From Bdellovibrio bacteriovorus (GTDB taxonomy: Bacteria; Bdellovibrionota; Bdellovibrionia; Bdellovibrionales; Bdellovibrionaceae), in the NCBI RefSeq assembly GCF_001592735.1, contig NZ_LUKE01000001.1, positions 682,001 through 746,000 of the forward strand: a DNA stretch of 64,000 bases. The letters run 5' to 3'. Of the stretch, positions 1-64,000 are shown piece by piece. Both the position numbers and the translations under genes were made by a program. Positions within the stretch are counted from its first letter, which is position 1, and the number at the start of each line of letters is the position of its first letter. The notes under the pieces are model-generated. The model made no database searches. It saw nothing but the letters and a program-made list of their open reading frames with translations, and was not told where the DNA came from.

Positions 1-1
1 C

Positions 2-439
2 GCCGCCGTGACCATGGCCAAGACGTACACTTCAAGTTTGGGAATTTTTAAACAGACCAACACTACTGACTCCAGCAGTATTGCTTGGAAATATGACTCA
101 GGATCTATCGCCGCCACGGTGACGGGTGGGACCGCGGCGGGTACGACTCGCACCTTGAATGTGACTGAAAGTTACGTGATTGAAGGCGTGCAAGTAAAAC
201 TCAACGCCAGCAGTTGTATTGGCAACTTGGGGGTTGAATTGACCTCGCCCAAGGGCACAAAAAGTGTGATCATGAATATCAATAGCTACCTGCAAGACAG
301 CTCGATGAATCACACCTTCTTAACAAATATGTTCTATGGCGAAGACAGCCAAGGTACCTGGACCCTAAAACTTATTGCGGCGAAATCAGGCTGCAACACC
401 ACGTGGAATAGTTGGCAGTTGAATATCCTTGGGCATTAA
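2..439 (+). CDS. C-terminal part of a P-domain (proprotein convertase-type) secreted protein, partial
   Basis: The reading frame is open to the left edge of the window, so this is the 3' end of a longer gene. The visible ~140 residues look like a P/Homo-B domain. It is a beta-rich jelly roll with the pattern 'EGVQVKLNASSCIGNLGVEL..SP.GT', followed by an acidic GEDSQGTW stretch and the closing W.....L.ILG. In known proteins this domain sits after a subtilisin-like protease or in other secreted enzymes. The catalytic part, if any, lies upstream and cannot be seen. Two cysteines could form a disulfide, consistent with export. An in-frame GTG at position 8 is unlikely to be the true start. Confidence 0.75.
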   Translation, partial: AAVTMAKTYTSSLGIFKQTNTTDSSSIAWKYDSGSIAATVTGGTAAGTTRTLNVTESYVIEGVQVKLNASSCIGNLGVELTSPKGTKSVIMNINSYLQDSSMNHTFLTNMFYGEDSQGTWTLKLIAAKSGCNTTWNSWQLNILGH

Positions 440-532
440 GCGTCTCGTGTTGAGAAGTTAGACGGTCAAAATCCCCTAAAATCGATATAAAGCCACCTCA
501 GCCAAGCCTTGCTTTTGCATTCTTGGCAAAGC

Positions 533-1006
533 ATGAAATTGCACGTTGTCTCTAATTATTTCTTGGCCTTTATTCTGATATCTGTCGCGAGCTTGTCTTC
601 GGCCTCCGCACAAAATCTTTGCGTGGTCTCCAGCAAGCGTACCTCACTCGCTATGGACCAAAGAGATGACGTCCGTATGAAATGCATGAAGACCAACAAA
701 GCAAAACTTTCGACGAAGTCTTGTCTTCAGGTCGCAAACTCGATGGAGTATTCTAACAACGCTGAAGATGCTCGACTTATCTGCCTCTACGAGCTAAAAA
801 AACAACCGCGATTATCGGAGTGCTTGGCGATAGCTGAAAATATGGAGTATCCTGACTCTGGTGATGAAGCCCGTTGGGAGTGCATTCGCCGCTTTAATAG
901 AGTCATCTCTAAAAAGGAATGCCGTAAGGTGGCGCAAAAAATGAGTTATCCTGGCAACTCTAGACGCGCCACAATGTATTGTTCCGAAGAGCTGCTGGCT
1001 AAGTAG
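533..1006 (+). CDS. small secreted protein with Cys-paired ~33-residue repeats
   Basis: I do not recognise the family. The ATG at 533 gives 157 residues and starts a clean signal peptide ending in SASA-Q; a TTG at 509 would add eight residues. The mature part holds three tandem units of about 33 residues with the pattern C-x3-A-x2-M-x-Y-(P/S)-x5-(E/R)A-x3-C, plus a degenerate first unit. Each unit has two cysteines about 20 residues apart, eight in all, which suggests one disulfide per repeat after export to the periplasm or outside. No strong ribosome-binding site is visible. The gene stands alone between the P-domain protein and the TetR gene. Confidence 0.7.
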   Translation: MKLHVVSNYFLAFILISVASLSSASAQNLCVVSSKRTSLAMDQRDDVRMKCMKTNKAKLSTKSCLQVANSMEYSNNAEDARLICLYELKKQPRLSECLAIAENMEYPDSGDEARWECIRRFNRVISKKECRKVAQKMSYPGNSRRATMYCSEELLAK

Positions 1007-1092
1007 GCATATTCTACAAAATCCTGAGTATATTGATCAACATTACAGGTTTGTAAAAAACCAGACTTGCCTATGGGTCCACTAGTCCATAT

Positions 1093-1128
1093 TCTGTCCC
1101 CAATTCGAAATAAAGGACAAAGGACAGA
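1093..1128 (+). promoter_or_regulatory. inverted repeat upstream of the TetR gene, candidate operator
   Basis: A perfect 7-bp inverted repeat, TCTGTCC at 1093-1099 and GGACAGA at 1122-1128, lies just before the TetR start. The right arm is preceded by a direct repeat, AAAGGACAAAGGACA. TetR-type regulators often bind near their own promoter, so an autoregulatory site is possible. The 22-bp spacer is longer than in a classic TetR operator. Confidence 0.3.
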
Positions 1129-1137
1129 TTACACGCC

Positions 1138-1803
1138 ATGACTCAGACTTTAGATAGCAAGGAAAAGGCTAAAAAAACTAAGATAATCGTGAAAGCCCCC
1201 ACTCAAGAACGTTCGCGTCAAACTGTCGCGACGATCTTAGACGCATGCTCCAGGCTTCTGATTTCTGAAGGTTTTTATTCAATCACGACGGACAAGATCG
1301 CTAAAGAGGCCGGCGTAAGTATTGGATCTCTTTATCAATTCTTTGGAAATAAAGAATCCGTTGTTCAAGCCGTTGTTAAAAACATTATGGAAGAAGACAA
1401 GCGCATCATCAGCGAAAAAATGCGCGCGATCTCTCCCCTGCCTTCTGAACAACGCATGAAAGCGATGATTGAATTGTGCATCGAAACTTTCCGTCGCAAT
1501 TCAGACCTGCGTTCAAAATTATCTACTATTCAATATTACGTGGCGGACGCATCTTATATGTCAGATTCTATCCGCTTCTTCCAAGAAGTGGTTCGGTACA
1601 ATCTTCCGCAAATTCCAGGCCGCGATATGGACAAGGTTTCTTATCTTATTGTGAACTCGTTCATTGGTTTGGTGAATACAATGTGCGTGGATCGGCCCGA
1701 AGCCCTTCATGATCCAACGATCGTGACAGAGATCACCCAGATGTTTATGAAATATCTAGATCTTTCAGATAAGCCGGCACAAAAAAAATCAGATTTTATC
1801 TAA
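1138..1803 (+). CDS. TetR/AcrR-family transcriptional regulator
   Basis: This 221-residue protein has a TetR N-terminal DNA-binding domain at about residues 20-75. The helix-turn-helix reads TTDKIAKEAGVSIGSLYQFF, followed by the usual 'GNKESVV'. The C-terminal ligand and dimer domain is helical and not specific enough to name a ligand. A basic, Lys-rich tail of about 20 residues precedes the domain. The gene is monocistronic, ends in a strong hairpin shared with the convergent lytic transglycosylase gene, and has an inverted repeat in its own leader. Targets are unknown. Confidence 0.9.
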   Translation: MTQTLDSKEKAKKTKIIVKAPTQERSRQTVATILDACSRLLISEGFYSITTDKIAKEAGVSIGSLYQFFGNKESVVQAVVKNIMEEDKRIISEKMRAISPLPSEQRMKAMIELCIETFRRNSDLRSKLSTIQYYVADASYMSDSIRFFQEVVRYNLPQIPGRDMDKVSYLIVNSFIGLVNTMCVDRPEALHDPTIVTEITQMFMKYLDLSDKPAQKKSDFI

Positions 1804-1836
1804 ATAAAAAGAGCTCCTAACGGGAGCTCTTTTTAT
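1804..1836. terminator. bidirectional Rho-independent terminator embedded in a coding end
   Basis: A 14-bp perfect stem (1804-1817 with 1823-1836) with a 5-nt loop and A/T-rich outer arms can work in both directions between the TetR gene and the convergent transglycosylase gene. The last codons of the minus-strand gene (Lys-Lys-Ser-Ser-Arg) form one arm and its stop codon begins at the edge of the loop. Confidence 0.9.
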
Positions 1837-3019
1837 TTGTATTACTGTCATCCATCGCAATCGTTCGATCCTTCCGAGCCAACGACACCAAAGCCACATT
1901 ATATCGATCTTTAGGAACCGCCACGATTGTTTTTGCCGGGATCGTTCCTTTGCGCGCTTTCATCGTCAAATGCGGATTGAAGATTTGAACTTTACGATCA
2001 TCCCCATCAAACCAGGTGAGCAAATCCTTGTAACGAATTCCCACCGGAAGTTTTAGGTCTTGAGCTTCTAATTTTTTTGACCAAGCCACGGATTCGCCAA
2101 AATATTTTCCCGCATTTCTTTCAACCTCTAAAGCCGCTAAAAAACAAGCATAGAAGTTTCTAGAAGCGAAACCAAAACTGCGGCGGGACTTCACATTTTC
2201 AATCAACTCGTTTAAATCACGCGTTTTATAAGAGCGGGTCATTTTCATCACACCCGTCGGTCCGTGATTATAACCCGTGACCGCAAGCGGCCAGGACTCA
2301 AGCATGTTAAAATTGCTGCGTAAAAGACGAGCCGCAAAACGGGTCGCTTCGAGAGGATGATTTCTTTTATCCACCGTGGGCGAAATCATACGATAAGGAC
2401 GAGCCGTGTAAGGCATGATTTGCCAGATACCACTGGCACCTACTTTAGAGCGTGCCATGATATTGAAAGAGCTCTCCACAAAAGCCAAACGTGTCAGCTC
2501 GATCGGCAAGCCCGCTTCGGCAAAAATCTTTTCCATGTCTTCCAGGTAGCGACCAGAGTAAAAAATAGCATCTTGCATGCGATCTTTTTGACCCAGCTGA
2601 AAACGCAGACGCTCTTTTTCTTCTTTTGTAAGACGTAAAGCGACTTCTTTTTTAGCCTGATCCATACGACGCTGTTTTTGACGGTCTGATTTATAGTCGC
2701 TTAAATCCACAACTTCATAGACAATCTCGACATCTTCGGCATCATGAAGAACACCTTGATTGGTCGTGTATTTGGAATAGATGTCCACCCAAAACTGAAC
2801 CTTCTTTTCCATCCCTGCCGGAATGGCAAAAGCATCACTGGTATAACCTAACGTTTTTTCTTGAGCGTTGAAATTAGGAGCTCGCCAAGGACGCATCTCT
2901 TGGGGACTGCGACGAATAATTTGCGGCACGACTTGATCGGCAATATTGGGCTCTTGCGCTAAACTGAGCGAAGTCGCCGTCAACATGATCGACAAGATAG
3001 AGAACATCACAATCTTCAT
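1817..3019 (-). CDS. membrane-bound lytic murein transglycosylase, MltD/SLT type (GH23)
   Basis: Likely a peptidoglycan-cleaving lytic transglycosylase acting in the periplasm. An SLT/GH23 domain at about residues 165-300 has the catalytic Glu in FVESSFN, followed by SKVGASGIWQIMP and YNHGP, the standard GH23 motifs. I chose the ATG at 3019 because AGGAAA lies just upstream and a signal peptide (ending SLAQ) follows at once; upstream in-frame starts lack this. Unlike E. coli MltD no clear LysM repeats follow, although a short basic tail may be a remnant. It lies 40 bp downstream of the PBP4-type gene and probably forms a wall-remodelling operon with it. Confidence 0.88.
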   Translation of the reverse strand: MKIVMFSILSIMLTATSLSLAQEPNIADQVVPQIIRRSPQEMRPWRAPNFNAQEKTLGYTSDAFAIPAGMEKKVQFWVDIYSKYTTNQGVLHDAEDVEIVYEVVDLSDYKSDRQKQRRMDQAKKEVALRLTKEEKERLRFQLGQKDRMQDAIFYSGRYLEDMEKIFAEAGLPIELTRLAFVESSFNIMARSKVGASGIWQIMPYTARPYRMISPTVDKRNHPLEATRFAARLLRSNFNMLESWPLAVTGYNHGPTGVMKMTRSYKTRDLNELIENVKSRRSFGFASRNFYACFLAALEVERNAGKYFGESVAWSKKLEAQDLKLPVGIRYKDLLTWFDGDDRKVQIFNPHLTMKARKGTIPAKTIVAVPKDRYNVALVSLARKDRTIAMDDSNTNKKSSR

Positions 3020-3059
3020 TATTTTTCCTATTTCCGTTAAGCTTTTTGCCACCATCCAT

Positions 3060-4502
3060 CTATTTTACTAGATAGATTAATAAATTATCAAAAAACGCGC
3101 GAATCTTTGTTTCATCCGTAGACCCATTATATATGAATGAGAAAGTGATAACTCTACCATCTTCCAAACCCGCATAACCGGCCAATGAAACCACGCCCGT
3201 TAAAAATCCCGTTTTGGCACGCACCCAGCGCTCCCCGGGAGTATTCTTCATACGCTTTTTTAGCGTTCCGTCCACTCCGGCAATCGGCAAAGAGGTGAGA
3301 AACTCCGGCTGCACCTTGAAGTCGTTTCGTAAGTGCTGCAAGACCTTCCACATCGCAAATGCCGACATCTTATTATCACGCGACAGCCCTGAAGGTGAAT
3401 TCAGCCTGTATTGTTCCGATGGCACACCTAAACTTTGCATATGCTCACTAATAATCGCAACACCTTCAGCCAAAGTGGCACCCTTGGCTTTTTTCACCGT
3501 GCCCAGATTTTTCGTGAGCATCTCTGCCACATAGTTGTTAGAGAATTTATTCATGTCCGCGACCATCTGCTCGATGGGCTTACTTTCAGATTCTGCTAAA
3601 ACTTCGGCCTTCTCTGGTGAGACACCGTTTTTAATCTTACCAGTTAATTGGATTCCTCTTTGAGCTAAAAAAGATTTTAAATTATAACCCGCCCAAAGAT
3701 CAGGTTGCGTGATATTCTTAAAAACAACCGCCTCTTTCAGCCCTTTGCCGATGCTGCCGCCCACCGTGATCACATCGCCGTCGATTTTCTGAGTTTCTTG
3801 GCGATCCACCAAAAGTTTATTTTCATTACCGCCACCAGTTTTGGCACGATTATTTAGCTTTATATAGTCATTTTCAGGATCCACAAAAACTTCCGCCGCA
3901 CTTCCTGGTGTCGTAGGACGCACAAAGATATTCACGGAGTTCCAGTTAAAGCTCATGGCCCCGACCGGCGCATCATAAGCACGGTCCACGCGCTCTTTTT
4001 GTCGACTAAGGTCGTAACGGACGTTGTCGAAAAGAGAGTCATCAACAATGATGTCCCCTTCAATCTTCGTGATTTTATTTCGCATAAATGCGTTCACCAA
4101 AAACCAAAGATTTTCAGAAACAAACGAAGGATCCCCACCACCTTTAAGATACAAAGGACCTTTTAATACTCCGTTCACAATGTTGGCATCCGCCAAAAGC
4201 TGCGTCTTAAATTTATGTCCCGGAGGAAAAGCCCCTAGCACCGCCGAAGCCGTCGCGACCTTAGAGATGGATGCCGGAATCATCAAAGCCTTGCCATTCA
4301 CATCCAAAAGCACGCGAAGATTATCACCTTCACCGACAGTGGCATGCATCCCCACATCATCAATCTTCACCCCATGCTTCTTAGCGAGCGCCGCAAATTC
4401 CTTCTGAACCGAAGCAAACTTGTCATTGTCACTTTTTGCCGATTGCGCGGAAGAAACAGAAGCAACCAAAAGTACACCTGAAATAATAACTTTAAGGAAC
4501 AT
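3060..4502 (-). CDS. dacB: D-alanyl-D-alanine carboxypeptidase/endopeptidase, PBP4 type (peptidase S13)
   Basis: This 480-residue periplasmic serine peptidase trims or cuts peptide stems and crosslinks of peptidoglycan. The three penicillin-binding motifs are visible: SxxK as PASISKVA, SxN as FSNNYV, and KTG as RAKTGFL. The long insert between the first two motifs is typical of the S13 family. The ATG at 4502 is preceded by GGGAGG at ideal spacing and followed by a signal peptide ending in SSAQSA. It is followed by a lytic transglycosylase. Predatory bacteria are known to use DacB-type enzymes to reshape prey wall, but a housekeeping role is equally possible here. Confidence 0.93.
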   Translation of the reverse strand: MFLKVIISGVLLVASVSSAQSAKSDNDKFASVQKEFAALAKKHGVKIDDVGMHATVGEGDNLRVLLDVNGKALMIPASISKVATASAVLGAFPPGHKFKTQLLADANIVNGVLKGPLYLKGGGDPSFVSENLWFLVNAFMRNKITKIEGDIIVDDSLFDNVRYDLSRQKERVDRAYDAPVGAMSFNWNSVNIFVRPTTPGSAAEVFVDPENDYIKLNNRAKTGGGNENKLLVDRQETQKIDGDVITVGGSIGKGLKEAVVFKNITQPDLWAGYNLKSFLAQRGIQLTGKIKNGVSPEKAEVLAESESKPIEQMVADMNKFSNNYVAEMLTKNLGTVKKAKGATLAEGVAIISEHMQSLGVPSEQYRLNSPSGLSRDNKMSAFAMWKVLQHLRNDFKVQPEFLTSLPIAGVDGTLKKRMKNTPGERWVRAKTGFLTGVVSLAGYAGLEDGRVITFSFIYNGSTDETKIRAFFDNLLIYLVK

Positions 4503-4523
4503 GCGACCTCCCAGTGAGAACAT

Positions 4524-4540
4524 CGACCGTTCAACGGTCG
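4524..4540. promoter_or_regulatory. 17-bp perfect palindrome between dacB-like and lspA-like genes
   Basis: CGACCGTT-C-AACGGTCG is a perfect 8-bp inverted repeat around one central base. It lies 21 bp upstream of the PBP4-type start in the divergent intergenic region. It fits a dimeric repressor or activator site, or a leader hairpin. The regulator is unknown. Confidence 0.5.
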
Positions 4541-4607
4541 CCTAGGCTATGGTAATGGTGGTTCTTTTTCTTCGCAAGTTATGGATTGAGTTGTTAGACT
4601 GAGGTGC

Positions 4608-5543
4608 ATGAAAAAACGCGAATGGCTGATAGTAATTCTTCCTCTCCTCATCACCTGGGCTCTCGACCGCGTGACGAAAATCTGGGCAACGGGACTGACC
4701 GAGATCAAATCATTCGGTTCACTTCACTTTGTTCTGCACCATAATCACGGCGCGATGTTAGGCCTGTTTTCAGATCTTCCTTCGGTCTTGCGTATCGTAT
4801 CTCTCTCAACCGGTGGCGCGTTTTTACTTTGCACATATGCTTTGATTCAGTACTTGTTACCGATAAAATCACTCACTTTGCGCACGGGCTTATCCATCCT
4901 TATTGGCGGGATCATCGGAAACGTCGCGGATCGTATCATTTGGGGCTATGTCGTTGATTTCATCGTCTTAGGAACTCCCAGCCTCTCCAGTCCCGCGTTC
5001 AATGTGGCCGATGCTTTGCAATGGGTGGGCTATATCTTGATCGTCTATGCGATCATTCGCGAAGGTGATTTACTGTGGCCGGAAAATAACGTGCGTAAGC
5101 GTTATTGGGTGAATCTCTCATTTCAAATAAAATACTGTCTGATTTTGATGGGTGTGGGACTAAGTCTTACATTGATCTGTTTGGTCTTTTCATACACTTA
5201 CATGCGCGTGACAATTCAAGAATTGGTAGGCAACAATCCTTTCTTGCTGAATAAATTCTTAGTCCCTTATGTCATTACTTTCGTCATTATCTGTATCGCG
5301 TTCTGCGCAATCTTGTTTGCCGTCGGTCGTATCATTTCGCACCGTATTGCAGGACCGCTTTATGCCTTTGAAAGATTTTTAAAAGAATCCCTGGATGGAA
5401 CGGCCAGACCTTTAAAATTGCGTGCCGGAGATGAGTTTTTACATCTGGAAGAGCTTGCCGAACAAATTCACTTAAGACTTCAAGAAATCAAGAACGAACG
5501 CACGGTGAACGTGGTTGAATATAAAGGGGAAGATGAAGGCTAA
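4608..5543 (+). CDS. signal peptidase II-like (LspA) domain fused to a two-TM HAMP module
   Basis: Residues 1-160 match lipoprotein signal peptidase: four membrane segments, an N-terminal LDRVTK motif, HNHGAMLGL (the NxGA motif), and the two catalytic aspartates in GNVADRI (D108) and FNVADAL (D135). Ordinary LspA ends here. This protein adds two more membrane helices (about 175-200 and 220-245) and a HAMP-type linker with the 'IAGPLYAFERFL...DEFLHLEELAEQI' pattern, ending in a short acidic tail at 311 residues. The fusion suggests lipoprotein cleavage, or a paralogue of it, tied to a transmembrane signal. A main lspA is probably elsewhere. It converges on a chemoreceptor gene. Confidence 0.85.
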   Translation: MKKREWLIVILPLLITWALDRVTKIWATGLTEIKSFGSLHFVLHHNHGAMLGLFSDLPSVLRIVSLSTGGAFLLCTYALIQYLLPIKSLTLRTGLSILIGGIIGNVADRIIWGYVVDFIVLGTPSLSSPAFNVADALQWVGYILIVYAIIREGDLLWPENNVRKRYWVNLSFQIKYCLILMGVGLSLTLICLVFSYTYMRVTIQELVGNNPFLLNKFLVPYVITFVIICIAFCAILFAVGRIISHRIAGPLYAFERFLKESLDGTARPLKLRAGDEFLHLEELAEQIHLRLQEIKNERTVNVVEYKGEDEG

Positions 5544-5571
5544 CTGGCTTCATCTTCCTCGTCGTAGTTCA

Positions 5572-7137
5572 TTAGCCTACAGAGTCTAACGGTAACAAAT
5601 CTTCATTACTTTCTTTGGAAGCGCGTGTCGGCAAAACCGGCGCTTTTTTCTTAGATCTTGGTGCCGTTGTCGCTGCGGCAAACTCTCCATTAGGAGATTG
5701 ATGCTTTTCGGCTCCTTCACCGCGAACGGCATTGACCAACGTCACAATCACCATTGCCAGGCTTTCTGCTTGCGCCGAAAGCTCTTCGGCCGAAGCCGCA
5801 GCTTCCTCTGAAGAGGCTGCATTCACTTGAGTTGTTTGATCTAACTGATTCATTGCTTTAGAGATCTGCGTGATACCGTTTGATTGTTCTGTGCTTGCCG
5901 CGGCGATTTCTTGATTTAAAGCCGAAACCTTTTTAACAGAAGTCAGGATTTCTGCCAAAACTTCACCACTGCGCTGCGCTTGTGAACTTCCACGGTCAAT
6001 ACGATCCACGCTTGAACGAATCAGTTCCCCAATATCTTTGGCGGCTGCCGAACTACGCTGGGACAGCGTGCGAACCGCTTCAGCAACCACGGCGAAACCT
6101 TTACCTTGTTCGCCCGCCCGGGCCGCTTCGACCGCCGCATTTAAAGCCAAAAGATTTGTTTGGAAGGCAATATCATCAATCACCGTGATGATGTCTGAGA
6201 TTTTCTTAGAGTCTTGAGAGATTTCCGTCATCGAAGTCACCAGGGCTTTCATTTCAGATTCGCCGCGAATCGCGATATCGCTGGTTTGCGAAGAAAGTGC
6301 TGATGCGGACGACGCATTATCGGCATTTACTTTCACCATCGACGAAAGCTCTTCAATTGTGGCCACGGATTCTTCCAACGACGACGCTTGCTCTGTCGTA
6401 GCCTCTGAAAGCTCAGTAGCAGCCGTAGCAATCTGTTGGGATGCGGCAGAAACTTGTTTCGAAGACAAAGATAAATTTTCAATCACCGCACTGATAGATT
6501 TACTGAGTGAATAAAGAACAAACCCGCCAATCGTGCCGCCTAAAATCATCGCAATAAGGCTTACGGCTATCATGATAGCGCGCGCACTATTGTATTGTTC
6601 TTGCATGTGAGCAACTTCTTCTTGCATGCGTTTTTCATTGCGATCTACAGTCCCGTCAATGATTTGTTCACCGTTTTTACGAAGTTCTCGATTTTTCCCC
6701 ATGCTAATATCCACGGCTTTAGCAGTATTTCCCGCGCGGACATGAGTTCGAATTTCATGAGCATTCGCCCACCAAGTCCCATAAACTTCTTTAAATTGCG
6801 CCAGCTCCTCTCGACCCGTTTCGGTCGAAATTAAATGCAGATCTTCAATTTTCTTGAGAATTTGGTCGTGTCGGTCCGTAAGGCGTTTTTCGATCGTAGC
6901 CGCCTCATCCGGCGACTCTTCTAAAATAAAATTTTTCTCATTAATAAGTTGAATGTAGAATAGGGCACGAATGTCTTTCACCAACGAAACTCGAGCACTG
7001 TTTTCATTCACTAGGCGAGTAATGGCATCATTCATCATGCCCAGTCTTGAAAGTCCAAATCCCGCAATAGCCAAAGATCCGGCCATCAAAATACACATTA
7101 CAAAAATCATCTTAAAGTTCAAACTTCTCTTCTTCAT
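5572..7137 (-). CDS. methyl-accepting chemotaxis protein
   Basis: A 521-residue chemoreceptor. There is an N-terminal membrane helix (about 10-30), a periplasmic four-helix-type sensor (about 35-185) and a second membrane helix (about 188-212). A long helical signalling domain follows, with the highly conserved hairpin tip [20 protein letters not shown] and [10 protein letters not shown]. It should feed CheA/CheW and so steer the flagellar motor. The start at 7137 has a good GGAGAG site. The C-terminal tail is Lys/Pro-rich and lacks a clear NWETF-type methyltransferase tether. A weak sigma-28-like site lies upstream. Confidence 0.95.
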
Positions 7138-7160
7138 TTCTTTCTCTCCAGTGAGAGGCT

Positions 7161-7187
7161 ATTTCGGAAAAAGAAAAATCAACTCAA
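7161..7187 (-). promoter_or_regulatory. weak candidate sigma-28 promoter for the chemoreceptor gene
   Basis: On the minus strand TTGAGTTG-N11-TCCGAAAT resembles the FliA consensus TAAAGTTT-N11-GCCGATAA at the right spacing, with five of eight matches in each box. It lies about 25-50 bp before the chemoreceptor start. The match is modest. Confidence 0.25.
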
Positions 7188-7262
7188 AACAAATTTACTT
7201 AACAAAAATTTATTTAAGACCTCAACTCGACCTAAGAGTCATTGCTTACATGGGAGCCAAGA

Positions 7263-8108
7263 CTAAAATACCAGAGCAACGTCACCAATTTTGTTCATGT
7301 AATATCGCTTTGCCGTCTGCTCCTGGTGACAATGTGCTTGAAGGAAATCGCCATCAGGATTGCGCACGATTCCGATAGGAGTCAAACGTCGAGTTTCGCC
7401 TTTTTTGCTGCCGCCTTGATAAATCATGTCGACATCTTTCTTATTCAAAATGGCCTCGATAAGAACTTTTATTTTTTCTTCGCTATTTAACATCAACGAA
7501 TAATCTTTCCACCAAAGATTTTTCCCCTGACTTTCAATAGCCCGTTTTAAAGTAACACCTTCACCCATTTTCTCAAAACAAGCCAAGGCCACATGCAGGC
7601 AAGCCTTGGCATCATCATAGGCACGATGCGCTTGTCCGCCGTCTATTTGCAAATGCTTTACCAATGTCTGCAGCTTGTGATTTTCAACCCCATGAATCCA
7701 CTTTCGAGAAAGTAAACTGGTGCACAAAGCGGGCTCCATCGGAAGTGAAAGTCGCGCTTTTTCAAACTCCACCGTAAGAAATCCCAAATCAAACGGAGCA
7801 TGATGAGCAAGTACTATGCTACCTTTAAAAAAATTATGGATCTCTTCAATTTTTTCCGACATCTGCGGCGAGGTCGCCACCATCTCATTAGTAATTCCAT
7901 GAATTCCAATGATGAATTCCGTCATCAGCTCACGCGGCTTCAAGAGAAATTGAAGTCTGCCGACCTCTTGTCCTTGAAACCATTTTACCGCCCCAAATTC
8001 CACGACATCATGACCAATGGGATAAGCTCCACTGGTTTCCGTATCGAAAGCGACAAAGGAATATTGATTTAACGGCAGATCTAGATTCATAGAGACGACA
8101 GAATACAT
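7263..8108 (-). CDS. DnaQ-type 3'-5' exonuclease with a C-terminal WYL-like domain
   Basis: Residues about 15-180 form a DEDDh exonuclease: FDTET (first Asp/Glu), HHAPFDLGFL (third acidic residue), and HRAYDDAKA (His and last Asp). The final ~65 residues (IEAILNKKDVDMIYQGG..., RRLTPIGIV, GDFLQAHCH, RYYMNKI) follow the WYL domain pattern, which in known proteins binds nucleic acid or ligands. Enzymes of this type trim 3' ends in proofreading, repair or RNA turnover. I favour the ATG at 8108 for its GAAGAA site; an upstream start at 8183 would nearly abut the divergent porin gene. Confidence 0.85.
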   Translation of the reverse strand: MYSVVSMNLDLPLNQYSFVAFDTETSGAYPIGHDVVEFGAVKWFQGQEVGRLQFLLKPRELMTEFIIGIHGITNEMVATSPQMSEKIEEIHNFFKGSIVLAHHAPFDLGFLTVEFEKARLSLPMEPALCTSLLSRKWIHGVENHKLQTLVKHLQIDGGQAHRAYDDAKACLHVALACFEKMGEGVTLKRAIESQGKNLWWKDYSLMLNSEEKIKVLIEAILNKKDVDMIYQGGSKKGETRRLTPIGIVRNPDGDFLQAHCHQEQTAKRYYMNKIGDVALVF

Positions 8109-8200
8109 TGTTCTTCGCTTTTGGTCCAGTTCCCCGCCCCCGATCCTCGTGATTTCTTTGTTTTTCAGGGCGCGGTAGTTCACAATAAAGCGAACTATCT

Positions 8201-8884
8201 ATGCGAAGATACATTGCTTTTATCTCTATTCTAATTTCATCATGGTCCGCCCTAGGGGCTGAAACCAATTCACCCACATTTGCACTAACCGGTGATGTAA
8301 CCCTGACATCTCATTATGTAGAGAACGGATTGTCCCAATCCGACAAGTCCCCCGCATTGCAAGGATCCTTCTGGTTTAACTTCGGGCCGCAATTTCGACT
8401 CGGACTTTGGGGGTCGAACACCAACTATCCGGGCAGCGATGATCATTTTAATCTGCGTGGCATGGCGGAAATCAAAGTGGCCTTTTCGCAAACAAGCCAC
8501 ATGGCCGTTTCGTACCAACAAAGCCAGTTTTACAACGGCGGCGAGCATAACGGGAACATCTTAGGCTTGCACGTGGGTTTTATGACCGACTATCGAATCT
8601 CTTACGAAAGCATGAGTAACTGGGAGGCCACAGAAGCTCGCTCCGCTCGCGTGGGCTTTGGTCGCACGTTCAACGTTTTTAGTACTTGGAAATGGGATAA
8701 CGAAATCGGTTACAACGATCCGAAAGCTTTAAACTTCAATCCCTATTTTGATGCTAAGACAGCGATTGGTACAAAATGGAGTGTAATCTATTTTGAAGGC
8801 GCCCTTACCGGAACCAGCGAAAGTTCCCAGTTTGATGGCGCCGGAGATTTCTTTTTTATTCTGAGTGCGAAGACGGATCTTTAA
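8201..8884 (+). CDS. outer-membrane beta-barrel protein of the TorF/Gcw_chp type
   Basis: This 227-residue protein has a signal peptide ending in LGA-E, followed by DVTLTSHYVENGLSQSDKSP and ALQGSFW. That is the hallmark N-terminal strand pair of the family once named CHP02001 (TorF-like putative porins). Alternating aromatic strands continue to a C-terminal stretch FFFILSAKTDL, fitting an outer-membrane barrel. The substrate is unknown. Its 3' end overlaps the convergent motB end by 29 bp, and its promoter is shared with the divergent exonuclease gene. Confidence 0.75.
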   Translation: MRRYIAFISILISSWSALGAETNSPTFALTGDVTLTSHYVENGLSQSDKSPALQGSFWFNFGPQFRLGLWGSNTNYPGSDDHFNLRGMAEIKVAFSQTSHMAVSYQQSQFYNGGEHNGNILGLHVGFMTDYRISYESMSNWEATEARSARVGFGRTFNVFSTWKWDNEIGYNDPKALNFNPYFDAKTAIGTKWSVIYFEGALTGTSESSQFDGAGDFFFILSAKTDL

Positions 8885-9836
8885 TTCCCGTCTCTTCTTT
8901 TAAATGCTCATCCACTTGTCGCTTCAACGCTTCGCCTTGAGTTTCTTTTGCTGACGGAGCTGATGCTTTTTTACGATTGCTGACTTGATTCACGAAATTG
9001 TCATACACCGACATATCTACTCGAGAAGGCCCAAACAAAGCATCTAACTTACGCGGCTTACGTCCGTCGGAAGTGATTTCCTTCTGAGAAATTTTAATAC
9101 GGATGAAGCCCACAAGCTTGGCCGGATCAATCTCTCCACGCTTTTCTTTGACGTTAATACCACCATCTACGGTGACAGTATTACTTTCAAGAGAAGCCAA
9201 GATCTTATTTCTTACGATATCAAAACGCTCGGACGCTACTTTATTCGCTGACATCACACTGCTGTCCGGAACCGCTTGCACGAAAAGTCCGGAAGTGATT
9301 TTAATATCTGCATCTTTAAGTCCCGTTGTAACACCTTTGATTTTATCCATCACCGACACGAATTTTGAATTCGGTTGAGCACTGCCTCTTTCAAAAAGCA
9401 TGTAATCCGGAATATCAAAATCAAATCCATCCGGAGTGACAACGACGTTTTTCGCCACGTCGGTCATCTTGTCTGCCATATAAGCCGCCACCACTTTTGT
9501 CGACCCCATGTCTAACAAATTTGGCGTTTTATCCGCAGGCTCCATAAAGCTTTGGAACGCTTTTAGTGGCTCATTTAAAAGATCCAAGAAAAGTTTTTCT
9601 AAGGTGATTTCAGTCCCGAAGTTATAAAAGTTGTATTCAATAATTGACGGTGTCGAGAAATAATCAGAAACAGCTTTTTTTGTTTCTTCAGATTGTCCAA
9701 CGATCCACATGACCAGGAAGAATGCCATCAAGGCGGTCATGAAGTCGGCAAGAGCCACCTTCCAGGAACCCCCGTGACCACCGCCTCCAGAGACGATGAT
9801 CTTTTTAATGACGATTGTTTGTTTCTTCTCTGCCAT
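8856..9836 (-). CDS. motB: flagellar motor stator protein MotB
   Basis: MotB anchors the stator to peptidoglycan and carries the proton-binding Asp. Here the single membrane helix reads ADFMTALMAFFLVMWIVG, with that Asp at residue 31 after a Gly-rich cytoplasmic start. A plug region and an OmpA-like periplasmic domain follow (about 140-260). The usual peptidoglycan-binding GHTD-type motif is not evident: the matching stretch is ITSGLFVQAVPDSS, so the domain is divergent. The tail is long, Lys/Ser-rich and probably disordered. It is 64 bp downstream of motA. Confidence 0.95.
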   Translation of the reverse strand: MAEKKQTIVIKKIIVSGGGGHGGSWKVALADFMTALMAFFLVMWIVGQSEETKKAVSDYFSTPSIIEYNFYNFGTEITLEKLFLDLLNEPLKAFQSFMEPADKTPNLLDMGSTKVVAAYMADKMTDVAKNVVVTPDGFDFDIPDYMLFERGSAQPNSKFVSVMDKIKGVTTGLKDADIKITSGLFVQAVPDSSVMSANKVASERFDIVRNKILASLESNTVTVDGGINVKEKRGEIDPAKLVGFIRIKISQKEITSDGRKPRKLDALFGPSRVDMSVYDNFVNQVSNRKKASAPSAKETQGEALKRQVDEHLKEETGIKDPSSHSE

Positions 9837-9860
9837 ATTTCCTCAATAATTCAGTTCAGC

Positions 9861-9898
9861 CTGCGCGCCGTCCGGCGCTCCGGCATCCTCGCCGCGGG
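9861..9898. repeat. GC-rich intergenic hairpin element between motA and motB
   Basis: This very GC-rich segment contains GCGCC-GTCC-GGCGC (9865-9878), a 5-bp stem with a GTCC loop, followed by GCTCCGG. The core GCCGTCCGGC and the word GCTCCGG recur in the intergenic element at 16539-16595. This suggests a REP-like repeat family or a transcript-stability hairpin inside the motAB message. Confidence 0.4.
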
Positions 9899-9900
9899 CG

Positions 9901-10767
9901 TTAAGCTGCCTTTTTAATTTCTTTCGTGGCTTTATCTACTTCAGCAAATGTGGGTCTTTCTTCTGGCATGATCGAGCGGCGTGCGTACTCAACACACACG
10001 ATCGGAGGTGCCCCCCGTTGCAACGCTACGAGTGCAGCTTTAATACAACCTAAGTAACGACCTTCTGCTTCGATATCTGCCGCAATTTTTGTCGCCGTAG
10101 GTTCAATCAAACCGTAGGCGCAAAATACCCCTAACATCGTTCCCACAAGGGCATGGGCAACGTATTCCCCGATGACTTCCGTACCGGCCGTCAAAACACC
10201 CATCGTCTTAACGATACCAAGAACGGCGGCAACGATCCCTAGCCCCGGGAACCCCCCGGCAACCGCGGCAATCGCATGTTGGGCTAGATGTTCTTCGGCG
10301 TGAATACCTTTGATATCCGCATCCAATAAATCATCAACGTCATAGGGGGAAAGTTCTGCCGACAAAGTCACCTTCATCGTGTCGCAAAGAAAATCCACCG
10401 CGTGATGGTTATGCATGAAACTTGGATACGCTTTAAAGATTTCAGACTTTTCTGGTTCCTCAACGTGTTTCTCGATACCTTGAGGGCCTTCTTTACGAAA
10501 TGCTTGGAACAACTGGAAAAGCATTTGTAGAAGCTCAATATAATCTTTTTTCTGAGGACCCTTCGCCGTCATCGCCTTGATGGAGAGTTTAAATCCCATC
10601 TTAACGATCTTCATTGGATTGGCGATCACATAACCACCGAAGGCCGATCCCCCGATGATGACCATTTCTAGTACGGCAGCTTCGATGATGACGCCCATTT
10701 TACCGTGACCGGCAATGTAGCCCCCGAAAACTGTCGCAAATACGATAATAATACCGACAAAACCCAT
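9901..10767 (-). CDS. motA: flagellar motor stator protein MotA
   Basis: A 288-residue inner-membrane proton-channel subunit with four membrane helices: two at the N-terminus (about 3-22 and 30-52) and two after a large cytoplasmic loop (about 170-195 and 205-225). The loop carries the charged residues that contact FliG. The segment GGFPGLGIVAAVLGIV contains the conserved channel-lining proline. It starts the motAB operon and a good sigma-28-like site precedes it. Bdellovibrio-type genomes often carry several motAB pairs, so this may be one of several. Confidence 0.96.
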   Translation of the reverse strand: MGFVGIIIVFATVFGGYIAGHGKMGVIIEAAVLEMVIIGGSAFGGYVIANPMKIVKMGFKLSIKAMTAKGPQKKDYIELLQMLFQLFQAFRKEGPQGIEKHVEEPEKSEIFKAYPSFMHNHHAVDFLCDTMKVTLSAELSPYDVDDLLDADIKGIHAEEHLAQHAIAAVAGGFPGLGIVAAVLGIVKTMGVLTAGTEVIGEYVAHALVGTMLGVFCAYGLIEPTATKIAADIEAEGRYLGCIKAALVALQRGAPPIVCVEYARRSIMPEERPTFAEVDKATKEIKKAA

Positions 10768-10790
10768 ATTGTTGTTCCTCTTCAGTTCCT

Positions 10791-10817
10791 CTATCGGATC
10801 TCATTGTGGTAACATTG
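10791..10817 (-). promoter_or_regulatory. candidate sigma-28 (FliA) promoter of motAB
   Basis: Minus-strand CAATGTTA-N11-TCCGATAG matches the FliA consensus TAAAGTTT-N11-GCCGATAA in 5 of 8 and 6 of 8 positions with exact spacing. It lies 24-50 bp before the motA start, where a motor gene promoter is expected. fliA itself is at 54601-55386. Confidence 0.5.
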
Positions 10818-10892
10818 AGTCATGGGTGAAAGAACTTGGCAAAAGTCGAGAGTAAGACTAACTAAGAACTTCGACTTAGATGAAGGATCAGC

Positions 10893-12704
10893 ATGAATTT
10901 CGGGCGCGTTATCATCTTAATTATCAGCTTATTGGTTTTCACTAGCCCTAAGGCTTGGTCGCAAGTTCCCAACACCCGCGTGAATGAGAAAGACCCTCTC
11001 ATCGCCAATCTTCAGGTCTTTCCGCAAGACTGGGCCCCGGGGCAAGGCGGCAGCATTAAAATTGAAATGACACTGCCCGATGGTTTCCATGCTTATGAAG
11101 ATCAGTTTCGCGTCGTTATTTTAGAGCCCGATGGATTTCAAGTGGCTCCTTTTAAGATCGAGCCGCTCAAAAAATGGTATGATAAATTCTCGAAAAAAGA
11201 TCGCACGGGAATTGAAAAGAAAGCCACTCTCACCGCGCATATTGAGGCTCCGAATCGTTTTTTAAAAAAATATAAAAGCTTAAAAATCGAACTCACTTAC
11301 CAAGCTTGCTCCGAACAGTTCTGTCTGTTCCCGACTTCAAAAATCATCGATGCCCCCATCACGGTGAGCCCGGTTGAAGGCGAGATGCAAATCACCGCGG
11401 CCCCGGAAGTGACCCACACGCCGACGACCTCGTTTTTTGGCAGCGAAAATTTTAACAAGTATTTAGGTTCTAGCATTTTTGCGGGGCTTATCTTTGTTTT
11501 CTTTGCCGGGTTATTTACCAGTTTCACCCCTTGTATCTTCCCCATGATTCCCATCACTTTGGCGGTCTTAGGCAATCATTCGCAGAATAAATCACGTCTG
11601 CAAAATTTTATTACGTCGCTGATTTATGTTTTGGGTATTGCTACGACCTATTCCATCTTAGGCCTGATAGCGGCTTCAACCGGGGGACTGTTTGGTGCAA
11701 GCCTCGGCAGTCCGATCGTTTTATCGGTGGTGTGTGTGATTTTCTTAGCGATGGCTTTAAGCATGTACGGCCTCTTTGAAATTCAAGTGCCGGCTTTTAT
11801 TCGCAATCGTTTGGGGCGCACATCGCAAAAACAGAACTTGGGTGGCGCTTACCTGACCGGTATGTTTGCCGGTATTGTCGCCAGCCCTTGCGTGGGACCA
11901 GTTCTGGTGGCCATTTTGACTTACGTGGCTTCGACCCAAAATAAATTCTTAGGTTTTATCTATCTGTTCACGTATGCCTTGGGTTTGGGTCTGATCTTTA
12001 TTGCCTTGGGACTTTCAAATCAATTGATGAAGTCGTTGCCTAGATCTGGCGCTTGGATGAATGGATCTAAATTTATTTTGGGCAGTTTGATGATGGTGGC
12101 ATTTTATTACTATCTCAATCTTCTTTTGCCAGAAAGATTCTTTGATTTGGCCCTGGGGTTGGGCTTGATCGTGATCGCCAGCGTGTTTGGCGCCTTCTTA
12201 CCAAATAAGGCTTCAATGTTCGATCATGTTCGCAAAGGCTTAATGCAAGCCGTCCTTATTGTCGGCATCGGACACCTGGTGTTTTCGGCCTTTGATCTGC
12301 GACCCTACATGCGCAGCCGCATGATGGCCGCCGACAGTCTTAACAAAATTCAAAAATTAGATTGGAAAGATTATTCCGACGAAGCCCTGGCGGAAGCCGC
12401 GAAACTGGGAAAACCCGTCATTATCGATTTTTGGGCTGAATGGTGCATGGCTTGTCACGAGATGGAAGAAAAAACTTTCACCGATGCTCGCGTACAGGCT
12501 TTGGCCGGCAAATATGTTTTATTGAAATTCGATGCAACTCAAGATTCAGAGATGCTCAAAAAACTGCGCAAGAAATACCGTATTCAAGGTTTACCAACCA
12601 TTTTATTTTTTAATCCTCACGGTGTGTGGATCGATGCTTTGACGCTCACTGAATTTGAAAAAGCCGATGCTTTTGTGAAGCGCATGGAAAAAGCGGGTCA
12701 GTAA
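10893..12704 (+). CDS. dsbD: thiol:disulfide interchange protein DsbD
   Basis: DsbD passes electrons from cytoplasmic thioredoxin to periplasmic thiols. The order is as expected in 603 residues. A signal peptide ends in AWSQ. A periplasmic alpha domain at about 30-160 holds TYQACSEQFC with its redox Cys pair. Eight membrane helices (about 190-490) have the FTSFTPCIFPMIP and GIVASPCVGPVL motifs carrying the membrane cysteines. A C-terminal thioredoxin-like gamma domain has FWAEWCMACHEME. The start ATG follows GAAGGATC. It is monocistronic, divergent from motA, and ends in a very strong terminator. Confidence 0.97.
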   Translation: MNFGRVIILIISLLVFTSPKAWSQVPNTRVNEKDPLIANLQVFPQDWAPGQGGSIKIEMTLPDGFHAYEDQFRVVILEPDGFQVAPFKIEPLKKWYDKFSKKDRTGIEKKATLTAHIEAPNRFLKKYKSLKIELTYQACSEQFCLFPTSKIIDAPITVSPVEGEMQITAAPEVTHTPTTSFFGSENFNKYLGSSIFAGLIFVFFAGLFTSFTPCIFPMIPITLAVLGNHSQNKSRLQNFITSLIYVLGIATTYSILGLIAASTGGLFGASLGSPIVLSVVCVIFLAMALSMYGLFEIQVPAFIRNRLGRTSQKQNLGGAYLTGMFAGIVASPCVGPVLVAILTYVASTQNKFLGFIYLFTYALGLGLIFIALGLSNQLMKSLPRSGAWMNGSKFILGSLMMVAFYYYLNLLLPERFFDLALGLGLIVIASVFGAFLPNKASMFDHVRKGLMQAVLIVGIGHLVFSAFDLRPYMRSRMMAADSLNKIQKLDWKDYSDEALAEAAKLGKPVIIDFWAEWCMACHEMEEKTFTDARVQALAGKYVLLKFDATQDSEMLKKLRKKYRIQGLPTILFFNPHGVWIDALTLTEFEKADAFVKRMEKAGQ

Positions 12705-12744
12705 AAATAAAAAGGCTTCGTCAAAAACGAAGCCTTTTTATTTT
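12704..12744. terminator. Rho-independent terminator between dsbD and the coiled-coil gene
   Basis: A 17-bp perfect stem (12704-12720 with 12728-12744), seven-base loop, with a GGCTTCG core and A/T tracts outside, so it can stop transcription from both convergent genes. Confidence 0.95.
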
Positions 12745-12760
12745 AATTCAGCTTAAAAAA

Positions 12761-13261
12761 CTACAAACGCTTCAGACGTGCGATTTCCATTTTGGCTTCA
12801 TTCAAAGCCGCTTGGCTGGCTATCATTTGCGCTTCTTTTTCCGCCAACAATTTTTGCAGATGATTCATGCGCACTTCAAAACTTTTTACGATGTTGTTGT
12901 GGCGATCCACCATTTCTTGCACTTTAAGATCAAGAGCGCGACGTTCGTTAACCTTCGCGGACAACATAGAAATTTTTTGACCCGCTTCTGTCGCAAGGCC
13001 GTTGTGGCTTTGTTCTAAGCGAGTTAAAAGAGAAGCCTGTTTTTCAAATTTTACGTTGGACGTTTTAATCCATTCGTTGACTGAGCCTACGATCTTTTCC
13101 AACTGGTTATGAAGATTCTGGTTCTGAGAACGCAGCTCGAAAATCTGGCGATCGGTGTTAAGATAGTTTGAATTATTGCCTAGATTCGCAGCAGCATCGG
13201 CTGGGGAACTTTTAACGACCTTCTTTTCGCCAAACAATTCCGGATTCAGTTCTTTTTGCAT
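12761..13261 (-). CDS. coiled-coil protein of unknown function
   Basis: I do not recognise this 166-residue protein. After a charged head (MQKELNPELFGEKK) it is almost wholly helical with heptad patterning from about residue 38 to the end, rich in Glu, Gln, Leu and Lys. There is no signal peptide or membrane helix, so it is likely cytoplasmic and may be structural or a partner of a larger complex. The ATG at 13261 follows AAGGGGTC. It is divergent from the plus-strand gene starting at 13368, which is also of unknown function. Confidence 0.75.
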   Translation of the reverse strand: MQKELNPELFGEKKVVKSSPADAAANLGNNSNYLNTDRQIFELRSQNQNLHNQLEKIVGSVNEWIKTSNVKFEKQASLLTRLEQSHNGLATEAGQKISMLSAKVNERRALDLKVQEMVDRHNNIVKSFEVRMNHLQKLLAEKEAQMIASQAALNEAKMEIARLKRL

Positions 13262-13367
13262 AATGACCCCTTCCGTGGACTTCAAAAAAATTCTCTCCAA
13301 AACAGTATATTTTCTCTGGACTAAAAATTCAAATGTTCATACTTTAGCGGCGAAGGAAGGATTTCAC

Positions 13368-14432
13368 GTGCTTAAAGTTGGACAACTCATAAAATTTGTA
13401 GCTCAACTCAATCCGCAGAACACTCCAACGCGTCTTTCCTTTTATAATTTCCTGAATGGCTTCCCACATCCTGACGACGAATTATCCTCTGAATTAATCG
13501 AAATGTTTTTTGCCTATTGCATGGATTATCCGCACTGGGCTTCGAATAAACAGCAGGTCGGTTCTGAAGTTCAATTTTTGTTAGAGCATTTTAATAGTTT
13601 CTATCAGCAGAAATTTGATCTCAGCTCCATTCGTTTTCCGCAAACCCAACAGCTCATCGAAATCGAACATTTGGCTGATTTCGTGGATACCGTGACATCC
13701 TACGTTAAGACGCTATGCGGCGAAAAAGACAAATTCCGGGTCCTCCCGGATCAGAACAAGCGTGTTGTCGTCATTGTTTTGCGCGAAGACCGCAGCCTTG
13801 AGGTCCGCAGTTTCGACAAAAAATTTGTTATCCGTCACGGAAAACTGGAGCCTTTACGTAAAGATCTTGTTCTTTACTATACACCCGACTTGGAACTAAG
13901 CCCGGAGCACACCCATAAGCTTGAGGTCGCTCCCTACATCACTGGGCAATTTACAATTCTGAATGACCGAGTGAACGGCTGCCTTTTGCGTGGCTACGTT
14001 TTCCAAAAGCTTCAGGAATTTAAAAACGAACCTTTGCAAGAGCAAACGCGCCTTTTGTTCCCCATTAAGCGCCTAGAACAATTCTTCGTCGACCGCCGAT
14101 CAGATCCCTATTATCAGGATTTGATCAGCCAGCTTGAGCGCACAACAGCCTTGGTTCAACAAGGTGACTCTGAGGCCTCAAATTGGTCTTCGATCGTCTT
14201 AAATAAGGCCGAAACGGCCTTAGATAATGTCTTTTTGGGAGATAAACTCATGACTCTTTTAGTGCGTGATTTACGTCATGCCCTTGGAGAATCTACCCTA
14301 CGCAAGAAAATCTCCTCTTCTGAGCTCTCTAGTGATATGTTGTCGGTTCAATTACCAGTTCAACCGAATACTGAGGCTGATGAAGAATGTCTGAAAATAA
14401 CTCCACTCAAAGGGTACGACTTAACAAACTAA
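13368..14432 (+). CDS. conserved-looking cytoplasmic protein of unknown function
   Basis: The 354-residue product has no family I can name. I chose the GTG at 13368 because AAGGAAGG lies seven bases before it; an open frame reaching back to 13176 would overlap the divergent gene. No signal peptide or membrane helix is visible. The first ~110 residues are helical and the centre is strand-rich (RVVVIVLREDRSLEVRSF). The protein is rich in charged and aromatic residues. Its end overlaps the pseudouridine synthase gene by 46 bp, so the two are probably translated together and linked to ribosome biogenesis by context only. Confidence 0.75.
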   Translation: MLKVGQLIKFVAQLNPQNTPTRLSFYNFLNGFPHPDDELSSELIEMFFAYCMDYPHWASNKQQVGSEVQFLLEHFNSFYQQKFDLSSIRFPQTQQLIEIEHLADFVDTVTSYVKTLCGEKDKFRVLPDQNKRVVVIVLREDRSLEVRSFDKKFVIRHGKLEPLRKDLVLYYTPDLELSPEHTHKLEVAPYITGQFTILNDRVNGCLLRGYVFQKLQEFKNEPLQEQTRLLFPIKRLEQFFVDRRSDPYYQDLISQLERTTALVQQGDSEASNWSSIVLNKAETALDNVFLGDKLMTLLVRDLRHALGESTLRKKISSSELSSDMLSVQLPVQPNTEADEECLKITPLKGYDLTN

Positions 14433-15265
14433 TCGCGGATAGCGGACTGGCGTCTCGTCGCCATGCAGATCGCATGATCGAAGAGGGCCAAGTCACCGTT
14501 AATGGCAAACGCGTGTACGAATTAGGCATCAAAGTTGATCCTCAAAATGACCGTATCGTGGTCGATGGTAAAGCTCTTCGCAAAGCCCTGACTCAAAAAC
14601 TTTATGTGATCTTAAATAAACCTAAAGGCGTCTTAACAACGATGGATGATCCTCACAATCGTCCGACGGTGGCTGAATATCTTGCCGGCGTCCCGGGCCG
14701 CGTGTTCCCTGTGGGGCGTCTGGACTGGGATTCTGAAGGCATGTTGATTTTGACAAACGACGGTGACTTCGCCAACAAGGTCATGCATCCGAAAGCCGAA
14801 GTTACCAAAACTTATTTAGTGAAATTAGATGGCAAACCCGAAGCACACCATATAGAAAAACTAAAAAAAGGCGTTTCGATCGTCGGTGGTCGCGTGTCGG
14901 CTCGTCATATTGAAAAAGTAAAAAAATCAGGCGATAAAAAATCTGATAAATACGAATGGTATAAAATCATCATCACTGAGGGTAAAAACCGTCAGATTCG
15001 TCAGATGTTTGCCAAAGTAGGTTTTGACGTTTTAAAACTGCAACGTGTGGCGATTGGTCGTTTGCGTATGGCCGCTTTAAAACCGGGTGAACTTGTTTTC
15101 GTTAATGAAGCCGCGATTGAGCGTGTCTTCTTGGCGGACAATCCCGATGAGTTAAAAACAAAGCGTACTTACAAAGGACGCGCGCCGGAACAAAAAAACG
15201 TACAGAAGAAATCTGCCAACAAAAAACCAGCTAGCAAAAAGCTGTTCAAATCTAAAGACGAATAA
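14387..15265 (+). CDS. rluB: RsuA/RluB-family rRNA pseudouridine synthase
   Basis: This enzyme converts a uridine in rRNA to pseudouridine. An N-terminal S4 RNA-binding domain (about 8-65: RLNKLIADSGLASRRHADRM) precedes a catalytic domain with the PVGRLDWDSEGMLILTNDG motif, whose first Asp is catalytic. KPKGVLTT and GKNRQIRQM are also typical. The 292 residues end in a Lys-rich tail, as in RluB. The exact target base cannot be proven from sequence and RluE or RsuA are alternatives. It overlaps its upstream neighbour and shares a TAATG with the EamA gene. Confidence 0.9.
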   Translation: MSENNSTQRVRLNKLIADSGLASRRHADRMIEEGQVTVNGKRVYELGIKVDPQNDRIVVDGKALRKALTQKLYVILNKPKGVLTTMDDPHNRPTVAEYLAGVPGRVFPVGRLDWDSEGMLILTNDGDFANKVMHPKAEVTKTYLVKLDGKPEAHHIEKLKKGVSIVGGRVSARHIEKVKKSGDKKSDKYEWYKIIITEGKNRQIRQMFAKVGFDVLKLQRVAIGRLRMAALKPGELVFVNEAAIERVFLADNPDELKTKRTYKGRAPEQKNVQKKSANKKPASKKLFKSKDE

Positions 15266-16155
15266 TGATGAACCCAAGGCTTCGCGGCACCATTGAAATT
15301 TCAATTGCCAGCGCCTGTTTTGGGTTTTTAGGTATTTTCGGCAAATGGGCCTTTCAAAATGGCCTTTCCGTCGGCGAACTTCTTTCTTATCGCTTCACTC
15401 TAGCCGCGCTTTTAATTTGGATCTTCCTTCTTTTATTCCGTCCTCAATGGGTGCGATTAAGCTTCAAGCAAACCGCCATCGCCGCACTCTTGGGAATTTT
15501 CGGTTACGCATTTTTTTCGACCCTTTATTTCGAAGCCGTTCAGGGCTTAAGCGTCACTCTTGCAGCCCTTTTGCTTTACACCTATCCATTTTGGGTGAAT
15601 ATCTTTTCCCACGCATTTACGCATGACAAAATTTCTCGCAAAGAAGCCTTATGTTTGGTGATGGCATCGATCGGTTTGGTCTTACTGCTCTGGGGTCACA
15701 TCGAAGTTCACAACGCTTGGGCAATTTTAATGGGACTGGGGTCGGCGATCAGCTATGCCGTGTATGTGATGTTATCAGGTCGATTGCAAAAAACGGTAAG
15801 ACCCGTTTCTTCGGCCCTTTATGTCATCACATTCGGTGCGTTGGCCTTGGCCCTTTTCCATCAACCCCCGTTTGGACAAATTCGTAATCTGACCGAAGTT
15901 CAGGCTAGCTCCATTATTGGTTTAGCGGTCATTTGTACCGTGATTCCTTTGATCTTAGAATTAGCTGCGCTTCAAAAACTGCGCAGTAAAGAAGTGGCTT
16001 TATTAATGATGATCGAACCGATCACGGCCGCTTTGATGGGCGCCATGATCTTTCATGAGTCTTTGAGCCTGCGCCAATTAGCGGGCGCCCTTTTAATCGC
16101 CATCGCTTTATTCCTGAATACGACCGCGAAATCCCTGTCTCAAACCGAGACTTAA
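15265..16155 (+). CDS. EamA/DMT-family membrane transporter
   Basis: A 296-residue protein with ten predicted membrane helices arranged as two EamA repeats, the layout of drug/metabolite transporters. The second repeat carries PLILELAALQKLRSKEVALL followed by EPITAALMGAMIFHE, the usual C-terminal signature (E-P...A...E). Substrate unknown; efflux of metabolites or amino acids is typical. The start overlaps the pseudouridine synthase stop (TAATG), implying coupled translation. Two ATGs in tandem at 15265 and 15268 are possible starts. Confidence 0.92.
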   Translation: MMNPRLRGTIEISIASACFGFLGIFGKWAFQNGLSVGELLSYRFTLAALLIWIFLLLFRPQWVRLSFKQTAIAALLGIFGYAFFSTLYFEAVQGLSVTLAALLLYTYPFWVNIFSHAFTHDKISRKEALCLVMASIGLVLLLWGHIEVHNAWAILMGLGSAISYAVYVMLSGRLQKTVRPVSSALYVITFGALALALFHQPPFGQIRNLTEVQASSIIGLAVICTVIPLILELAALQKLRSKEVALLMMIEPITAALMGAMIFHESLSLRQLAGALLIAIALFLNTTAKSLSQTET

Positions 16156-16223
16156 ATCTGCGTAACGCCACCTAAATATCCCGAAGAATTATTCCGATAA
16201 GTAGAGCATCTCGGAGGTTGTTC

Positions 16224-16520
16224 GTGAAAAGACTACTCATTCTGTCCGTTCTGGTATTGAGCACGGGTTGTTCTATGGAGGCATCTCTAGAGTCTCTGAC
16301 CGATGTCGTCGAGACATTTTTAGATCCCGCAAAAACCACAGGTTTAGTTTCTGGCTCTACCCAAACGGGTACTGCGACTTGCGTATCGGGTCCTTGTGAT
16401 GGCGTCACTTATCAAGTTCAAAGTACAGTGGGTAACTATATGTCTGGTATCGAACAAGGTACGACCGACAATTCTTATAAAGTATATAGTTCCGTTCAAG
16501 GTGCCATCGTTTCTCAATAA
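16224..16520 (+). CDS. small lipoprotein
   Basis: A 98-residue protein starting at GTG 16224, six bases after GGAGG. A lipobox, LVLSTGC, gives a lipidated Cys near residue 18. The mature part has an acidic helical start, a Gly/Ser/Thr-rich centre with a close Cys pair (CVSGPC), and a polar end. No family is recognised. Lipid anchoring puts it in the inner or outer membrane facing the periplasm. Confidence 0.75.
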   Translation: MKRLLILSVLVLSTGCSMEASLESLTDVVETFLDPAKTTGLVSGSTQTGTATCVSGPCDGVTYQVQSTVGNYMSGIEQGTTDNSYKVYSSVQGAIVSQ

Positions 16521-16538
16521 TTGATATTCTTATACCTA

Positions 16539-16595
16539 GGTCCAGAGCTGCTTTAGCTCCGGACCGCAGGTCCTGCGCTCTGCGGCCGTCCGGCC
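16539..16595. repeat. GC-rich intergenic element with overlapping hairpins
   Basis: GGTCC-A-GAGCT (16539-16549) pairs with AGCTC-C-GGACC (16555-16565), an 11-position stem with one mismatch. The same GGACC can instead pair with GGTCC at 16569-16573. GCAGG-T-CCTGC is a further palindrome, and GGCC-GTCC-GGCC ends the block. It shares GCTCCGG and GCCGTCCGGC with the element between motA and motB. It lies about 60 bp before the next start, so it may be a REP-like repeat or a leader with alternative folds. Confidence 0.45.
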
Positions 16596-16656
16596 CTAAA
16601 GTTTCAAAATAAGACAGCCGATAGAGCATTCAGACAAACCAAGGAAAGGTTTTCTT

Positions 16657-17328
16657 ATGACACTTCTATTAACGCTGTTGTTAGGCTTCACGATGAAGTC
16701 CCACGCGCAAGACATGTCGGTCGTAGATGTTCGACGGAATATCACCATGTCAGAGACAGACACTGTTTATAAAGACTTCTATATAAACGCAGGTCCTTCT
16801 TCCGGCTTAAAGAAAAACTTGGTCGTCACGGCGGTTCGCAAAGTGAATATTCGCGATGCCAGTGGGGCTAATGCCGTCGGCGAAATCCTTGTTCCGGTGG
16901 GACAATTAAAAGTGATTGCGATTTACGACCGCGTGGCCGTAGCCCGTGAGTTCACCCTGCTTTCACGCGACGAATTACCCATGCTTGAACAAAGTGGCAT
17001 TATGAGCGGTGATCGTATCGATCTTAAAGGTTCTTTCATCGACACTTCAAAACCCAAAAAACGCAATGTCAGTGCCGCCGAAGCCAACTCGCCGGTGATT
17101 GGGATTGCCATTTCTACACCGACTCCGGGCACCGCTCCGGCCACGGCCCCCGCCATGGCGGCCGAAGAAATCGATGCTCCAGCAAGTATGCTCACACCAA
17201 ACCCTGTAGTTTCTGCAAACGCAGCGGCCGAAAAAGTATTAGCTCCGGCGGCGTCCAAAGCCCCTCAGGCCGCTACGGAAACTCTTGAAAAAACGGCGGA
17301 TTCTGGTAACACCTCACTCCATGAGTGA
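16657..17328 (+). CDS. secreted protein of unknown function, Ala/Pro-rich C-terminus
   Basis: This 223-residue protein has a signal peptide ending in SHAQ. A folded part (about 25-130) follows with KDFYINAGPSSGLKKN, then LVVTAVRKVNIRD and VPVGQLKVIAIYDRVAVAR. This beta-rich pattern recalls the C-terminal domain of flagellar assembly protein FlgT and similar envelope proteins, but that is only a resemblance. The rest is Ala/Pro/Thr-rich and probably disordered. AAGGAAAGG precedes the ATG. Its last 8 bp overlap the prmA start. Confidence 0.7.
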   Translation: MTLLLTLLLGFTMKSHAQDMSVVDVRRNITMSETDTVYKDFYINAGPSSGLKKNLVVTAVRKVNIRDASGANAVGEILVPVGQLKVIAIYDRVAVAREFTLLSRDELPMLEQSGIMSGDRIDLKGSFIDTSKPKKRNVSAAEANSPVIGIAISTPTPGTAPATAPAMAAEEIDAPASMLTPNPVVSANAAAEKVLAPAASKAPQAATETLEKTADSGNTSLHE

Positions 17329-18217
17329 GAATAATTATTTCCGTGTTCGTTTAAGCCAAGTTCCCGCTGAACTTGAAGACATCATCACCACACACTGTTT
17401 CGAATCAGGAGCTTCCGGCGTGACGGAGGCTCTTATTTTTACACAGCCTGATCTGACTTATGATCCGCAAATTTTGAACGTCCGCAATCACGAGATGGAC
17501 GTTTTTTTTCCCGAAAATCCCCCTAAAGACTTCTTTGACGGCTTGACCGGCATCAATGCATTGATTCGCTGGAATATCTATGAAGAAGAAAACAAAGACT
17601 GGCTTGAAGAATGGAAGAAAGGCTTTAAACCTTTCAAATTGATTGGCGACTTCTGGGTTGTGCCTTCTTGGTTGCAACCACCTCCAGAATGCAAACATGC
17701 CATTTACATTGATCCGGGAATGGCCTTTGGGACCGGCACCCATGCGACCACTCAAATGATGGCCTTCTTTATTCATAAGCTCGCGGAAAAATATAAAAAC
17801 AATATCGCCGATTGGGCCATGCTTGACGTGGGCACGGGCACAGCGATCTTAGCGATGCTGGCGCAAATGAGCGGCATGGGTCTTGTTGCCGGGATTGAAA
17901 TTGATCCGGAAGCTCGCCGTGTGGCACGTGAAAATGTGAAACTGAACAAACTGCCAGAAATCGACATTCCAGAATCACAGCTTGAAGATATTCGCGAGCA
18001 ATATGACCTGGTGGTCGCCAACATCATCGACGGTGTTTTGATTAATATTAAAAAAGATCTGATGCGCGTTTTAAAACCGGGTGGACATATGTTACTCACT
18101 GGAATTTTAGAAGAGCGTGATGATCATTTCTTTGAAAAATTCATCGAAGGCTCAGGCCTTACCGTCATTCGCCGCATTGAAAAAGACGAATGGGTTGGGT
18201 ACTGGGTTCAGTCATGA
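17321..18217 (+). CDS. prmA: ribosomal protein L11 methyltransferase PrmA
   Basis: PrmA trimethylates ribosomal protein L11 using S-adenosylmethionine. The 298-residue protein shows the diagnostic DPGMAFGTGTHATT substrate/SAM region. The class I methyltransferase motif LDVGTGTAILAM and the acidic motif GIEIDPEA come next, and ANIIDGVL matches the catalytic NPPF-like post. The ATG at 17321 overlaps the upstream stop (ATGAGTGA), favouring coupling. Its stop overlaps rsmE by ATGA, and this prmA-rsmE order is common in bacteria. Confidence 0.95.
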   Translation: MSENNYFRVRLSQVPAELEDIITTHCFESGASGVTEALIFTQPDLTYDPQILNVRNHEMDVFFPENPPKDFFDGLTGINALIRWNIYEEENKDWLEEWKKGFKPFKLIGDFWVVPSWLQPPPECKHAIYIDPGMAFGTGTHATTQMMAFFIHKLAEKYKNNIADWAMLDVGTGTAILAMLAQMSGMGLVAGIEIDPEARRVARENVKLNKLPEIDIPESQLEDIREQYDLVVANIIDGVLINIKKDLMRVLKPGGHMLLTGILEERDDHFFEKFIEGSGLTVIRRIEKDEWVGYWVQS

Positions 18218-18984
18218 GACGTTACTGGATTGAGAAAAAAGATCTCTTCCAAAGCCAAGTGAATTTCACGGGCGACGTCTTTCATCATATCTTTGATGTG
18301 TGTCGCCAAGAAGTGGGCTCTAAGTTTGAAGTTCTGACCGAAGACTCAAAGGCCTACTTTGTTGAAGTCACTTCTGTGACTAAAAAAAATGCCACCGCTC
18401 AAATTTTAGAAGAGCGCGTGATACCCACTTTAAAAGAACCACGCATTCATTTACTGCTTTCTATCTCACGCTTTCCGGTCATGGATGCGGTGATGGAAAA
18501 AGCGGTCGAGCTGGGTGTTTTTAGAATTCATCCATTTTTTTCTGAGTTCAGCTTCCTACGTAAGGGCGAAAAACTTTCTGACAACAAGCTCGAACGTTGG
18601 GATAAGATTGTTCGCTCGGCCACCCAGCAATCCGGGCGGGGCGATTTAATGAAAATTGAGTCGCCAATTCATTTTGATGATATCGCTGGACTGATTAACC
18701 GAAATCAGGGGCACGCGGGTCTATTTGCATACGAGGGAAGTGACCAAATCCCGACTCTCGGCATCAAAGATTATGTCACGAAAATCAAATCTGCTTATCC
18801 GGAAGGCATTCGTGATCTCTGGATCATCGTCGGGAGCGAAGGTGGTTTTTCCCAGAAGGAAGTCCAGCGCTTTACAGACCTAGGCCTAGATCCAGTCACC
18901 TTGGGACCTCAGGTTTTGCGAGTTGAAACGGCTTGCATGGCCTTAGTATCAGTCCTAAAGTATGACTTTGATCTGATGTCTTAA
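18214..18984 (+). CDS. rsmE: 16S rRNA (uracil-1498-N3)-methyltransferase RsmE
   Basis: RsmE is a SPOUT-fold enzyme that methylates U1498 of 16S rRNA. The 256-residue protein has the N-terminal PUA-like part (RRYWIEKKDLF...) and the SPOUT knot with IVGSEGGFSQKEV and LGPQVLRVETA, the typical family motifs. The start overlaps the prmA stop (ATGA). It forms a translation-modification operon with prmA. Confidence 0.95.
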   Translation: MRRYWIEKKDLFQSQVNFTGDVFHHIFDVCRQEVGSKFEVLTEDSKAYFVEVTSVTKKNATAQILEERVIPTLKEPRIHLLLSISRFPVMDAVMEKAVELGVFRIHPFFSEFSFLRKGEKLSDNKLERWDKIVRSATQQSGRGDLMKIESPIHFDDIAGLINRNQGHAGLFAYEGSDQIPTLGIKDYVTKIKSAYPEGIRDLWIIVGSEGGFSQKEVQRFTDLGLDPVTLGPQVLRVETACMALVSVLKYDFDLMS

Positions 18985-18996
18985 AAAGGAGAAGGA

Positions 18997-19794
18997 ATGG
19001 ATCCCTTCGAAGAATTTGAGTTTAAGCCCCTCACGGATGGTCTAGGTTTTCACAAAAAGAAACCGGCAGCCAACAATGCGGCCGCAATGACTTCAATCGA
19101 AGAAACCAACCCGAAAGCAGATCCTTTTGCGAAAAATTCCCTAAAAACCAAAGGTCTTGAATTATTGGAAGAGCCAGGTGCAGACCCACTTCGTCCACCA
19201 CTCCCTCGTAAAGGTCGCACTCCATTGCCAACCGCTCCAGGAAACTTAACTGAAGTCGGCGGTGATGGTTCTGCGGCCGTTGACGAAATTCTTAAGACGT
19301 TGCAAAAAAACCGCCGTCTTGATTTCGAAACACCGAAAGAAAAAATCTCTCAAACAACGCCTAAGCTTGAACTGAAAAAATCGGTATGGAGTTTTTCAGC
19401 CGCTATTTTAGATGCGATGTTAGTGGTTGCGGCCTCGTTGCTTTGCATGATCGTAGTTTTAGTAGCAACGAAAGCGGATCTTATCGGGAATCTTTCTAAT
19501 CCTGATGGTCAAGGCATGCTTTATCTATCGCTGTTTAGCGTCTTTGCGGGTGTGTGCTTTATTTACCTTGTGGGCAATCGTGTTTTTGTCGGCTGCACTC
19601 CGGGTGAATGGGCCTTTGATCAATGTGTGGGTAAACCGGAAGAGCTCAATACCAGCTCTTACACTTTATCCGTCCTTGCGAGATCTTTACTTGTGATCGC
19701 GACAGGATTTATCACCCTACCAATTTTGTCTGTTTTGATGAATAAAGACATCGCCGGAAATATCACTGGCGCACGTCTGTTTAAGAAAGCTTAG
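18997..19794 (+). CDS. RDD-family membrane protein
   Basis: A 265-residue protein with a long Pro/Lys-rich soluble part (about 1-120) and an RDD-type membrane domain with three or so helices (about 130-255). The first helix begins SAAILDAMLVVAASLL, with the family's Asp; a later GCTPGEWAFDQCVG replaces the usual 'G.TPGK...G'. RDD proteins are poorly understood and some act as ion transporters. AAAAGGAGAAGGA precedes the start. It follows rsmE by 12 bp in the same operon. Confidence 0.8.
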   Translation: MDPFEEFEFKPLTDGLGFHKKKPAANNAAAMTSIEETNPKADPFAKNSLKTKGLELLEEPGADPLRPPLPRKGRTPLPTAPGNLTEVGGDGSAAVDEILKTLQKNRRLDFETPKEKISQTTPKLELKKSVWSFSAAILDAMLVVAASLLCMIVVLVATKADLIGNLSNPDGQGMLYLSLFSVFAGVCFIYLVGNRVFVGCTPGEWAFDQCVGKPEELNTSSYTLSVLARSLLVIATGFITLPILSVLMNKDIAGNITGARLFKKA

Positions 19795-19799
19795 TTTTC

Positions 19800-20270
19800 A
19801 TGGGCCAAGTTCTTAGTCAGGATCAAATCCCATCTGCCTTGGCTCCTCTTCGTGCGCAAAATAAAAAAATTGTCTTCACCAATGGCGTCTTTGATCTTCT
19901 GCATGTGGGTCATGTTCGCTATCTTCAAGAAGCGAGCCGCTTGGGCGATGCTTTATTTATTGGGGTGAATGCCGATGCTAGCGTGAAGCGCCTTAAAGGC
20001 CCCACTCGTCCTATTCAAAATGAAAATGACCGTGCAGAGATCTTAGCTGCTTTAGGTGCGGTGGCTTTCACATGTATCTTTACTGAAGACACTCCGGCGA
20101 ATCTGATTGAAATGGTTCGCCCTGATATCTTAGTCAAAGGTGGCGACTGGAAAATCGAAACTATTGTGGGCGCACCTTTTGTAATGTCTTATGGCGGCAA
20201 GGTCATGTCATTGCAATTTGTCGATGGCAAATCGACGACGAAAATTATTGAAAAATCTCAACTAGATTAA
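19800..20270 (+). CDS. rfaE2: HldE C-terminal-type heptose-1-phosphate adenylyltransferase (RfaE2)
   Basis: This 156-residue nucleotidyltransferase adds ADP to D-glycero-beta-D-manno-heptose 1-phosphate, a step in making the LPS inner-core heptose. The signature FTNGVFDLLHVGHVRYL contains the HxGH nucleotide-binding motif. GVNADASVKRLKGP and VDGKSTTKIIEK (the ISSTxxI equivalent) follow. It stands alone without the kinase half, as in species with split HldE. Its stop codon is back to back with the convergent gene's stop. Confidence 0.9.
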   Translation: MGQVLSQDQIPSALAPLRAQNKKIVFTNGVFDLLHVGHVRYLQEASRLGDALFIGVNADASVKRLKGPTRPIQNENDRAEILAALGAVAFTCIFTEDTPANLIEMVRPDILVKGGDWKIETIVGAPFVMSYGGKVMSLQFVDGKSTTKIIEKSQLD

Positions 20271-21005
20271 TTAAAAACGAACGCCCAGCTTTCCGCTGTA
20301 AACGGTGTCGGTATAACGATCGACTTCCATGGCAAAGAATACTTTCGCAAAAGCGACATTAATACCAAATACGGAATGCACGTCATTGCGCGATTGTTCA
20401 CGTGTTTCCTGGTCATCGGTGATACCGCTGGCCCCGCCAATGAATTTACCCACGGCGCGGATCGTACCACCACCTGCATAAATCGCGACGTTATCCATGG
20501 TCACGGTCGCGACCAGATCTCCCCCGAAAGTAGAGATATTCACTAAGTTTGAAAAATTCGCCGCCCCACCATACACGATCGTTGAAAGACTCAAAGGGAA
20601 AAAGCTAAATTCGTAAAATCCCCAGCGCACCTGCGCCCCGAAGTTTTGAAAATCGCGCCCCTGCACAGCCGGAGTAAAATACACGTAAGTATCGAAGTTA
20701 TAGTAAATCCCCTTACCCAACGTCAGCGTGTAGTAATTGAATTCCCCTTTGTCTTTGGTCCCATCCCCTAAGACGGATAAATCTTCTAAAGGAATGAACT
20801 CGGTCGTCAGACCGATCTCCAAACCCTTGTAGCCACCCAATGGATAGGGATTATTGAGAATTTTTGAAGAAGAACCAAATCCAAGGATTTCAAGCGCACG
20901 GCCTTGATCCGTTTGACTCAAGTTTCTTGGCAATGAGTCCAAAGCTTCGGACGCCATCGGCAAAAAGAGCGCTATAAAAATAAAAATAGTCCTGACTGAA
21001 AACAT
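20271..21005 (-). CDS. outer-membrane beta-barrel-like protein of unknown function
   Basis: A 244-residue protein with a signal peptide (ends MASEA-L). The body is rich in Gly, Tyr and Phe in alternating patterns (GLEIGLTTEFIPL, FNYYTLTLGKGIYYNF, FDTYVYFTP) and ends in GKLGVRF, a C-terminal Phe typical of outer-membrane barrels. No family is recognised. It could be one of the many predicted surface proteins in this kind of genome. It sits 41 bp after the Lys/Ala-rich protein gene and may be cotranscribed with it. Confidence 0.7.
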   Translation of the reverse strand: MFSVRTIFIFIALFLPMASEALDSLPRNLSQTDQGRALEILGFGSSSKILNNPYPLGGYKGLEIGLTTEFIPLEDLSVLGDGTKDKGEFNYYTLTLGKGIYYNFDTYVYFTPAVQGRDFQNFGAQVRWGFYEFSFFPLSLSTIVYGGAANFSNLVNISTFGGDLVATVTMDNVAIYAGGGTIRAVGKFIGGASGITDDQETREQSRNDVHSVFGINVAFAKVFFAMEVDRYTDTVYSGKLGVRF

Positions 21006-21046
21006 CAGAACTATTTTGGCTTATTGGAGCTTTGGCTGTCCAGGAA

Positions 21047-22108
21047 TTACAGTGACGCTACTGTGCTTTGCGGAAGTTGAGCGAGTGCATTAACCGCGAT
21101 AGCTCTGATCGCTGCATCTGAGCTGTCTGCTAACTTGGCGAAAATATCATGAAACTGACCGTAACCAGACACCGAGTTCGTCGCTACGTTGCCGCGGGAA
21201 GTACGTGGGTCTGTCGATACCGGAGTTGTGCCATTTTTAGCATTTTGATATCCCTCAAGAATAACATCTGTCGCCATGGTCACGCTTGCTAAGTCGTTTG
21301 ACTGTATAACGGCAGCTAAAATATTTAAGCGTCCTGAAGTCGCATAAGACTTAAGATATGATAAAGCACCGCTTTGTACTTCAGCAGGAAACTGTTCGTA
21401 ATGCTGAGTCGTCACCATGAAACCTTGTGTGTTGTAGAAAGCTTTCGCCGCCACTAATCCCAATTTTTGAGTCTCAGTGTTATTGGATTTATAAAGACCA
21501 TCCACAATACGATAGTATGTTTCAGCATCAACTTCTTTGCTTGAAAATGCTGCGATCAATTTTGATACATTGGCTGCCGTTGGTTCCGCCATCAACAGGG
21601 CGTACCACTGGTCACCAGACATGCCGTCAGCCTTATCACCTTTTCCATCAGCCGCTGCCGCCGCATTATTACCACCGTTATTTGCATAAGCCGCGCGAGC
21701 ATTGCCCGCACCAAAGAATCCATCATCAGCCCATTTTTTTGTTGGGTTGCCTTCAACCGTGTTTACGCTAACTTTAGGCTTTTTAGCTTCTTCCGCTTTT
21801 TTAGCCACGGCCTTCGCCGCCGCTTTAGCAGCCGCGGCCGCCTGAGCTTTTTTAGCTTCTTCGGCCTTTTTCTTTTCTTCGGCTTTCTTTTTAGCAAAAG
21901 GATTGGTGTAAGAACGATCGACTTCGCGATCGCCTAAATCAAATAACGAAGCCAAAAAGGATTTCTTAATACGTGGCATTTCGTATGTGATGTCACCGCT
22001 TAAGATGGCGTTCTGTACAGGAGTCTTTAGGACATAACCCAGTCCACCAATCATGGTGATTGATAGTGCGAAGATCGCGATTTCGAGTTTTCTGTCTGTG
22101 AAGCCCAT
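21047..22108 (-). CDS. inner-membrane-anchored protein with Lys/Ala-rich linker and helical repeat domain
   Basis: Unknown family, 353 residues. A single membrane helix at about 8-28 (EIAIFALSITMIGGLGYVL) anchors it. A Lys/Glu/Ala-rich helix at about 70-115 resembles a periplasm-spanning TonB/TolA-type linker. The C-terminal ~190 residues form helical, HEAT-like repeats (for example SDAAIRAIAVNALAQL). GGAGGCTAAC precedes the ATG. The shape suggests a bridge across the periplasm to a protein-binding domain; the partner is unknown. Confidence 0.7.
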   Translation of the reverse strand: MGFTDRKLEIAIFALSITMIGGLGYVLKTPVQNAILSGDITYEMPRIKKSFLASLFDLGDREVDRSYTNPFAKKKAEEKKKAEEAKKAQAAAAAKAAAKAVAKKAEEAKKPKVSVNTVEGNPTKKWADDGFFGAGNARAAYANNGGNNAAAAADGKGDKADGMSGDQWYALLMAEPTAANVSKLIAAFSSKEVDAETYYRIVDGLYKSNNTETQKLGLVAAKAFYNTQGFMVTTQHYEQFPAEVQSGALSYLKSYATSGRLNILAAVIQSNDLASVTMATDVILEGYQNAKNGTTPVSTDPRTSRGNVATNSVSGYGQFHDIFAKLADSSDAAIRAIAVNALAQLPQSTVASL

Positions 22109-22123
22109 GTTAGCCTCCTGTTT

Positions 22124-22138
22124 CTTGATATAATCAAG
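22124..22138. promoter_or_regulatory. 15-bp palindrome upstream of the Lys/Ala-rich protein gene
   Basis: CTTGAT-ATA-ATCAAG is a perfect 6-bp inverted repeat 16-30 bp before the ATG at 22108. It may be an operator or a leader hairpin next to the ribosome-binding site. Confidence 0.3.
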
Positions 22139-22227
22139 AGCAGGGCTTGTGCCAGCCTAACTCGAATACAATGAATTTGTGCCTATTCCACTCTGAGACA
22201 AGGACAATCTTGCGCGTGCCAATGTAT

Positions 22228-22257
22228 AAAAAACCGACAGTCCCTCTCTGAGACCGG
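22228..22257 (-). terminator. imperfect Rho-independent terminator after the YkgJ-type gene
   Basis: On the minus strand CCG-GTCTC-AGAGA-GGGAC-TGT-CGG is followed by TTTTTT. The stem has one wobble pair and a 3-base bulge. It lies about 25 bp past the stop at 22281, at the end of the polysaccharide operon. Confidence 0.45.
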
Positions 22258-22280
22258 GGGTTTTGCCCTCTGAAAAGGCC

Positions 22281-22652
22281 TTATTTTCCGGGGCAAAAAC
22301 CGGGACGCGGCCCAATGGCAGGAAACTGGCGACACGTATCGGGACGCTTTTCATAAACGGTGCAAAGACGGGTTTTTGAGTCGAGATAAAGACAGTCACG
22401 ATTGGCTTTTTGGGTGAGCATAAAAAGCTCCGTGCCCTGACGGTACGAAGTAATGATCCCTTCCCGAGTCAGGCGCTTGGCCACCTTTTTCACACTGCCC
22501 GCGGCCTCGTCTTCCGTCACCACCCCCAAACGGATCAAGTCAGACAAACGGATTTCCACGGGCATTGTACAACAACTGCCCGAGCACCCCTGGCATAATC
22601 CATTTTTATAAGGCCTCCACGTGGATGGCCGATCAACGTCAGCGTATTTCAT
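22281..22652 (-). CDS. YkgJ-family cysteine cluster protein
   Basis: A 123-residue protein with the cysteine cluster CQGCSGSCC near residues 20-28. Later cysteines follow in CLYLDSKTRLCTVYEKRPDTC and near the end, the pattern of the YkgJ family thought to bind zinc or an iron-sulfur cluster. The reaction is unknown in general. It is 11 bp downstream of the deacetylase gene and is the last gene of the polysaccharide set, though that may be coincidental. Confidence 0.85.
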   Translation of the reverse strand: MKYADVDRPSTWRPYKNGLCQGCSGSCCTMPVEIRLSDLIRLGVVTEDEAAGSVKKVAKRLTREGIITSYRQGTELFMLTQKANRDCLYLDSKTRLCTVYEKRPDTCRQFPAIGPRPGFCPGK

Positions 22653-22663
22653 GAGCGGGGATC

Positions 22664-23803
22664 TTACGGCTGATTGGGTTTACGCACAAGCTTGCTGTTA
22701 TAGCGCGACTGTAAATCGGCGGGCTGAAGCAAAACAATGTTATAACCGCGGCTATAAACCTCTTTTAAAAACTGAGGCATAATCTCCGCCGTGCGGCGCT
22801 GGATATCATGGAAAAGGATAATTCCGCGTCCCGCACGTGCTACTTCCGATAAAGCTTTATTTAGAAGCTGCTCATTTGAAGTCGCGCGCCAGTCTTCACT
22901 ATCCATATTCCACGCAAACTCACCCACCTGGCTGGTTTTTAAAAAGTCTTTTAACTGAGGTGAGGCTTCGCCATACGGAAAGCGGAAGAAAGGGTCTACC
23001 CAACCCAAAATACCGTGAATCACCTGATGAGCACCGCGGATCTCATTGGTCGCTTCCTCAAATGTTAACATATGGCCGTTTTTGCTTTGGCAAATCGCGT
23101 TTGAAGCCAAACACGCATGACTCATAGAATGCGAGCCGATCGAATGACCCTCGGCCGCAATCTTCTTAACGATTTGGGGATTCACTAAAGCGTTCTTACC
23201 TTGATTAAAGAAAATCGCTTTCGCATTTACTTCTTTTAAGGATTTCAAAATGCTTTCAGTGTGTTCGTTGCTGGGCCCATCATCAAAGGTCAGGACGATT
23301 TCTTTTGGAGCCACATCTCCTGACCACGCAAAGTATCCCATCGATGTATCGCGTTTTTGAATATTGTCAGGAAAGCGGAAACCCGCTGACCAATCCTTTT
23401 GTGCTACGTTGACCGTCAGGCCTGCGCGCTCCGATACGTAGTGGTCGTCCAATTTTTTTTGTAAAGCTTGTTTACACGGCGCCACTAAATATTGATTTTC
23501 AGATTTCTTTATTTCATTTTCAAAAAGTGTCAGCTCTAATGCCGAAAGACTTGAAAGGCCAGCGCAAATTTTTGCGCTCATGTCTTGTTCAGAAATTTCG
23601 CCATTTTTAACAGCCGCATTCCATTTTTCAAAAAGGATTTCGGGATTAGAAGGCGAACTTTCCCATTCTAAGAGGTTGGTGGCCGAGTGATTGTCGAGCA
23701 CAGCTTGTTTCACGTTTTGGGAAACTTCGAAATTATTTTGGCAAGCCGCCAGGGTGCTAGCGGCCAAGACGCTGACTCCGAACTTAAGAAGTGCGTTTTT
23801 CAT
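22664..23803 (-). CDS. polysaccharide deacetylase (NodB domain) lipoprotein
   Basis: This enzyme removes N-acetyl groups from a polysaccharide. A lipobox (LAACQ, Cys at about 21) anchors the 379-residue protein to a membrane. The NodB domain (about 170-370) shows its five motifs: LTFDDGPS (catalytic base and metal Asp), HSIGSHSMSHACL (metal His pair), FRFPYGE, the DSEDWR region, and ILFHDI. The first 160 residues are helical and unassigned. Position next to Wzz-, ligase- and SLBB-type genes suggests modification of an exported polysaccharide. Deacetylation of peptidoglycan is the main alternative, since predators of this type deacetylate prey wall. Confidence 0.9.
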   Translation of the reverse strand: MKNALLKFGVSVLAASTLAACQNNFEVSQNVKQAVLDNHSATNLLEWESSPSNPEILFEKWNAAVKNGEISEQDMSAKICAGLSSLSALELTLFENEIKKSENQYLVAPCKQALQKKLDDHYVSERAGLTVNVAQKDWSAGFRFPDNIQKRDTSMGYFAWSGDVAPKEIVLTFDDGPSNEHTESILKSLKEVNAKAIFFNQGKNALVNPQIVKKIAAEGHSIGSHSMSHACLASNAICQSKNGHMLTFEEATNEIRGAHQVIHGILGWVDPFFRFPYGEASPQLKDFLKTSQVGEFAWNMDSEDWRATSNEQLLNKALSEVARAGRGIILFHDIQRRTAEIMPQFLKEVYSRGYNIVLLQPADLQSRYNSKLVRKPNQP

Positions 23804-23810
23804 CGGGTAC

Positions 23811-25232
23811 CTACTGTGTTACGTCTGTCCCCTGCCCAACGTTAAGAACATTCCAAGCAACACTTGAAGATTGCTCGGCCCCCTGTTCGGTTTCTTTTTT
23901 TGCTTCTGGTTTTTTCAAACTGAACTTAATCTTAGAATTCTCGATGATCACGCGCGGATCTACCGAATGATTATCAAAGATAACCAAGTTGCGGGAAGCT
24001 TGCGCCGTCACCACATGTGGGTTCCACAAATAACGGAAATAAATTAATAAAGAGCCAATAAATTGACTGAACAACAATGACAAAAGACCCAAGCTTAATA
24101 GACCAATTTGCGGTGCCGTGGTTTCCCAGCGAGCCCGTTCGATCACTTCAAAACGCGTATCAATCGAAAGTTTTTGCGCATCGAGCTTCGCAAGGCCCGA
24201 ACTCAACTCTTTATATCGGTTGAATTCAAGTTCTGATTTCTTTTTCAGGTCTTCAACCATGGCTGCTTCAAATGGTAAAGACTTCGATTCTTTTTTAAGA
24301 CGGTCAATCGAAGCTTGTACTTGCCCCAGCTTTTCTTGCAAAAGGCTGTTTTCAATTTTTAAAGCTTCGATACGTCCGCCCACACCGTAAAGGGAACTTT
24401 CCCTTTGGCCGGTCCGGCCATTGTTGAGGTATTCAATCATACGACGATTTTCAGAAATCTTAAGTTTGATTTCATTTGCACGAACCAAAAGATCTGAAAC
24501 GTAATCACCCATTTTGCTGGCTGAAGCCAATGGCAAGACGTTACCGTCTTTGTTTTGCATTTCTGCAAGTTGTTTGCTGAAAGAAACTAGCTTTTGATCT
24601 GCATCTTCTTTTTGCTTCGCCATGAAATCTTCAACACGTTGGATTTCATCCAGCTCGCGCTGCTTTAGTTTTTCCGCCGCTAATTCAGAAGCCGCATTTG
24701 AAATAAATAATGACATCGCCTTATTCGGTGTTACCGCCGAAACTTTGATTTCAAAATCAGAATCCAATTGAACTTTCGTCCAACGATTCAACTGCTGAAA
24801 CAAAGCCACCTTTTGTTCCGGGGTCGAAGCGTCATTCAAAAACTTTTCTTTAAAAACGTCGAAGCCTTCACGCTCTTCCATCGTAATTTTTGAACTTGCG
24901 CCACATTCTTCCAAACGCTGTAAAAGTGCTTCGTAAAACTCGCGCGTTTTTAGATACTCAATGTGTTTTGTTAAAAGACTGTTCCCCTTTTTTGACTCTT
25001 GTACTGATTTAGAAAGGCCAAAAAATTGGCTCGAGAATGCTTGCAGTGTTGAGTTCTGGGAATCGTTAATCACGATAGTGGACGAAGCAATAAACGGAAC
25101 TTTTACGACGTAAACGGCTACACTTAAACCGAAAAGGCCCAAAGCAAAAACCAAAAACATACGCCAGTGTGACATATATAGTTTGATAATTTCACCTAAT
25201 GTGAGTTCAGGCTCGATATGTTGATCGTTCAT
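23811..25232 (-). CDS. Wzz/chain-length determinant-type polysaccharide co-polymerase
   Basis: A 473-residue inner-membrane protein with membrane helices near both ends (about 25-45 and 400-425), flanking a long periplasmic helical part with coiled coils. This is the Wzz/PCP plan. The N-terminus (LTLGEIIKLYMSHWRMFLVF) is the classic Wzz pattern. A ~55-residue cytoplasmic tail follows, without a Walker-type kinase domain. Wzz proteins set the chain length of O-antigen, capsule or exopolysaccharide. The ATG at 25232 follows AGAGGA. It is 7 bp upstream of the deacetylase gene. Confidence 0.85.
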   Translation of the reverse strand: MNDQHIEPELTLGEIIKLYMSHWRMFLVFALGLFGLSVAVYVVKVPFIASSTIVINDSQNSTLQAFSSQFFGLSKSVQESKKGNSLLTKHIEYLKTREFYEALLQRLEECGASSKITMEEREGFDVFKEKFLNDASTPEQKVALFQQLNRWTKVQLDSDFEIKVSAVTPNKAMSLFISNAASELAAEKLKQRELDEIQRVEDFMAKQKEDADQKLVSFSKQLAEMQNKDGNVLPLASASKMGDYVSDLLVRANEIKLKISENRRMIEYLNNGRTGQRESSLYGVGGRIEALKIENSLLQEKLGQVQASIDRLKKESKSLPFEAAMVEDLKKKSELEFNRYKELSSGLAKLDAQKLSIDTRFEVIERARWETTAPQIGLLSLGLLSLLFSQFIGSLLIYFRYLWNPHVVTAQASRNLVIFDNHSVDPRVIIENSKIKFSLKKPEAKKETEQGAEQSSSVAWNVLNVGQGTDVTQ

Positions 25233-25352
25233 GAAAAAGATCCTCTCCAACGCTCGGTAGCGGTAAAGCATTGGTTTTGCCACTGATTTGTACCATTGAC
25301 CCGTGTTTAATATGTAATGAGGATTAATACTTTGAAATTACTTCCGGGTTGT

Positions 25353-26651
25353 TCAATTTTTTGTCAGAGTCTGGTTTTGAATGGATCTTAAGGTGCTAGC
25401 CGCCACAAAACCGAAAACCATCCAATACATTCGGTCGGCCATCCCGCCAATCGACAAATGGACGTGATAGATCACCAAGATGGGGATGTGGGCCAACAAA
25501 TAAATCGCAATCTGGCGCTTGGATATATCGGAAACCATAAGGGTTTTTAAAGCGCCAATAGTCATTATAAGAAGCGCAAAGCCACTTAAAGCTAAGAATG
25601 GCCACCCACCTATAACCCCGGCCGAAATGAAAATATTGTGAGGGTCTTTCATAGCATTATAGTTTGAGACGTCAACGTCGTTCCCGGCAGCGAATTTAGA
25701 AAGCAAACCATGGCCAAGCCACGGCTCCTCCATAAAAATTTCACTGCCCCGTTCGACCTCTTCCCATCTGGAAGCCACGCCGTCTTGGGCTTCTCGGTTT
25801 CCTAAGGAATTTTGTCCGGTAGCAATCCCTTGGGCAAATTCATAAACCGTCGGACCAAAAAAAAGGGTGAAAGTCACAAACAATGAAATGAAAGCAAATT
25901 TAAAAATACGCCCCTGATTGGATTGGGTTTTATGCATGATCATCGTCACCACAAAAGCCAACAACGCCGCCGCCGCCGAGGACCGAGTCCCCGTTAAAAC
26001 CACAGCGACAAAGCTCGTAAAAATAATCAATGCATTCCAAATCTTATGTTTCGATTTGGTTTCAACTAAAAAAGTTCCTAGCGAAAAAACAAAAGCGATG
26101 GTCGCACAAGTCACCATGTGCGGAATATGTTTAAAGATGCCAATGAAGCGTCCCCCTTTAAAAACAGCTCCCGGCGCGACCAATAACAAAGCGAGCGAAA
26201 TTAAAACTAGAGTGCCGGACCATCTTTGCACAAAACGCACAAAGTCTTCGGGGCTCCATAGGCTGGGAATGGCAACTCCATAAACCATGATCATGAAGAT
26301 GGCCATGCCCGCCGCCCCCAACTGCAAGATGGTAGACTCTTGGGTGTTAACAAAGTGCGTTTGTAGAACCGTCTGTACAGAAAGGGTTAAGGTCAGCAAA
26401 AATAAAAAAAGCTTATAAAAAGGACTGAGCGAATAGCGATCGCGCACTTTCAAGAAAAGTAAAAGCAGCGGCACGCCGAAAAGCACACATAAAAAAACAT
26501 TCACCACCGGATGCAGACCGGCCTGGAATAAGATGAACGAAAAATTTCGCGGGACCGGCAAAAAGCTTCCCAACGAAATCTTGGCAATAAAGATCATCGC
26601 GACCAGGGCTTTTATCAAAAATAAAATACGTCCGTCGCGAGCTTTGATCAT
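25353..26651 (-). CDS. O-antigen ligase/polymerase-like membrane protein
   Basis: This 432-residue protein has about 11 membrane helices and a periplasmic loop (about 265-325) with the pattern SRWEEVERGSEIFMEEPWLGHG, followed by DPHNIFI. That is the Wzy_C/O-antigen ligase signature, including the conserved H in 'PHN'. It would polymerise or ligate a polysaccharide at the outer face of the inner membrane. Whether it is a ligase (WaaL) or polymerase (Wzy) cannot be told. It is 2 bp after the SLBB gene. Confidence 0.85.
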   Translation of the reverse strand: MIKARDGRILFLIKALVAMIFIAKISLGSFLPVPRNFSFILFQAGLHPVVNVFLCVLFGVPLLLLFLKVRDRYSLSPFYKLFLFLLTLTLSVQTVLQTHFVNTQESTILQLGAAGMAIFMIMVYGVAIPSLWSPEDFVRFVQRWSGTLVLISLALLLVAPGAVFKGGRFIGIFKHIPHMVTCATIAFVFSLGTFLVETKSKHKIWNALIIFTSFVAVVLTGTRSSAAAALLAFVVTMIMHKTQSNQGRIFKFAFISLFVTFTLFFGPTVYEFAQGIATGQNSLGNREAQDGVASRWEEVERGSEIFMEEPWLGHGLLSKFAAGNDVDVSNYNAMKDPHNIFISAGVIGGWPFLALSGFALLIMTIGALKTLMVSDISKRQIAIYLLAHIPILVIYHVHLSIGGMADRMYWMVFGFVAASTLRSIQNQTLTKN

Positions 26652-26653
26652 TC

Positions 26654-27205
26654 TTATTTTCTTGAGTTGTTATCGATAAGGATGGCGGTCAAGGCAATAC
26701 TTAAAATCATCGAAACCACCGTGATTCCCCGAGCTGTTTCATTGCTGACCCATGAAGTTCTGGGCGGAACATAGATAAAATCATCTTGTTGCAGTTTAAG
26801 ATTGCGAGCGCCCCCGTATTTGATCAGCTTTTCGGCATCGATTTCAAAAGCGCCTTGGTATTCATTGATGGCTTTAGATTCCAGATTTGCCCAAGTTTTA
26901 GGCTCCATCTTGCGCACAAGAATCTCACCCAGGTCGCCCCCACTGGTTGTTCCCCCCGCCAAGGTGATCAACTTTAGAAGATCCGTGTTCGCCGGGATAT
27001 AATAGATACCGGGACGGCCTACGGCCCCTAAAAGCTGCACATTGATCATGGATTCTTTGGGCGAAGATCGGTAAATGTATTCAGCGGACTGCTGCGGAGG
27101 CTTGATGTCGTTTAGCAGCCCAATATCTTGTGCCTGAGCCGTGGTGAGGCAGGTCATCATTGCGAATACAAAGGCCATGGTTAATCGTAAAAACTTAACG
27201 AACAT
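26654..27205 (-). CDS. SLBB-domain polysaccharide export protein, small
   Basis: The 183-residue protein starts at the ATG at 27205 behind GTTGGAGG. A signal peptide ends AQAQ. One SLBB domain (about 50-140) has LLGAVGRPGIYYIPANTDLLKLITLAGG, as in Wza-type outer-membrane exporters. The usual Poly_export domain before the SLBB is missing, and the C-terminus is a membrane helix (ITVVSMILSIALTAILI) rather than an amphipathic barrel helix. It may therefore be an inner-membrane or adaptor version. It leads the operon of ligase-, Wzz- and deacetylase-type genes. Confidence 0.8.
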   Translation of the reverse strand: MFVKFLRLTMAFVFAMMTCLTTAQAQDIGLLNDIKPPQQSAEYIYRSSPKESMINVQLLGAVGRPGIYYIPANTDLLKLITLAGGTTSGGDLGEILVRKMEPKTWANLESKAINEYQGAFEIDAEKLIKYGGARNLKLQQDDFIYVPPRTSWVSNETARGITVVSMILSIALTAILIDNNSRK

Positions 27206-27298
27206 TAGGAACCTCCAACAAATACCTCTACTGGACCTAAATCGAGAGCGGGTCGTCGTCAATAAATTTCGATGACTTGACTTCAGTCTGTGCTCACA

Positions 27299-28300
27299 AT
27301 GGAGTCTATGACGAGTTCTTCTTCTGATCACGAAAAACTTTTTGATGAAATCTGCAGTAAACTTAATGAACTAAGCACTCATGGGTCTGGGGATGGTTTA
27401 CCACCTCAACCTAAGTATGAGCAGATGCAAGTTCAAATGAAAAAATTCCATTCGGAGCTTCAAGGCTCTCAGGAAGTCCTACTAGAGAAAATTAAAACTC
27501 TAGAGAACGTTTCTTACGGGCCTGAAACGTTGGACTCGCAGCTAAAACAGCTCGCCGACCAGCTTTCAGCGGAACGTGCGAACAATACCAAACTTAGCAC
27601 CGACCTTGCTAAGTCTTTAGAGCTGAGCTTACAGCTTCAACTTGAAATTCAAGGTCTTAAGGGCCGAGCTTTGCAAATGCAAAACGAAGAAAAAAAGTAC
27701 AGCCAGGCTCTTTTTGATAAAACACGCGTATTGCAACGTGATCTTGATCTGAATCACGCCCTTAAAGAAGAAACGGCGATGGAGTTGGCAAAAGCCAAAC
27801 ACGCTTTCGCCAAAGAACAAGAACTTTGGGAACAACAACGTGATGTTTTTGAAGCAGACATCCAGGCTTTGAAAACACAAAAGTTCGATTTAGAGCAAGT
27901 TCTAGAAGAAACGCGCTCCACTTTGGCGGAACGCGAGGTCACAATCAGTTCATTGAATGAAGAGATCGAAAAGATCTCAACTGCATTTAACGAGGTTGAA
28001 ACGTCCGCGGCGAAACAAAATGATGTTCTTAAAAATCTTATGAGTGTGGCTGAAACTAAGATCATTGAAATGAAATTGGCCTTAGATAAAAAATCTTTAG
28101 AAGCGCAAGACTATTACAGTCACTTGCAACAAGCTTTGACTCACCTAGGTGTTTTGAAGCAGGAAAATGCGGCTTTAAAAGAGTACGTGGCAAAATTGAA
28201 CTATTACCACCAACAAACTCAGCAGGCCCAACAAGCCCAAATGGCGGTGGCGCACATGGCTCAGGCCCAAGCACAAGCTCAGGCCATTCCTCAGACTTAA
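27299..28300 (+). CDS. long coiled-coil protein of unknown function
   Basis: A 333-residue, almost entirely coiled-coil protein: heptads run from about residue 35 to 300, rich in Leu, Glu, Lys and Gln. It ends in a Gln/Ala-rich low-complexity tail. There is no signal peptide or membrane helix. ATGs at 27299 and 27308 are both possible. It is divergent from the polysaccharide operon, and its stop is back to back with that of the 3D-domain lipoprotein. Confidence 0.75.
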   Translation: MESMTSSSSDHEKLFDEICSKLNELSTHGSGDGLPPQPKYEQMQVQMKKFHSELQGSQEVLLEKIKTLENVSYGPETLDSQLKQLADQLSAERANNTKLSTDLAKSLELSLQLQLEIQGLKGRALQMQNEEKKYSQALFDKTRVLQRDLDLNHALKEETAMELAKAKHAFAKEQELWEQQRDVFEADIQALKTQKFDLEQVLEETRSTLAEREVTISSLNEEIEKISTAFNEVETSAAKQNDVLKNLMSVAETKIIEMKLALDKKSLEAQDYYSHLQQALTHLGVLKQENAALKEYVAKLNYYHQQTQQAQQAQMAVAHMAQAQAQAQAIPQT

Positions 28301-29323
28301 TTATTTTCTTGGAAGCTTCGGAAAGGCGCGATGACGTAAAACTTGTTGCGCCGTTTTTCCCTTCACTTTGTAGTAAGGGATGTTCGTTTTCACATCCCCC
28401 AAACCCATTTTCGTAAATGGATTTTTAGAATCTTTCCACGCCATCATGCCGGAAAAGAAATCAAAACGGCCCGTACCGGTAACTCCACGACCACGATCAC
28501 GGATCACAAAGTAACCTGAGTGTTTTGATCCATCCGGCAGCTCCATGCCGACAACGCCCGGAATGTAAATAACTTGTCCTGGCTCATAAAGACTTAAATC
28601 CGCCGCTAAAGTATAAAACGGATCTAAACAGGCATTTTCGACGCCGAATCCATACTTGCAACTGTCTTTGATTTCAAAGAAACGGTCTTGGCCATTTCGA
28701 GCGCCTAGTACGTTAAAAGAACGCGTCACACCATCTTGAACAATGGCGCAAGATCCTTGCAAGCCACATTCTTTGGCCGTCTTTTCGCAAACTTTTAAAA
28801 GCTCTTTCCCGCCCGAAGCATGCATCATCGTGTCCTTTTCACACTTTGACTCGTCTTCGTTAAACACCGGAAAATAATAGATCGTAGGCTTTAAACGTCC
28901 CGGACCGGTGAAATCCGATTTTTCCGCCTCTGCTTTGGCCACGGGTTTTTCACTATCTTCTTTTTCTTCAGTGGGTTTCGCCACCCGAGATGTTTTTTTA
29001 GAAGGATCTCTTTCCGTTTTTGGTTTTACGGTCTCTTGTTTTTCAACTTCTTTATCATTGGAATTTTGCTCCACTTTCGGCTGTTCGGCAGTTTTATTTT
29101 CCGCAACAGTAGACTCTTGCACAGGAGCATTTTCAGCGGCTTGATCCGCGGCTTCTTCTTGGTCAGAAAACTGCCAAGGTCCACCGTCAGGAATCACCGA
29201 GTGTTCCGAAGCACTTCGCTCATTAGATTGCGATGGAAGAGCTTGAAATCCCTTGCTACACGCCACAGAACATAACAATAAGATTGCGATCAGTCCTTTC
29301 GAGTATGTATTCCGGGCTTTCAT
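28301..29323 (-). CDS. lipoprotein with a 3D (MltA C-terminal-like) domain
   Basis: The ATG at 29323 has AAAGGAG before it and begins a lipoprotein signal peptide, with lipobox SVACS and Cys at about 19. An acidic, Lys/Glu/Pro-rich spacer follows (about 35-130). The C-terminal ~130 residues carry a 3D-type domain: IYIPGVVGMELPDG, FVIRDRGRGVTGTGRFDFFSG. Its Asp residues match those of MltA-like and resuscitation-type cell-wall enzymes. A role in peptidoglycan binding or cleavage is likely but the catalytic setup is unproven. Sequence upstream of 29323 stays open but is not coding. Confidence 0.8.
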   Translation of the reverse strand: MKARNTYSKGLIAILLLCSVACSKGFQALPSQSNERSASEHSVIPDGGPWQFSDQEEAADQAAENAPVQESTVAENKTAEQPKVEQNSNDKEVEKQETVKPKTERDPSKKTSRVAKPTEEKEDSEKPVAKAEAEKSDFTGPGRLKPTIYYFPVFNEDESKCEKDTMMHASGGKELLKVCEKTAKECGLQGSCAIVQDGVTRSFNVLGARNGQDRFFEIKDSCKYGFGVENACLDPFYTLAADLSLYEPGQVIYIPGVVGMELPDGSKHSGYFVIRDRGRGVTGTGRFDFFSGMMAWKDSKNPFTKMGLGDVKTNIPYYKVKGKTAQQVLRHRAFPKLPRK

Positions 29324-29476
29324 GGGATTCTCCTTTTTTAAGAATCTTCGAACGGCAGAATAACAGAATGTTTCCACAATGAAGGTCCCAAAGACCAGGT
29401 CTTGAAAAGAAGCTAAAAGAGGTGCCGTTAAAGGGCCTTTATTGAGAAGCGTGACAATATTTGCTAAGGTTTTGAA

Positions 29477-30760
29477 ATGGCTACAGACACGATCCTCTCT
29501 ATAGACTTTGGCACAAGCAATTCCCTGGTCGGCGCTCATCATGAAGGACGTCGTTATGAAGCTTTGCCTATTGATCCGATGGCCGCTGATCCTACAATGA
29601 TGAGGACTCTTCTGTTTTTCCCCCATCCCGATCTTTGTTATTATGGTTCGGAAGCCATTTCCCAGTACATAGAACAAGACATGGAAGGACGCCTTTTTAG
29701 GTCGTTCAAATCCCATCTGCCCAACAAAAACTATCTGGGAACCATGCTGAATAATCGCATTCTGACCCTTGAAAGCTTGGTGGGAGTTTTTCTTTTAGAG
29801 CTAAAAAAACGGGCAGAGAAAATCTTGAACACCAAGATAGAAAAAGCCGTGATTGGAAAACCTGCACGCTATTCGATGGATTCCGTGGCTGATGGTTTTG
29901 CTCTTCATCGTATGCAAAAAGCCGCGGCTTTCGCCGGCTTTAAAGACGTGCAATTCGTGCCAGAACCTTTGGCCGCCGCTTTTGATTATCGCCGCAGTTT
30001 GAAGTCCGAAAAGATTGTCCTCATTGGTGACTTCGGCGGTGGTACATCGGACTTCACGGTGATTCGCTTACGCCCCGAGGGCTTTAAAAAAGAAGATGTG
30101 CTAGCCATCGATGGTTGTCCCCTTGCCGGTGACGCGCTAGACAGCGTTTTTATGAGCCATCGCCTCAGTGATTATTTTGGAGCAAAATCCCGATATCGCC
30201 TGCCGATGGGAAGCAATGTTTTAACGATGCCCTTAGCCGTCACTCAACGCCTGAATCATCCTGCTCACATTGTGCATCTTAAAGAAAAAGAAACTTACGA
30301 ATTCATTCGCGAAGTAAAGAAATGCTCGCTAACGCAAAAAGATGCCGACGCCGTGGAACGACTGTTTGTGCTGATCGAAGATCAACAGATCTTTCCCTTT
30401 TTCGAATCAATTGAAAAAACCAAACGGGCACTTTCACAAGAACCGCAGACCGAATTCAAATTTAATTATCCGGGATTAGAGCTGACCGAACCGTTTACCA
30501 TCGCACAATTCATCGAATGGTCCTCGCAAACAAAAGAAAAAATCTTTTCCGCTCTGGACCGCTGCCTAGAAACTGCGGGTCTAAAAACCGAGGATGTTGA
30601 TCTGGTTTGTTTAACCGGCGGAACCGCCAAAGTGCCCTTTATCCAGAACGAGCTAGAAACCCGTTTTGGAAAAAATCGCCTGCAAACTCAAAGTCACTTT
30701 CACTCGGTTCTTTCAGGATTAACAGAATCGGCCAACTTTTGGTCCCAAGGCGTTCTTTAA
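29477..30760 (+). CDS. Hsp70-family protein, YegD-like
   Basis: This 427-residue ATPase has the actin-fold phosphate loops of Hsp70: SIDFGTSNSLVG at the N-terminus and LIGDFGGGTSDFTVIR near residues 183-198. A later VCLTGGTAKVPFIQ is the adenosine motif. There is no full-length substrate-binding domain, so it is a short, DnaK-like relative such as E. coli YegD. Its role is uncertain. Its 3' end overlaps the convergent rlmI stop by 4 bp. Confidence 0.88.
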   Translation: MATDTILSIDFGTSNSLVGAHHEGRRYEALPIDPMAADPTMMRTLLFFPHPDLCYYGSEAISQYIEQDMEGRLFRSFKSHLPNKNYLGTMLNNRILTLESLVGVFLLELKKRAEKILNTKIEKAVIGKPARYSMDSVADGFALHRMQKAAAFAGFKDVQFVPEPLAAAFDYRRSLKSEKIVLIGDFGGGTSDFTVIRLRPEGFKKEDVLAIDGCPLAGDALDSVFMSHRLSDYFGAKSRYRLPMGSNVLTMPLAVTQRLNHPAHIVHLKEKETYEFIREVKKCSLTQKDADAVERLFVLIEDQQIFPFFESIEKTKRALSQEPQTEFKFNYPGLELTEPFTIAQFIEWSSQTKEKIFSALDRCLETAGLKTEDVDLVCLTGGTAKVPFIQNELETRFGKNRLQTQSHFHSVLSGLTESANFWSQGVL

Positions 30761-32058
30761 ACGTAGTGAACGTACATCTTTAAATAGAAACCCTCTGGAA
30801 ACTGCATCAATGTCGGATGATCCGCGGCATGCCCACCACGCAGAACACTTCTGATTTCTGAGTGATTGCGGAGGGCCGCTTTTCTGATAGCATCGCGGAA
30901 CTCTTCTTCTTCTAACAAACCCGAACAAGAACACGAGGCCACAAAGCCGTTCTTTTTTACGACACGGAAAGCCTGAGTGTTCATTTTCACGTAAGCATGT
31001 TTACCAATGGGAATATCTTTTTTGGATTTAATAAACGCCGGAGGATCGGCAATCACGATGTCGTAATGAGAAGCCGCTAACTGGGTGAGTCCTTCAGAAA
31101 CATCCATTTCATGAACGATAACATTCGCGCCTTCACGTTCTGCGTTCTTTTTAGCAAAAGCCAATGCGGACTTAGAAACGTCGACGATCGAAACTTCAAC
31201 ATCAAATCCAAGGTGTCTTAATGCACGGGTGATCTGAGTCGACCAATGCCCGACGTAACAGCATAGATCTAAAACACGAAGGGTGCGCTTTTCTTGGGTT
31301 TTTGCCCAATTCTTAAAAAGATTCACCGCTAAATAAATATTGTGCGTTTGATCTAAAAAGAATCCGGTTTTTTGACCCTCTTTAAGATCACAGCTCATCG
31401 AAATCAAACCGTCGTCACCGGCCGCATTGAGCAGGATTTCAATATCACTGAGATCCATACCTTCAATGTCTTTGACCGTTTTGGGCTCTTCGACATTAAG
31501 GCCCTCAAGTTTACGAATATTGACGTCATTCCGAATAACCACCGCACTGTCTTGCCAAGCAAAGCTCGACAAACCTCGCTTGTGCGCTTTTTCAATCAAG
31601 CCTTTAAAGAAAGTTTCGGCTTCTTTTAAGGCTTCATTCATTCCGGCAGTCACTAACTGCGCGGCAAAGACCTGAGCCTGTTTGCCATTTTGGCGAACCA
31701 GGTAATAATCTAAAACCAAACCCGGAATGTAGTCAGATTCACCGAAAGCTAAGCGGAAACTGCCGCGAAAGCCCGCCGCTTTACGCACTTGCCACGCGTT
31801 TAAAATCTTATTCTGCAAAAAATCAAAACCCGTCGGTTGTTCTTCTTGGCTATTAAAACTTAAAGCACGAAACGCAATTAAAGAATGAGGATTCCCGTAA
31901 CCGCGAGCCAAAAATTGACCTTTTGCATCTTGCAATTCGATCGGAGTTCCCGGAATCAAGCCCTTAGGGCTTTGTGAAAGTTCATTTGAAAACACCCACG
32001 GGTGCCCGCTGCGAATGCGCTTATCAGCACCTTGACGTAAACGCCATACAGTCATCAT
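30757..32058 (-). CDS. rlmI: 23S rRNA (cytosine-1962-C5)-methyltransferase RlmI-type
   Basis: A 433-residue rRNA methyltransferase. An N-terminal PUA domain (about 1-80: RIRSGHPWVFSNEL) precedes a Rossmann methyltransferase domain with VLDLCCYVGHWS (SAM motif I) and IADPPAF (motif IV). SCSCSGLL carries the catalytic Cys. Length and order fit RlmI/YccW, which methylates C1962 of 23S rRNA; a paralogue with another target cannot be excluded. GGGGAATAA precedes the ATG. It follows the phytase-like gene by 5 bp. Confidence 0.9.
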   Translation of the reverse strand: MMTVWRLRQGADKRIRSGHPWVFSNELSQSPKGLIPGTPIELQDAKGQFLARGYGNPHSLIAFRALSFNSQEEQPTGFDFLQNKILNAWQVRKAAGFRGSFRLAFGESDYIPGLVLDYYLVRQNGKQAQVFAAQLVTAGMNEALKEAETFFKGLIEKAHKRGLSSFAWQDSAVVIRNDVNIRKLEGLNVEEPKTVKDIEGMDLSDIEILLNAAGDDGLISMSCDLKEGQKTGFFLDQTHNIYLAVNLFKNWAKTQEKRTLRVLDLCCYVGHWSTQITRALRHLGFDVEVSIVDVSKSALAFAKKNAEREGANVIVHEMDVSEGLTQLAASHYDIVIADPPAFIKSKKDIPIGKHAYVKMNTQAFRVVKKNGFVASCSCSGLLEEEEFRDAIRKAALRNHSEIRSVLRGGHAADHPTLMQFPEGFYLKMYVHYV

Positions 32059-32063
32059 AAAAG

Positions 32064-33158
32064 TTATTCCCCTTCAACGGCGAACACGATCAGTTCCGTG
32101 ATTTGTGTTTTGCTAAAATTATTATCTGACATCACCAGCAAAGTTTTTCGACCATCAGGTAAAATCGGTCCCCAAGCCAGTGCTTCAAAATTATCCACGG
32201 GCTTGTCTTTGCGTTGAGTTTTTAAATCCAGTTCAAAATCAATCAACTTCGTCTTTGTCGCCGGCGTCACTTTGGCGGGAACTAACTTTTCCATGCCGCT
32301 GATATCCGTCGCCTTAGAAAAATCAGCCAAGTAGATACCGATACTTGAAGTCCAAATTTTCTTAGGACTGATCTTCGCCCCCCGCTCCATCACCAAAATC
32401 TTGGTATCTGAAACGGCCAAAATTTCCGAAACCCCGCGGAAAATTTCTTTAGGCAGATTGTCCGTCATAAGCGCATCAATCTTATATGCGTATTCGGCGG
32501 TGACTTTAAACTTTTCACCTTTTTCGTATTTGATAATACGAATGAAATCACCCTTGTCTTCTTCGTTGGCAACCACATCTTGCTGCAAAGCTTTTTCAAT
32601 GCCGGCAAAAACAAACTTCCCGTCAGGGCTTGCCGTCAAACCTTCAAAAGAAGCGTTGTTCTGCACGCCTTTAGTTTGCTTCCCCGTTTCTTCCGGCAAG
32701 AACTTGTCGGGGACCGGAAGATCTAAAAGCCATTTACCGGTGGCATCGATGTGAAAGATGCGCGACATCTCTCGCGGTTTAGCGTCGTTATTGCCTTCAG
32801 ATGAAATTAAAAAAGTTCCGTCAAATAAACGAACCAAGCCTTCCGGATCAAGTCCCGGCTTTTTGCCATCTTTAAGTGGCAATCCCGACAACTCATGAAC
32901 GGATTTGGGATCTAGCGTGATTTTCTTTTTATCAAGTTTCAGGGTAAACGCATAAAATCGTTCGTTGTTGATGCGCCCCTTGTCGTCGGACAAAGCATAC
33001 AAAACACCGTCATGATACGCGATTCCCGAAAGACCGCCGATTTCAGTTTTTGCAAACTTGGTTCCGGTCTTAATCGCAGTCTCTCCAATGTACTCTAACT
33101 TCATCGCTTGCGCGGCATGCGCAAGTGTCAGAATCACAAAACAAACCAAGAACTTCAT
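32064..33158 (-). CDS. secreted phytase-like esterase domain protein
   Basis: A 364-residue exported protein; the signal peptide ends in AAQA-M. The body is a beta-propeller of the 'esterase-like activity of phytase' type: EIGGLSGIAYHDGVLYALSDD, LDPEGLVRLFDGTFLISSEGN, NASFEGLTASPDGKFVFAG and NFEALAWGP. The family has weak phosphatase/esterase links and its substrate is unknown. The ATG at 33158 follows GGAGAAGC. It lies 1 bp after the Rieske gene stop, so they are cotranscribed. Confidence 0.85.
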   Translation of the reverse strand: MKFLVCFVILTLAHAAQAMKLEYIGETAIKTGTKFAKTEIGGLSGIAYHDGVLYALSDDKGRINNERFYAFTLKLDKKKITLDPKSVHELSGLPLKDGKKPGLDPEGLVRLFDGTFLISSEGNNDAKPREMSRIFHIDATGKWLLDLPVPDKFLPEETGKQTKGVQNNASFEGLTASPDGKFVFAGIEKALQQDVVANEEDKGDFIRIIKYEKGEKFKVTAEYAYKIDALMTDNLPKEIFRGVSEILAVSDTKILVMERGAKISPKKIWTSSIGIYLADFSKATDISGMEKLVPAKVTPATKTKLIDFELDLKTQRKDKPVDNFEALAWGPILPDGRKTLLVMSDNNFSKTQITELIVFAVEGE

Positions 33159-33159
33159 A

Positions 33160-34200
33160 CTAGCTTCTCCAGCGAAGTTCGGTTTCTTTAACGGGATGAT
33201 TGAAAGGACGTTTCGCTTCAAGACTATCATGGAATTCCGTTTTTAAAGCATAATACCATTTAGCTTGAGTATCGGCGTCTTTAATCAGCATCAGGCTTGG
33301 ATCATATTGCAAACCCACCTGTTGCTTAGTGACCGCATCCATATCTTGCCCCAAGAATGTTTTAGAAAAGCTATTAATGGCCGGCTTCAGCAAGCTTAAC
33401 CAAGGAATATTCCAGTAAGCCAATTGCGTGACTCGCGTGTTTTTATCATCCACCGGAGTTAATGCCGTGTAGGAATAAAAATGGCGAGTGCCGACTTCGA
33501 TATGCTCAACACGGATACACGGCAAAGTGAAAGTAATCTCAGTGGTGGGTGCTCCGCCCAAAATTTTATAAGCTTTCGAGTTTTTTGAAGGCTGGTGGCG
33601 CACCATTTGAAATCCATAATCGACCGGCGCAAATTTTTTACGCTTTTCTAACATGGTTTTTTCTGAACGCCAGAACCAGCTTTTGTGCACGTAAGGCCCG
33701 TGAGCAGGATCCATCAATCCGATGACCGCATGGTCCACGTGACATGGAAAGTTCACGACCTGGCAGATATTTGGTTTTACATTCGCCGGAAAAGCTTCCA
33801 TCACCGGAATTTTGGGAGCTAAAGAAACATCATAATCTTTATCGCCGACAAAAACCCAGATCAGACCTTGAGCTTCATGAACAGGATATGAACGGACTTT
33901 GATTTTGTTAGGATTTAAATCCTGACCCGGGCACAGCGAAGGAATTTCGGTACACATGCCGGAACCATCAAATTTCCAACCGTGGTAAGGGCACTCGATT
34001 GTATTTTCAACCACGCGCCCAAAGCTAAATGGAATACCACGGTGAGGACAGATATCGCGAATGGCGGAAGCTTTGCCTTCTTTATCACGAAAGAACACGA
34101 TCGGCTCATTGAGGATTTTTCTTGATTGAGGTTTGTTACCAACAAGCTCGTGGCTTGGCAATCCCACATACCAAACATTTTTTAAAAAACCCGTGTACAT
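33160..34200 (-). CDS. Rieske non-heme iron oxygenase (aromatic-ring-hydroxylating type)
   Basis: A 346-residue oxygenase component. The Rieske [2Fe-2S] site is CPHRG..., then CPYHGWKF 15-18 residues later (about 51-75). The mononuclear iron ligands are suggested by CHVDHAVIGLMDPAHGPYVH (about 154-175), the D-x2-H...D-x2-H pattern. Such enzymes hydroxylate or O-demethylate ring compounds with electrons from a reductase that is not seen nearby. Sterol or lipid substrates are common for this length class, but the substrate here is unknown. It is upstream of a phytase-like esterase gene and 22 bp after folD. Confidence 0.88.
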   Translation of the reverse strand: MYTGFLKNVWYVGLPSHELVGNKPQSRKILNEPIVFFRDKEGKASAIRDICPHRGIPFSFGRVVENTIECPYHGWKFDGSGMCTEIPSLCPGQDLNPNKIKVRSYPVHEAQGLIWVFVGDKDYDVSLAPKIPVMEAFPANVKPNICQVVNFPCHVDHAVIGLMDPAHGPYVHKSWFWRSEKTMLEKRKKFAPVDYGFQMVRHQPSKNSKAYKILGGAPTTEITFTLPCIRVEHIEVGTRHFYSYTALTPVDDKNTRVTQLAYWNIPWLSLLKPAINSFSKTFLGQDMDAVTKQQVGLQYDPSLMLIKDADTQAKWYYALKTEFHDSLEAKRPFNHPVKETELRWRS

Positions 34201-34222
34201 AAATCTTAAATCCTAACGATTT

Positions 34223-35083
34223 CTAGTTTTTTAAACTCGCGCGTTTTTCTGCAAGCTCGCAAGTATTTTCAATCAGGGTGGCAATAGTCATCGGACCCAC
34301 ACCACCTGGAACTGGAGTGGCGGCTTTCACCCATCCTTCAAGTTCTTCGTAGCGAACATCGCCACACAGCTTTCCGCCAGGTCCCGCGCGGTGCATGCCC
34401 ACATCGATGACGATAGCGTCCTTTTTGAAATCGTCTTTTCCTAACATGCGCGCACGTCCGGCGGCAACAACCACAAGATCTGCATTTAAAGTGTATTCCG
34501 AAAGATTCTTTGTTTTAGAGTGGCACAAAGTCACTGTGGCATTGGCTTCGGTCAAGAGCTGCGCCATAGGCTTTCCTACGATATTACTGCGGCCCACGAC
34601 AACGGCCTTCATGCCTTCGACTGAAATTTTATAATGGCGTAAAATCTTCATGACTCCTTCGGGAGTGCAGGGCTTAACAAAAGGTTTGCCAGCAAAAAAG
34701 TATCCTAAGGAAGCATAAGTGAGTCCATCGGCGTCTTTCTCTGAAGCGACCAGACTTAACACCTCATCAGCACTTAAATGTGGTGGCAAAGGGAACTGCA
34801 CCAAAATACCATCCACGTGATCATCCGCATTTAGACTGCGAATCATCAACGTTAATTCTGCTTGGGAAATATCCGCCGGAAGTTCATGCAACGTGGACGT
34901 CATGCCCACGGCCTCACAGGCAATTTTTTTATTTTTTACGTACACGTGACTTGCTGGATCGTCGCCAACTATGACGACGGACAAATGAGGAGCTCTCCCG
35001 TATTTTTGCGTGAACGCCTGAACACGCGGGACCAAAGATGAACGCACTTCGCCAGCCACTTCTTTACCATTAAGAACGAGCAT
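34223..35083 (-). CDS. folD: bifunctional methylenetetrahydrofolate dehydrogenase/cyclohydrolase FolD
   Basis: FolD interconverts methylene-, methenyl- and formyl-tetrahydrofolate for one-carbon metabolism. The 286-residue protein shows VKNKKIACEAVGM (with the catalytic Lys), DGILVQFPLPPHL and the NADP-binding VVGRSNIVGKPMAQLL. The closing PVPGGVGPMTIA is also present. I chose the ATG at 35083 because GGGGAGG is seven bases upstream. Folate supply fits the methyltransferase-rich region but is a housekeeping role. Confidence 0.97.
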   Translation of the reverse strand: MLVLNGKEVAGEVRSSLVPRVQAFTQKYGRAPHLSVVIVGDDPASHVYVKNKKIACEAVGMTSTLHELPADISQAELTLMIRSLNADDHVDGILVQFPLPPHLSADEVLSLVASEKDADGLTYASLGYFFAGKPFVKPCTPEGVMKILRHYKISVEGMKAVVVGRSNIVGKPMAQLLTEANATVTLCHSKTKNLSEYTLNADLVVVAAGRARMLGKDDFKKDAIVIDVGMHRAGPGGKLCGDVRYEELEGWVKAATPVPGGVGPMTIATLIENTCELAEKRASLKN

Positions 35084-35274
35084 GCAAGACCTCCCCATTT
35101 TTTGAGCCTTCAATCTGAGCCATTTGCCGAAGAAATTCAATAATTTAGTTGGCTTTTGTGTGCGGCAAAAACAGAGCTTTTACCCTTGTTTTTACGGCTT
35201 CCAACCCTATTTTATTCTTGCCTCGGCGTACCCGCCCGTTGTACAAACCCTTTAAAACATAGGGGATTTTCTAA

Positions 35275-35556
35275 ATGGCTGAAAAAGTTAAGCTTTCCAA
35301 AGACGGCAGTTCCATTGATTTCGTTCAGTCCGACAACCTTCCAACGTCCCTAAAAAAATTCCGTCAAAGCCCCGAGATCGAAGGGTTCTATCGTTTTATC
35401 TTTGAAAATGACTTACAAAAAGAAGCATACGAAATCCTAGATCGTATTATTTTGCAGCGTAAAGCCAAAAAAGCCGATGCTAAAAAAGAAGCGCAAGCGG
35501 CCGCTAAAGAAGAAAAAGCCGCAGCCAAAGCTGCGACTAAAGGTAAAAAGAAATAA
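35275..35556 (+). CDS. small basic protein with Lys/Ala-rich tail
   Basis: A 93-residue cytoplasmic protein of unknown function. Residues 1-60 are a compact domain (FVQSDNLPTSLKKFRQSPEIEGFYRFIFENDLQ starts it), and the final ~35 residues are almost all Lys, Ala and Glu, giving a strongly basic helical tail that could bind nucleic acid. TAGGGGAT precedes the ATG. A strong terminator follows, so it is monocistronic. Confidence 0.75.
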   Translation: MAEKVKLSKDGSSIDFVQSDNLPTSLKKFRQSPEIEGFYRFIFENDLQKEAYEILDRIILQRKAKKADAKKEAQAAAKEEKAAAKAATKGKKK

Positions 35557-35584
35557 GCTTTTTTCCGAAAATTAATTTTTAAAT

Positions 35585-35615
35585 AAAAAAAGGTCCGCTC
35601 TACGGACCTTTTTTT
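35585..35615 (+). terminator. Rho-independent terminator
   Basis: A 13-bp perfect stem, AAAAAAAGGTCCG (35585-35597) with CGGACCTTTTTTT (35603-35615), a CTCTA loop and a further T run. It ends the small basic protein gene and insulates the Flp pilin gene. Confidence 0.95.
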
Positions 35616-35675
35616 TATTTAAAATCTCCTTAAGCCTCCCCCGGCATTTGCACCCGTCGCCGCGCTGGAGGAACT

Positions 35676-35945
35676 ATGAAAAAAAAATTAATTAAAAACC
35701 AATCCGGCCAAGGCTTAGTTGAATATCTTATCATCGTGGCCATTGTCGCCGTGGGCAGCATCGCCGTCATCAAAGCCGTTGGCGGAAATATCAACGTGCA
35801 ATTTGCTAACGTCGCGCAAGCATTGGGTGGCAAAGAGTCTCGCAAAAAAGACGCTCACGAAGTTACTGAGACGATGTACAAAAAAAGAGACTTCGGCAGC
35901 TTCTTTGAAGGCGCCGTAAACTCGAAGTCCAATAAAGATCAGTAA
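35676..35945 (+). CDS. flp: Flp-type (type IVb) pilin
   Basis: An 89-residue pilin with a short basic leader then SGQGLVEYLIIVAIVAVGSI, the class IVb pilin signature: a prepilin-peptidase cut after Gly, with the conserved Glu at +5, then one hydrophobic helix. The remaining ~45 residues form a polar, Lys-rich tail longer than in typical Flp. GGAGG precedes the ATG. It begins a run of very close genes (2-12 bp gaps or overlaps) of the Tad pilus type. The pilus may serve surface or prey attachment; that is inference. Confidence 0.85.
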   Translation: MKKKLIKNQSGQGLVEYLIIVAIVAVGSIAVIKAVGGNINVQFANVAQALGGKESRKKDAHEVTETMYKKRDFGSFFEGAVNSKSNKDQ

Positions 35946-35947
35946 CC

Positions 35948-36292
35948 GTGAAATTGAATCGAAAGGGGCAAGGCTTGGTGGAAACTGTGCTAAGCCTGCC
36001 CTTAGTTATTTTGGTTGTGACCGGTATTGTGATCTTACTTCACCGTTCGCTGATTTTTCATATCGCCGATTACCAGGCGCATGAAGCTTTGATCTGCAGC
36101 CAAAGTGAAAGCACTCACTTTTGCGAACAAGAACTTCAAAATCGTTTGCGTAAAATTCTTTTATCGGGATCAACCTCTTCAGCGCTGATTACAAGATCCC
36201 TGCGGGGTGGCAACCAAGTTACCGTCACCATCCTTCTTAACCATGGGTGGAAAGATATCAGTCCACCGATTGAAATTAAAAAATCCCTTTAA
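35948..36292 (+). CDS. TadE-like pseudopilin
   Basis: This 114-residue protein (GTG start, 2 bp after the pilin gene) has a pilin-like N-terminus, KGQGLVETVLSLPLVILVV, matching the TadE/TadG class of minor pilins with the Glu at +5. A compact soluble part with two Cys (CSQ...CEQ) follows. It probably forms part of the pilus base or tip of the Flp/Tad machine. Confidence 0.75.
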   Translation: MKLNRKGQGLVETVLSLPLVILVVTGIVILLHRSLIFHIADYQAHEALICSQSESTHFCEQELQNRLRKILLSGSTSSALITRSLRGGNQVTVTILLNHGWKDISPPIEIKKSL

Positions 36293-36304
36293 AAGGACTT
36301 AGTC

Positions 36305-37036
36305 ATGATTCGTAATCAAAAAGGTTTTGCGCTGGTCATGACGATGGCGTTGCTGCCCGCTCTTATCGCAGGATTCTTTCTTGCTTGGGCCGCCGTTGGA
36401 TTTATCCAACAAGATTTAGCGCTTAAACATGCTTGCCGAGATCAGGGAATTACTGGACAGAAAAATGCAGGTGTCCTGTTAGAAAGACTTTTGAAATTAA
36501 ATCCCGAAGCAGAAAATCTAAAAAGAAAACAGGCTCGTTTAAAAGTACAAATCGCAGCCGCCTTAGCTAAAGGAAATTTTCCACTGGCGGCCTCCCTGCG
36601 ATCCCAACTATTCCTTGTCGATGCATCACGTTTACAGCTGGATATCAAACAACGCGGTCTTATCCATGAAAGCAATCGCGCGCTTTTCACGGCTCACAAT
36701 CGCGGACGTGCCCAGATTCAGAAAAATCTCCAAGCCACGTCTTCGGTTTTTCTTCAGCTTAAACTTAAGAACATCCGCGGAAGTGCTCCGCAATTGGCGG
36801 TCCGTCCGGATTATCCGGACATCGCTCCGACATACAGCACCGTGTCCAACTTTTCGACCCAACAAGCCTTGGCGCACGAATGGCATTATAGCGCCGCGGT
36901 CGGTACACCGTTTTCGTATTTTCTTCCCGGAGAATTTGAATTTAAAAAAGCCTGTGCCGTCAGTTTAAAAAAGGAGCTTGTTAAATGGTCGCCGCAAATA
37001 ATAAGGGGCAACTTCTCGTGGAAGTCGGTGTGGTAA
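36305..37036 (+). CDS. pilin-like membrane protein, TadG-type position
   Basis: A 243-residue protein with a basic leader and a long N-terminal hydrophobic helix (QKGFALVMTMALLPALIAGF), then a helical Gln/Leu/Arg-rich periplasmic part. The placement after a TadE-like gene suggests a TadG-like minor pilin. No von Willebrand factor domain is visible, so the equivalence is tentative. Its end overlaps the next gene by 52 bp, a long overlap for this operon. Confidence 0.65.
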   Translation: MIRNQKGFALVMTMALLPALIAGFFLAWAAVGFIQQDLALKHACRDQGITGQKNAGVLLERLLKLNPEAENLKRKQARLKVQIAAALAKGNFPLAASLRSQLFLVDASRLQLDIKQRGLIHESNRALFTAHNRGRAQIQKNLQATSSVFLQLKLKNIRGSAPQLAVRPDYPDIAPTYSTVSNFSTQQALAHEWHYSAAVGTPFSYFLPGEFEFKKACAVSLKKELVKWSPQIIRGNFSWKSVW

Positions 37037-37167
37037 TACTGCTGATCGCATTGGTCGCCTTTGCCGCCTTGAATGAACTTAGCCAAAATCAAAAACCTTT
37101 TAAAAAATATCAATTCACCCGCGAGGATTCCCGTGCCCAAAAATATTCCGGCTCTAATAAAAAATAA
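36985..37167 (+). CDS. 60-residue pilin-like membrane peptide
   Basis: This tiny gene is easily missed because it overlaps both neighbours, by 52 bp and 35 bp. AAAAAAGGAGCTTGTTAA precedes its ATG, a strong site. The protein starts NNKGQLLVEVGVVILLIALV, closely echoing the KGQGLVE starts of the pilin and TadE-like proteins upstream, with Glu at the +5-type position after Gly. A ~25-residue polar tail follows. Probably an additional minor pilin. Function is inferred from the motif and position only. Confidence 0.7.
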   Translation: MVAANNKGQLLVEVGVVILLIALVAFAALNELSQNQKPFKKYQFTREDSRAQKYSGSNKK

Positions 37168-37615
37168 TCTGCTAATCATTGCCTTTGTGTTGTTCGGGCC
37201 AATTGCTTATTTTTCTCAAAGCTCCCCAGAAGAAAAAGAAGTCCCAACAAGTTTTGCTCTTCCGGAAGTCAAATCCGCTGACACCTTTATTCCGCGTGGT
37301 TTTGTCTTAGTCCCCATCGAGATGGCCAATGCCGAATCGCTTTCTTCTTTAGTGGGCGATGTTGGCGGCGTGGTGGATTTATATTTAGCAACCACCGATC
37401 GTCAAAAAGGCGGTCAAAAGGTTGGTTCGCGTTTAAAACTCTTACGCGCGCCTTTAAATCCTCAGCAGTATGCCGTCTTAGTAAAGGACAGTGAAAGTTC
37501 ACGCATCTTACAACACCCAGGCCCTTTTGTGGCCGTCGTGCAAAACCCAGAAACCCGTGGCGCCGAAGTCACTACCAATGGTCCTTCGCGCGTCAAAATT
37601 GATTACCAAAACTAG
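37133..37615 (+). CDS. CpaB/RcpC-like pilus assembly protein, tentative
   Basis: A 160-residue protein beginning at GTG 37133 with GAGG before it. One N-terminal membrane helix (NNLLIIAFVLFGPIAYF) is followed by a periplasmic part with FIPRGFVLVPIEMANAESLSSL and VVDLYLATTD. This recalls the SAF-like plus RcpC region of CpaB, which supports the secretin in Tad systems. The typical CpaB is longer (about 260-300), so this is a short or divergent form. It overlaps the mini-pilin gene by 35 bp. Confidence 0.6.
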   Translation: MPKNIPALIKNNLLIIAFVLFGPIAYFSQSSPEEKEVPTSFALPEVKSADTFIPRGFVLVPIEMANAESLSSLVGDVGGVVDLYLATTDRQKGGQKVGSRLKLLRAPLNPQQYAVLVKDSESSRILQHPGPFVAVVQNPETRGAEVTTNGPSRVKIDYQN

Positions 37616-37624
37616 AGGTCACTT

Positions 37625-38503
37625 ATGAAAACTTGGATCTATGTCACGATTTTATTTTTAAGTTCGCTGTCTTCCGCAGAAACCGTTTTGGTCCGAGCCC
37701 CCTCATCTTCTCCATTTGCCTATGAGCTTTTCCTAAAACAGAAGCCTCAATTTATTTCTTATGTCGAATACCAACACCGAAAATTACAAACTCAAGGAAA
37801 ACAAGAGGAAAAGATTTTCGCTTTGGCAGATTCGTTTCAAAGTTCTCCGGAATTAACTTTGATGCATCTCAAAGGCCTGCAAGCGGAAGCCCCTTGGACT
37901 TTGATGAGTTTGCGTTTTACTCGCGACCTCATCGAAAAATCTCTGCCCACGGCGAATGGAAATTTGCGCCGTGAATTGCAAAGCCTTTACTGTAAAACTG
38001 CCGTACTAATAAACGAAGGCCCGCTGGCGACAAACTGTCCAACACAATATATTTCGTTAGATATTTTAAGAAAGAAGTTTCCCAAAGCCGACAAAGTTCT
38101 TATCGAAACTTTAGGGTTTAGTTTGGCCGACCCCGCGAACCCCGTGATTGCCGCCCAGATGCGCTATCATTGGACATTTCTTTCTAACTCGGGAAAAGCC
38201 GTCACTTTCTATGGAACTTATGAACAGCTTTTTCAACAAAGTTTTACCTTCGCGGACAGTGTGAATGGAACTTGTGAGGGATTTACCACTGATTTTGACG
38301 ATCTGACGGTGCAATCAAGTTCTCAAGTTTATTTTTCAGATACCTGTTTAAAAGGAAGTGCTCTTCCGGAAGGCTCAAAAACCAGTTGGATAAAAGAAGA
38401 CCGCACGTGGTGGGTCGCGGCAGGCTTGGTGGTTTTAGGGGGCCTTGCTTATTCTTTAAAAGATAAAAAAGTGTCTATCACCGCGCCGGGATTAAAGTTC
38501 TAA
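37625..38503 (+). CDS. exported membrane-anchored protein of the pilus locus, unknown function
   Basis: A 292-residue protein with a signal peptide (ends SLSSA-E), a helical periplasmic body (about 20-250) and a C-terminal membrane helix (WWVAAGLVVLGGLAYSL, about 262-278). Four or so Cys may pair in the periplasm. The family is not recognised. It follows the CpaB-like gene by 9 bp, so it is likely a pilus accessory protein. Its 3' end overlaps the convergent amidohydrolase stop by 12 bp. Confidence 0.7.
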   Translation: MKTWIYVTILFLSSLSSAETVLVRAPSSSPFAYELFLKQKPQFISYVEYQHRKLQTQGKQEEKIFALADSFQSSPELTLMHLKGLQAEAPWTLMSLRFTRDLIEKSLPTANGNLRRELQSLYCKTAVLINEGPLATNCPTQYISLDILRKKFPKADKVLIETLGFSLADPANPVIAAQMRYHWTFLSNSGKAVTFYGTYEQLFQQSFTFADSVNGTCEGFTTDFDDLTVQSSSQVYFSDTCLKGSALPEGSKTSWIKEDRTWWVAAGLVVLGGLAYSLKDKKVSITAPGLKF

Positions 38504-39754
38504 TCTGCGCCCGTCGAAAACGATTTCTTTAACGATGCCGTCTTCGATCACTGAATAAGAATCCGCAAAGTTTTTATCTGGATGAGAGTGTATAACCGCA
38601 ATGTCGCCCGTGAATTTTTTAATTCCGGCAGCAACACTTTCATCTAAGGCTTTTTTATTGCGCCAAAAAGAGGGCGGCTCAACCGGAGCATCGCAACCAA
38701 AGGACATCGGAATCTGAGCATTCTTTAATGCTTCCCACGGAAAAACATAACGATATAAGTCGGACAATTTTTCTTTCAACCACACCTGATCGCTAAGCCA
38801 GTGACAGGGTTGCATATGACAACGCACATGCAAAGGCTTCATCATTTGAATGGTTTCTGGACGAAGAATTTGGGCGTGCTCTAAATTCAAACGTCCCACC
38901 GCCCCTGCCGCGGATATTTTACGAGCTAACGCCACCATATCATGGGCCGCTTGATCACCAATGACGTGCACCGAAAATTCTAACCCTGCCGCCCAAGTTT
39001 TTTTGATAACCTCTTCCACTTGCTCTAAAGGCCAAAGCGCCGAGCCTTGGCCTTCACTTGTTTTTCCGTAATAAGGTTTTGAAAGATAGGCCGTCTGCGA
39101 TCCTAAAGTACCATCGTAAAAAAGCTTAATACCTTTCATGCGTAGGTACGAAGTCTCTGCTTTTTTTGCTTGTAAGCATAAGGCCAACATGTGATCTAAA
39201 TCGTTCAAATCGTGAGTCGTATAGTTTTCCTCTAACGCTACGGTCAGCTCTTTTGAATCTGACATTTCGACTAAAAGATTCCACAAGGACTCTGAACACG
39301 TTAGATCACGCACATGCGTGAAGCCGCCTTTGTTATATTCTTTGCAGGCAGATAGGATGTGCGCGCGTTGTTGGGTTTTGGTGTAATTCGGCAACTGGTC
39401 CCAGGCGCGCAAGTGATCCTTTTCGATTAAAATTCCATTTTCAGATTGAATACCGAAATACTCTAATGCTTTCGAATTCACCCATGAACGATGTCCATCT
39501 TTACGTGCAAAGAAAACCGCACGATTTGGAAATAGCTTATCTAAAAGATCTTTATGGGGAGGTGTGGGCCAGTGTTTTTCATTCCAGCCAAATCCCACCA
39601 GCCATTCTCCCCGCAAAAATGCCGGGTTGTTTTCATCGACGGAGGCCAGGTCTTCCGCTTTTTGAAGCGAGCCTAAATGCAAACCCGAAGCGAACTGCCC
39701 TGTTGCAAGAAAATGTCCGTGGCTATCGTAAAGACGTGGGATCTTATAAAGCAT
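38492..39754 (-). CDS. amidohydrolase (metal-dependent, YtcJ-like), shortened
   Basis: The 420-residue protein has the metal-binding marks of the amidohydrolase superfamily: DSHGHF (HxH), FSVHVIGDQAAHD, LEHAQIL and a late Asp in FGCDAPVEPP. Sequence and order suit YtcJ-like hydrolases of about 530 residues. This one begins right at the HxH strand and so lacks the N-terminal beta-sandwich segment. The substrate is unknown. The start ATG abuts a hairpin whose 3' arm contains the AGAGGG ribosome-binding sequence, so translation may be folding-controlled. Confidence 0.85.
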   Translation of the reverse strand: MLYKIPRLYDSHGHFLATGQFASGLHLGSLQKAEDLASVDENNPAFLRGEWLVGFGWNEKHWPTPPHKDLLDKLFPNRAVFFARKDGHRSWVNSKALEYFGIQSENGILIEKDHLRAWDQLPNYTKTQQRAHILSACKEYNKGGFTHVRDLTCSESLWNLLVEMSDSKELTVALEENYTTHDLNDLDHMLALCLQAKKAETSYLRMKGIKLFYDGTLGSQTAYLSKPYYGKTSEGQGSALWPLEQVEEVIKKTWAAGLEFSVHVIGDQAAHDMVALARKISAAGAVGRLNLEHAQILRPETIQMMKPLHVRCHMQPCHWLSDQVWLKEKLSDLYRYVFPWEALKNAQIPMSFGCDAPVEPPSFWRNKKALDESVAAGIKKFTGDIAVIHSHPDKNFADSYSVIEDGIVKEIVFDGRRLEL

Positions 39755-39782
39755 AAGACCCTCTGTTTTAGCAGAGGGTCTT
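39755..39782 (-). terminator. hairpin between the Met/Gly-rich gene and the amidohydrolase start
   Basis: AAGACCCTCTG pairs with CAGAGGGTCTT: 11 bp, six-base loop, perfect. On the minus strand it directly abuts the amidohydrolase ATG and holds its AGAGGG. It can terminate transcription from the upstream gene or hide the ribosome-binding site. There is no long T run on the minus strand, so regulation is at least as likely as termination. Confidence 0.6.
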
Positions 39783-39808
39783 CGTATTTTTAAGTTATTT
39801 CTATGATT

Positions 39809-41797
39809 TTATCGAGCGGCTGGCAATCCGCCAGTACCTGTATTGATTCCAGACCCTGTAGAGCCTGGGATTGTTGAAAGGCCGCCTCCGATATAGCTGC
39901 CTCCACCAATACCGCCGCCAAGTCCGCCACCGATAGATCCACCGATGACACCACCGCCGTATTGAACTTGTTGGATGCGATATAAAAGCCCGTAAAGTTC
40001 TTGTTGAAGGCTAGCCACAACTTGCTGACGTTGCATTTGTTGTTGAACGTATTGCTGTTGTTGCTGCATGTACATTTGGTATTGCTGCAATTGCATTTGC
40101 ATCATTTGTTGTTGCATGCCCATGCCGCCAATTTGCATTCCCATTCCTGGCATACCCATTCCGGCCAAGCCCATGCCCATACCCGGCATTCCCATTCCTG
40201 CCATGCCCATTCCCGGGATTGCACTTAGACCGCCGGCCATACCCATACCAGGATATCCCATGCCCATTCCTGGGTAGCCCATACCAGCCATACCCATACC
40301 TGGATAGCCCATGCCACCGGCCATACCCATACCTGGATAGCCCATGCCACCAGCCATGCCTAAACCACCGAATGCACCCATACCTGGGTAACCCATTCCA
40401 GCCATGCCCATTCCAGGATAACCCATGCCACCGGCCATACCCATACCTGGATAGCCCATGCCTGCCATGCCTAAACCACCAAATGCGCCCATGCCGGGGT
40501 AACCCATGCCGCCACCCATTCCTGGGAAGCCCATACCCATACCGCCGCCCATTCCGCCGAATGGACCCGCCATACCCCAAGGACCCATGCCTGGGTTGTA
40601 CATACCGCCGCCCATTCCTGGGAAGCCTAAGCCCGCCATGCCATAAGGGTTGCCCCACATGCCAGCACCGTTCATACCACCGTAAGGACCCATCATTCCG
40701 TAAGGTCCACCATTATTTCCAGCACAACCGAAACCACCTTGGCCAATACCGCCACCCATGGCTCCGTAAATTCCGCTGCCGCCACCAACAACTTGGCCCA
40801 TGCCCGTTGCGATCGCGCCTAATCCGTATCCGTAACCTTGAGCAGCCCAAGGATCCGTCGGCCATCCAATATTGGCATTGGCATTCGCAACCATTTTATT
40901 CGTTTTGTAACCCGCATACATCGACACCAAACCAAGACCGACGTTACCAACAACGGAAGCCCAGTCTGTTTGTGGTCGTTGATATTGGTACGAGTTGCCT
41001 TGAACCAAACAGTCTAAGCAAACGCCACCTTCAAGCTGTTCACGTCTTCTTTCCGCCGCTTCATCTCGCGCTTCTTGAAGCGCCATACGTTTATCTTCTT
41101 TGTATTCGTCGATATTTGCTTCTAAGTTTTCGATTTCCGTCTGAAGTTTTTGAGCAATGTAATTGTTGCGACGATATTCGGTGATTGCTTTTGTACAGTT
41201 CACCGGAGTTCCACGTCCAACTCGCACTCCACGACCGCCGTCACCACGTAAACTACTACATACGAATTCTTTATTTAGATCCCCGCGATCACGGCAAACG
41301 CGGCCCCACGTATCGGCATCAATGCCGTCATGAGTTTGCTTGCCGGCGTTGCTATCGATTCTTTGTCCACCTTGGGAGCCGCTAGCAACCACGCCGTCTT
41401 CTTCATCAACGGGAGTTGGGGCATCATTAGGACGACGATTTGGAATATAGTCTGCATATTCATGACAGCTAAATGCATTGTCCATGTGATTGAAAAGAGC
41501 ATCAGTGTACTGGCCATCAACGGCTCTTTCGATTTCAGAACGAGAGCGCTTCACTTTAGTTTCGACACGTTTTAATTCAGATTTTTTCTTGTTAAGTTCT
41601 CGCTTAGTTTCTTCGATCGCTTGTTGCGCTTCACGAACGGCATCTAAATCGCTCGTTGCTCCTTGAGCAGCACCGTAGTCATACGGACAAGCTTGCATAC
41701 CACCGTAAACACCCGCGCCCCACATTTGAGCTTGAGCTCCAACTGCAATACTCATCACGATTGTGAAGGGCACTACAATTCGCATCCATAACTTCAT
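39809..41797 (-). CDS. exported Met/Gly-rich repeat protein with coiled-coil N-terminus
   Basis: A 662-residue protein with a signal peptide ending AQAQ. The N-terminal ~300 residues hold coiled coils, scattered Cys (QACPYD, FSCHEY, RVCRD, ECCLDC-like spacing) and charged stretches. From about 350 to 560 it is a Met/Gly/Pro/Tyr repeat (MGYPGMG-type units), then a Gln/Met-rich block and a Gly-rich end. No family is recognised. Such sequences suggest an extracellular fibre, adhesin or elastic surface layer. GGGAGA precedes the ATG. It is divergent from the receiver-kinase gene. Confidence 0.75.
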   Translation of the reverse strand: MKLWMRIVVPFTIVMSIAVGAQAQMWGAGVYGGMQACPYDYGAAQGATSDLDAVREAQQAIEETKRELNKKKSELKRVETKVKRSRSEIERAVDGQYTDALFNHMDNAFSCHEYADYIPNRRPNDAPTPVDEEDGVVASGSQGGQRIDSNAGKQTHDGIDADTWGRVCRDRGDLNKEFVCSSLRGDGGRGVRVGRGTPVNCTKAITEYRRNNYIAQKLQTEIENLEANIDEYKEDKRMALQEARDEAAERRREQLEGGVCLDCLVQGNSYQYQRPQTDWASVVGNVGLGLVSMYAGYKTNKMVANANANIGWPTDPWAAQGYGYGLGAIATGMGQVVGGGSGIYGAMGGGIGQGGFGCAGNNGGPYGMMGPYGGMNGAGMWGNPYGMAGLGFPGMGGGMYNPGMGPWGMAGPFGGMGGGMGMGFPGMGGGMGYPGMGAFGGLGMAGMGYPGMGMAGGMGYPGMGMAGMGYPGMGAFGGLGMAGGMGYPGMGMAGGMGYPGMGMAGMGYPGMGMGYPGMGMAGGLSAIPGMGMAGMGMPGMGMGLAGMGMPGMGMQIGGMGMQQQMMQMQLQQYQMYMQQQQQYVQQQMQRQQVVASLQQELYGLLYRIQQVQYGGGVIGGSIGGGLGGGIGGGSYIGGGLSTIPGSTGSGINTGTGGLPAAR
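40128..40560 (-). repeat. in-frame Met/Gly/Tyr/Pro tandem repeats inside the 662-residue gene
   Basis: Units of 6-14 residues built on MGYPGMG and MGMAG recur. A higher-order copy is visible: the AFGGLG-MAG(G)-MGYPGMG block (37 codons, 111 bp) occurs twice, with the 'taaaccacc' marker at 40361 and 40472. Repeats are coding and not CRISPR-like. Confidence 0.8.
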
Positions 41798-41907
41798 AAA
41801 CGATCTCCCTGATAGGAAATAGACTTTATCATTAGTAATATCGTCAGGGAGAGAGACGGACTTGACTCATTCTTGAGCAAAAGTGTTGAAAGATTATTGA
41901 AACTAGA

Positions 41908-41923
41908 CTTAAGTCGCCTTAAG
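41908..41923. promoter_or_regulatory. CTTAAG-N4-CTTAAG repeat in the divergent control region
   Basis: Two CTTAAG hexamers four bases apart (41908-41913 and 41918-41923) lie in the 219-bp gap between the Met/Gly-rich gene and the receiver-kinase gene. The arrangement is both direct and inverted and may be a regulator site. The rest of the gap shows no clear gene. Confidence 0.3.
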
Positions 41924-42016
41924 AATCGTCCGTCTTTCCCGCTATCATCCATGACAAGCAACTAGCCCGTGCAAAATCCTTTGCACAGCTCTTTTTCAAA
42001 TCCTACACTAGCTTAC

Positions 42017-43123
42017 ATGACGAAGCACACAATACTTTGTGTTGATGATGAAATAGATAATGTTGATGCGCTAGAAAGGCTCTTCCGCAAGAGGTTTACT
42101 GTCCTAAAGGCCACCTCAGGTAAGCAAGCATTAGCACTTCTCGACGAACATCCAGGCCCTGTGGCCTTGATCATCACCGACCAGCGCATGCCTGAAATGA
42201 CCGGTGTCGAGTTTTTAGAAAAAACTCTGAATTCTCATCCTGATACAACTCGCATTCTTCTTACCGGCTACACGGATTTAGAATCCGTGATCACCGCCGT
42301 GAACAAGGGACAGATCTTTCGCTATTTAACGAAGCCTTGGGACCCGGTGGATCTTGCTAACACGGTCGATCACGCAATTGAAAGATTTGTTTTAGGCAAA
42401 GAACTAAAACAAAAAAATGCGGAACTCGCCAAAGCCTTAGAAGAGCTTAAAAGCTTGGACGTCGCAAAATCCAACTTCATGATCTTGATTAATCACGAAT
42501 TAAAAACTCCTCTGACGTCAATTTTAAGTTTTGCGGCTTTGCTAGCAGAGTCTAACTTGGCTGACGAAGATAAATTGATGGTTCAACGAATCAACAAAAG
42601 TGCCGATCGCCTAAAAACTTTGGTGGACGACGTTTTACTTATCGTTCGCGCCGAAACCAATCAGCTTAAAATCGACAAACAAAGCACGGCCTTTGTTCGT
42701 TTTGATGATGGACTTAGCAAAGACGTTCAAGACTTGGTTCATAAAAAAAGTCAGAAGATCACGAGCCAACTTTTGCCCGTGCATGTCGAGGCCGATGTGC
42801 GACTCATTAAACAAGTGATGTTGCGGTTGATTCACAATGCCGCAAAATTTGGGGCCGAGGGAAGCGATATTTTAGTAGCCACCGAACAGCACGGAAATAG
42901 TCTGCGCTTTATGGTCACCAACCAGGGGCCCCAATTACCGACTTCGGTGATGGAAAAAATTGCCAAGCCTTTTTATATTGATGAAGACGTCATGTACCAT
43001 TCCACCGGACTAGGGCTGGGACTCACTATTTGTCAGTCTATTTTGAAAGCGCACGGTTCACAGATTCAATTTAAAAACACTGGTGATGGTGTGATGGTGT
43101 ATTTCGATCTTCCGACCACTTAA
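42017..43123 (+). CDS. receiver-histidine kinase fusion (REC N-terminal to HisKA-HATPase)
   Basis: A 368-residue signal protein with the receiver domain first (about 3-125: CVDDE, LIITDQRMPEMTG with the phospho-Asp, YLTKPWD with the conserved Lys). It continues with a coiled linker, then a histidine kinase (H in NHELKTPLTS, about 160) and an ATP-binding domain (NAAKFG...GLGLGLTI). There is no input domain or membrane helix, so it is cytoplasmic and likely works as a phosphorelay node. The ATG at 42017 gives a compact start; an upstream GTG at 41969 is open. It sits 75 bp before the secretin gene. Confidence 0.9.
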   Translation: MTKHTILCVDDEIDNVDALERLFRKRFTVLKATSGKQALALLDEHPGPVALIITDQRMPEMTGVEFLEKTLNSHPDTTRILLTGYTDLESVITAVNKGQIFRYLTKPWDPVDLANTVDHAIERFVLGKELKQKNAELAKALEELKSLDVAKSNFMILINHELKTPLTSILSFAALLAESNLADEDKLMVQRINKSADRLKTLVDDVLLIVRAETNQLKIDKQSTAFVRFDDGLSKDVQDLVHKKSQKITSQLLPVHVEADVRLIKQVMLRLIHNAAKFGAEGSDILVATEQHGNSLRFMVTNQGPQLPTSVMEKIAKPFYIDEDVMYHSTGLGLGLTICQSILKAHGSQIQFKNTGDGVMVYFDLPTT

Positions 43124-43198
43124 TGTCCGGAAGTCGATCATCAATTGCTCGTCGGTTAAAAACTGATATCGACACTATATTGCAAGAGTGGCTTTCCC

Positions 43199-44500
43199 AT
43201 GAAAATCGCTCTTCTTTTTTTCACCAGCCTATTCCTTCATCTTCCGCTTCTGGCGGCAGAAAAAAATATCACTCTTTCGTTGGGCGAATCGCACAGGATT
43301 CCTTTACGGGGAGCGCCCTCCATATGGATTCAGAACCGCCATATCATTAAAGCCGACGGTGTGGGCTCCCAGCTGGTGTTAAAAGCCCAAAATGAAGGGC
43401 GCACCACTTTAAAAATTGCTAATGAAGTTTACGAGATCCAAGTCTTGCATCCCCTTAAAACCAACTCGCTTGACGGATTTCAAAATTTTTTAAAAGGTAT
43501 TGTCGGGCTTTCAGTGCAGGTGAAAGATGGCGACTTGCAACTAAAAGGCACCCTCTATCGCCTCCAAGACTGGGTGCGCGTCGCCGACTTTGCCCGAGCT
43601 CAACGTATTTCTTATCAAATGTATTCCGAAATTCCCGCGGCTTTGCGAGAGCAAATACAAACTTATTTTTCTGACAGATTGGCGACGGCCAAGCTGCCAC
43701 CGCAGACCCTCATTTTCGATTCTCGCCCCGAAATCCGGATCAAATCATCAGAACTTTCGGCAAAAAAATATGAACAAATATTTTCTCCCTTCGGAATACA
43801 GGTGATTCATGATGACTCCAGCATCTCCATCGAACCCACTGTCAAAGTGGAGATCACCGTGGCCGAAGTCAGAAAGAGTCTTTCACGAAAATGGGGCGTT
43901 TCTTGGCCTTCAACTTACGCGGCGACGGTTTTACCCAACGGATCATGGAGCCATAACGGTCTGCAATTACAACTCAACGGAGTTGAAGAAAGCGGAGACG
44001 CCAGAATTTTAGCATCCCCTAACCTGTTATGCCGAAGCGGGCAGGAGGCTGAGTTTTTGGCCGGCGGAGAGTTTCCGATAAAGGTGGTTGGGTATAGAAC
44101 TGAAAGTGTTATGTGGCGTCGCTATGGTATTTCCTTAAAAGTAAAACCGCGCGCCGATGCCTCCGGCAGAATCAGTTTATCTTTAGAAACCGAAGTCACT
44201 TCGCTTGATGGAGCTTCAAAAGTTGAAGATGTGCCGGGCTTACGCATCAACAAAGTTTCCAGTCATTTTGATCTTACCAAACCACAGACTATCGCCTTAT
44301 CGGGCCTTATCACCCACGAGGACGCCAACAGCTCTTCGGGTTTGCCGTGGATTTCAAAAATACCGGTCTTGGGCGGACTTTTTTCAAGTAAAGACTTCCA
44401 GGAGCGTCGTTCTGAATTGGTGATCTTTGTTCGACCCACTATCGTCAAAGAACAGCCCGAAGAAAGTCAGCTTGCTCATTTAAAAGAAGGTCCGCGATGA
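43199..44500 (+). CDS. cpaC: CpaC/RcpA-type secretin of the Tad pilus
   Basis: A 433-residue outer-membrane channel subunit. A signal peptide is followed by the pilus-assembly/BON-like N-terminal domain (ITLSLGESHRIPLRGAPS), a linker, and the secretin domain (about 215-420). The secretin domain contains VEITVAEVRKS, ILASPNLLCRSGQEAEFLAGGEFPI and the tip SGLPWISKIPVLGGLFSS, with a closing SELVIFVRPTI. It would let the Flp pilus pass. It overlaps tadA by 4 bp (ATGA). Confidence 0.88.
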   Translation: MKIALLFFTSLFLHLPLLAAEKNITLSLGESHRIPLRGAPSIWIQNRHIIKADGVGSQLVLKAQNEGRTTLKIANEVYEIQVLHPLKTNSLDGFQNFLKGIVGLSVQVKDGDLQLKGTLYRLQDWVRVADFARAQRISYQMYSEIPAALREQIQTYFSDRLATAKLPPQTLIFDSRPEIRIKSSELSAKKYEQIFSPFGIQVIHDDSSISIEPTVKVEITVAEVRKSLSRKWGVSWPSTYAATVLPNGSWSHNGLQLQLNGVEESGDARILASPNLLCRSGQEAEFLAGGEFPIKVVGYRTESVMWRRYGISLKVKPRADASGRISLSLETEVTSLDGASKVEDVPGLRINKVSSHFDLTKPQTIALSGLITHEDANSSSGLPWISKIPVLGGLFSSKDFQERRSELVIFVRPTIVKEQPEESQLAHLKEGPR

Positions 44501-45618
44501 ATTTAGAAGTCAAAGCTATCTATGATCGTTTGCAAGATGAAATTTCCAAACTGCCTTTAAATGAATTCTTGCTGTCGCCAGAAGAAGAACAAAGTTTACG
44601 GTCACAAAAAATTGAGGGGTTGATTCAAAAGCATATCAACTTAGTACCTCCGCAAATTCAAAAACGTCTGCGCGATGAATTGGACTTTTGGGGGCCGCTG
44701 CAAGAGCCCATGGCTGATGAATCTATCAGCGAGATTATTGTGAATGGACCTCAATCCATTTGGCTGGAGCGCCAAGGGAAGCTGGAAAGACACACGGACT
44801 TCTTTTTTTCAGATTTGAGTTTTCGCAATTGCATGGATCGTCTGTGCCATGAGGCCCGCACTCATTTGACTGTTGAAAATCCCTTCTCCGAAGGACGTTT
44901 TCGGGAATTTCGCGTGACTTTGATTGGGACCGAACTCACTGGGTCCGACATGCATCTGTCGTTACGTCGGCATCCTAAAAATCCGTGGACCTTTGAAAGA
45001 CTTCAGCAGCATCAATGGTGTTCTCCCCAGATGTTGCCACTCTTCCAAAAGATCATCACGGAACGAAAGAATTTTTTAGTCATTGGCCCCACGGGGTCAG
45101 GAAAGACTTCTGTGTTAAATTCGTTTTTAGGTCTTTTACCGGCGCAAGAACGTGTCGTGGTGATTGAAGATACTTCTGAAATTGCCCTGCCCAATCAAGC
45201 CAGCATGAAACTTCTCACCCGCGATGATCCCCAAGGAATTTTATCTTCCATTGATCAGACGCAGCTTTTAAAACGCTCTTTGCGTTTGCGCCCCGATCGA
45301 TTGGTGATGGGGGAAGTGCGCGGAGCTGAAGCCAAAGACTTTTTAATGGCTCTGGCCACCGGCCACGCCGGAAGCTTTGGAACCTTGCATGCACAAAATG
45401 CCGCCCAAGCGCTTATCCGTTTAGAAATGCTCATTCAAATGGGTGCCGCTCAATGGGGTTTATCAGCCATTCGCCGTTTGATTCAACTTTCGTTAGATTA
45501 CGTGATTGTGGCGGGACGAAATTCTAATGGCCAAAGAGAACTGCAAGGCATTTATCGTCTTTGCTCTTTAGAAGATCACGGATTCTTGCTTGAAGCCGTG
45601 ACGGAAAAAGACTTTTAA
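44497..45618 (+). CDS. tadA: CpaF/TadA-type secretion ATPase
   Basis: A 373-residue hexameric ATPase that powers Flp pilus assembly. Walker A is GPTGSGKTSVLNS (about 191-203). The Asp box and Walker B region shows VVVIEDTSEI and RLVMGEVRGAEAKDFL, and the GHAGSFGTLHA histidine box is also typical. An N-terminal three-helix part precedes it. The start overlaps the secretin stop (ATGA). No tadB, tadC, tadZ or prepilin peptidase follows here, so the rest of the machine must be elsewhere. Confidence 0.93.
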   Translation: MNLEVKAIYDRLQDEISKLPLNEFLLSPEEEQSLRSQKIEGLIQKHINLVPPQIQKRLRDELDFWGPLQEPMADESISEIIVNGPQSIWLERQGKLERHTDFFFSDLSFRNCMDRLCHEARTHLTVENPFSEGRFREFRVTLIGTELTGSDMHLSLRRHPKNPWTFERLQQHQWCSPQMLPLFQKIITERKNFLVIGPTGSGKTSVLNSFLGLLPAQERVVVIEDTSEIALPNQASMKLLTRDDPQGILSSIDQTQLLKRSLRLRPDRLVMGEVRGAEAKDFLMALATGHAGSFGTLHAQNAAQALIRLEMLIQMGAAQWGLSAIRRLIQLSLDYVIVAGRNSNGQRELQGIYRLCSLEDHGFLLEAVTEKDF

Positions 45619-46316
45619 ATTCGCGGCGGCCCTAAAGGGGTCGCTTCTTCATCGATATCGCTTCGAAATACGACTTCGTCTTCCTCAGGCTCTTCGACTT
45701 TCACGATGGCTTTTAAAAAGGTATCGCGTCGGAAATAATAATAAGCACCACCGCTTAATAAACCGACGATAAAACCGACGAAGTGAGCTCCATAGCTGAT
45801 TTGCGGATCAAAAGCCGTCGACGGCATAAAGACGGCTAAGGCCACCCCCAGCACCCGCAGAATTCTTTGAGTCACAGTGCGCTGCTGATCCAATAAAAGA
45901 TACAACACTAACCACGCCCCACCCATCCAATAGACCACGCCCGACATCCCAATCAAGCGGATATCGCCATGATATTGCGAAACCACGATGGCGTTAATCA
46001 GTCCACCCATAGCTAATGCCAACGTCGGGAATAACCACGCACCAAAATAGCCTGAAAGAAAATATCCTAAGATAAAGTATAAAAGAGAATTTGAAATCAA
46101 ATGACCAAAATCTGCGTGGGCGAAAAGTGTCGTCCAAAGGCGCCAGAAATCTTTTTGTATGAATACTTCAGAATAAGAGGCCGGCATCCACGAAGCGGCA
46201 GAAAGAGTATCCGTCCAATAAAAGACGCTGCCCAAATATAAAATAGCTGTCGACCAAACGGCAATGAACCACGCCGATTTTGAGGGCTTTTGTGTGAGCC
46301 ACGTCGCCGTGATCAT
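45615..46316 (-). CDS. rhomboid-family intramembrane serine protease
   Basis: A 233-residue protein with six or so membrane helices. The catalytic Ser is in GMSGVVYW and the His in YGAHFVGF, with the HADFGHLISN motif in an early loop. These are the rhomboid Ser-His pair and the conserved HxxxHxxxN. It cuts proteins within the membrane; the substrate is unknown. A Glu/Asp-rich cytoplasmic tail ends it. GGAG precedes the ATG, and its stop overlaps tadA's by 4 bp. Confidence 0.92.
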   Translation of the reverse strand: MITATWLTQKPSKSAWFIAVWSTAILYLGSVFYWTDTLSAASWMPASYSEVFIQKDFWRLWTTLFAHADFGHLISNSLLYFILGYFLSGYFGAWLFPTLALAMGGLINAIVVSQYHGDIRLIGMSGVVYWMGGAWLVLYLLLDQQRTVTQRILRVLGVALAVFMPSTAFDPQISYGAHFVGFIVGLLSGGAYYYFRRDTFLKAIVKVEEPEEDEVVFRSDIDEEATPLGPPRI

Positions 46317-46333
46317 AAATAACTCCGCTTCTC

Positions 46334-46360
46334 AAAAAAAGGGCCCCTAAGAAGAGCCCT
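46334..46360 (-). terminator. Rho-independent terminator before the rhomboid gene
   Basis: Minus strand AGGGCTC-TTCTTAG-GGGCCCT followed by TTTTTTG: a 7-bp stem with one wobble pair and a clean T run. It ends the hypothetical gene at 46397-46840. Confidence 0.8.
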
Positions 46361-46396
46361 CATCAATTTGAGTTCACGCGGAAATAAGTCAAGACC

Positions 46397-46840
46397 TTAG
46401 ACTGCATTATTGTCTGAGATCTCTTTTAAAGGAGCCTGAGTGGGTTTTAGCTCTTTTTCGACAAAGAATAGACCATCTAAGTCGTTGGTCGACTTCAAGG
46501 TCTCTTCAGACTTCGTCATGCCGCCGTCCACGCGAGCTTCGGTTTTAGGGTTTGAGAAGAACTTTTTATTTAGCTCGTCCACCACTTTCAACTTTTTAGC
46601 TTCTGTTGGATTCTTATAAACAGGCGCATCCGGGGTTGCGATCTCCGCCGGGCCTTCTAAGGCCGTCGCTGCTTTTTTGAATTCTTCAAGCTGCTTGCTA
46701 AAAGCCACTCGATCGCCCAATGAATTTTTTCCCATCGGACGACCTAAAGCAGGTGCTCCAGGGCGAGCGGGTTGAGAGACGCTCACGTCCGCAATTTGCG
46801 TTCGTGCACTTGCTGGGATAATGCCGCTGATCTTTTCCAT
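46397..46840 (-). CDS. hypothetical protein, probably partly disordered
   Basis: A 147-residue product of unknown family. The ATG at 46840 follows GGAGG at good spacing, while the longer open frame upstream has no such site. The sequence is rich in Pro, Ala, Lys and Glu (for example PARPGAPALGRPMGKN), with one likely helix (VAFSKQLEEFKKAATAL), so it is mostly disordered. No signal peptide. It is divergent from the propeller lipoprotein gene. Confidence 0.6.
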   Translation of the reverse strand: MEKISGIIPASARTQIADVSVSQPARPGAPALGRPMGKNSLGDRVAFSKQLEEFKKAATALEGPAEIATPDAPVYKNPTEAKKLKVVDELNKKFFSNPKTEARVDGGMTKSEETLKSTNDLDGLFFVEKELKPTQAPLKEISDNNAV

Positions 46841-46975
46841 TCCACACCTCCGTGTGTGTTGGTATTTGAAAGCCATCCATGGCCGTCCAAAGATGTATCG
46901 GAATAATACGATTCAACTTGAGATGCTTTCGGTTTTTCTGGGTGTAAGTCCAGTAAAACGGGTACCCTAAAACTA

Positions 46976-48172
46976 ATGAAACTTCAGATCCTGGCATGGA
47001 CCGCAATGGCGGGTCTTTCTCTATTTGCATTTCAAAACTGCGGCGGCGGGTTTGAAGCCATTCCTGGTACGACACTCTCTTCATCTCTTGGGAATTCTGA
47101 TCTAAGCAACGAAACTTCCAATCCGTCCCCTGCACCCGTACGCACCACGTTTTTCTTTGGCCGCTCTGCCGGCATTGATGGTATCGAGCTCAACTCGCAA
47201 ACAAGTCAGGTCACTGAACTTGGCAGCAGCGTTTTTCAAGGCAGTCATGTTGGATGGTTCGGGTTTGATGAGAGCACGAAAACTCTGCTAGCGGCCGAAG
47301 AGGGAACTAGTCGGCGTCTGCAGACTTATACCTATAATACAAATTCACAAACTTTAACCAGCCGAGATCTATTTGCCATTGCGGCTTCAACGGTGCATTT
47401 AACTCTGCTTAAAACTGTTCAAGAGGTTTTTCTATTTGGGTCTTCTTATGACCAAGGACGTTTAGATTCATATAAGTTAAACAACGACTTAACCACGATC
47501 GAAAATGCTCAGAATATTTCTTTCGGCTCCTCCGCCAAGGCCCATTCCAGCGCCTTTGATCCGCGCCGTAATTTATTATTTGTGGCGACGTTGGGTTTAA
47601 ATAGAATCTCGATATATCGATTTGATCGTATTAACGGTCTTACGGCTGCGGGGCAAGTCACCGTCAATGCGCCCAGGACTGTCGTTTACGACTCCACCTA
47701 TGACAAACTTTATGTAGCGACCGAGGCGAGTTCTGGCAACAGCGCTATTTACGCCTATGCCATCATTGAAAATAATGGCAGCTATTCGTTGAGCAATGTG
47801 GGTTCAGTTTCAATGCCGTTGCGAGGGGCCGATTTAAAAGTCAATCACGCGTTTGGGTATGTAATGGCTACGGCTCGACAAAGTGGACAAGAAGCTATTT
47901 GGGGAATGCCGGTCACCGAGCAAGGTGTTCAGGATCATTTACGCCCGAACTTTAGCATTCCTATTTCACAAGTTGAACCACGATCCTTAGAACTTTCCGC
48001 GGACGGACGCTTTGCGATTGTTGCTATGAATTCGTCGGGAAGCGCAAATGTTCTGGTATACGCCTTAAACTTTACAAACGACAAAAGCTTTCTTTCAAGT
48101 CAGATTATATGGTCAAAGCGATTTGGAAACTATGGGATCGTTTCCTCTATCGCGATACCCGCAAATCAATAA
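46976..48172 (+). CDS. lipoprotein with a 7-bladed beta-propeller (lactonase/YncE-like)
   Basis: The 398-residue protein has a lipoprotein signal with the lipobox AFQNC (Cys about 22), then GGGFEAIPG. The body is a propeller of YncE/6-phosphogluconolactonase type, with repeated 'D...N.LFVATLG.NRISIYRFD', 'YDKLYVATEA' and 'LELSADGRFAIVA' blades. A true lactonase activity is not implied: such propellers are often only binding folds. It is probably on the outer membrane. Confidence 0.8.
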   Translation: MKLQILAWTAMAGLSLFAFQNCGGGFEAIPGTTLSSSLGNSDLSNETSNPSPAPVRTTFFFGRSAGIDGIELNSQTSQVTELGSSVFQGSHVGWFGFDESTKTLLAAEEGTSRRLQTYTYNTNSQTLTSRDLFAIAASTVHLTLLKTVQEVFLFGSSYDQGRLDSYKLNNDLTTIENAQNISFGSSAKAHSSAFDPRRNLLFVATLGLNRISIYRFDRINGLTAAGQVTVNAPRTVVYDSTYDKLYVATEASSGNSAIYAYAIIENNGSYSLSNVGSVSMPLRGADLKVNHAFGYVMATARQSGQEAIWGMPVTEQGVQDHLRPNFSIPISQVEPRSLELSADGRFAIVAMNSSGSANVLVYALNFTNDKSFLSSQIIWSKRFGNYGIVSSIAIPANQ

Positions 48173-48175
48173 GCC

Positions 48176-48946
48176 TTAGTTCCACTCAAAAAATTGCCAA
48201 GGACTTGCGGGATGACCTAAAAGGCGTTCACAAATCGTTTTAACTGCCGGATCATCACTGCCTGACCAGAAGGTGCGGCCGATAAGAAAGCTTTGCGCGA
48301 ATTCCATCCAGTTGCCGAAATGACCTTCGGTGATAGGTGCCAGCTTTAAAATCTCAGCCCAGGTTTCGTTGTCATCTAAATAGCCTGCGATAAAAGACAG
48401 ACGGGCTAAATGCACGTAGCGAGCGGCATCCCACGCCAAGATGCCAGAGTCTTTAAGATATTTGTGAGTTCGCTGCATCCAGTGAGCGAGCTTCTGATAA
48501 TCTTCATCACCCATTTGCATGTCCTGGCTTTCTTCAAGATCAAAGCTGAAAACCTTTTTGAACTTTTCTAACGCCGACGGGTCAATCTCTCCTTCCGCAG
48601 AAATACAAGATCTTAATACATTGAATTTGGTGCGATGGCCTTGGGTACGAATATTTTCTAAGGCGCTTAATGCGGATTTTTGATCTTTGACTCCCCAGAA
48701 CTCCTCAAGGATGCCAATGCAATCCCCTTTTATCTGGGGGCCATAATTCATATCTAGCCGGAAAAAATATTCCCCGATTTCATTAATAACGTGTTCTTTG
48801 GCGTCATCAGTAAGCTCTTTGCCTTCTTCCAAATCAGACCCGACAACTTGAAACACCTCATCAAGAACTTGATTTTCCTCGACAAAAGCGGCACCCAAGC
48901 ACATCAACTTCTTTTCCAAGTTTGTTTCTGGCAAAATTCGCTGCAT
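48176..48946 (-). CDS. DUF1266-domain protein
   Basis: A 256-residue cytoplasmic protein. The C-terminal ~110 residues (GILAWDAARYVHLARLSFIAGYLDDNETWAE..., then FGNWMEFAQSFLIGRTFW) match the DUF1266 pattern, with WD-x2-R and a later Gly-Arg. Function unknown; E. coli YbeU/YbeR are relatives. The ATG at 48946 follows AAAAGGGAG. It converges on the propeller lipoprotein gene with 3 bp between stops. Confidence 0.75.
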   Translation of the reverse strand: MQRILPETNLEKKLMCLGAAFVEENQVLDEVFQVVGSDLEEGKELTDDAKEHVINEIGEYFFRLDMNYGPQIKGDCIGILEEFWGVKDQKSALSALENIRTQGHRTKFNVLRSCISAEGEIDPSALEKFKKVFSFDLEESQDMQMGDEDYQKLAHWMQRTHKYLKDSGILAWDAARYVHLARLSFIAGYLDDNETWAEILKLAPITEGHFGNWMEFAQSFLIGRTFWSGSDDPAVKTICERLLGHPASPWQFFEWN

Positions 48947-49032
48947 AGGGTCTCCCTTTTTTATATTCAATTACTTTTCAGCCCCACAATCAATGATATA
49001 TGTTCTTAGGGACCGCCGTACTTTAGGATCGC

Positions 49033-49689
49033 ATGTTAAAAAAAATCTTTCTTACATTCATCGCACTTTTTTTCATACTTTTTGGATCTTTGATCTTGAT
49101 GATGGGCTATGTCTTTAACAATCCTGAAAAAGTCTTCACGGCTTTTAGCTCGATGACCGAAAAATTCATGGACGCTCAAGACTATGAAGAGCACGAAGAG
49201 TTCTTTATCCAAGGCATTGAAACACTGAAGATTTCGACGCAAGCCGTGGATTTGAATGTGCAGACTTATGAAGGGTCTTCGCTAAAAATTTCACTGCACG
49301 GCAAAGTCCCTCGCTTTGATTCTGGGCCTTATATTTTACAGACGCCGGAACAGAACGGACTTCTTGTGGAATTATACGAGCCCCAAGCCAGTCAATGGAT
49401 TCAGTTTAATGTAAATGGACAAGAATATACCAAGGAGTCAGATTCACGCCTGCAGGCGGATATTTACGTTCCGCAGTCCTATAAAAAGACCTTAAATATT
49501 TCTAGCAAGGACGGCTCCGTCACGTTGAAATTACCCGAAACCGCAATTTACGAAACCGATCTAAAATCGGCCTCAGGTGAAATCACCAACGAACTTAAAG
49601 AAAAACCCACTTCCAACATTAATCCGCAGGAAGTGGGCCGAATTGAAGTCTCTACTGACAAGGGATCTATTACCCTTCAGCCGCTTTAG
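49033..49689 (+). CDS. membrane-anchored protein with a DUF4097-like beta domain
   Basis: A 218-residue protein with one N-terminal membrane helix (about 4-30), a short acidic linker and a right-handed, strand-repeat domain. The repeats read ETLKISTQAVDLNVQTYEG, LQADIYVPQSYKKTLNISSKDGS and GRIEVSTDKGSITLQ. That is the DUF4097/putative-adhesin pattern of short beta helices. Function unknown. Its 3' end overlaps aspS by 4 bp (convergent). Confidence 0.7.
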   Translation: MLKKIFLTFIALFFILFGSLILMMGYVFNNPEKVFTAFSSMTEKFMDAQDYEEHEEFFIQGIETLKISTQAVDLNVQTYEGSSLKISLHGKVPRFDSGPYILQTPEQNGLLVELYEPQASQWIQFNVNGQEYTKESDSRLQADIYVPQSYKKTLNISSKDGSVTLKLPETAIYETDLKSASGEITNELKEKPTSNINPQEVGRIEVSTDKGSITLQPL

Positions 49690-51509
49690 GCTTGTTGGTT
49701 CTTTTTAAGATCCTCTAGATTTTTTTCGGCCACCGCACTTAAACGCACGCCGACTTCGGTCAACTGATCACGATTCACTTCACTTGGGCAGTCTGCCATC
49801 AAGTCTGAAGCTTTCGCCGTTTTCGGGAAAGCGATCACTTCACGAATCGCATCTGTTCCACAAAGAAGCATAACCAGACGGTCCATACCCCAAGCAATAC
49901 CCCCGTGCGGAGGTGCGCCGTACTTCAAGGCATCTAACAAGAATCCAAACTTCGCTTGCTGTTCTTCAGGGCCCATTCCTAAAAGACGGAACATGGCTTG
50001 TTGAAGTTCACTGCGATAGATACGGATACTTCCGCCACCCATTTCATAACCGTTACAAACCAAGTCGTAGGCTTTCGCCAGCATTTGGCCGTAAGAAGAT
50101 TCTTTGCCGTCGATAAGATCTTGCTGAAACTCATCTTTCGGTGTCGTAAACGGATGGTGACGAGACACCCAACGCTTTTCATCTGGAGAATACTCAAACG
50201 CCGGGAAGTCGACGACCCACAAGAATTTATCTTTGCTGGTGTCGATCAGGTTTAATTCTTTTCCAAGATGTAAACGCAAAGTTGAAAGAGCAGCACAAGC
50301 TGGATCAAAATCATCGGCAATAACAAGAGCACAGTCCCCGCTTGTGGCCCCAACAGCTTTAAAGATCTCGCCCAATTTTTCTGGACTAAAGAATTTAGAA
50401 ACTGGCGACGTAAACGAGCCGTCGGCTTCAGATTTGATCCAAACCAACCCCTTAGCTCCGGCGCGCTTCGCGATATCGGTGAGCTTATCGAACTGTCCGC
50501 GGGAATAGCTCCCGCCCTTAGGAACAGCAATACCTCTGACGATTCCTGCACGGGCTATCACATCATCAAAAACTTTAAATCCTGAACCCGTTACGATGGA
50601 TTTAAGATCTTTGATCTCCATCCCGAAACGCGTGTCCGGTTTATCAATGCCGTATCTGTCCATGGCTTCTTGATAAGACATGCGCGGGATAGGCCCCACT
50701 TCAACGCCTTTGATCTCTTTCCAGATCATGCGAAGCATTTTTTCATTCACTTCCATGATGTCTTCTTGATCGATGAAAGACATCTCCATGTCGATCTGCG
50801 AAAACTCTGGCTGGCGGTCCGCACGCAAATCTTCGTCACGGAAGCAACGCGCGATTTGGAAATAACGGTCATAACCAGAAACCATCAATAGCTGCTTTAA
50901 AATCTGAGGTGACTGTGGAAGGGCATAAAAAGTCCCTTGATTCACACGCGAAGGAACCAAATAGTCACGCGCGCCTTCGGGCGTTGATTTAAATAAGATC
51001 GGCGTTTCAACCTCAAGGAAGCCGTTGTCCGACAAAAACTTACGCACCAGCTGCGCCACTTTGTGACGAGTGATCAAGTGATTTGTCAAACGTGGCGAAC
51101 GCAAGTCCAAATAGCGATACTTCAATCGCAAAGTTTCATTAACGTTTTCGTCATCAACCTGGAATGGTGGAACCGCCGCTTCATTTAAAACTTCGCAGCG
51201 CAAGGCTTCGATTTCAATTTCGCCGGTCGCAATTTTAGAGTTCTTCATTCCATCCGGACGCGCACGCACGATGCCCTCAACGGCGATGACAAATTCTCCA
51301 CGCAAGTTTTTGGCCGACGAAGTTTCAGCTTTGCTGGGATCAAGAACAACTTGGACGATCCCTTCGCGGTCACGAAGATCGATGAAAACTAAGCTTCCGT
51401 GATCTCGGCGAACATCCACCCATCCCATAAGGACGACTTTTTGTCCCGCCGCAGAGGCGTTTAGTTTTCCGCAATAGTGTGTTCTTTTGAGCTCTTTCAC
51501 AAATTTCAT
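49686..51509 (-). CDS. aspS: aspartyl-tRNA synthetase
   Basis: A 607-residue class II synthetase that charges tRNA-Asp. An N-terminal OB-fold anticodon domain (VLMGWVDVRRDHGSLVFIDLRD) leads into class II motifs: FLEVETPILFKSTPEGARDYL (motif 1/2 region), RCFRDEDLRADRQPEFSQID (motif 2), a GAD insertion, and GGIAWGMDRLVMLL (motif 3). The bacterial-length GAD insertion fits the bacterial-type enzyme. The ATG at 51509 has AGGAAA before it; upstream in-frame codons are probably not used. Confidence 0.97.
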   Translation of the reverse strand: MKFVKELKRTHYCGKLNASAAGQKVVLMGWVDVRRDHGSLVFIDLRDREGIVQVVLDPSKAETSSAKNLRGEFVIAVEGIVRARPDGMKNSKIATGEIEIEALRCEVLNEAAVPPFQVDDENVNETLRLKYRYLDLRSPRLTNHLITRHKVAQLVRKFLSDNGFLEVETPILFKSTPEGARDYLVPSRVNQGTFYALPQSPQILKQLLMVSGYDRYFQIARCFRDEDLRADRQPEFSQIDMEMSFIDQEDIMEVNEKMLRMIWKEIKGVEVGPIPRMSYQEAMDRYGIDKPDTRFGMEIKDLKSIVTGSGFKVFDDVIARAGIVRGIAVPKGGSYSRGQFDKLTDIAKRAGAKGLVWIKSEADGSFTSPVSKFFSPEKLGEIFKAVGATSGDCALVIADDFDPACAALSTLRLHLGKELNLIDTSKDKFLWVVDFPAFEYSPDEKRWVSRHHPFTTPKDEFQQDLIDGKESSYGQMLAKAYDLVCNGYEMGGGSIRIYRSELQQAMFRLLGMGPEEQQAKFGFLLDALKYGAPPHGGIAWGMDRLVMLLCGTDAIREVIAFPKTAKASDLMADCPSEVNRDQLTEVGVRLSAVAEKNLEDLKKNQQA

Positions 51510-51682
51510 GGATTTTCCTACCGAGTTAAAGGCAGGCTCTAGACTGTCATATTGCGACAAAACAGTCAAAAAGCATCTTCTTATGATTTCCATAAGGACC
51601 AGACGAGGGAACTTCCCTAAACAAATTCGTGACCGTCGTGACACGGATGATATAATCAAGCCTTGTTAGAAAGGACTTACAC

Positions 51683-51988
51683 ATGCCTAAATTTACGATT
51701 GATCATCAAAGCAACCATAACGCCGAAGAAGCTTACAAAAAGATTAAAGAGTTCCTTGAAACCGATCAGGATATTCGACGCTTCGACCCAAAGCTTCAAT
51801 GCTCTTTTGACGATAAATCTAAGTCCGCAGCGATGAAGGGCTCCCAATTTAAAGCGGATATGGCTATTGCCAGCGCTGGCGCAGGCAGTAAAGTCTCTGT
51901 CACGGTGGATCTGCCGTTGATGCTGACTCCGTTCAAGGGTAAAGTTCAAGAAACTTTGCAAAAAAAACTGGCGAAGTATTTAGGCTAA
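51683..51988 (+). CDS. polyhydroxyalkanoate system-type small protein
   Basis: A 101-residue protein fitting the PHA_gran_rgn family: a basic strand (KFTIDHQSNHNAEEAYKKI) and MLTPFKGKVQETLQKKLAKYL near the end. Some members sit in PHA operons, but the role is unproven and no PHA gene is nearby. AGAAAGGAC precedes the ATG. It is followed 9 bp later by the sigma factor gene, so they are cotranscribed. Confidence 0.75.
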   Translation: MPKFTIDHQSNHNAEEAYKKIKEFLETDQDIRRFDPKLQCSFDDKSKSAAMKGSQFKADMAIASAGAGSKVSVTVDLPLMLTPFKGKVQETLQKKLAKYLG

Positions 51989-51997
51989 GCTGATCTC

Positions 51998-53113
51998 ATG
52001 GCAAAAAAAACCACCTCTAAAACTACAAAAACATCGGTTAAAAAGCCGGTAGCTAATTCGGTAGCAAAGAAGCCCGTTGAAAAAAAGGCTTCTGGTGGTG
52101 CTGTGCCTAAAGTTAAGCCTAAAAGCGTAGTGGCGGAAATCGTTGAGGCTTCACATCCTGAAGAAATCAATCCCTCTGTCGAAGCTGACAAAGCCTATGC
52201 CGTCAGCTCCGAGGAACTCGAAATCGATGATTCACCCGTCGAGGAATCCAAGGCTTTAGCTGTCAGCGATACCAACAAAAGTATCGCCTCGACCGATCCT
52301 CTAGCCATGTACTTAAACGAAATTCGCCGCTATAAAGTTTTAAGTCGCGAAGAAGAAATGGCGTTGGCCAAAAAATATTTTGAATCCAAAGATCCGCACG
52401 CCGCGGAAGCCCTGGTCAAATCCAACTTGCGCTTCGTCGTAAAGGTGGCCGCAGATTATTCGAAATTCGGAGCTAAGATGATCGACCTTATCCAAGAAGG
52501 TAATGTCGGGCTGATGCATGCAGTTCGCGAATTTAATCCTTACAAAGGAGCACGCTTAATCACTTACGCCGTCTGGTGGATTCGTGGTTATATACAAGAG
52601 TATCTTATGCGCCAGTATTCCATGGTGCGTATTGGAACAACTCAGAATCAGCGCAAATTATTTTATCAACTACAAAAAGAAAAAGACGCTTTAGATGCCA
52701 TGGGTATCGAGCCCAACGCCGCCCTTATCAGCAGTCGTTTGGGTATTCCCGAAGATGAAGTGCGCGATATGGCCATGCGTATGTCAGGCCGTGATGTCAG
52801 CCTAGATCGTCCCGTGGATGACGAAGGCACAACAAGTCTTGGTGATTTGCAAAAAAGTCGCGATGATGAGCCTTTGGATGAAAATCTCGCACGCTTAGAG
52901 CAGCTGGAAATATTAAGAGAGAAAATTGAAGAGATTCGGCCTGAACTTTCAGAGCGCGAACTGATCATCTTGGATGAGCGCATCTTGAATGACGATCCAT
53001 TGACGTTGCAAGAGATCGGCGAAAAACACGGGATTACTCGCGAAGCCGTTCGTCAGATGGAAGCGCGCGTTCTTAAAAAAATCAAAGCCAAGATGGATGA
53101 AGCGGCTGATTAG
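51998..53113 (+). CDS. rpoH: RpoH-like (sigma-32) RNA polymerase sigma factor with N-terminal extension
   Basis: A 371-residue sigma-70-family factor. About the first 95 residues are a Lys/Ala/Ser-rich, likely disordered extension; the sigma core follows. Region 1.2/2 has DPLAMYLNEIRRY and LRFVVKVAADYSKFGAKMIDLIQEGNVGLM, region 2.4 SMVRIGTTQ, region 3, and region 4.2 LQEIGEKHGITREAVRQ. The RpoH box QRKLFYQLQKEKD places it in the heat-shock sigma-32 group. It would direct heat-shock or phase-specific genes. It converges on the exported RelE-like gene. Confidence 0.9.
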   Translation: MAKKTTSKTTKTSVKKPVANSVAKKPVEKKASGGAVPKVKPKSVVAEIVEASHPEEINPSVEADKAYAVSSEELEIDDSPVEESKALAVSDTNKSIASTDPLAMYLNEIRRYKVLSREEEMALAKKYFESKDPHAAEALVKSNLRFVVKVAADYSKFGAKMIDLIQEGNVGLMHAVREFNPYKGARLITYAVWWIRGYIQEYLMRQYSMVRIGTTQNQRKLFYQLQKEKDALDAMGIEPNAALISSRLGIPEDEVRDMAMRMSGRDVSLDRPVDDEGTTSLGDLQKSRDDEPLDENLARLEQLEILREKIEEIRPELSERELIILDERILNDDPLTLQEIGEKHGITREAVRQMEARVLKKIKAKMDEAAD

Positions 53114-53643
53114 TTGCCGTGAATTTGACCTTTGTTAACCCGTCGAATGCTGAACTCTGTATCCGTCATATCAAATAAAACTCGATAACCATCATTGAGT
53201 CTTACGCTATAGGCGTGCTCGCCGAATTGGGTCAGTCTTTCAAAGTGATAGCGACCGGGGTTGTTGCGGACTTCCGAGACGCCGCCGGGTTTGATCATAG
53301 ACGCCGTAAATTCGTCAACTTTAGCACGCAAATTCGGGGGCAAATGCGCGATTTCTTTTTCCGCCTTGCGATCAACTTTTAAAGACAAAGATTTCGCCGG
53401 GGATTTACTAGTAACTCCTTGAGCGGCATTACCCTCACCAGATTCTTGGTGCCCATACTTTCTTAAAAGATCACTGACAGCCTTGGGATCTTCCGTAGAA
53501 GGAAGTTTTGAGTACTCTTCCCAAAAAGCGGCGTTGTTAGCTATCTTGGGATCTTTTAGCGCTGCTTCAAGAGCACATTCACGCGCTTGAAGCGTCCCGG
53601 AAAAACTAAGAATAAAGAAAAGAACTAAAAACTTAAAGCGCAC
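53110..53643 (-). CDS. exported protein with a RelE/HigB-like ribonuclease fold at the C-terminus
   Basis: A 177-residue protein with a signal peptide (FLVLFFILSFSGTLQA, about 5-20). A helical, polar region follows (about 21-85), then a C-terminal ~90 residues that resemble RelE/HigB/ParE toxins. The parts are KAEKEIAHLPPNLRAKV (first helices), YHFERLTQFGEHAYSVRLND, GYRVLFDMTDTEF, and the closing SIRRVNKGQIHGN. The strand and Arg/His placement matches these mRNA interferases. No antitoxin gene is adjacent; the protein is exported and so might not harm its maker. It overlaps the upstream gene by 11 bp. Family assignment is by pattern only. Confidence 0.75.
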   Translation of the reverse strand: MRFKFLVLFFILSFSGTLQARECALEAALKDPKIANNAAFWEEYSKLPSTEDPKAVSDLLRKYGHQESGEGNAAQGVTSKSPAKSLSLKVDRKAEKEIAHLPPNLRAKVDEFTASMIKPGGVSEVRNNPGRYHFERLTQFGEHAYSVRLNDGYRVLFDMTDTEFSIRRVNKGQIHGN

Positions 53644-54595
53644 AGCTCATCGCCTCTCGTGCCAAGACAGAGCCATCAGGGATTTTTAATCCCTTGTTTC
53701 TTAACTCCAATCCCTGCACAACGGTCTTTAAGCCCGCTTTGATCTTTAATAATAATGACGGCAAGAGCTTTGCTAAACCTGCTAATGCCCCTGCACCCAC
53801 CAATCCCTGGGCCGCATCGCCAAGGACTTGGCCGGCGATGGTACAGGCGATAGCCGCTTTTTCTTCACTTGGAAGACTTTGGAAAGCCGCAAAGGCTTCC
53901 TTAAGTTCCGAATTTATATTCATCACAAAGTTTTTAAGTTCCACGAAGGACTGCTTGGTTTCTGCCCACAGTTTTCCGGGTTCGGTAGCCAATCGCTTAA
54001 AAAAACTTAAGGTCGAACTGACACTGCCCGTAAATCCACTGAGGGCATCTGTTCCGCACTTTCCGATCGCTCTTAAAATAGAATCCGATTCTAAAGAGTC
54101 CGCAGTTTTACCCACACGATTCTGTGGACCAGTCATGCAGGTCACGGCATGAGCTTGCGGCAAGAGCCAACTGAACTTCGCCGATACATCTGAGGATGTG
54201 ATCCAGGGTTTTGCAGCCTCTTTAAATTCACCCTTCGTCATATCCATACCCATAAGCATGTAATAAGTTTCTTCCACTTTAAAATGCAGAACTTGAACGC
54301 CTAAGCCCTCATCAGTGATGACTTTACCTAGCATCGTATCCGGAACTTGCAATCCTGACTTTAAAATCATGCTAGATTGCCATTGATGAGAAACAAAGGC
54401 CCGATCAAACGTAAATCCTGCCGTCGTTAGATTAAGGTCACTGATTGAGTGAAACCCATTGGCCGAAAGCATTTGGCTAATTTTATAGATTTGCAGCGAC
54501 GAGGGGTTTAATAAAGAAGCCTGGTCGATCTTGTATTCAAAAGACCAGGCAGTAAAGCTAAGAAAGGTGGAAACGTACAATACTAGGAACTTCAT
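53633..54595 (-). CDS. exported protein of unknown function, toxin-gene partner
   Basis: A 320-residue protein with a signal peptide (ends TAWSF). The first ~130 mature residues form a mixed domain. A Cys/Gly-rich centre follows, then a hydrophobic, Ala/Gly-rich segment (IACTIAGQVLGDAAQGLVGAGALAGL) near residues 250-285, the kind of segment seen before toxin domains in polymorphic toxins. No family is recognised. It starts 5 bp after the fliA stop and overlaps the RelE-like gene by 11 bp, so it may be transcribed with the flagellar operon. Confidence 0.7.
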   Translation of the reverse strand: MKFLVLYVSTFLSFTAWSFEYKIDQASLLNPSSLQIYKISQMLSANGFHSISDLNLTTAGFTFDRAFVSHQWQSSMILKSGLQVPDTMLGKVITDEGLGVQVLHFKVEETYYMLMGMDMTKGEFKEAAKPWITSSDVSAKFSWLLPQAHAVTCMTGPQNRVGKTADSLESDSILRAIGKCGTDALSGFTGSVSSTLSFFKRLATEPGKLWAETKQSFVELKNFVMNINSELKEAFAAFQSLPSEEKAAIACTIAGQVLGDAAQGLVGAGALAGLAKLLPSLLLKIKAGLKTVVQGLELRNKGLKIPDGSVLAREAMSCAL

Positions 54596-54600
54596 CGGTA

Positions 54601-55386
54601 TTAAGCGACTTCAAGTTCCCCTGCTCCAATGGTTGCTGCCAATTTCGCGCGAAGGCGAGTGACCGCTTGAGCATGAAGCTGTGATACACGGGACTCTGTC
54701 ACGCGAAGAACTTGACCGATCTCTTTAAGATTGAGGTCCTCGTAGTAATACAATGAAAGCACCAAACGTTGTCGCTCAGGTAATTCTTCAATGGCTTGCG
54801 CGACAACTTCTTTGATGTTTTTAACGTTCAATTGATTGAACGGAGAGTTCGTGCGTGAACCTTCCAAGATATCCATGATGGATTTTTTGTCCGTGTTACT
54901 GAACGACGTCGCCTGATCGATGGGCAGCAAGCTCACCGGGCGCACTTGATTTACCAGATCATGAAATTCATCAATCGAGACATTCAATGCTTTAGCCACT
55001 TCTTCATCCGTTGGTGTACGGCCCAAATCGGCTTCTAATTGCACCATGGTTTTATCCAGAAGCTTAGCTTTATCACGGATCGAACGTGGTACCCAGTCTT
55101 GAGCACGTAATTCATCCAAGATCGCTCCGCGGATACGGAACTCAGCATAAGTTTTAAATTTATTATCACGAGAAGAATCGTATTTCTCGATAGCGTCCAT
55201 CAAACCGATGACACCGGCAGAGATCAAATCATCCAACTCAATATTCGACGGCAAACGCACGGCGATTTTCTGAGCGATAAATTTAATTAACGGCGCATAT
55301 TCGCGGATCAGATCATCCTTCTGATTCGTAGCTATCTTACGTGGCTCTTCCTTGTACTTTTTCAACAACGCCGCATTTTTACTCAT
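54601..55386 (-). CDS. fliA: flagellar sigma factor FliA (sigma-28)
   Basis: A 261-residue sigma-70-family factor of the FliA/WhiG group. Region 2 reads LIREYAPLIKFIAQKIAVRLPSNIELDDLISAG and DKFK-type YAEFRIRGAILDELRAQDWVPRS; region 4 reads NLKEIGQVLRVTESRVSQLHAQAV. It recognises the late flagellar promoters, such as the candidate before motA. The ATG at 55386 follows GAGGG. It is 58 bp after flhG. No anti-sigma FlgM is seen next to it. Confidence 0.95.
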   Translation of the reverse strand: MSKNAALLKKYKEEPRKIATNQKDDLIREYAPLIKFIAQKIAVRLPSNIELDDLISAGVIGLMDAIEKYDSSRDNKFKTYAEFRIRGAILDELRAQDWVPRSIRDKAKLLDKTMVQLEADLGRTPTDEEVAKALNVSIDEFHDLVNQVRPVSLLPIDQATSFSNTDKKSIMDILEGSRTNSPFNQLNVKNIKEVVAQAIEELPERQRLVLSLYYYEDLNLKEIGQVLRVTESRVSQLHAQAVTRLRAKLAATIGAGELEVA

Positions 55387-55447
55387 CAAAATTTCCCTCT
55401 TAAAACAATGTTAGCAAACAGGCTATCGAGCTGAAAGTCCAATTCTC

Positions 55448-56278
55448 CTAAGCAAATCCAACGACCTGATCCCAGAACATCTGCATTCCGCCTTGGGACT
55501 CGATGTGCTTGGAAGTCTTATCGATTTGCATGGAGATCTGACGAATGGCTTTCGCCGATTCCGCTCCCGGTTCATGTCTTGAAATGAGACGCTGATTTTG
55601 TGTTGCTTTTTTCAAAACAACGTCATTGGGTACCGAGCCCCAGTAGTCCAGACCAATGTATAGAAACTTATTCACCACATCGTTAAATCGTTGGTACAAG
55701 CCTAAACCCTCTTGTTCATCGCGCACTTGATTGCAGATGATCGAGAAGTGATTCACTTTGTGGGTTTTATTTAGAACTTTAATTAAAGCATAAGCATCCG
55801 CAAAACTAGATGGATCCGGGGTGATCACCACCGACACTGTTTGCGCGGCGGAGTTCAGAAACAGGACGTTTTCTGCAATTCCAGGCGCAGTATCAATCAA
55901 CAAGAAATCAAATCCCAATGGCAAGCTGCTGACCGCTTCAACCATCGCTCTTCGTTCGAAGTTATTCATGTGATTGAACTCAACCACTCCGCTGCCACCC
56001 GGGATTAAGAAGACGTCTTTTGCGACTTCCAATAGGATGTCTTTCATCTCTTTACGACCAGCTAAAATGTCGTGAATATTTCCGTTGGTTTTAACCCCAA
56101 ACATAATATCCACATTGGCCATTCCCAGGTCGCCATCTAAAATCAGCACTTTCTTGCCTTTTTGGGCGAGGTTCAAAGCAAGGTTTGATACCAATGTCGT
56201 CTTACCGACCCCTCCCTTACCGGAAGTGATGCTAATAGTGCGTGTGCGATACATCTCAAAAGAATTCAATCTTCTCAT
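55448..56278 (-). CDS. flhG: FlhG/FleN MinD-like flagellar number regulator
   Basis: A 276-residue ParA/MinD-type ATPase. The deviant Walker A ITSGKGGVGKTTL lies near residue 18, followed by VLILDGDLGMANVDIMFG and DTAPGIAENV. It pairs with FlhF to set the number and polar place of flagella. The start overlaps the flhF stop (ATGA). The first eight residues precede a second Met at 56254 that would also be usable. It lacks the Ala/Met-rich tail of MinD, as FlhG does. Confidence 0.93.
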   Translation of the reverse strand: MRRLNSFEMYRTRTISITSGKGGVGKTTLVSNLALNLAQKGKKVLILDGDLGMANVDIMFGVKTNGNIHDILAGRKEMKDILLEVAKDVFLIPGGSGVVEFNHMNNFERRAMVEAVSSLPLGFDFLLIDTAPGIAENVLFLNSAAQTVSVVITPDPSSFADAYALIKVLNKTHKVNHFSIICNQVRDEQEGLGLYQRFNDVVNKFLYIGLDYWGSVPNDVVLKKATQNQRLISRHEPGAESAKAIRQISMQIDKTSKHIESQGGMQMFWDQVVGFA

Positions 56279-57717
56279 ATGGCTTCAGAATCCTGTTGCT
56301 TAAATTGAGTGATCTTAAAAATTAAATCTAATAAACGCTCTTTGGTCGCATACTCGAAGTCTTCCGGCACGCGTGGACCTATACCGAACGAGTGCAATGG
56401 AATGTCAAAACGCTTCATAAAGTTGTAAATGGTCCCGTGCTGAGTCGATTCATCAAGCCCCGTAAAGATCGCATCTTTGTAGCCTAGCACGGAATAACGA
56501 CGACCTAGTTCTGTCGCATCGGCGTCTTTGGCATTGGTTGAAAGTACCAAATGAATATTTGGGTTTAACGCTGCCGGTGGAAGCAAGCTCTTTAGCATAT
56601 GAATTTCTTCATTGTTTTTCAAAGACAAGCCTGTGTAGTCAACCAGAACGGCGTCGACATTGGCAAGATAGCGCATCAAGTTTGTCCAATCTTGCTGTGA
56701 ACGAATCACCGAAAACGGGACGTTCAAAATTTGCGCGTAAATCTTCATTTGGTCAGCCGCGCCCACCTTAAAGGTGTCCGTCGTAAAAAGCGCGATACGC
56801 TTGCCTTCACGAACAACCATTTGGCTGGCCATTTTGATCAAAGCCGAGGTTTTACCACTGCCCGCCGGCCCGACGAAGCAATGAATTTTTCCGTGCGTCG
56901 GGTTTTGTACTATTTTGGTGTTATCCAAAACGTGACGAGCCACCCATGCTTCTACTAAGGATTTATTTTTCAATTTCAATGCCGGCAAAGTTTCTTGTGC
57001 CGTCGTCAAGAATTCCGCCGCAATTTCCGGCGCCATACCCGCTTTCGTCAATTTTTCATAAACAAAGCTTAGGTCATAGTTAATACCGTAATCTGCGCCG
57101 GGGTGAGAGCCCATGAAAGATTGCGGCATCGTTTGGAATTGTGAGATTACTTGCTTCAAGCTCGCGATTTCACTTCTTAAAGCCAGAACTTCTTCATTTT
57201 CACCCACCGGAGCACGATGAACTTTCGCCGCAACCGGAGTCGGAGCTTTTTTTGAAACGGCCGCTGGCTGCGCCCCGAAAGTGTCTTGAGCTTGGAATGC
57301 ATTCAAGGCTCTCTGAGCGGCAGTACGCACGCGCTCTTCGGCGACTTGTTTCTGACGAGCTTGTTCGGCTTCGTCTTCGATATCGATATAGCGACGTTGC
57401 GTGATGGAGGTTGTGGCACTTTGCGCTTTATGCACATGCTTATCCACCATCTTCTGGATCAACTCTTTTTGTTGACGCGCCGGAATCTGTTTAAATTTTT
57501 GCAGGTCTTGTTCGCGTAATTTGCTTTCGGCGAATTTCTTTTTTTGCAAAGTCTCTTCCGAGACGGCCGCTGTGATTTCCACGCTGCCTTCGCCGACTAA
57601 GCCATAACTTTTATTATTGTCGCGAGCCGACAAGATAATCGCATCCGGCCCAAGTTGGGTTTTCACCATCTCTAAAGCCTCTTTCATTGTACGTGCTTCA
57701 AACTTCTTAACCTGCAT
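56275..57717 (-). CDS. flhF: flagellar biosynthesis GTPase FlhF
   Basis: A 480-residue SRP-type GTPase. The N-terminal B-type start (MQVKKFEARTMKEALEMVKTQLGPDAII) is typical of FlhF. A Lys/Gln-rich linker and the NG domain follow, with the P-loop CFVGPAGSGKTSALIKMAS, TDTFKVGAADQMKIYAQIL and FTGLDES. FlhF recruits the flagellar base to the pole. The P-loop uses GPAGSGKTS instead of the common GPTGVGKTT. It overlaps flhA by 11 bp and flhG by 4 bp. Confidence 0.95.
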   Translation of the reverse strand: MQVKKFEARTMKEALEMVKTQLGPDAIILSARDNNKSYGLVGEGSVEITAAVSEETLQKKKFAESKLREQDLQKFKQIPARQQKELIQKMVDKHVHKAQSATTSITQRRYIDIEDEAEQARQKQVAEERVRTAAQRALNAFQAQDTFGAQPAAVSKKAPTPVAAKVHRAPVGENEEVLALRSEIASLKQVISQFQTMPQSFMGSHPGADYGINYDLSFVYEKLTKAGMAPEIAAEFLTTAQETLPALKLKNKSLVEAWVARHVLDNTKIVQNPTHGKIHCFVGPAGSGKTSALIKMASQMVVREGKRIALFTTDTFKVGAADQMKIYAQILNVPFSVIRSQQDWTNLMRYLANVDAVLVDYTGLSLKNNEEIHMLKSLLPPAALNPNIHLVLSTNAKDADATELGRRYSVLGYKDAIFTGLDESTQHGTIYNFMKRFDIPLHSFGIGPRVPEDFEYATKERLLDLIFKITQFKQQDSEAI

Positions 57718-59806
57718 GGCTCATCTCCACAAGTGCTACCGCCTGTACGTCCGCATCTGAACTCAACTCGTTATGCGAAAGGACAACCAATTGAGGAATA
57801 AAACGGGACGTTAATTTATATAAATGGCGACGTGACGTCGGGCTGGTCAGCAAGATCGGCTGACTAGCAACTTCCGGGTGGTTTTCCACGGTACGGGCAA
57901 TTTCGTTAATCAAACGATGGGCCGTCGTGGGATCCATCACCAACTGAACTCCTTGTTCTGTTTGCAACAACGAGTTCGCGATCAATTCCTCAATATGAGG
58001 ATGTAATGTCATAACAGGGATATTACCCATTTCGGTTGTGTACTTCGCCGTGATACCACGAGCCAGTCCGCGACGAACTTGTTCCGTCAACGCTTCGACG
58101 TCCTTGGTGCGCGGAGCTTCGTCAGCCAATGTTTCAAAGATCGTCAATAGATCACGGATAGAAACTTGTTCCTTAAGAAGGCTTTGCATAACTCGCACCA
58201 CAGATCCCAAGGGCAGAAGATCTGGGATAAGCTCTTCGACCACTTTCGGGTGAGATTTTTTGAAGTTTTCAATTAACGTCGAAGCCTCTTGGCGACCTAA
58301 CAATTCATGGGCATGTGAACGAACGATCTCTGTCAAATGCGTCGCCATGACTGTTGGCAAGTCCACCACCGTGTAACCCGCAAGTTCTGCATCTTCTTTA
58401 CGTGACGGAGAAATCCAGATCGCATCCAAACCAAATGCCGGTTCTTTGGTTGCAATACCGTCGATTCTTTCAGAGACGTTCCCTGGATCCATTGCCAACA
58501 GCGAATCAGAACGCAACGTCCCCCCGCCCACACGATTTCCTTTGATCATCACGCGGTATTCACCCGGCGCCAATTGCAAGTTGTCGCGGATGTGGATACT
58601 TGGAACTACGATTCCCAGATCCAAAGCAAACTGCTTACGGATACTGACGATACGCTCAAGCAAGTCACCGCTTTGATCAGATTCAACGATATTGATAAGT
58701 CCGTAACCAACTTCCAATTCAACCATATCAAGTGGAAGCATCGTTTCGATGTTTTCTTTTTTTGGTGCGGCCAATGCTGTTTCAGAAGCCTTTTTCTCAT
58801 CCGCAGCTTTTTCCGCACGCGCTTTATTAATAATCCAAGCCGTTCCGCACAACACCGCCCCCATGAAAAGAAATGGAATTGTCGGTAACCCTGGAACTAA
58901 ACCCATCAGGATCAAAACGCCGCCCGAGATCATGACTGCGCGAGGTTTAACAAAAAGTTGTCCCGTGACTTCTTCACCCACGTCTTTGTCTGAATTTGAA
59001 GTACGAGTCACGATGATACCGGCCGCGGTAGAGATCACTAGAGCCGGAATCTGCGCTAATAAACCATCACCGATCGTCAACATCGTATAGTACTTAGCGG
59101 CCGTGCTCATATCCAAACCTTTTTGGATTACACCGATCGCCAAACCACCCAAGATATTGATCATCGTAATAATAATACCGGCAATAGCGTCACCACGAAC
59201 GAATTTCGAGGCACCATCCATAGCTCCGTAAAAGTCTGCTTCGCCTTCGATTTGCTTACGGCGTTTACGAGCTTCCGCTTCTGTGATGTGACCCGAGTTC
59301 AATTCGGCATCAATCGACATTTGCTTACCAGGCATCGCATCCAAGGTGAAACGAGCTGCCACTTCCGCCACGCGGCCAGAACCTTTTGTGATAACCATGA
59401 AGTTAATGACCATCAAGATGATGAACATTACAAAACCGATCACATAGTTTCCGCCGACAACGAAGTTCGCAAAAGATGCGATAACTTCGCCGGCAGCTCT
59501 TTCCCCCTCATGCCCATGTGTCAGAATTAAACGTGTCGTTGCCACGTTCAAAGAAAGCCGGAACAAAGTTGTCATCAAAAGTAGAGACGGGAAAGATGTA
59601 AAATCAAGAGCACGGTCCGTATAAATACTAACCAAAAGGATCAAAATGCTTAGAGCCAAAGAAAATGTTAACGAAATGTCCAACATGATCGGCGGAAGTG
59701 GAATGATCATGACCGCTAAAACTGAAAGCAATCCAAAAGCGATCAGAAGATCTGTATTCTTCGTCAGCTTATCGAATCTTTTCATGAACTGAAAAACTTG
59801 ATCCAT
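57707..59806 (-). CDS. flhA: flagellar export gate protein FlhA
   Basis: A 699-residue inner-membrane protein, the main type III export gate. There are eight membrane helices in the first ~330 residues. The family motif LLLMTTLFRLSLNVATTRLIL and the cytoplasmic loop with RFTLDAMPGKQMSIDAELNSG and ARKRRKQIEGEADFYGAMDGASKFV are present. A ~370-residue cytoplasmic domain ends in the proton-export ring. Its TAATG start overlaps the flhB stop by one base. Part of the flagellar operon. Confidence 0.98.
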   Translation of the reverse strand: MDQVFQFMKRFDKLTKNTDLLIAFGLLSVLAVMIIPLPPIMLDISLTFSLALSILILLVSIYTDRALDFTSFPSLLLMTTLFRLSLNVATTRLILTHGHEGERAAGEVIASFANFVVGGNYVIGFVMFIILMVINFMVITKGSGRVAEVAARFTLDAMPGKQMSIDAELNSGHITEAEARKRRKQIEGEADFYGAMDGASKFVRGDAIAGIIITMINILGGLAIGVIQKGLDMSTAAKYYTMLTIGDGLLAQIPALVISTAAGIIVTRTSNSDKDVGEEVTGQLFVKPRAVMISGGVLILMGLVPGLPTIPFLFMGAVLCGTAWIINKARAEKAADEKKASETALAAPKKENIETMLPLDMVELEVGYGLINIVESDQSGDLLERIVSIRKQFALDLGIVVPSIHIRDNLQLAPGEYRVMIKGNRVGGGTLRSDSLLAMDPGNVSERIDGIATKEPAFGLDAIWISPSRKEDAELAGYTVVDLPTVMATHLTEIVRSHAHELLGRQEASTLIENFKKSHPKVVEELIPDLLPLGSVVRVMQSLLKEQVSIRDLLTIFETLADEAPRTKDVEALTEQVRRGLARGITAKYTTEMGNIPVMTLHPHIEELIANSLLQTEQGVQLVMDPTTAHRLINEIARTVENHPEVASQPILLTSPTSRRHLYKLTSRFIPQLVVLSHNELSSDADVQAVALVEMSHAG

Positions 59807-60867
59807 TATCTTTTCTTCCTACGCAAACGGTAAACATATGAAAGCACTTCCGCCACCGCGACAAAGAGCTCTCGAGGAATAACTTGTCCAATTTTTAAAG
59901 TTTTAAAGATCGTTCGTGCCAGTGGTTTATTTTCCACGATCGGAATGTTGTTTTCACGAGCGATTTCTTTGATTTTCTCTGCAATCAAATCCGCACCCAT
60001 CGCGACGATTTGTGGAGCCGGAAGATTGTCAGAATATTTTAATACTACGGCAATATGAGTGGGATTGGTGATCACCACGTCAGCAGTGGGAACGTCGGCC
60101 ATCATACGCTTACTTGCCATTTCGCGCTGAATACGGCGAATGCGAGACTTGATCATCGGATCACCCTCGCGTTGCTTATGTTCTTCTTTGACCTCTTGTT
60201 TGGTCATCATCATTTTCTTCTCTAGATCCCATCTTTGATAGAAATAATCTGCTCCGGCAATCACGAGCATCACGCCGCCGACCCCTCCTAAGAGCTTCAC
60301 CACCACCGTGCCTAAGTACACGATGATTTGTTCAATCGAGAACGTAATCATGTAGGGAATTTTTGCGACTTCGCCGCGCAATAGGAAATAAAGTACGATT
60401 CCCACTGCCCCCATTTTCAAAATTGATTTCAAGGCTTCAACGACAGCTCTTAAGCTGAAGATGCGCTTGAAACCTTCCACCGGGCTGAGCTTTTCAAAGT
60501 TCGGCGAAAGCGCGTCTTCCACTTGTAAGAAACCCACTTGCATGATTGATGAAGCCACACCAAGCACACCCGCAATTCCCAAAACAGGTGCCATCAGAAT
60601 ACCAGCTTTTCCGGCACAAAATGTTAAAGCTTCCATGAAGTTTCCTTCACGAACCATCTGGACCATGTCTTGACCAAAGGAGTACTGAAATACTTCAAAG
60701 ATATGCTGAAAAAAGAACCGGCCCAAAGCATAGATGCCACCGGCCGATGCTAATAGCACCACCGCAGATCCCAACTCTTTGGTATGGGCCACGTTGCCGC
60801 GCTTACGGAATTCTTCCCGCCTCGCGTCCGTCGCCTGTTCTGTCTTTTCGCCGTTCTCTTCTGACAC
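59806..60867 (-). CDS. flhB: flagellar export switch protein FlhB
   Basis: A 353-residue export-gate protein with four membrane helices and a cytoplasmic domain carrying the autocleavage motif VITNPTHIAVVLKY (NPTH about residue 268). It controls the switch from rod/hook to filament export. The Lys/Arg-rich N-terminus (EENGEKTEQATDARREEF) is the typical FlhB start. It lies between fliR (29 bp gap) and flhA (1-bp overlap). Confidence 0.97.
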   Translation of the reverse strand: MSEENGEKTEQATDARREEFRKRGNVAHTKELGSAVVLLASAGGIYALGRFFFQHIFEVFQYSFGQDMVQMVREGNFMEALTFCAGKAGILMAPVLGIAGVLGVASSIMQVGFLQVEDALSPNFEKLSPVEGFKRIFSLRAVVEALKSILKMGAVGIVLYFLLRGEVAKIPYMITFSIEQIIVYLGTVVVKLLGGVGGVMLVIAGADYFYQRWDLEKKMMMTKQEVKEEHKQREGDPMIKSRIRRIQREMASKRMMADVPTADVVITNPTHIAVVLKYSDNLPAPQIVAMGADLIAEKIKEIARENNIPIVENKPLARTIFKTLKIGQVIPRELFVAVAEVLSYVYRLRRKKR

Positions 60868-60896
60868 TTAAGTTCCTTCCTAGAACTCGGGCCCCG

Positions 60897-61676
60897 CTAT
60901 AACGCTTTCATCACTTGAAATAATTTATCTGCAGTGAGTTCCGCGATACCAGTCATCTCTGCAATTAGTAATGGCAAACATAAAAATACCACCGCCATGC
61001 CCAGCATGATGGTAACCGGCATACTTGTAACCAGGACGTTGATCTGGGGCACTGCTCGACCCAAGATACCCATTGCTAAATTGGCTAAAAAGATAGTGAC
61101 AAGGACGGGCGCACACATCTTGATCGCCATCAACATCACCGTTTGTCCATACACGGCCATCTCTGCAAAAGCCCCTGTTTTTAAAGCCAAAGAACTTACC
61201 GGAACCAACTCGTAACTCTGCGCGATTCCGCTTAGAAGCATATGATGCCCATTGATTGCTAAGAAAATTAAAGTACCAAGAGTTGAATAGAATTGATCGA
61301 TGGTATTACCGTGAGTCCCCATCATTGGATTGTAAAGTTGAGCAGAGCTCAAACCCACAGAAAGCGCCACCAAATCCCCTGTCATTGTGACAGCAAAGAA
61401 GAACAGACGGGTTAAAAATCCCAACGAAAGTCCTACAATCAATTCCCGAGCCGCTAAGCTTATGATTTCACCCGAAATCAATGAATAATCGACATTCCCC
61501 GTACGCACGGTGGGGAATAAAACCACCGCCATTACGATGGACAATAAAACTTTTACCGGAGTATTAATCGATGGAGAGCCAAAGATCGCCGACGAAACCA
61601 CAAAGGCGATCATGCGCAGAAGCACCAGCGCGAACAAAAGAATTTGTGCTTCAGTCATGGCATTCCAGTTAATCAC
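60897..61676 (-). CDS. fliR: flagellar export protein FliR
   Basis: A 259-residue inner-membrane protein with about six helices, an export-gate subunit next to FliP and FliQ. A conserved-style stretch LAARELIVGLSLGFLTRLFFFAV is present. The start is a GTG at 61676, one base after the fliQ stop. It converges with no other gene and continues directly to flhB. Confidence 0.95.
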   Translation of the reverse strand: MINWNAMTEAQILLFALVLLRMIAFVVSSAIFGSPSINTPVKVLLSIVMAVVLFPTVRTGNVDYSLISGEIISLAARELIVGLSLGFLTRLFFFAVTMTGDLVALSVGLSSAQLYNPMMGTHGNTIDQFYSTLGTLIFLAINGHHMLLSGIAQSYELVPVSSLALKTGAFAEMAVYGQTVMLMAIKMCAPVLVTIFLANLAMGILGRAVPQINVLVTSMPVTIMLGMAVVFLCLPLLIAEMTGIAELTADKLFQVMKAL

Positions 61677-61677
61677 T

Positions 61678-61950
61678 TTACTCCCTAACCATCACGGCAA
61701 TGTTTTCAAACAGATTCACGGTATATGAGCTCATCACATCCATCATCCATGGCCCTGCTAAAACGAAAACCAACGCGACCACGATCATTTTTGGAATGAA
61801 CGTCAAAGTCGCCTCATTGATCTGAGTCAAAGCTTGAAAAATACTAACCGCTAAGCCGACCACCAGGGTGCTGATCAATAGCGGTGCGGCTAACATAGCC
61901 GTTGTTCTTAAAGCGTCTTGTCCTAAACGGATCACTAATTCGTCAGTCAT
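61678..61950 (-). CDS. fliQ: flagellar export protein FliQ
   Basis: A 90-residue protein with two membrane helices (about 15-38 and 52-75), typical FliQ length and pattern: LISTLVVGLAVSIFQALTQINEATLTFIPK. It completes the FliP-FliQ-FliR export core. Confidence 0.96.
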   Translation of the reverse strand: MTDELVIRLGQDALRTTAMLAAPLLISTLVVGLAVSIFQALTQINEATLTFIPKMIVVALVFVLAGPWMMDVMSSYTVNLFENIAVMVRE

Positions 61951-61959
61951 TTATCACCT

Positions 61960-62718
61960 CTAGCCGAAACTCTTAACCATAGAGCCGATTAAAAGACCCC
62001 AGCCATCAACTAATACAAAAAGCATAATTTTAAACGGAAGCGAGATCACCACTGGCGGAAGCATCATCATACCCATCGCCATCAAAACGCTGGATGCCAC
62101 GATATCGATCACCAAGAATGGAAGGAAAATAATAAAACCAATAATGAATGACGTCTTAAGTTCAGAAACCACAAACGCCGGAACCAAAACCATCGTTGGC
62201 ACATCCGCACGTGTTTTTGGAGTTCCAACTTTAGAAAGCTTCACGAACAACGCCAAATCAGATTCGCGTGTTTGGCTGAACATGAATTTACGCAAAGGAG
62301 CGAGTGTATTTTCTAAGGCAACTTCTTGTGAAATCGTTCCTTTAAGATAAGGCTGAATGCCTTTTTCATTCATCTCATTAAATGCCGGTTGCATCACAAA
62401 GAAAGTCAGGAATAAAGCCAAACCCACCAACAATTGATTCGGCGGCATTTGCTGTACGCCCATGGCTTGGCGCAAAAAGGAAAGAACGATGATGATACGG
62501 GTAAAACCCGTCATCATGATCAAGATCGCCGGCGCCAAAGTTAGCACCGTCATAACTAAAATCAATTTGACGGCGGCCACCACATCATTAGGGTTGTCCG
62601 TCGTCTTAAAGCCCAGATTTAATTGCGGCAAAGTTACTTGCGCGAAGGCATTAGAACTTGCCAACAAAATCAGAGGAAGAAGCAAAAGACTCCAAAGAGT
62701 CCAATTCATTTTTCTCAC
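61960..62718 (-). CDS. fliP: flagellar export protein FliP
   Basis: A 252-residue protein with a cleavable signal peptide (ends NAFA-Q) and four membrane helices. Typical motifs are [25 protein letters not shown] and [34 protein letters not shown]. It forms the export channel with FliQ and FliR. The GTG at 62718 overlaps the fliO stop by one base; an ATG at 62709 is an alternative. Confidence 0.97.
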
Positions 62719-63404
62719 TAAAGAGACCTCATACCCTTAAGGCGTTTAGAAACAATGTCTTTAATACCGCTAATTGCAAATTCTTCGTCTGCATCCAGCT
62801 CATTGGCCGCCGCCGAACGTTTATTCGCTTTAGGCTTCTGAACTTCTTGTTCTTCGTCTTCTTGAATATCCATCCCACCAAGAACACGACCAAAGTTACG
62901 GGGTGCCTCCTCAGGAACTTCGTCATCCATCAACGATAAATTCTTGATCATCGAAATATTATGATCCGTGACACCAATAAGAATGGACTCACCCGCCACA
63001 CGGATGATCGCCAAGCTTTTCTTTGGGCCCAAGTAATGCTGTTGCAAAACTTTGATTTGCGTTTGGTGCTTTGCTGATTGCGGGACTTTGTACTTTCTTA
63101 AGAAGAAAAAAGCACCAACACCCACCAAACCTAAAATTGAAATCGTGAAGAGAATACGGAAAACGCTGCTCTCTTCACCGGCTGCTTTTTTGGGGCCATC
63201 CAAATTCAAAGGAATTTCTGACTCTTTACGATTGTCCTTTGCCGGTGGCAAGGTAGGGGACGCTTGCTCAGCCACGGCAGAGGCTTCAGTATTATCAACG
63301 GCGGTCAATCCCACAGAAGCTTCGTCGGCATTGGTTACCGCTGCTTCTTGCGAAAAAGCCGAAGAGCAGGAAATCACGAATAAGATGGATAACAACCAGC
63401 GCAT
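62718..63404 (-). CDS. fliO: flagellar protein FliO
   Basis: A 228-residue FliO with a signal-like N-terminus, then an Ala/Glu-rich spacer. One membrane helix (about 82-103, [20 protein letters not shown]) precedes the conserved cytoplasmic [36 protein letters not shown]. This is longer than many FliO proteins (about 100-150), mainly due to the spacer and tail. It helps FliP fold and assemble. It overlaps fliP by one base. Confidence 0.85.
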
Positions 63405-63415
63405 CTAAGGACCTC

Positions 63416-63796
63416 TTACTTTAATTGTTCCACACGCTCAGCGGGTGAAATGATGTCAGTTAAACGAACACCGAATTTTTCATTGACGACCACGGCTTCA
63501 CCGCGAGCAATCAACTTATCATTGACGTAAACTTCCATGGGCTCACCAGCCAGTTTATTCAATTCAATGACACTCCCTTGAGTCAGATTCAAAAGCTCAC
63601 TCACCGGCATTTTGGTACGACCCAATTCAACGGAAACTTTTAAAGGAATATCTAAGATCATTCCCAGGTTGCGGTCTTGATGGGCCGGGAGGGCTGCGGA
63701 TTTTTTCGCCGCACTACCGCCACCGCCGCCTTCAGCCGCGCCCGAAGCTTCCGCAACGAGTTGGTCTGCCAAATTATCTAAAGTATCGTCACCCAT
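63416..63796 (-). CDS. fliN: flagellar motor switch protein FliN
   Basis: A 126-residue C-ring protein. An acidic, Gly-rich, probably flexible start (about 1-45) leads into the SpoA/FliN domain: MILDIPLKVSVELGRTKMPVSELLNLTQGSVIEL and the closing VNDKLIARGEAVVVNEKFGVRLTDI. With FliM and FliG it reverses rotation. GGGGGGAG precedes its start, 13 bp after the fliM stop. Confidence 0.97.
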   Translation of the reverse strand: MGDDTLDNLADQLVAEASGAAEGGGGGSAAKKSAALPAHQDRNLGMILDIPLKVSVELGRTKMPVSELLNLTQGSVIELNKLAGEPMEVYVNDKLIARGEAVVVNEKFGVRLTDIISPAERVEQLK

Positions 63797-63809
63797 TAAT
63801 GTCTCCCCC

Positions 63810-64000
63810 CTACTTTTGCACCGGACGAGTCACTTGGACTGCCACAGTTCCATGATGTATGCCGTAGTAACCTTTAAATTTCTTAACGCCTTCAATATTC
63901 ACATCAAGTTCGCCCGAAGCGTCCTGATCTAACGGAATGACGTCCCCGACTTTCAAACTCATCATATCGCGCAGTTTGATTTCGGTTTCGCCCAGATTGA
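63810..64000 (-). CDS. fliM: flagellar motor switch protein FliM, C-terminal fragment at window edge
   Basis: Only the last ~62 residues fall in the window. They read NLGETEIKLRDMMSLKVGDV then IPLDQDASGELDVNIEGVKK, the SpoA-type C-terminal domain that pairs with FliN. A stop at 63810-63812 ends it just before fliN. Call rests on motif plus gene order. Confidence 0.85.
   Translation of the reverse strand, partial: NLGETEIKLRDMMSLKVGDVIPLDQDASGELDVNIEGVKKFKGYYGIHHGTVAVQVTRPVQK

Follow-up and report, generated by a model that had tools for sequence, protein, structure and literature searches.

Signal peptidase II (LspA) is usually regarded as one general housekeeping enzyme that reads one lipobox, and the locus described here raises the question of what a second LspA, joined to two further membrane helices and a HAMP domain, does in a cell that also harbors the canonical enzyme. 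The gene lies at 4608 to 5543 on the forward strand of the window, the 64,000-nucleotide stretch of Bdellovibrio bacteriovorus DNA analyzed here, and encodes 311 amino acids from an ATG start, as supported by its open reading frame, Pfam, alignment, and conservation in the family. The source genome (G000) is a Bdellovibrio-type assembly of 3.93 Mb in 9 contigs, and it does contain a canonical lspA (168 aa), located on the same contig ~94 kb beyond the fusion gene. Judging from sequence comparisons, we estimate with a probability of roughly 0.6 that the gene encodes a specialized signal peptidase II for lipoproteins with an aromatic-polar-polar-Cys box, with the HAMP domain serving as a dimerizing or gating module.

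The LspA-2TM-HAMP architecture of this open reading frame is nearly certain. The Peptidase_A8 (LspA) domain (PF01252) matches residues 14-150 (4647 to 5057, forward strand; 8.2e-24, 84.9 bits vs a cut-off of 25), and sequence reading and the tree alignment place both catalytic aspartates, which the earlier note had reported as kept, in their expected contexts. D108 (codon 4929-4931) lies within N-x-x-D-R, in the motif N105-V-A-D108-R109 (4920 to 4934, forward strand), and D135 (codon 5010-5012) lies within F-N-x-A-D, in the motif F131-N132-V-A134-D135, which together with the clade signature Q138-W139 occupies 4998 to 5024 on the same strand. The LspA residues D20, K24, N46, G48, N105, R109, and N132 are also retained in the alignment. 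An AlphaFold model (19 sequences, moderate mean pLDDT of 68.5) places four LspA helices and beta strands at the N-terminal side, and Foldseek found that the first half best resembles the PDB LspA structures 6RYP, 5DIR, and 6RYO (E down to 2e-6), so that model and PDB matches both indicate the four-helix LspA fold. The fused enzyme is probably an active signal peptidase II. Because its score against the TIGR00077 lspA equivalog model is 47.2 bits, under the cut-off of 73.95, it is not filed as a canonical LspA equivalog.

Following the LspA part, the model contains two long helices (170-207 and 211-263), and a linker connects these to a final helix at 279-309. Both the model and the alignment support an added pair of transmembrane helices joined by a short periplasmic loop (approximately residues 170-240; 5115 to 5327, forward strand), and these helices are directly followed by the helix-linker-helix layout of a HAMP domain (approximately residues 241-299; 5328 to 5504, forward strand), with the landmarks S244-H-R-I-A-G-P-L, L271-R272, and D275-E-F. 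The added helix pair and HAMP-like linker had been proposed at the outset, and both stand, although the fused module is called HAMP by homology only, since none of the fused proteins matches PF00672 directly in Pfam. The homology comes from free-standing 2TM-HAMP proteins (150-200 aa) that occur throughout the phylum; of six tested, five match PF00672 over the same 'SHRIAGPL...LR.GDEF' segment (7e-9 to 4e-6, all above the cut-off). These homologs rule out a generic coiled coil, which the earlier note had raised as the other way to read this segment. The free-standing proteins have in common an FQ-L/I/F-R/K-Y/F start, SHRIAGP, and GDEF, and in a joint alignment the fused proteins retain S-H-R-x-A-G-P as well as L-R-x-G-D-E-F, whereas the F-N-x-M with which ordinary HAMP domains end has been lost from them and is kept in the unfused proteins. 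A sequence search of the C-terminal half against the PDB returned chance matches only. The source genome itself encodes a free-standing homolog of the module, of 140 aa (L025; C2:145680-146000).

The module most likely brings about dimerization of the enzyme or its coupling to a partner, and it may also act as a gate. Dimerization or partner docking through HAMP seems likelier than classical sensing, as the added helices are joined by a short loop and the protein has no output domain behind HAMP, whether kinase, chemoreceptor, or cyclase. The suggestion of a regulated or non-canonical lipoprotein peptidase in the earlier note therefore fares differently in its two halves. The non-canonical half is well supported, as the gene is a conserved paralog beside a canonical lspA, retains the full catalytic machinery, and is linked to lipoproteins with an unusual lipobox, as described below. 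Regulation through HAMP is plausible but unproven, given the short loop and the lack of both a sensor domain and an output domain after HAMP.

The fusion, first described as unusual, is no one-genome curiosity. A canonical short lspA is encoded in each of the 53 complete genomes examined from this family, and 52 of them encode one copy in a frame of ~310-450 aa, the exception being G040; across the order, every sampled genome but one (G193) has a fused copy. All 20 long matches that were read, from the order and several other families of the phylum, are LspA-2TM-HAMP fusions; this distribution was established within the phylum, and a scan of genome contigs detected close relatives only. Recurrence in dozens of independent assemblies rules out an assembly error or unrecognized frameshift as the source of the gene. 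In a tree of LspA domains, all fused copies (61/61) form one clade with a support of 0.999, within which one short, probably truncated copy is nested, and as read from the sequences the fusion clade is ancient within one phylum. The catalytic aspartates, the asparagine positions, and the lysine are conserved at 97-100% in this clade, while R109 is conserved at 89% and is otherwise mostly Lys. The signature Q138-W139, three and four positions past the second catalytic aspartate, takes the place of I-V/M in canonical copies, and Leu replaces their Tyr immediately before the N46 motif. The fused proteins thus have in common with known signal peptidase II (Peptidase_A8, PF01252; 5DIR, 6RYO) the fold, the catalytic aspartate pair, and the surrounding conserved residues, but differ in the added 2TM-HAMP module, the separate clade, the Q-W pair, the sub-cut-off TIGR00077 score, and the Asn, Gln, or His found at position -1 of the proposed substrates. 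Copy number also varies: some genera, g14 (e.g., G036-G046) among them, have a third, short LspA copy, and in G133 (9 contigs, 93% complete; L127, L128) both LspA copies are HAMP fusions and a canonical copy was not found.

Extra LspA copies in producers of LspA inhibitors have been suggested to confer resistance, and a diverged second LspA beside the canonical one could be read in the same manner, as protection against globomycin- or myxovirescin-type compounds. We regard this as very improbable, as the fused copies form one clade conserved across the phylum, they lie beside genes for the cell wall and for lipoproteins and not in antibiotic clusters, and they have a candidate substrate class linked to them.

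This candidate substrate class is defined by its lipobox. The canonical lipobox is [LVI][ASTVI][GAS]C (PMC10920655; similarly PMC8689077), and in a 464-kb sample every lipoprotein predicted by our simple home-made rule set, from which lipoprotein statistics were drawn on samples of ~0.2 to 0.46 Mb per genome, ends in either [GAS]C or FQNC. The FQNC DNA pattern occurs 34 times in the source genome, with 15 occurrences at signal-peptide ends in long open reading frames, one inside a cytosolic-looking protein, and the remainder in short or non-coding frames; thus, of the 16 matches in frames >150 aa, 15 coincide with the end of a signal peptide. Among the encoded proteins are DUF1592/DUF1588 cytochrome-type proteins, a von Willebrand A-like protein, and a beta-propeller; several others have no known domains. 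One proposed substrate lies in the window at 46976 to 48172 on the forward strand, a predicted FQNC lipoprotein (Cys22) with a Lactonase-type beta-propeller (PF10282, 9e-25). B. bacteriovorus strain kdesi has eight FQNC signal peptides. A hydrophobic residue at +5/+6 is present in 13 of 15 FQNC proteins vs 7 of 20 canonical ones, in a post hoc comparison (Fisher p 0.005). The FQNC genes are scattered in genomes of the order. Since some of these proteins have a common mature N-terminus, duplication may account for the spread of part of the class.

In a count of the FQNC pattern with hydrophobic surroundings across 192 genomes, with the reversed motif rather than a matched codon model as the control and no correction for genome relatedness, the 62 genomes of the order contained 681 matches vs 60 for the control (median 10 vs 1), with at least 4 matches in 58 of them. 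This approximately tenfold excess contrasts with near-control counts elsewhere: the other 130 genomes contained 153 matches vs 117 for the control, and the outside matches that were read fall in non-coding or short frames, bar two in fusion-bearing genomes (one in G134, the other in a short ORF of G174). Counts of a DNA pattern miss variants. The one order member without the fusion, G193, has no FQNC signal peptides. G065 has a single one, and G143 has no FQNC match despite an intact-looking fusion. G059, an apparent counter-example with six FQNC matches and no fusion, was set aside, as all six belong to a single repeat located close to contig starts and none is part of a signal peptide. There are likewise no FQNC signal peptides in G210, whose fusion (C4; L073) has lost the second catalytic aspartate, with FNLAV for F-N-x-A-D; this is a reduced genome, and the protein is possibly a pseudoenzyme.

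That G210 retains the protein at all after losing this residue, and that HAMP forms the C-terminal, cytoplasmic end of the protein, would fit a sensor-type function, in which the LspA part detects a substrate or inhibitor and signals through HAMP to a cytoplasmic partner, for instance under envelope stress. However, the catalytic residues are retained in nearly all copies, no kinase, chemoreceptor, or cyclase follows to carry a signal onward, and the loss of the aspartate in G210 coincides with the absence of FQNC proteins, and we consider such a function unlikely.

The linkage between the fusion and non-canonical lipoboxes takes a different form in f14, another family of the phylum, where the genes adjoining the fusion encode hydrophobic signals that end in YNQC, FTQC, FNHC, YTHC, or YNNC and not in a canonical box. 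The pattern [FY][NT][QHN]C is present in 25 of 25 readable N-termini from two gene families adjoining the fusion (14 genomes, 11 genera), three further members with truncated starts being left out of this count. Four [GAS]C lipoproteins in these loci sit away from the fusion-adjoining cluster. In a 400-kb sample of G093, only two of 32 predicted lipoproteins carry [FY]x[QNH]C, and both adjoin the fusion; sampling of G107, which does not have the fusion, detected no such lipoproteins. The fusions of several f14 genomes (G130, G192, G136, G211, G196, and G209) do not adjoin this gene cluster. Where the cluster is conserved (L130, L131, L132, L267-L283), it comprises a secreted CxxCH protein, two lipoproteins with a non-canonical box, and a Tat-signal-like protein, and it gave no Pfam matches in the one genome tested.

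As residues -3 to -1 vanish on cleavage, a conserved FQN must be read by Sec, Lgt, or the signal peptidase, and its conservation in a segment that cleavage removes points to recognition at or before that step. The fused LspA is suggested as the reader by linkage in one family together with co-occurrence in a second, and it appears fairly probable that this enzyme prefers the FQNC-type box. Lgt could also be the reader, since most genomes have two Lgt genes, including G107, which has no fusion; this same uncoupling from the fusion argues against duplicated Lgt as the sole explanation, although a second Lgt could contribute. The second Lgt of the source genome (C6:198775-199740; L356:5623-6813) has a longer frame (~396 aa vs ~260) that is typical of the order, and it is a candidate partner of LspA-HAMP.

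The duplicated Lgt also bears on a plainer account, in which the fused enzyme is a redundant or conditional general signal peptidase II that cleaves the same substrates as canonical LspA, HAMP tunes only the timing, and FQNC is read by canonical LspA or by either Lgt. An FLNC lipobox is known in Bacteroidota (PMC10920655), so a dedicated enzyme may not be needed for Asn at -1, and G143 keeps its fusion without FQNC. Fused copies may also serve ordinary substrates, given that G133 apparently has only fused LspA and yet its sampled lipoproteins have canonical boxes. We nonetheless find a purely general role doubtful, as it leaves unexplained the order-wide co-occurrence of the fusion with FQNC, the absence of FQNC signal peptides in both G193 and G210, and the 25 of 25 non-canonical boxes adjoining the fusion in f14.

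For a specialized peptidase, the proposed sequence of events is that Lgt would lipidate the cysteine, the fused LspA would cut before it at a preferred box, FQNC in the Bdellovibrio order and [FY][NT][QHN]C in f14, and the mature lipoprotein, such as the DUF1592/DUF1588 cytochrome-like, von Willebrand A-like, and beta-propeller proteins, would be released, while the 2TM-HAMP module would most likely provide dimerization or partner coupling and possibly gate the peptidase. That the fused LspA travels with a class of FQNC-like lipoproteins suggests a separate, dedicated maturation line for them in Bdellovibrio and many relatives. If true, the pairing of a paralog with a distinct lipobox in the same cell would mean that cleavage is a step at which bacteria can sort lipoproteins. 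More tentatively, the predatory bacteria of this phylum may operate a second, HAMP-gated maturation line that has its own FQNC-type cleavage code and possibly supplies a distinct group of envelope or surface lipoproteins for the predatory life cycle. Some studied Bdellovibrio lipobox proteins, which need not belong to the FQNC class, act at the prey interface (PMC11003981, PMC10127604, PMC7511926).

Lipoproteins with boxes outside the consensus have been described before, such as CIM-1 of Bacteroidota, with its FLNC box (PMC10920655), and Ycf48 (PMC8038367), but those papers concern single proteins, whereas the present case ties an entire class sharing one motif to a single LspA paralog. We found no description of an LspA-HAMP fusion or of a Bdellovibrio FQNC lipobox in the open-license papers searched, and the new element is that the fused LspA has a probable class of substrates, the FQNC-type lipoproteins. 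The motif also provides a practical rule for Bdellovibrio lipoproteins that a search with the canonical lipobox would miss, and the role of the fusion is a single-gene question that is clearly testable in the predator.

In the Bdellovibrio order, adjacency alone fails to explain the gene, as its neighbors are on the opposite strand or have a canonical box. The most conserved neighbor is a divergent dacB-like (PBP4) gene for a D-Ala-D-Ala carboxypeptidase (3060 to 4523, reverse strand), followed by a lytic-transglycosylase-like gene (1817 to 3055, reverse strand), both functions being assigned by resemblance. A conserved operon partner was considered and rejected, since these genes on the other strand are chiefly what recurs, and in some genomes the fusion is adjoined by a gene for a family-5 solute-binding lipoprotein whose box is canonical. 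A plasmid search returned zero matches. In other members of the phylum, the fused frame itself is extended: in L066 (G207) and L072 (G161), it continues stop-free into a downstream secreted protein bearing CxxCH, which has its own gene in a relative (L132), and in G063 (L129:4427-5878, reverse strand), LspA-HAMP carries an extra C-terminal AhpC/TSA-redoxin domain (9e-10) and adjoins a gene for a DUF4331 protein with a signal peptide ending in LQNC.
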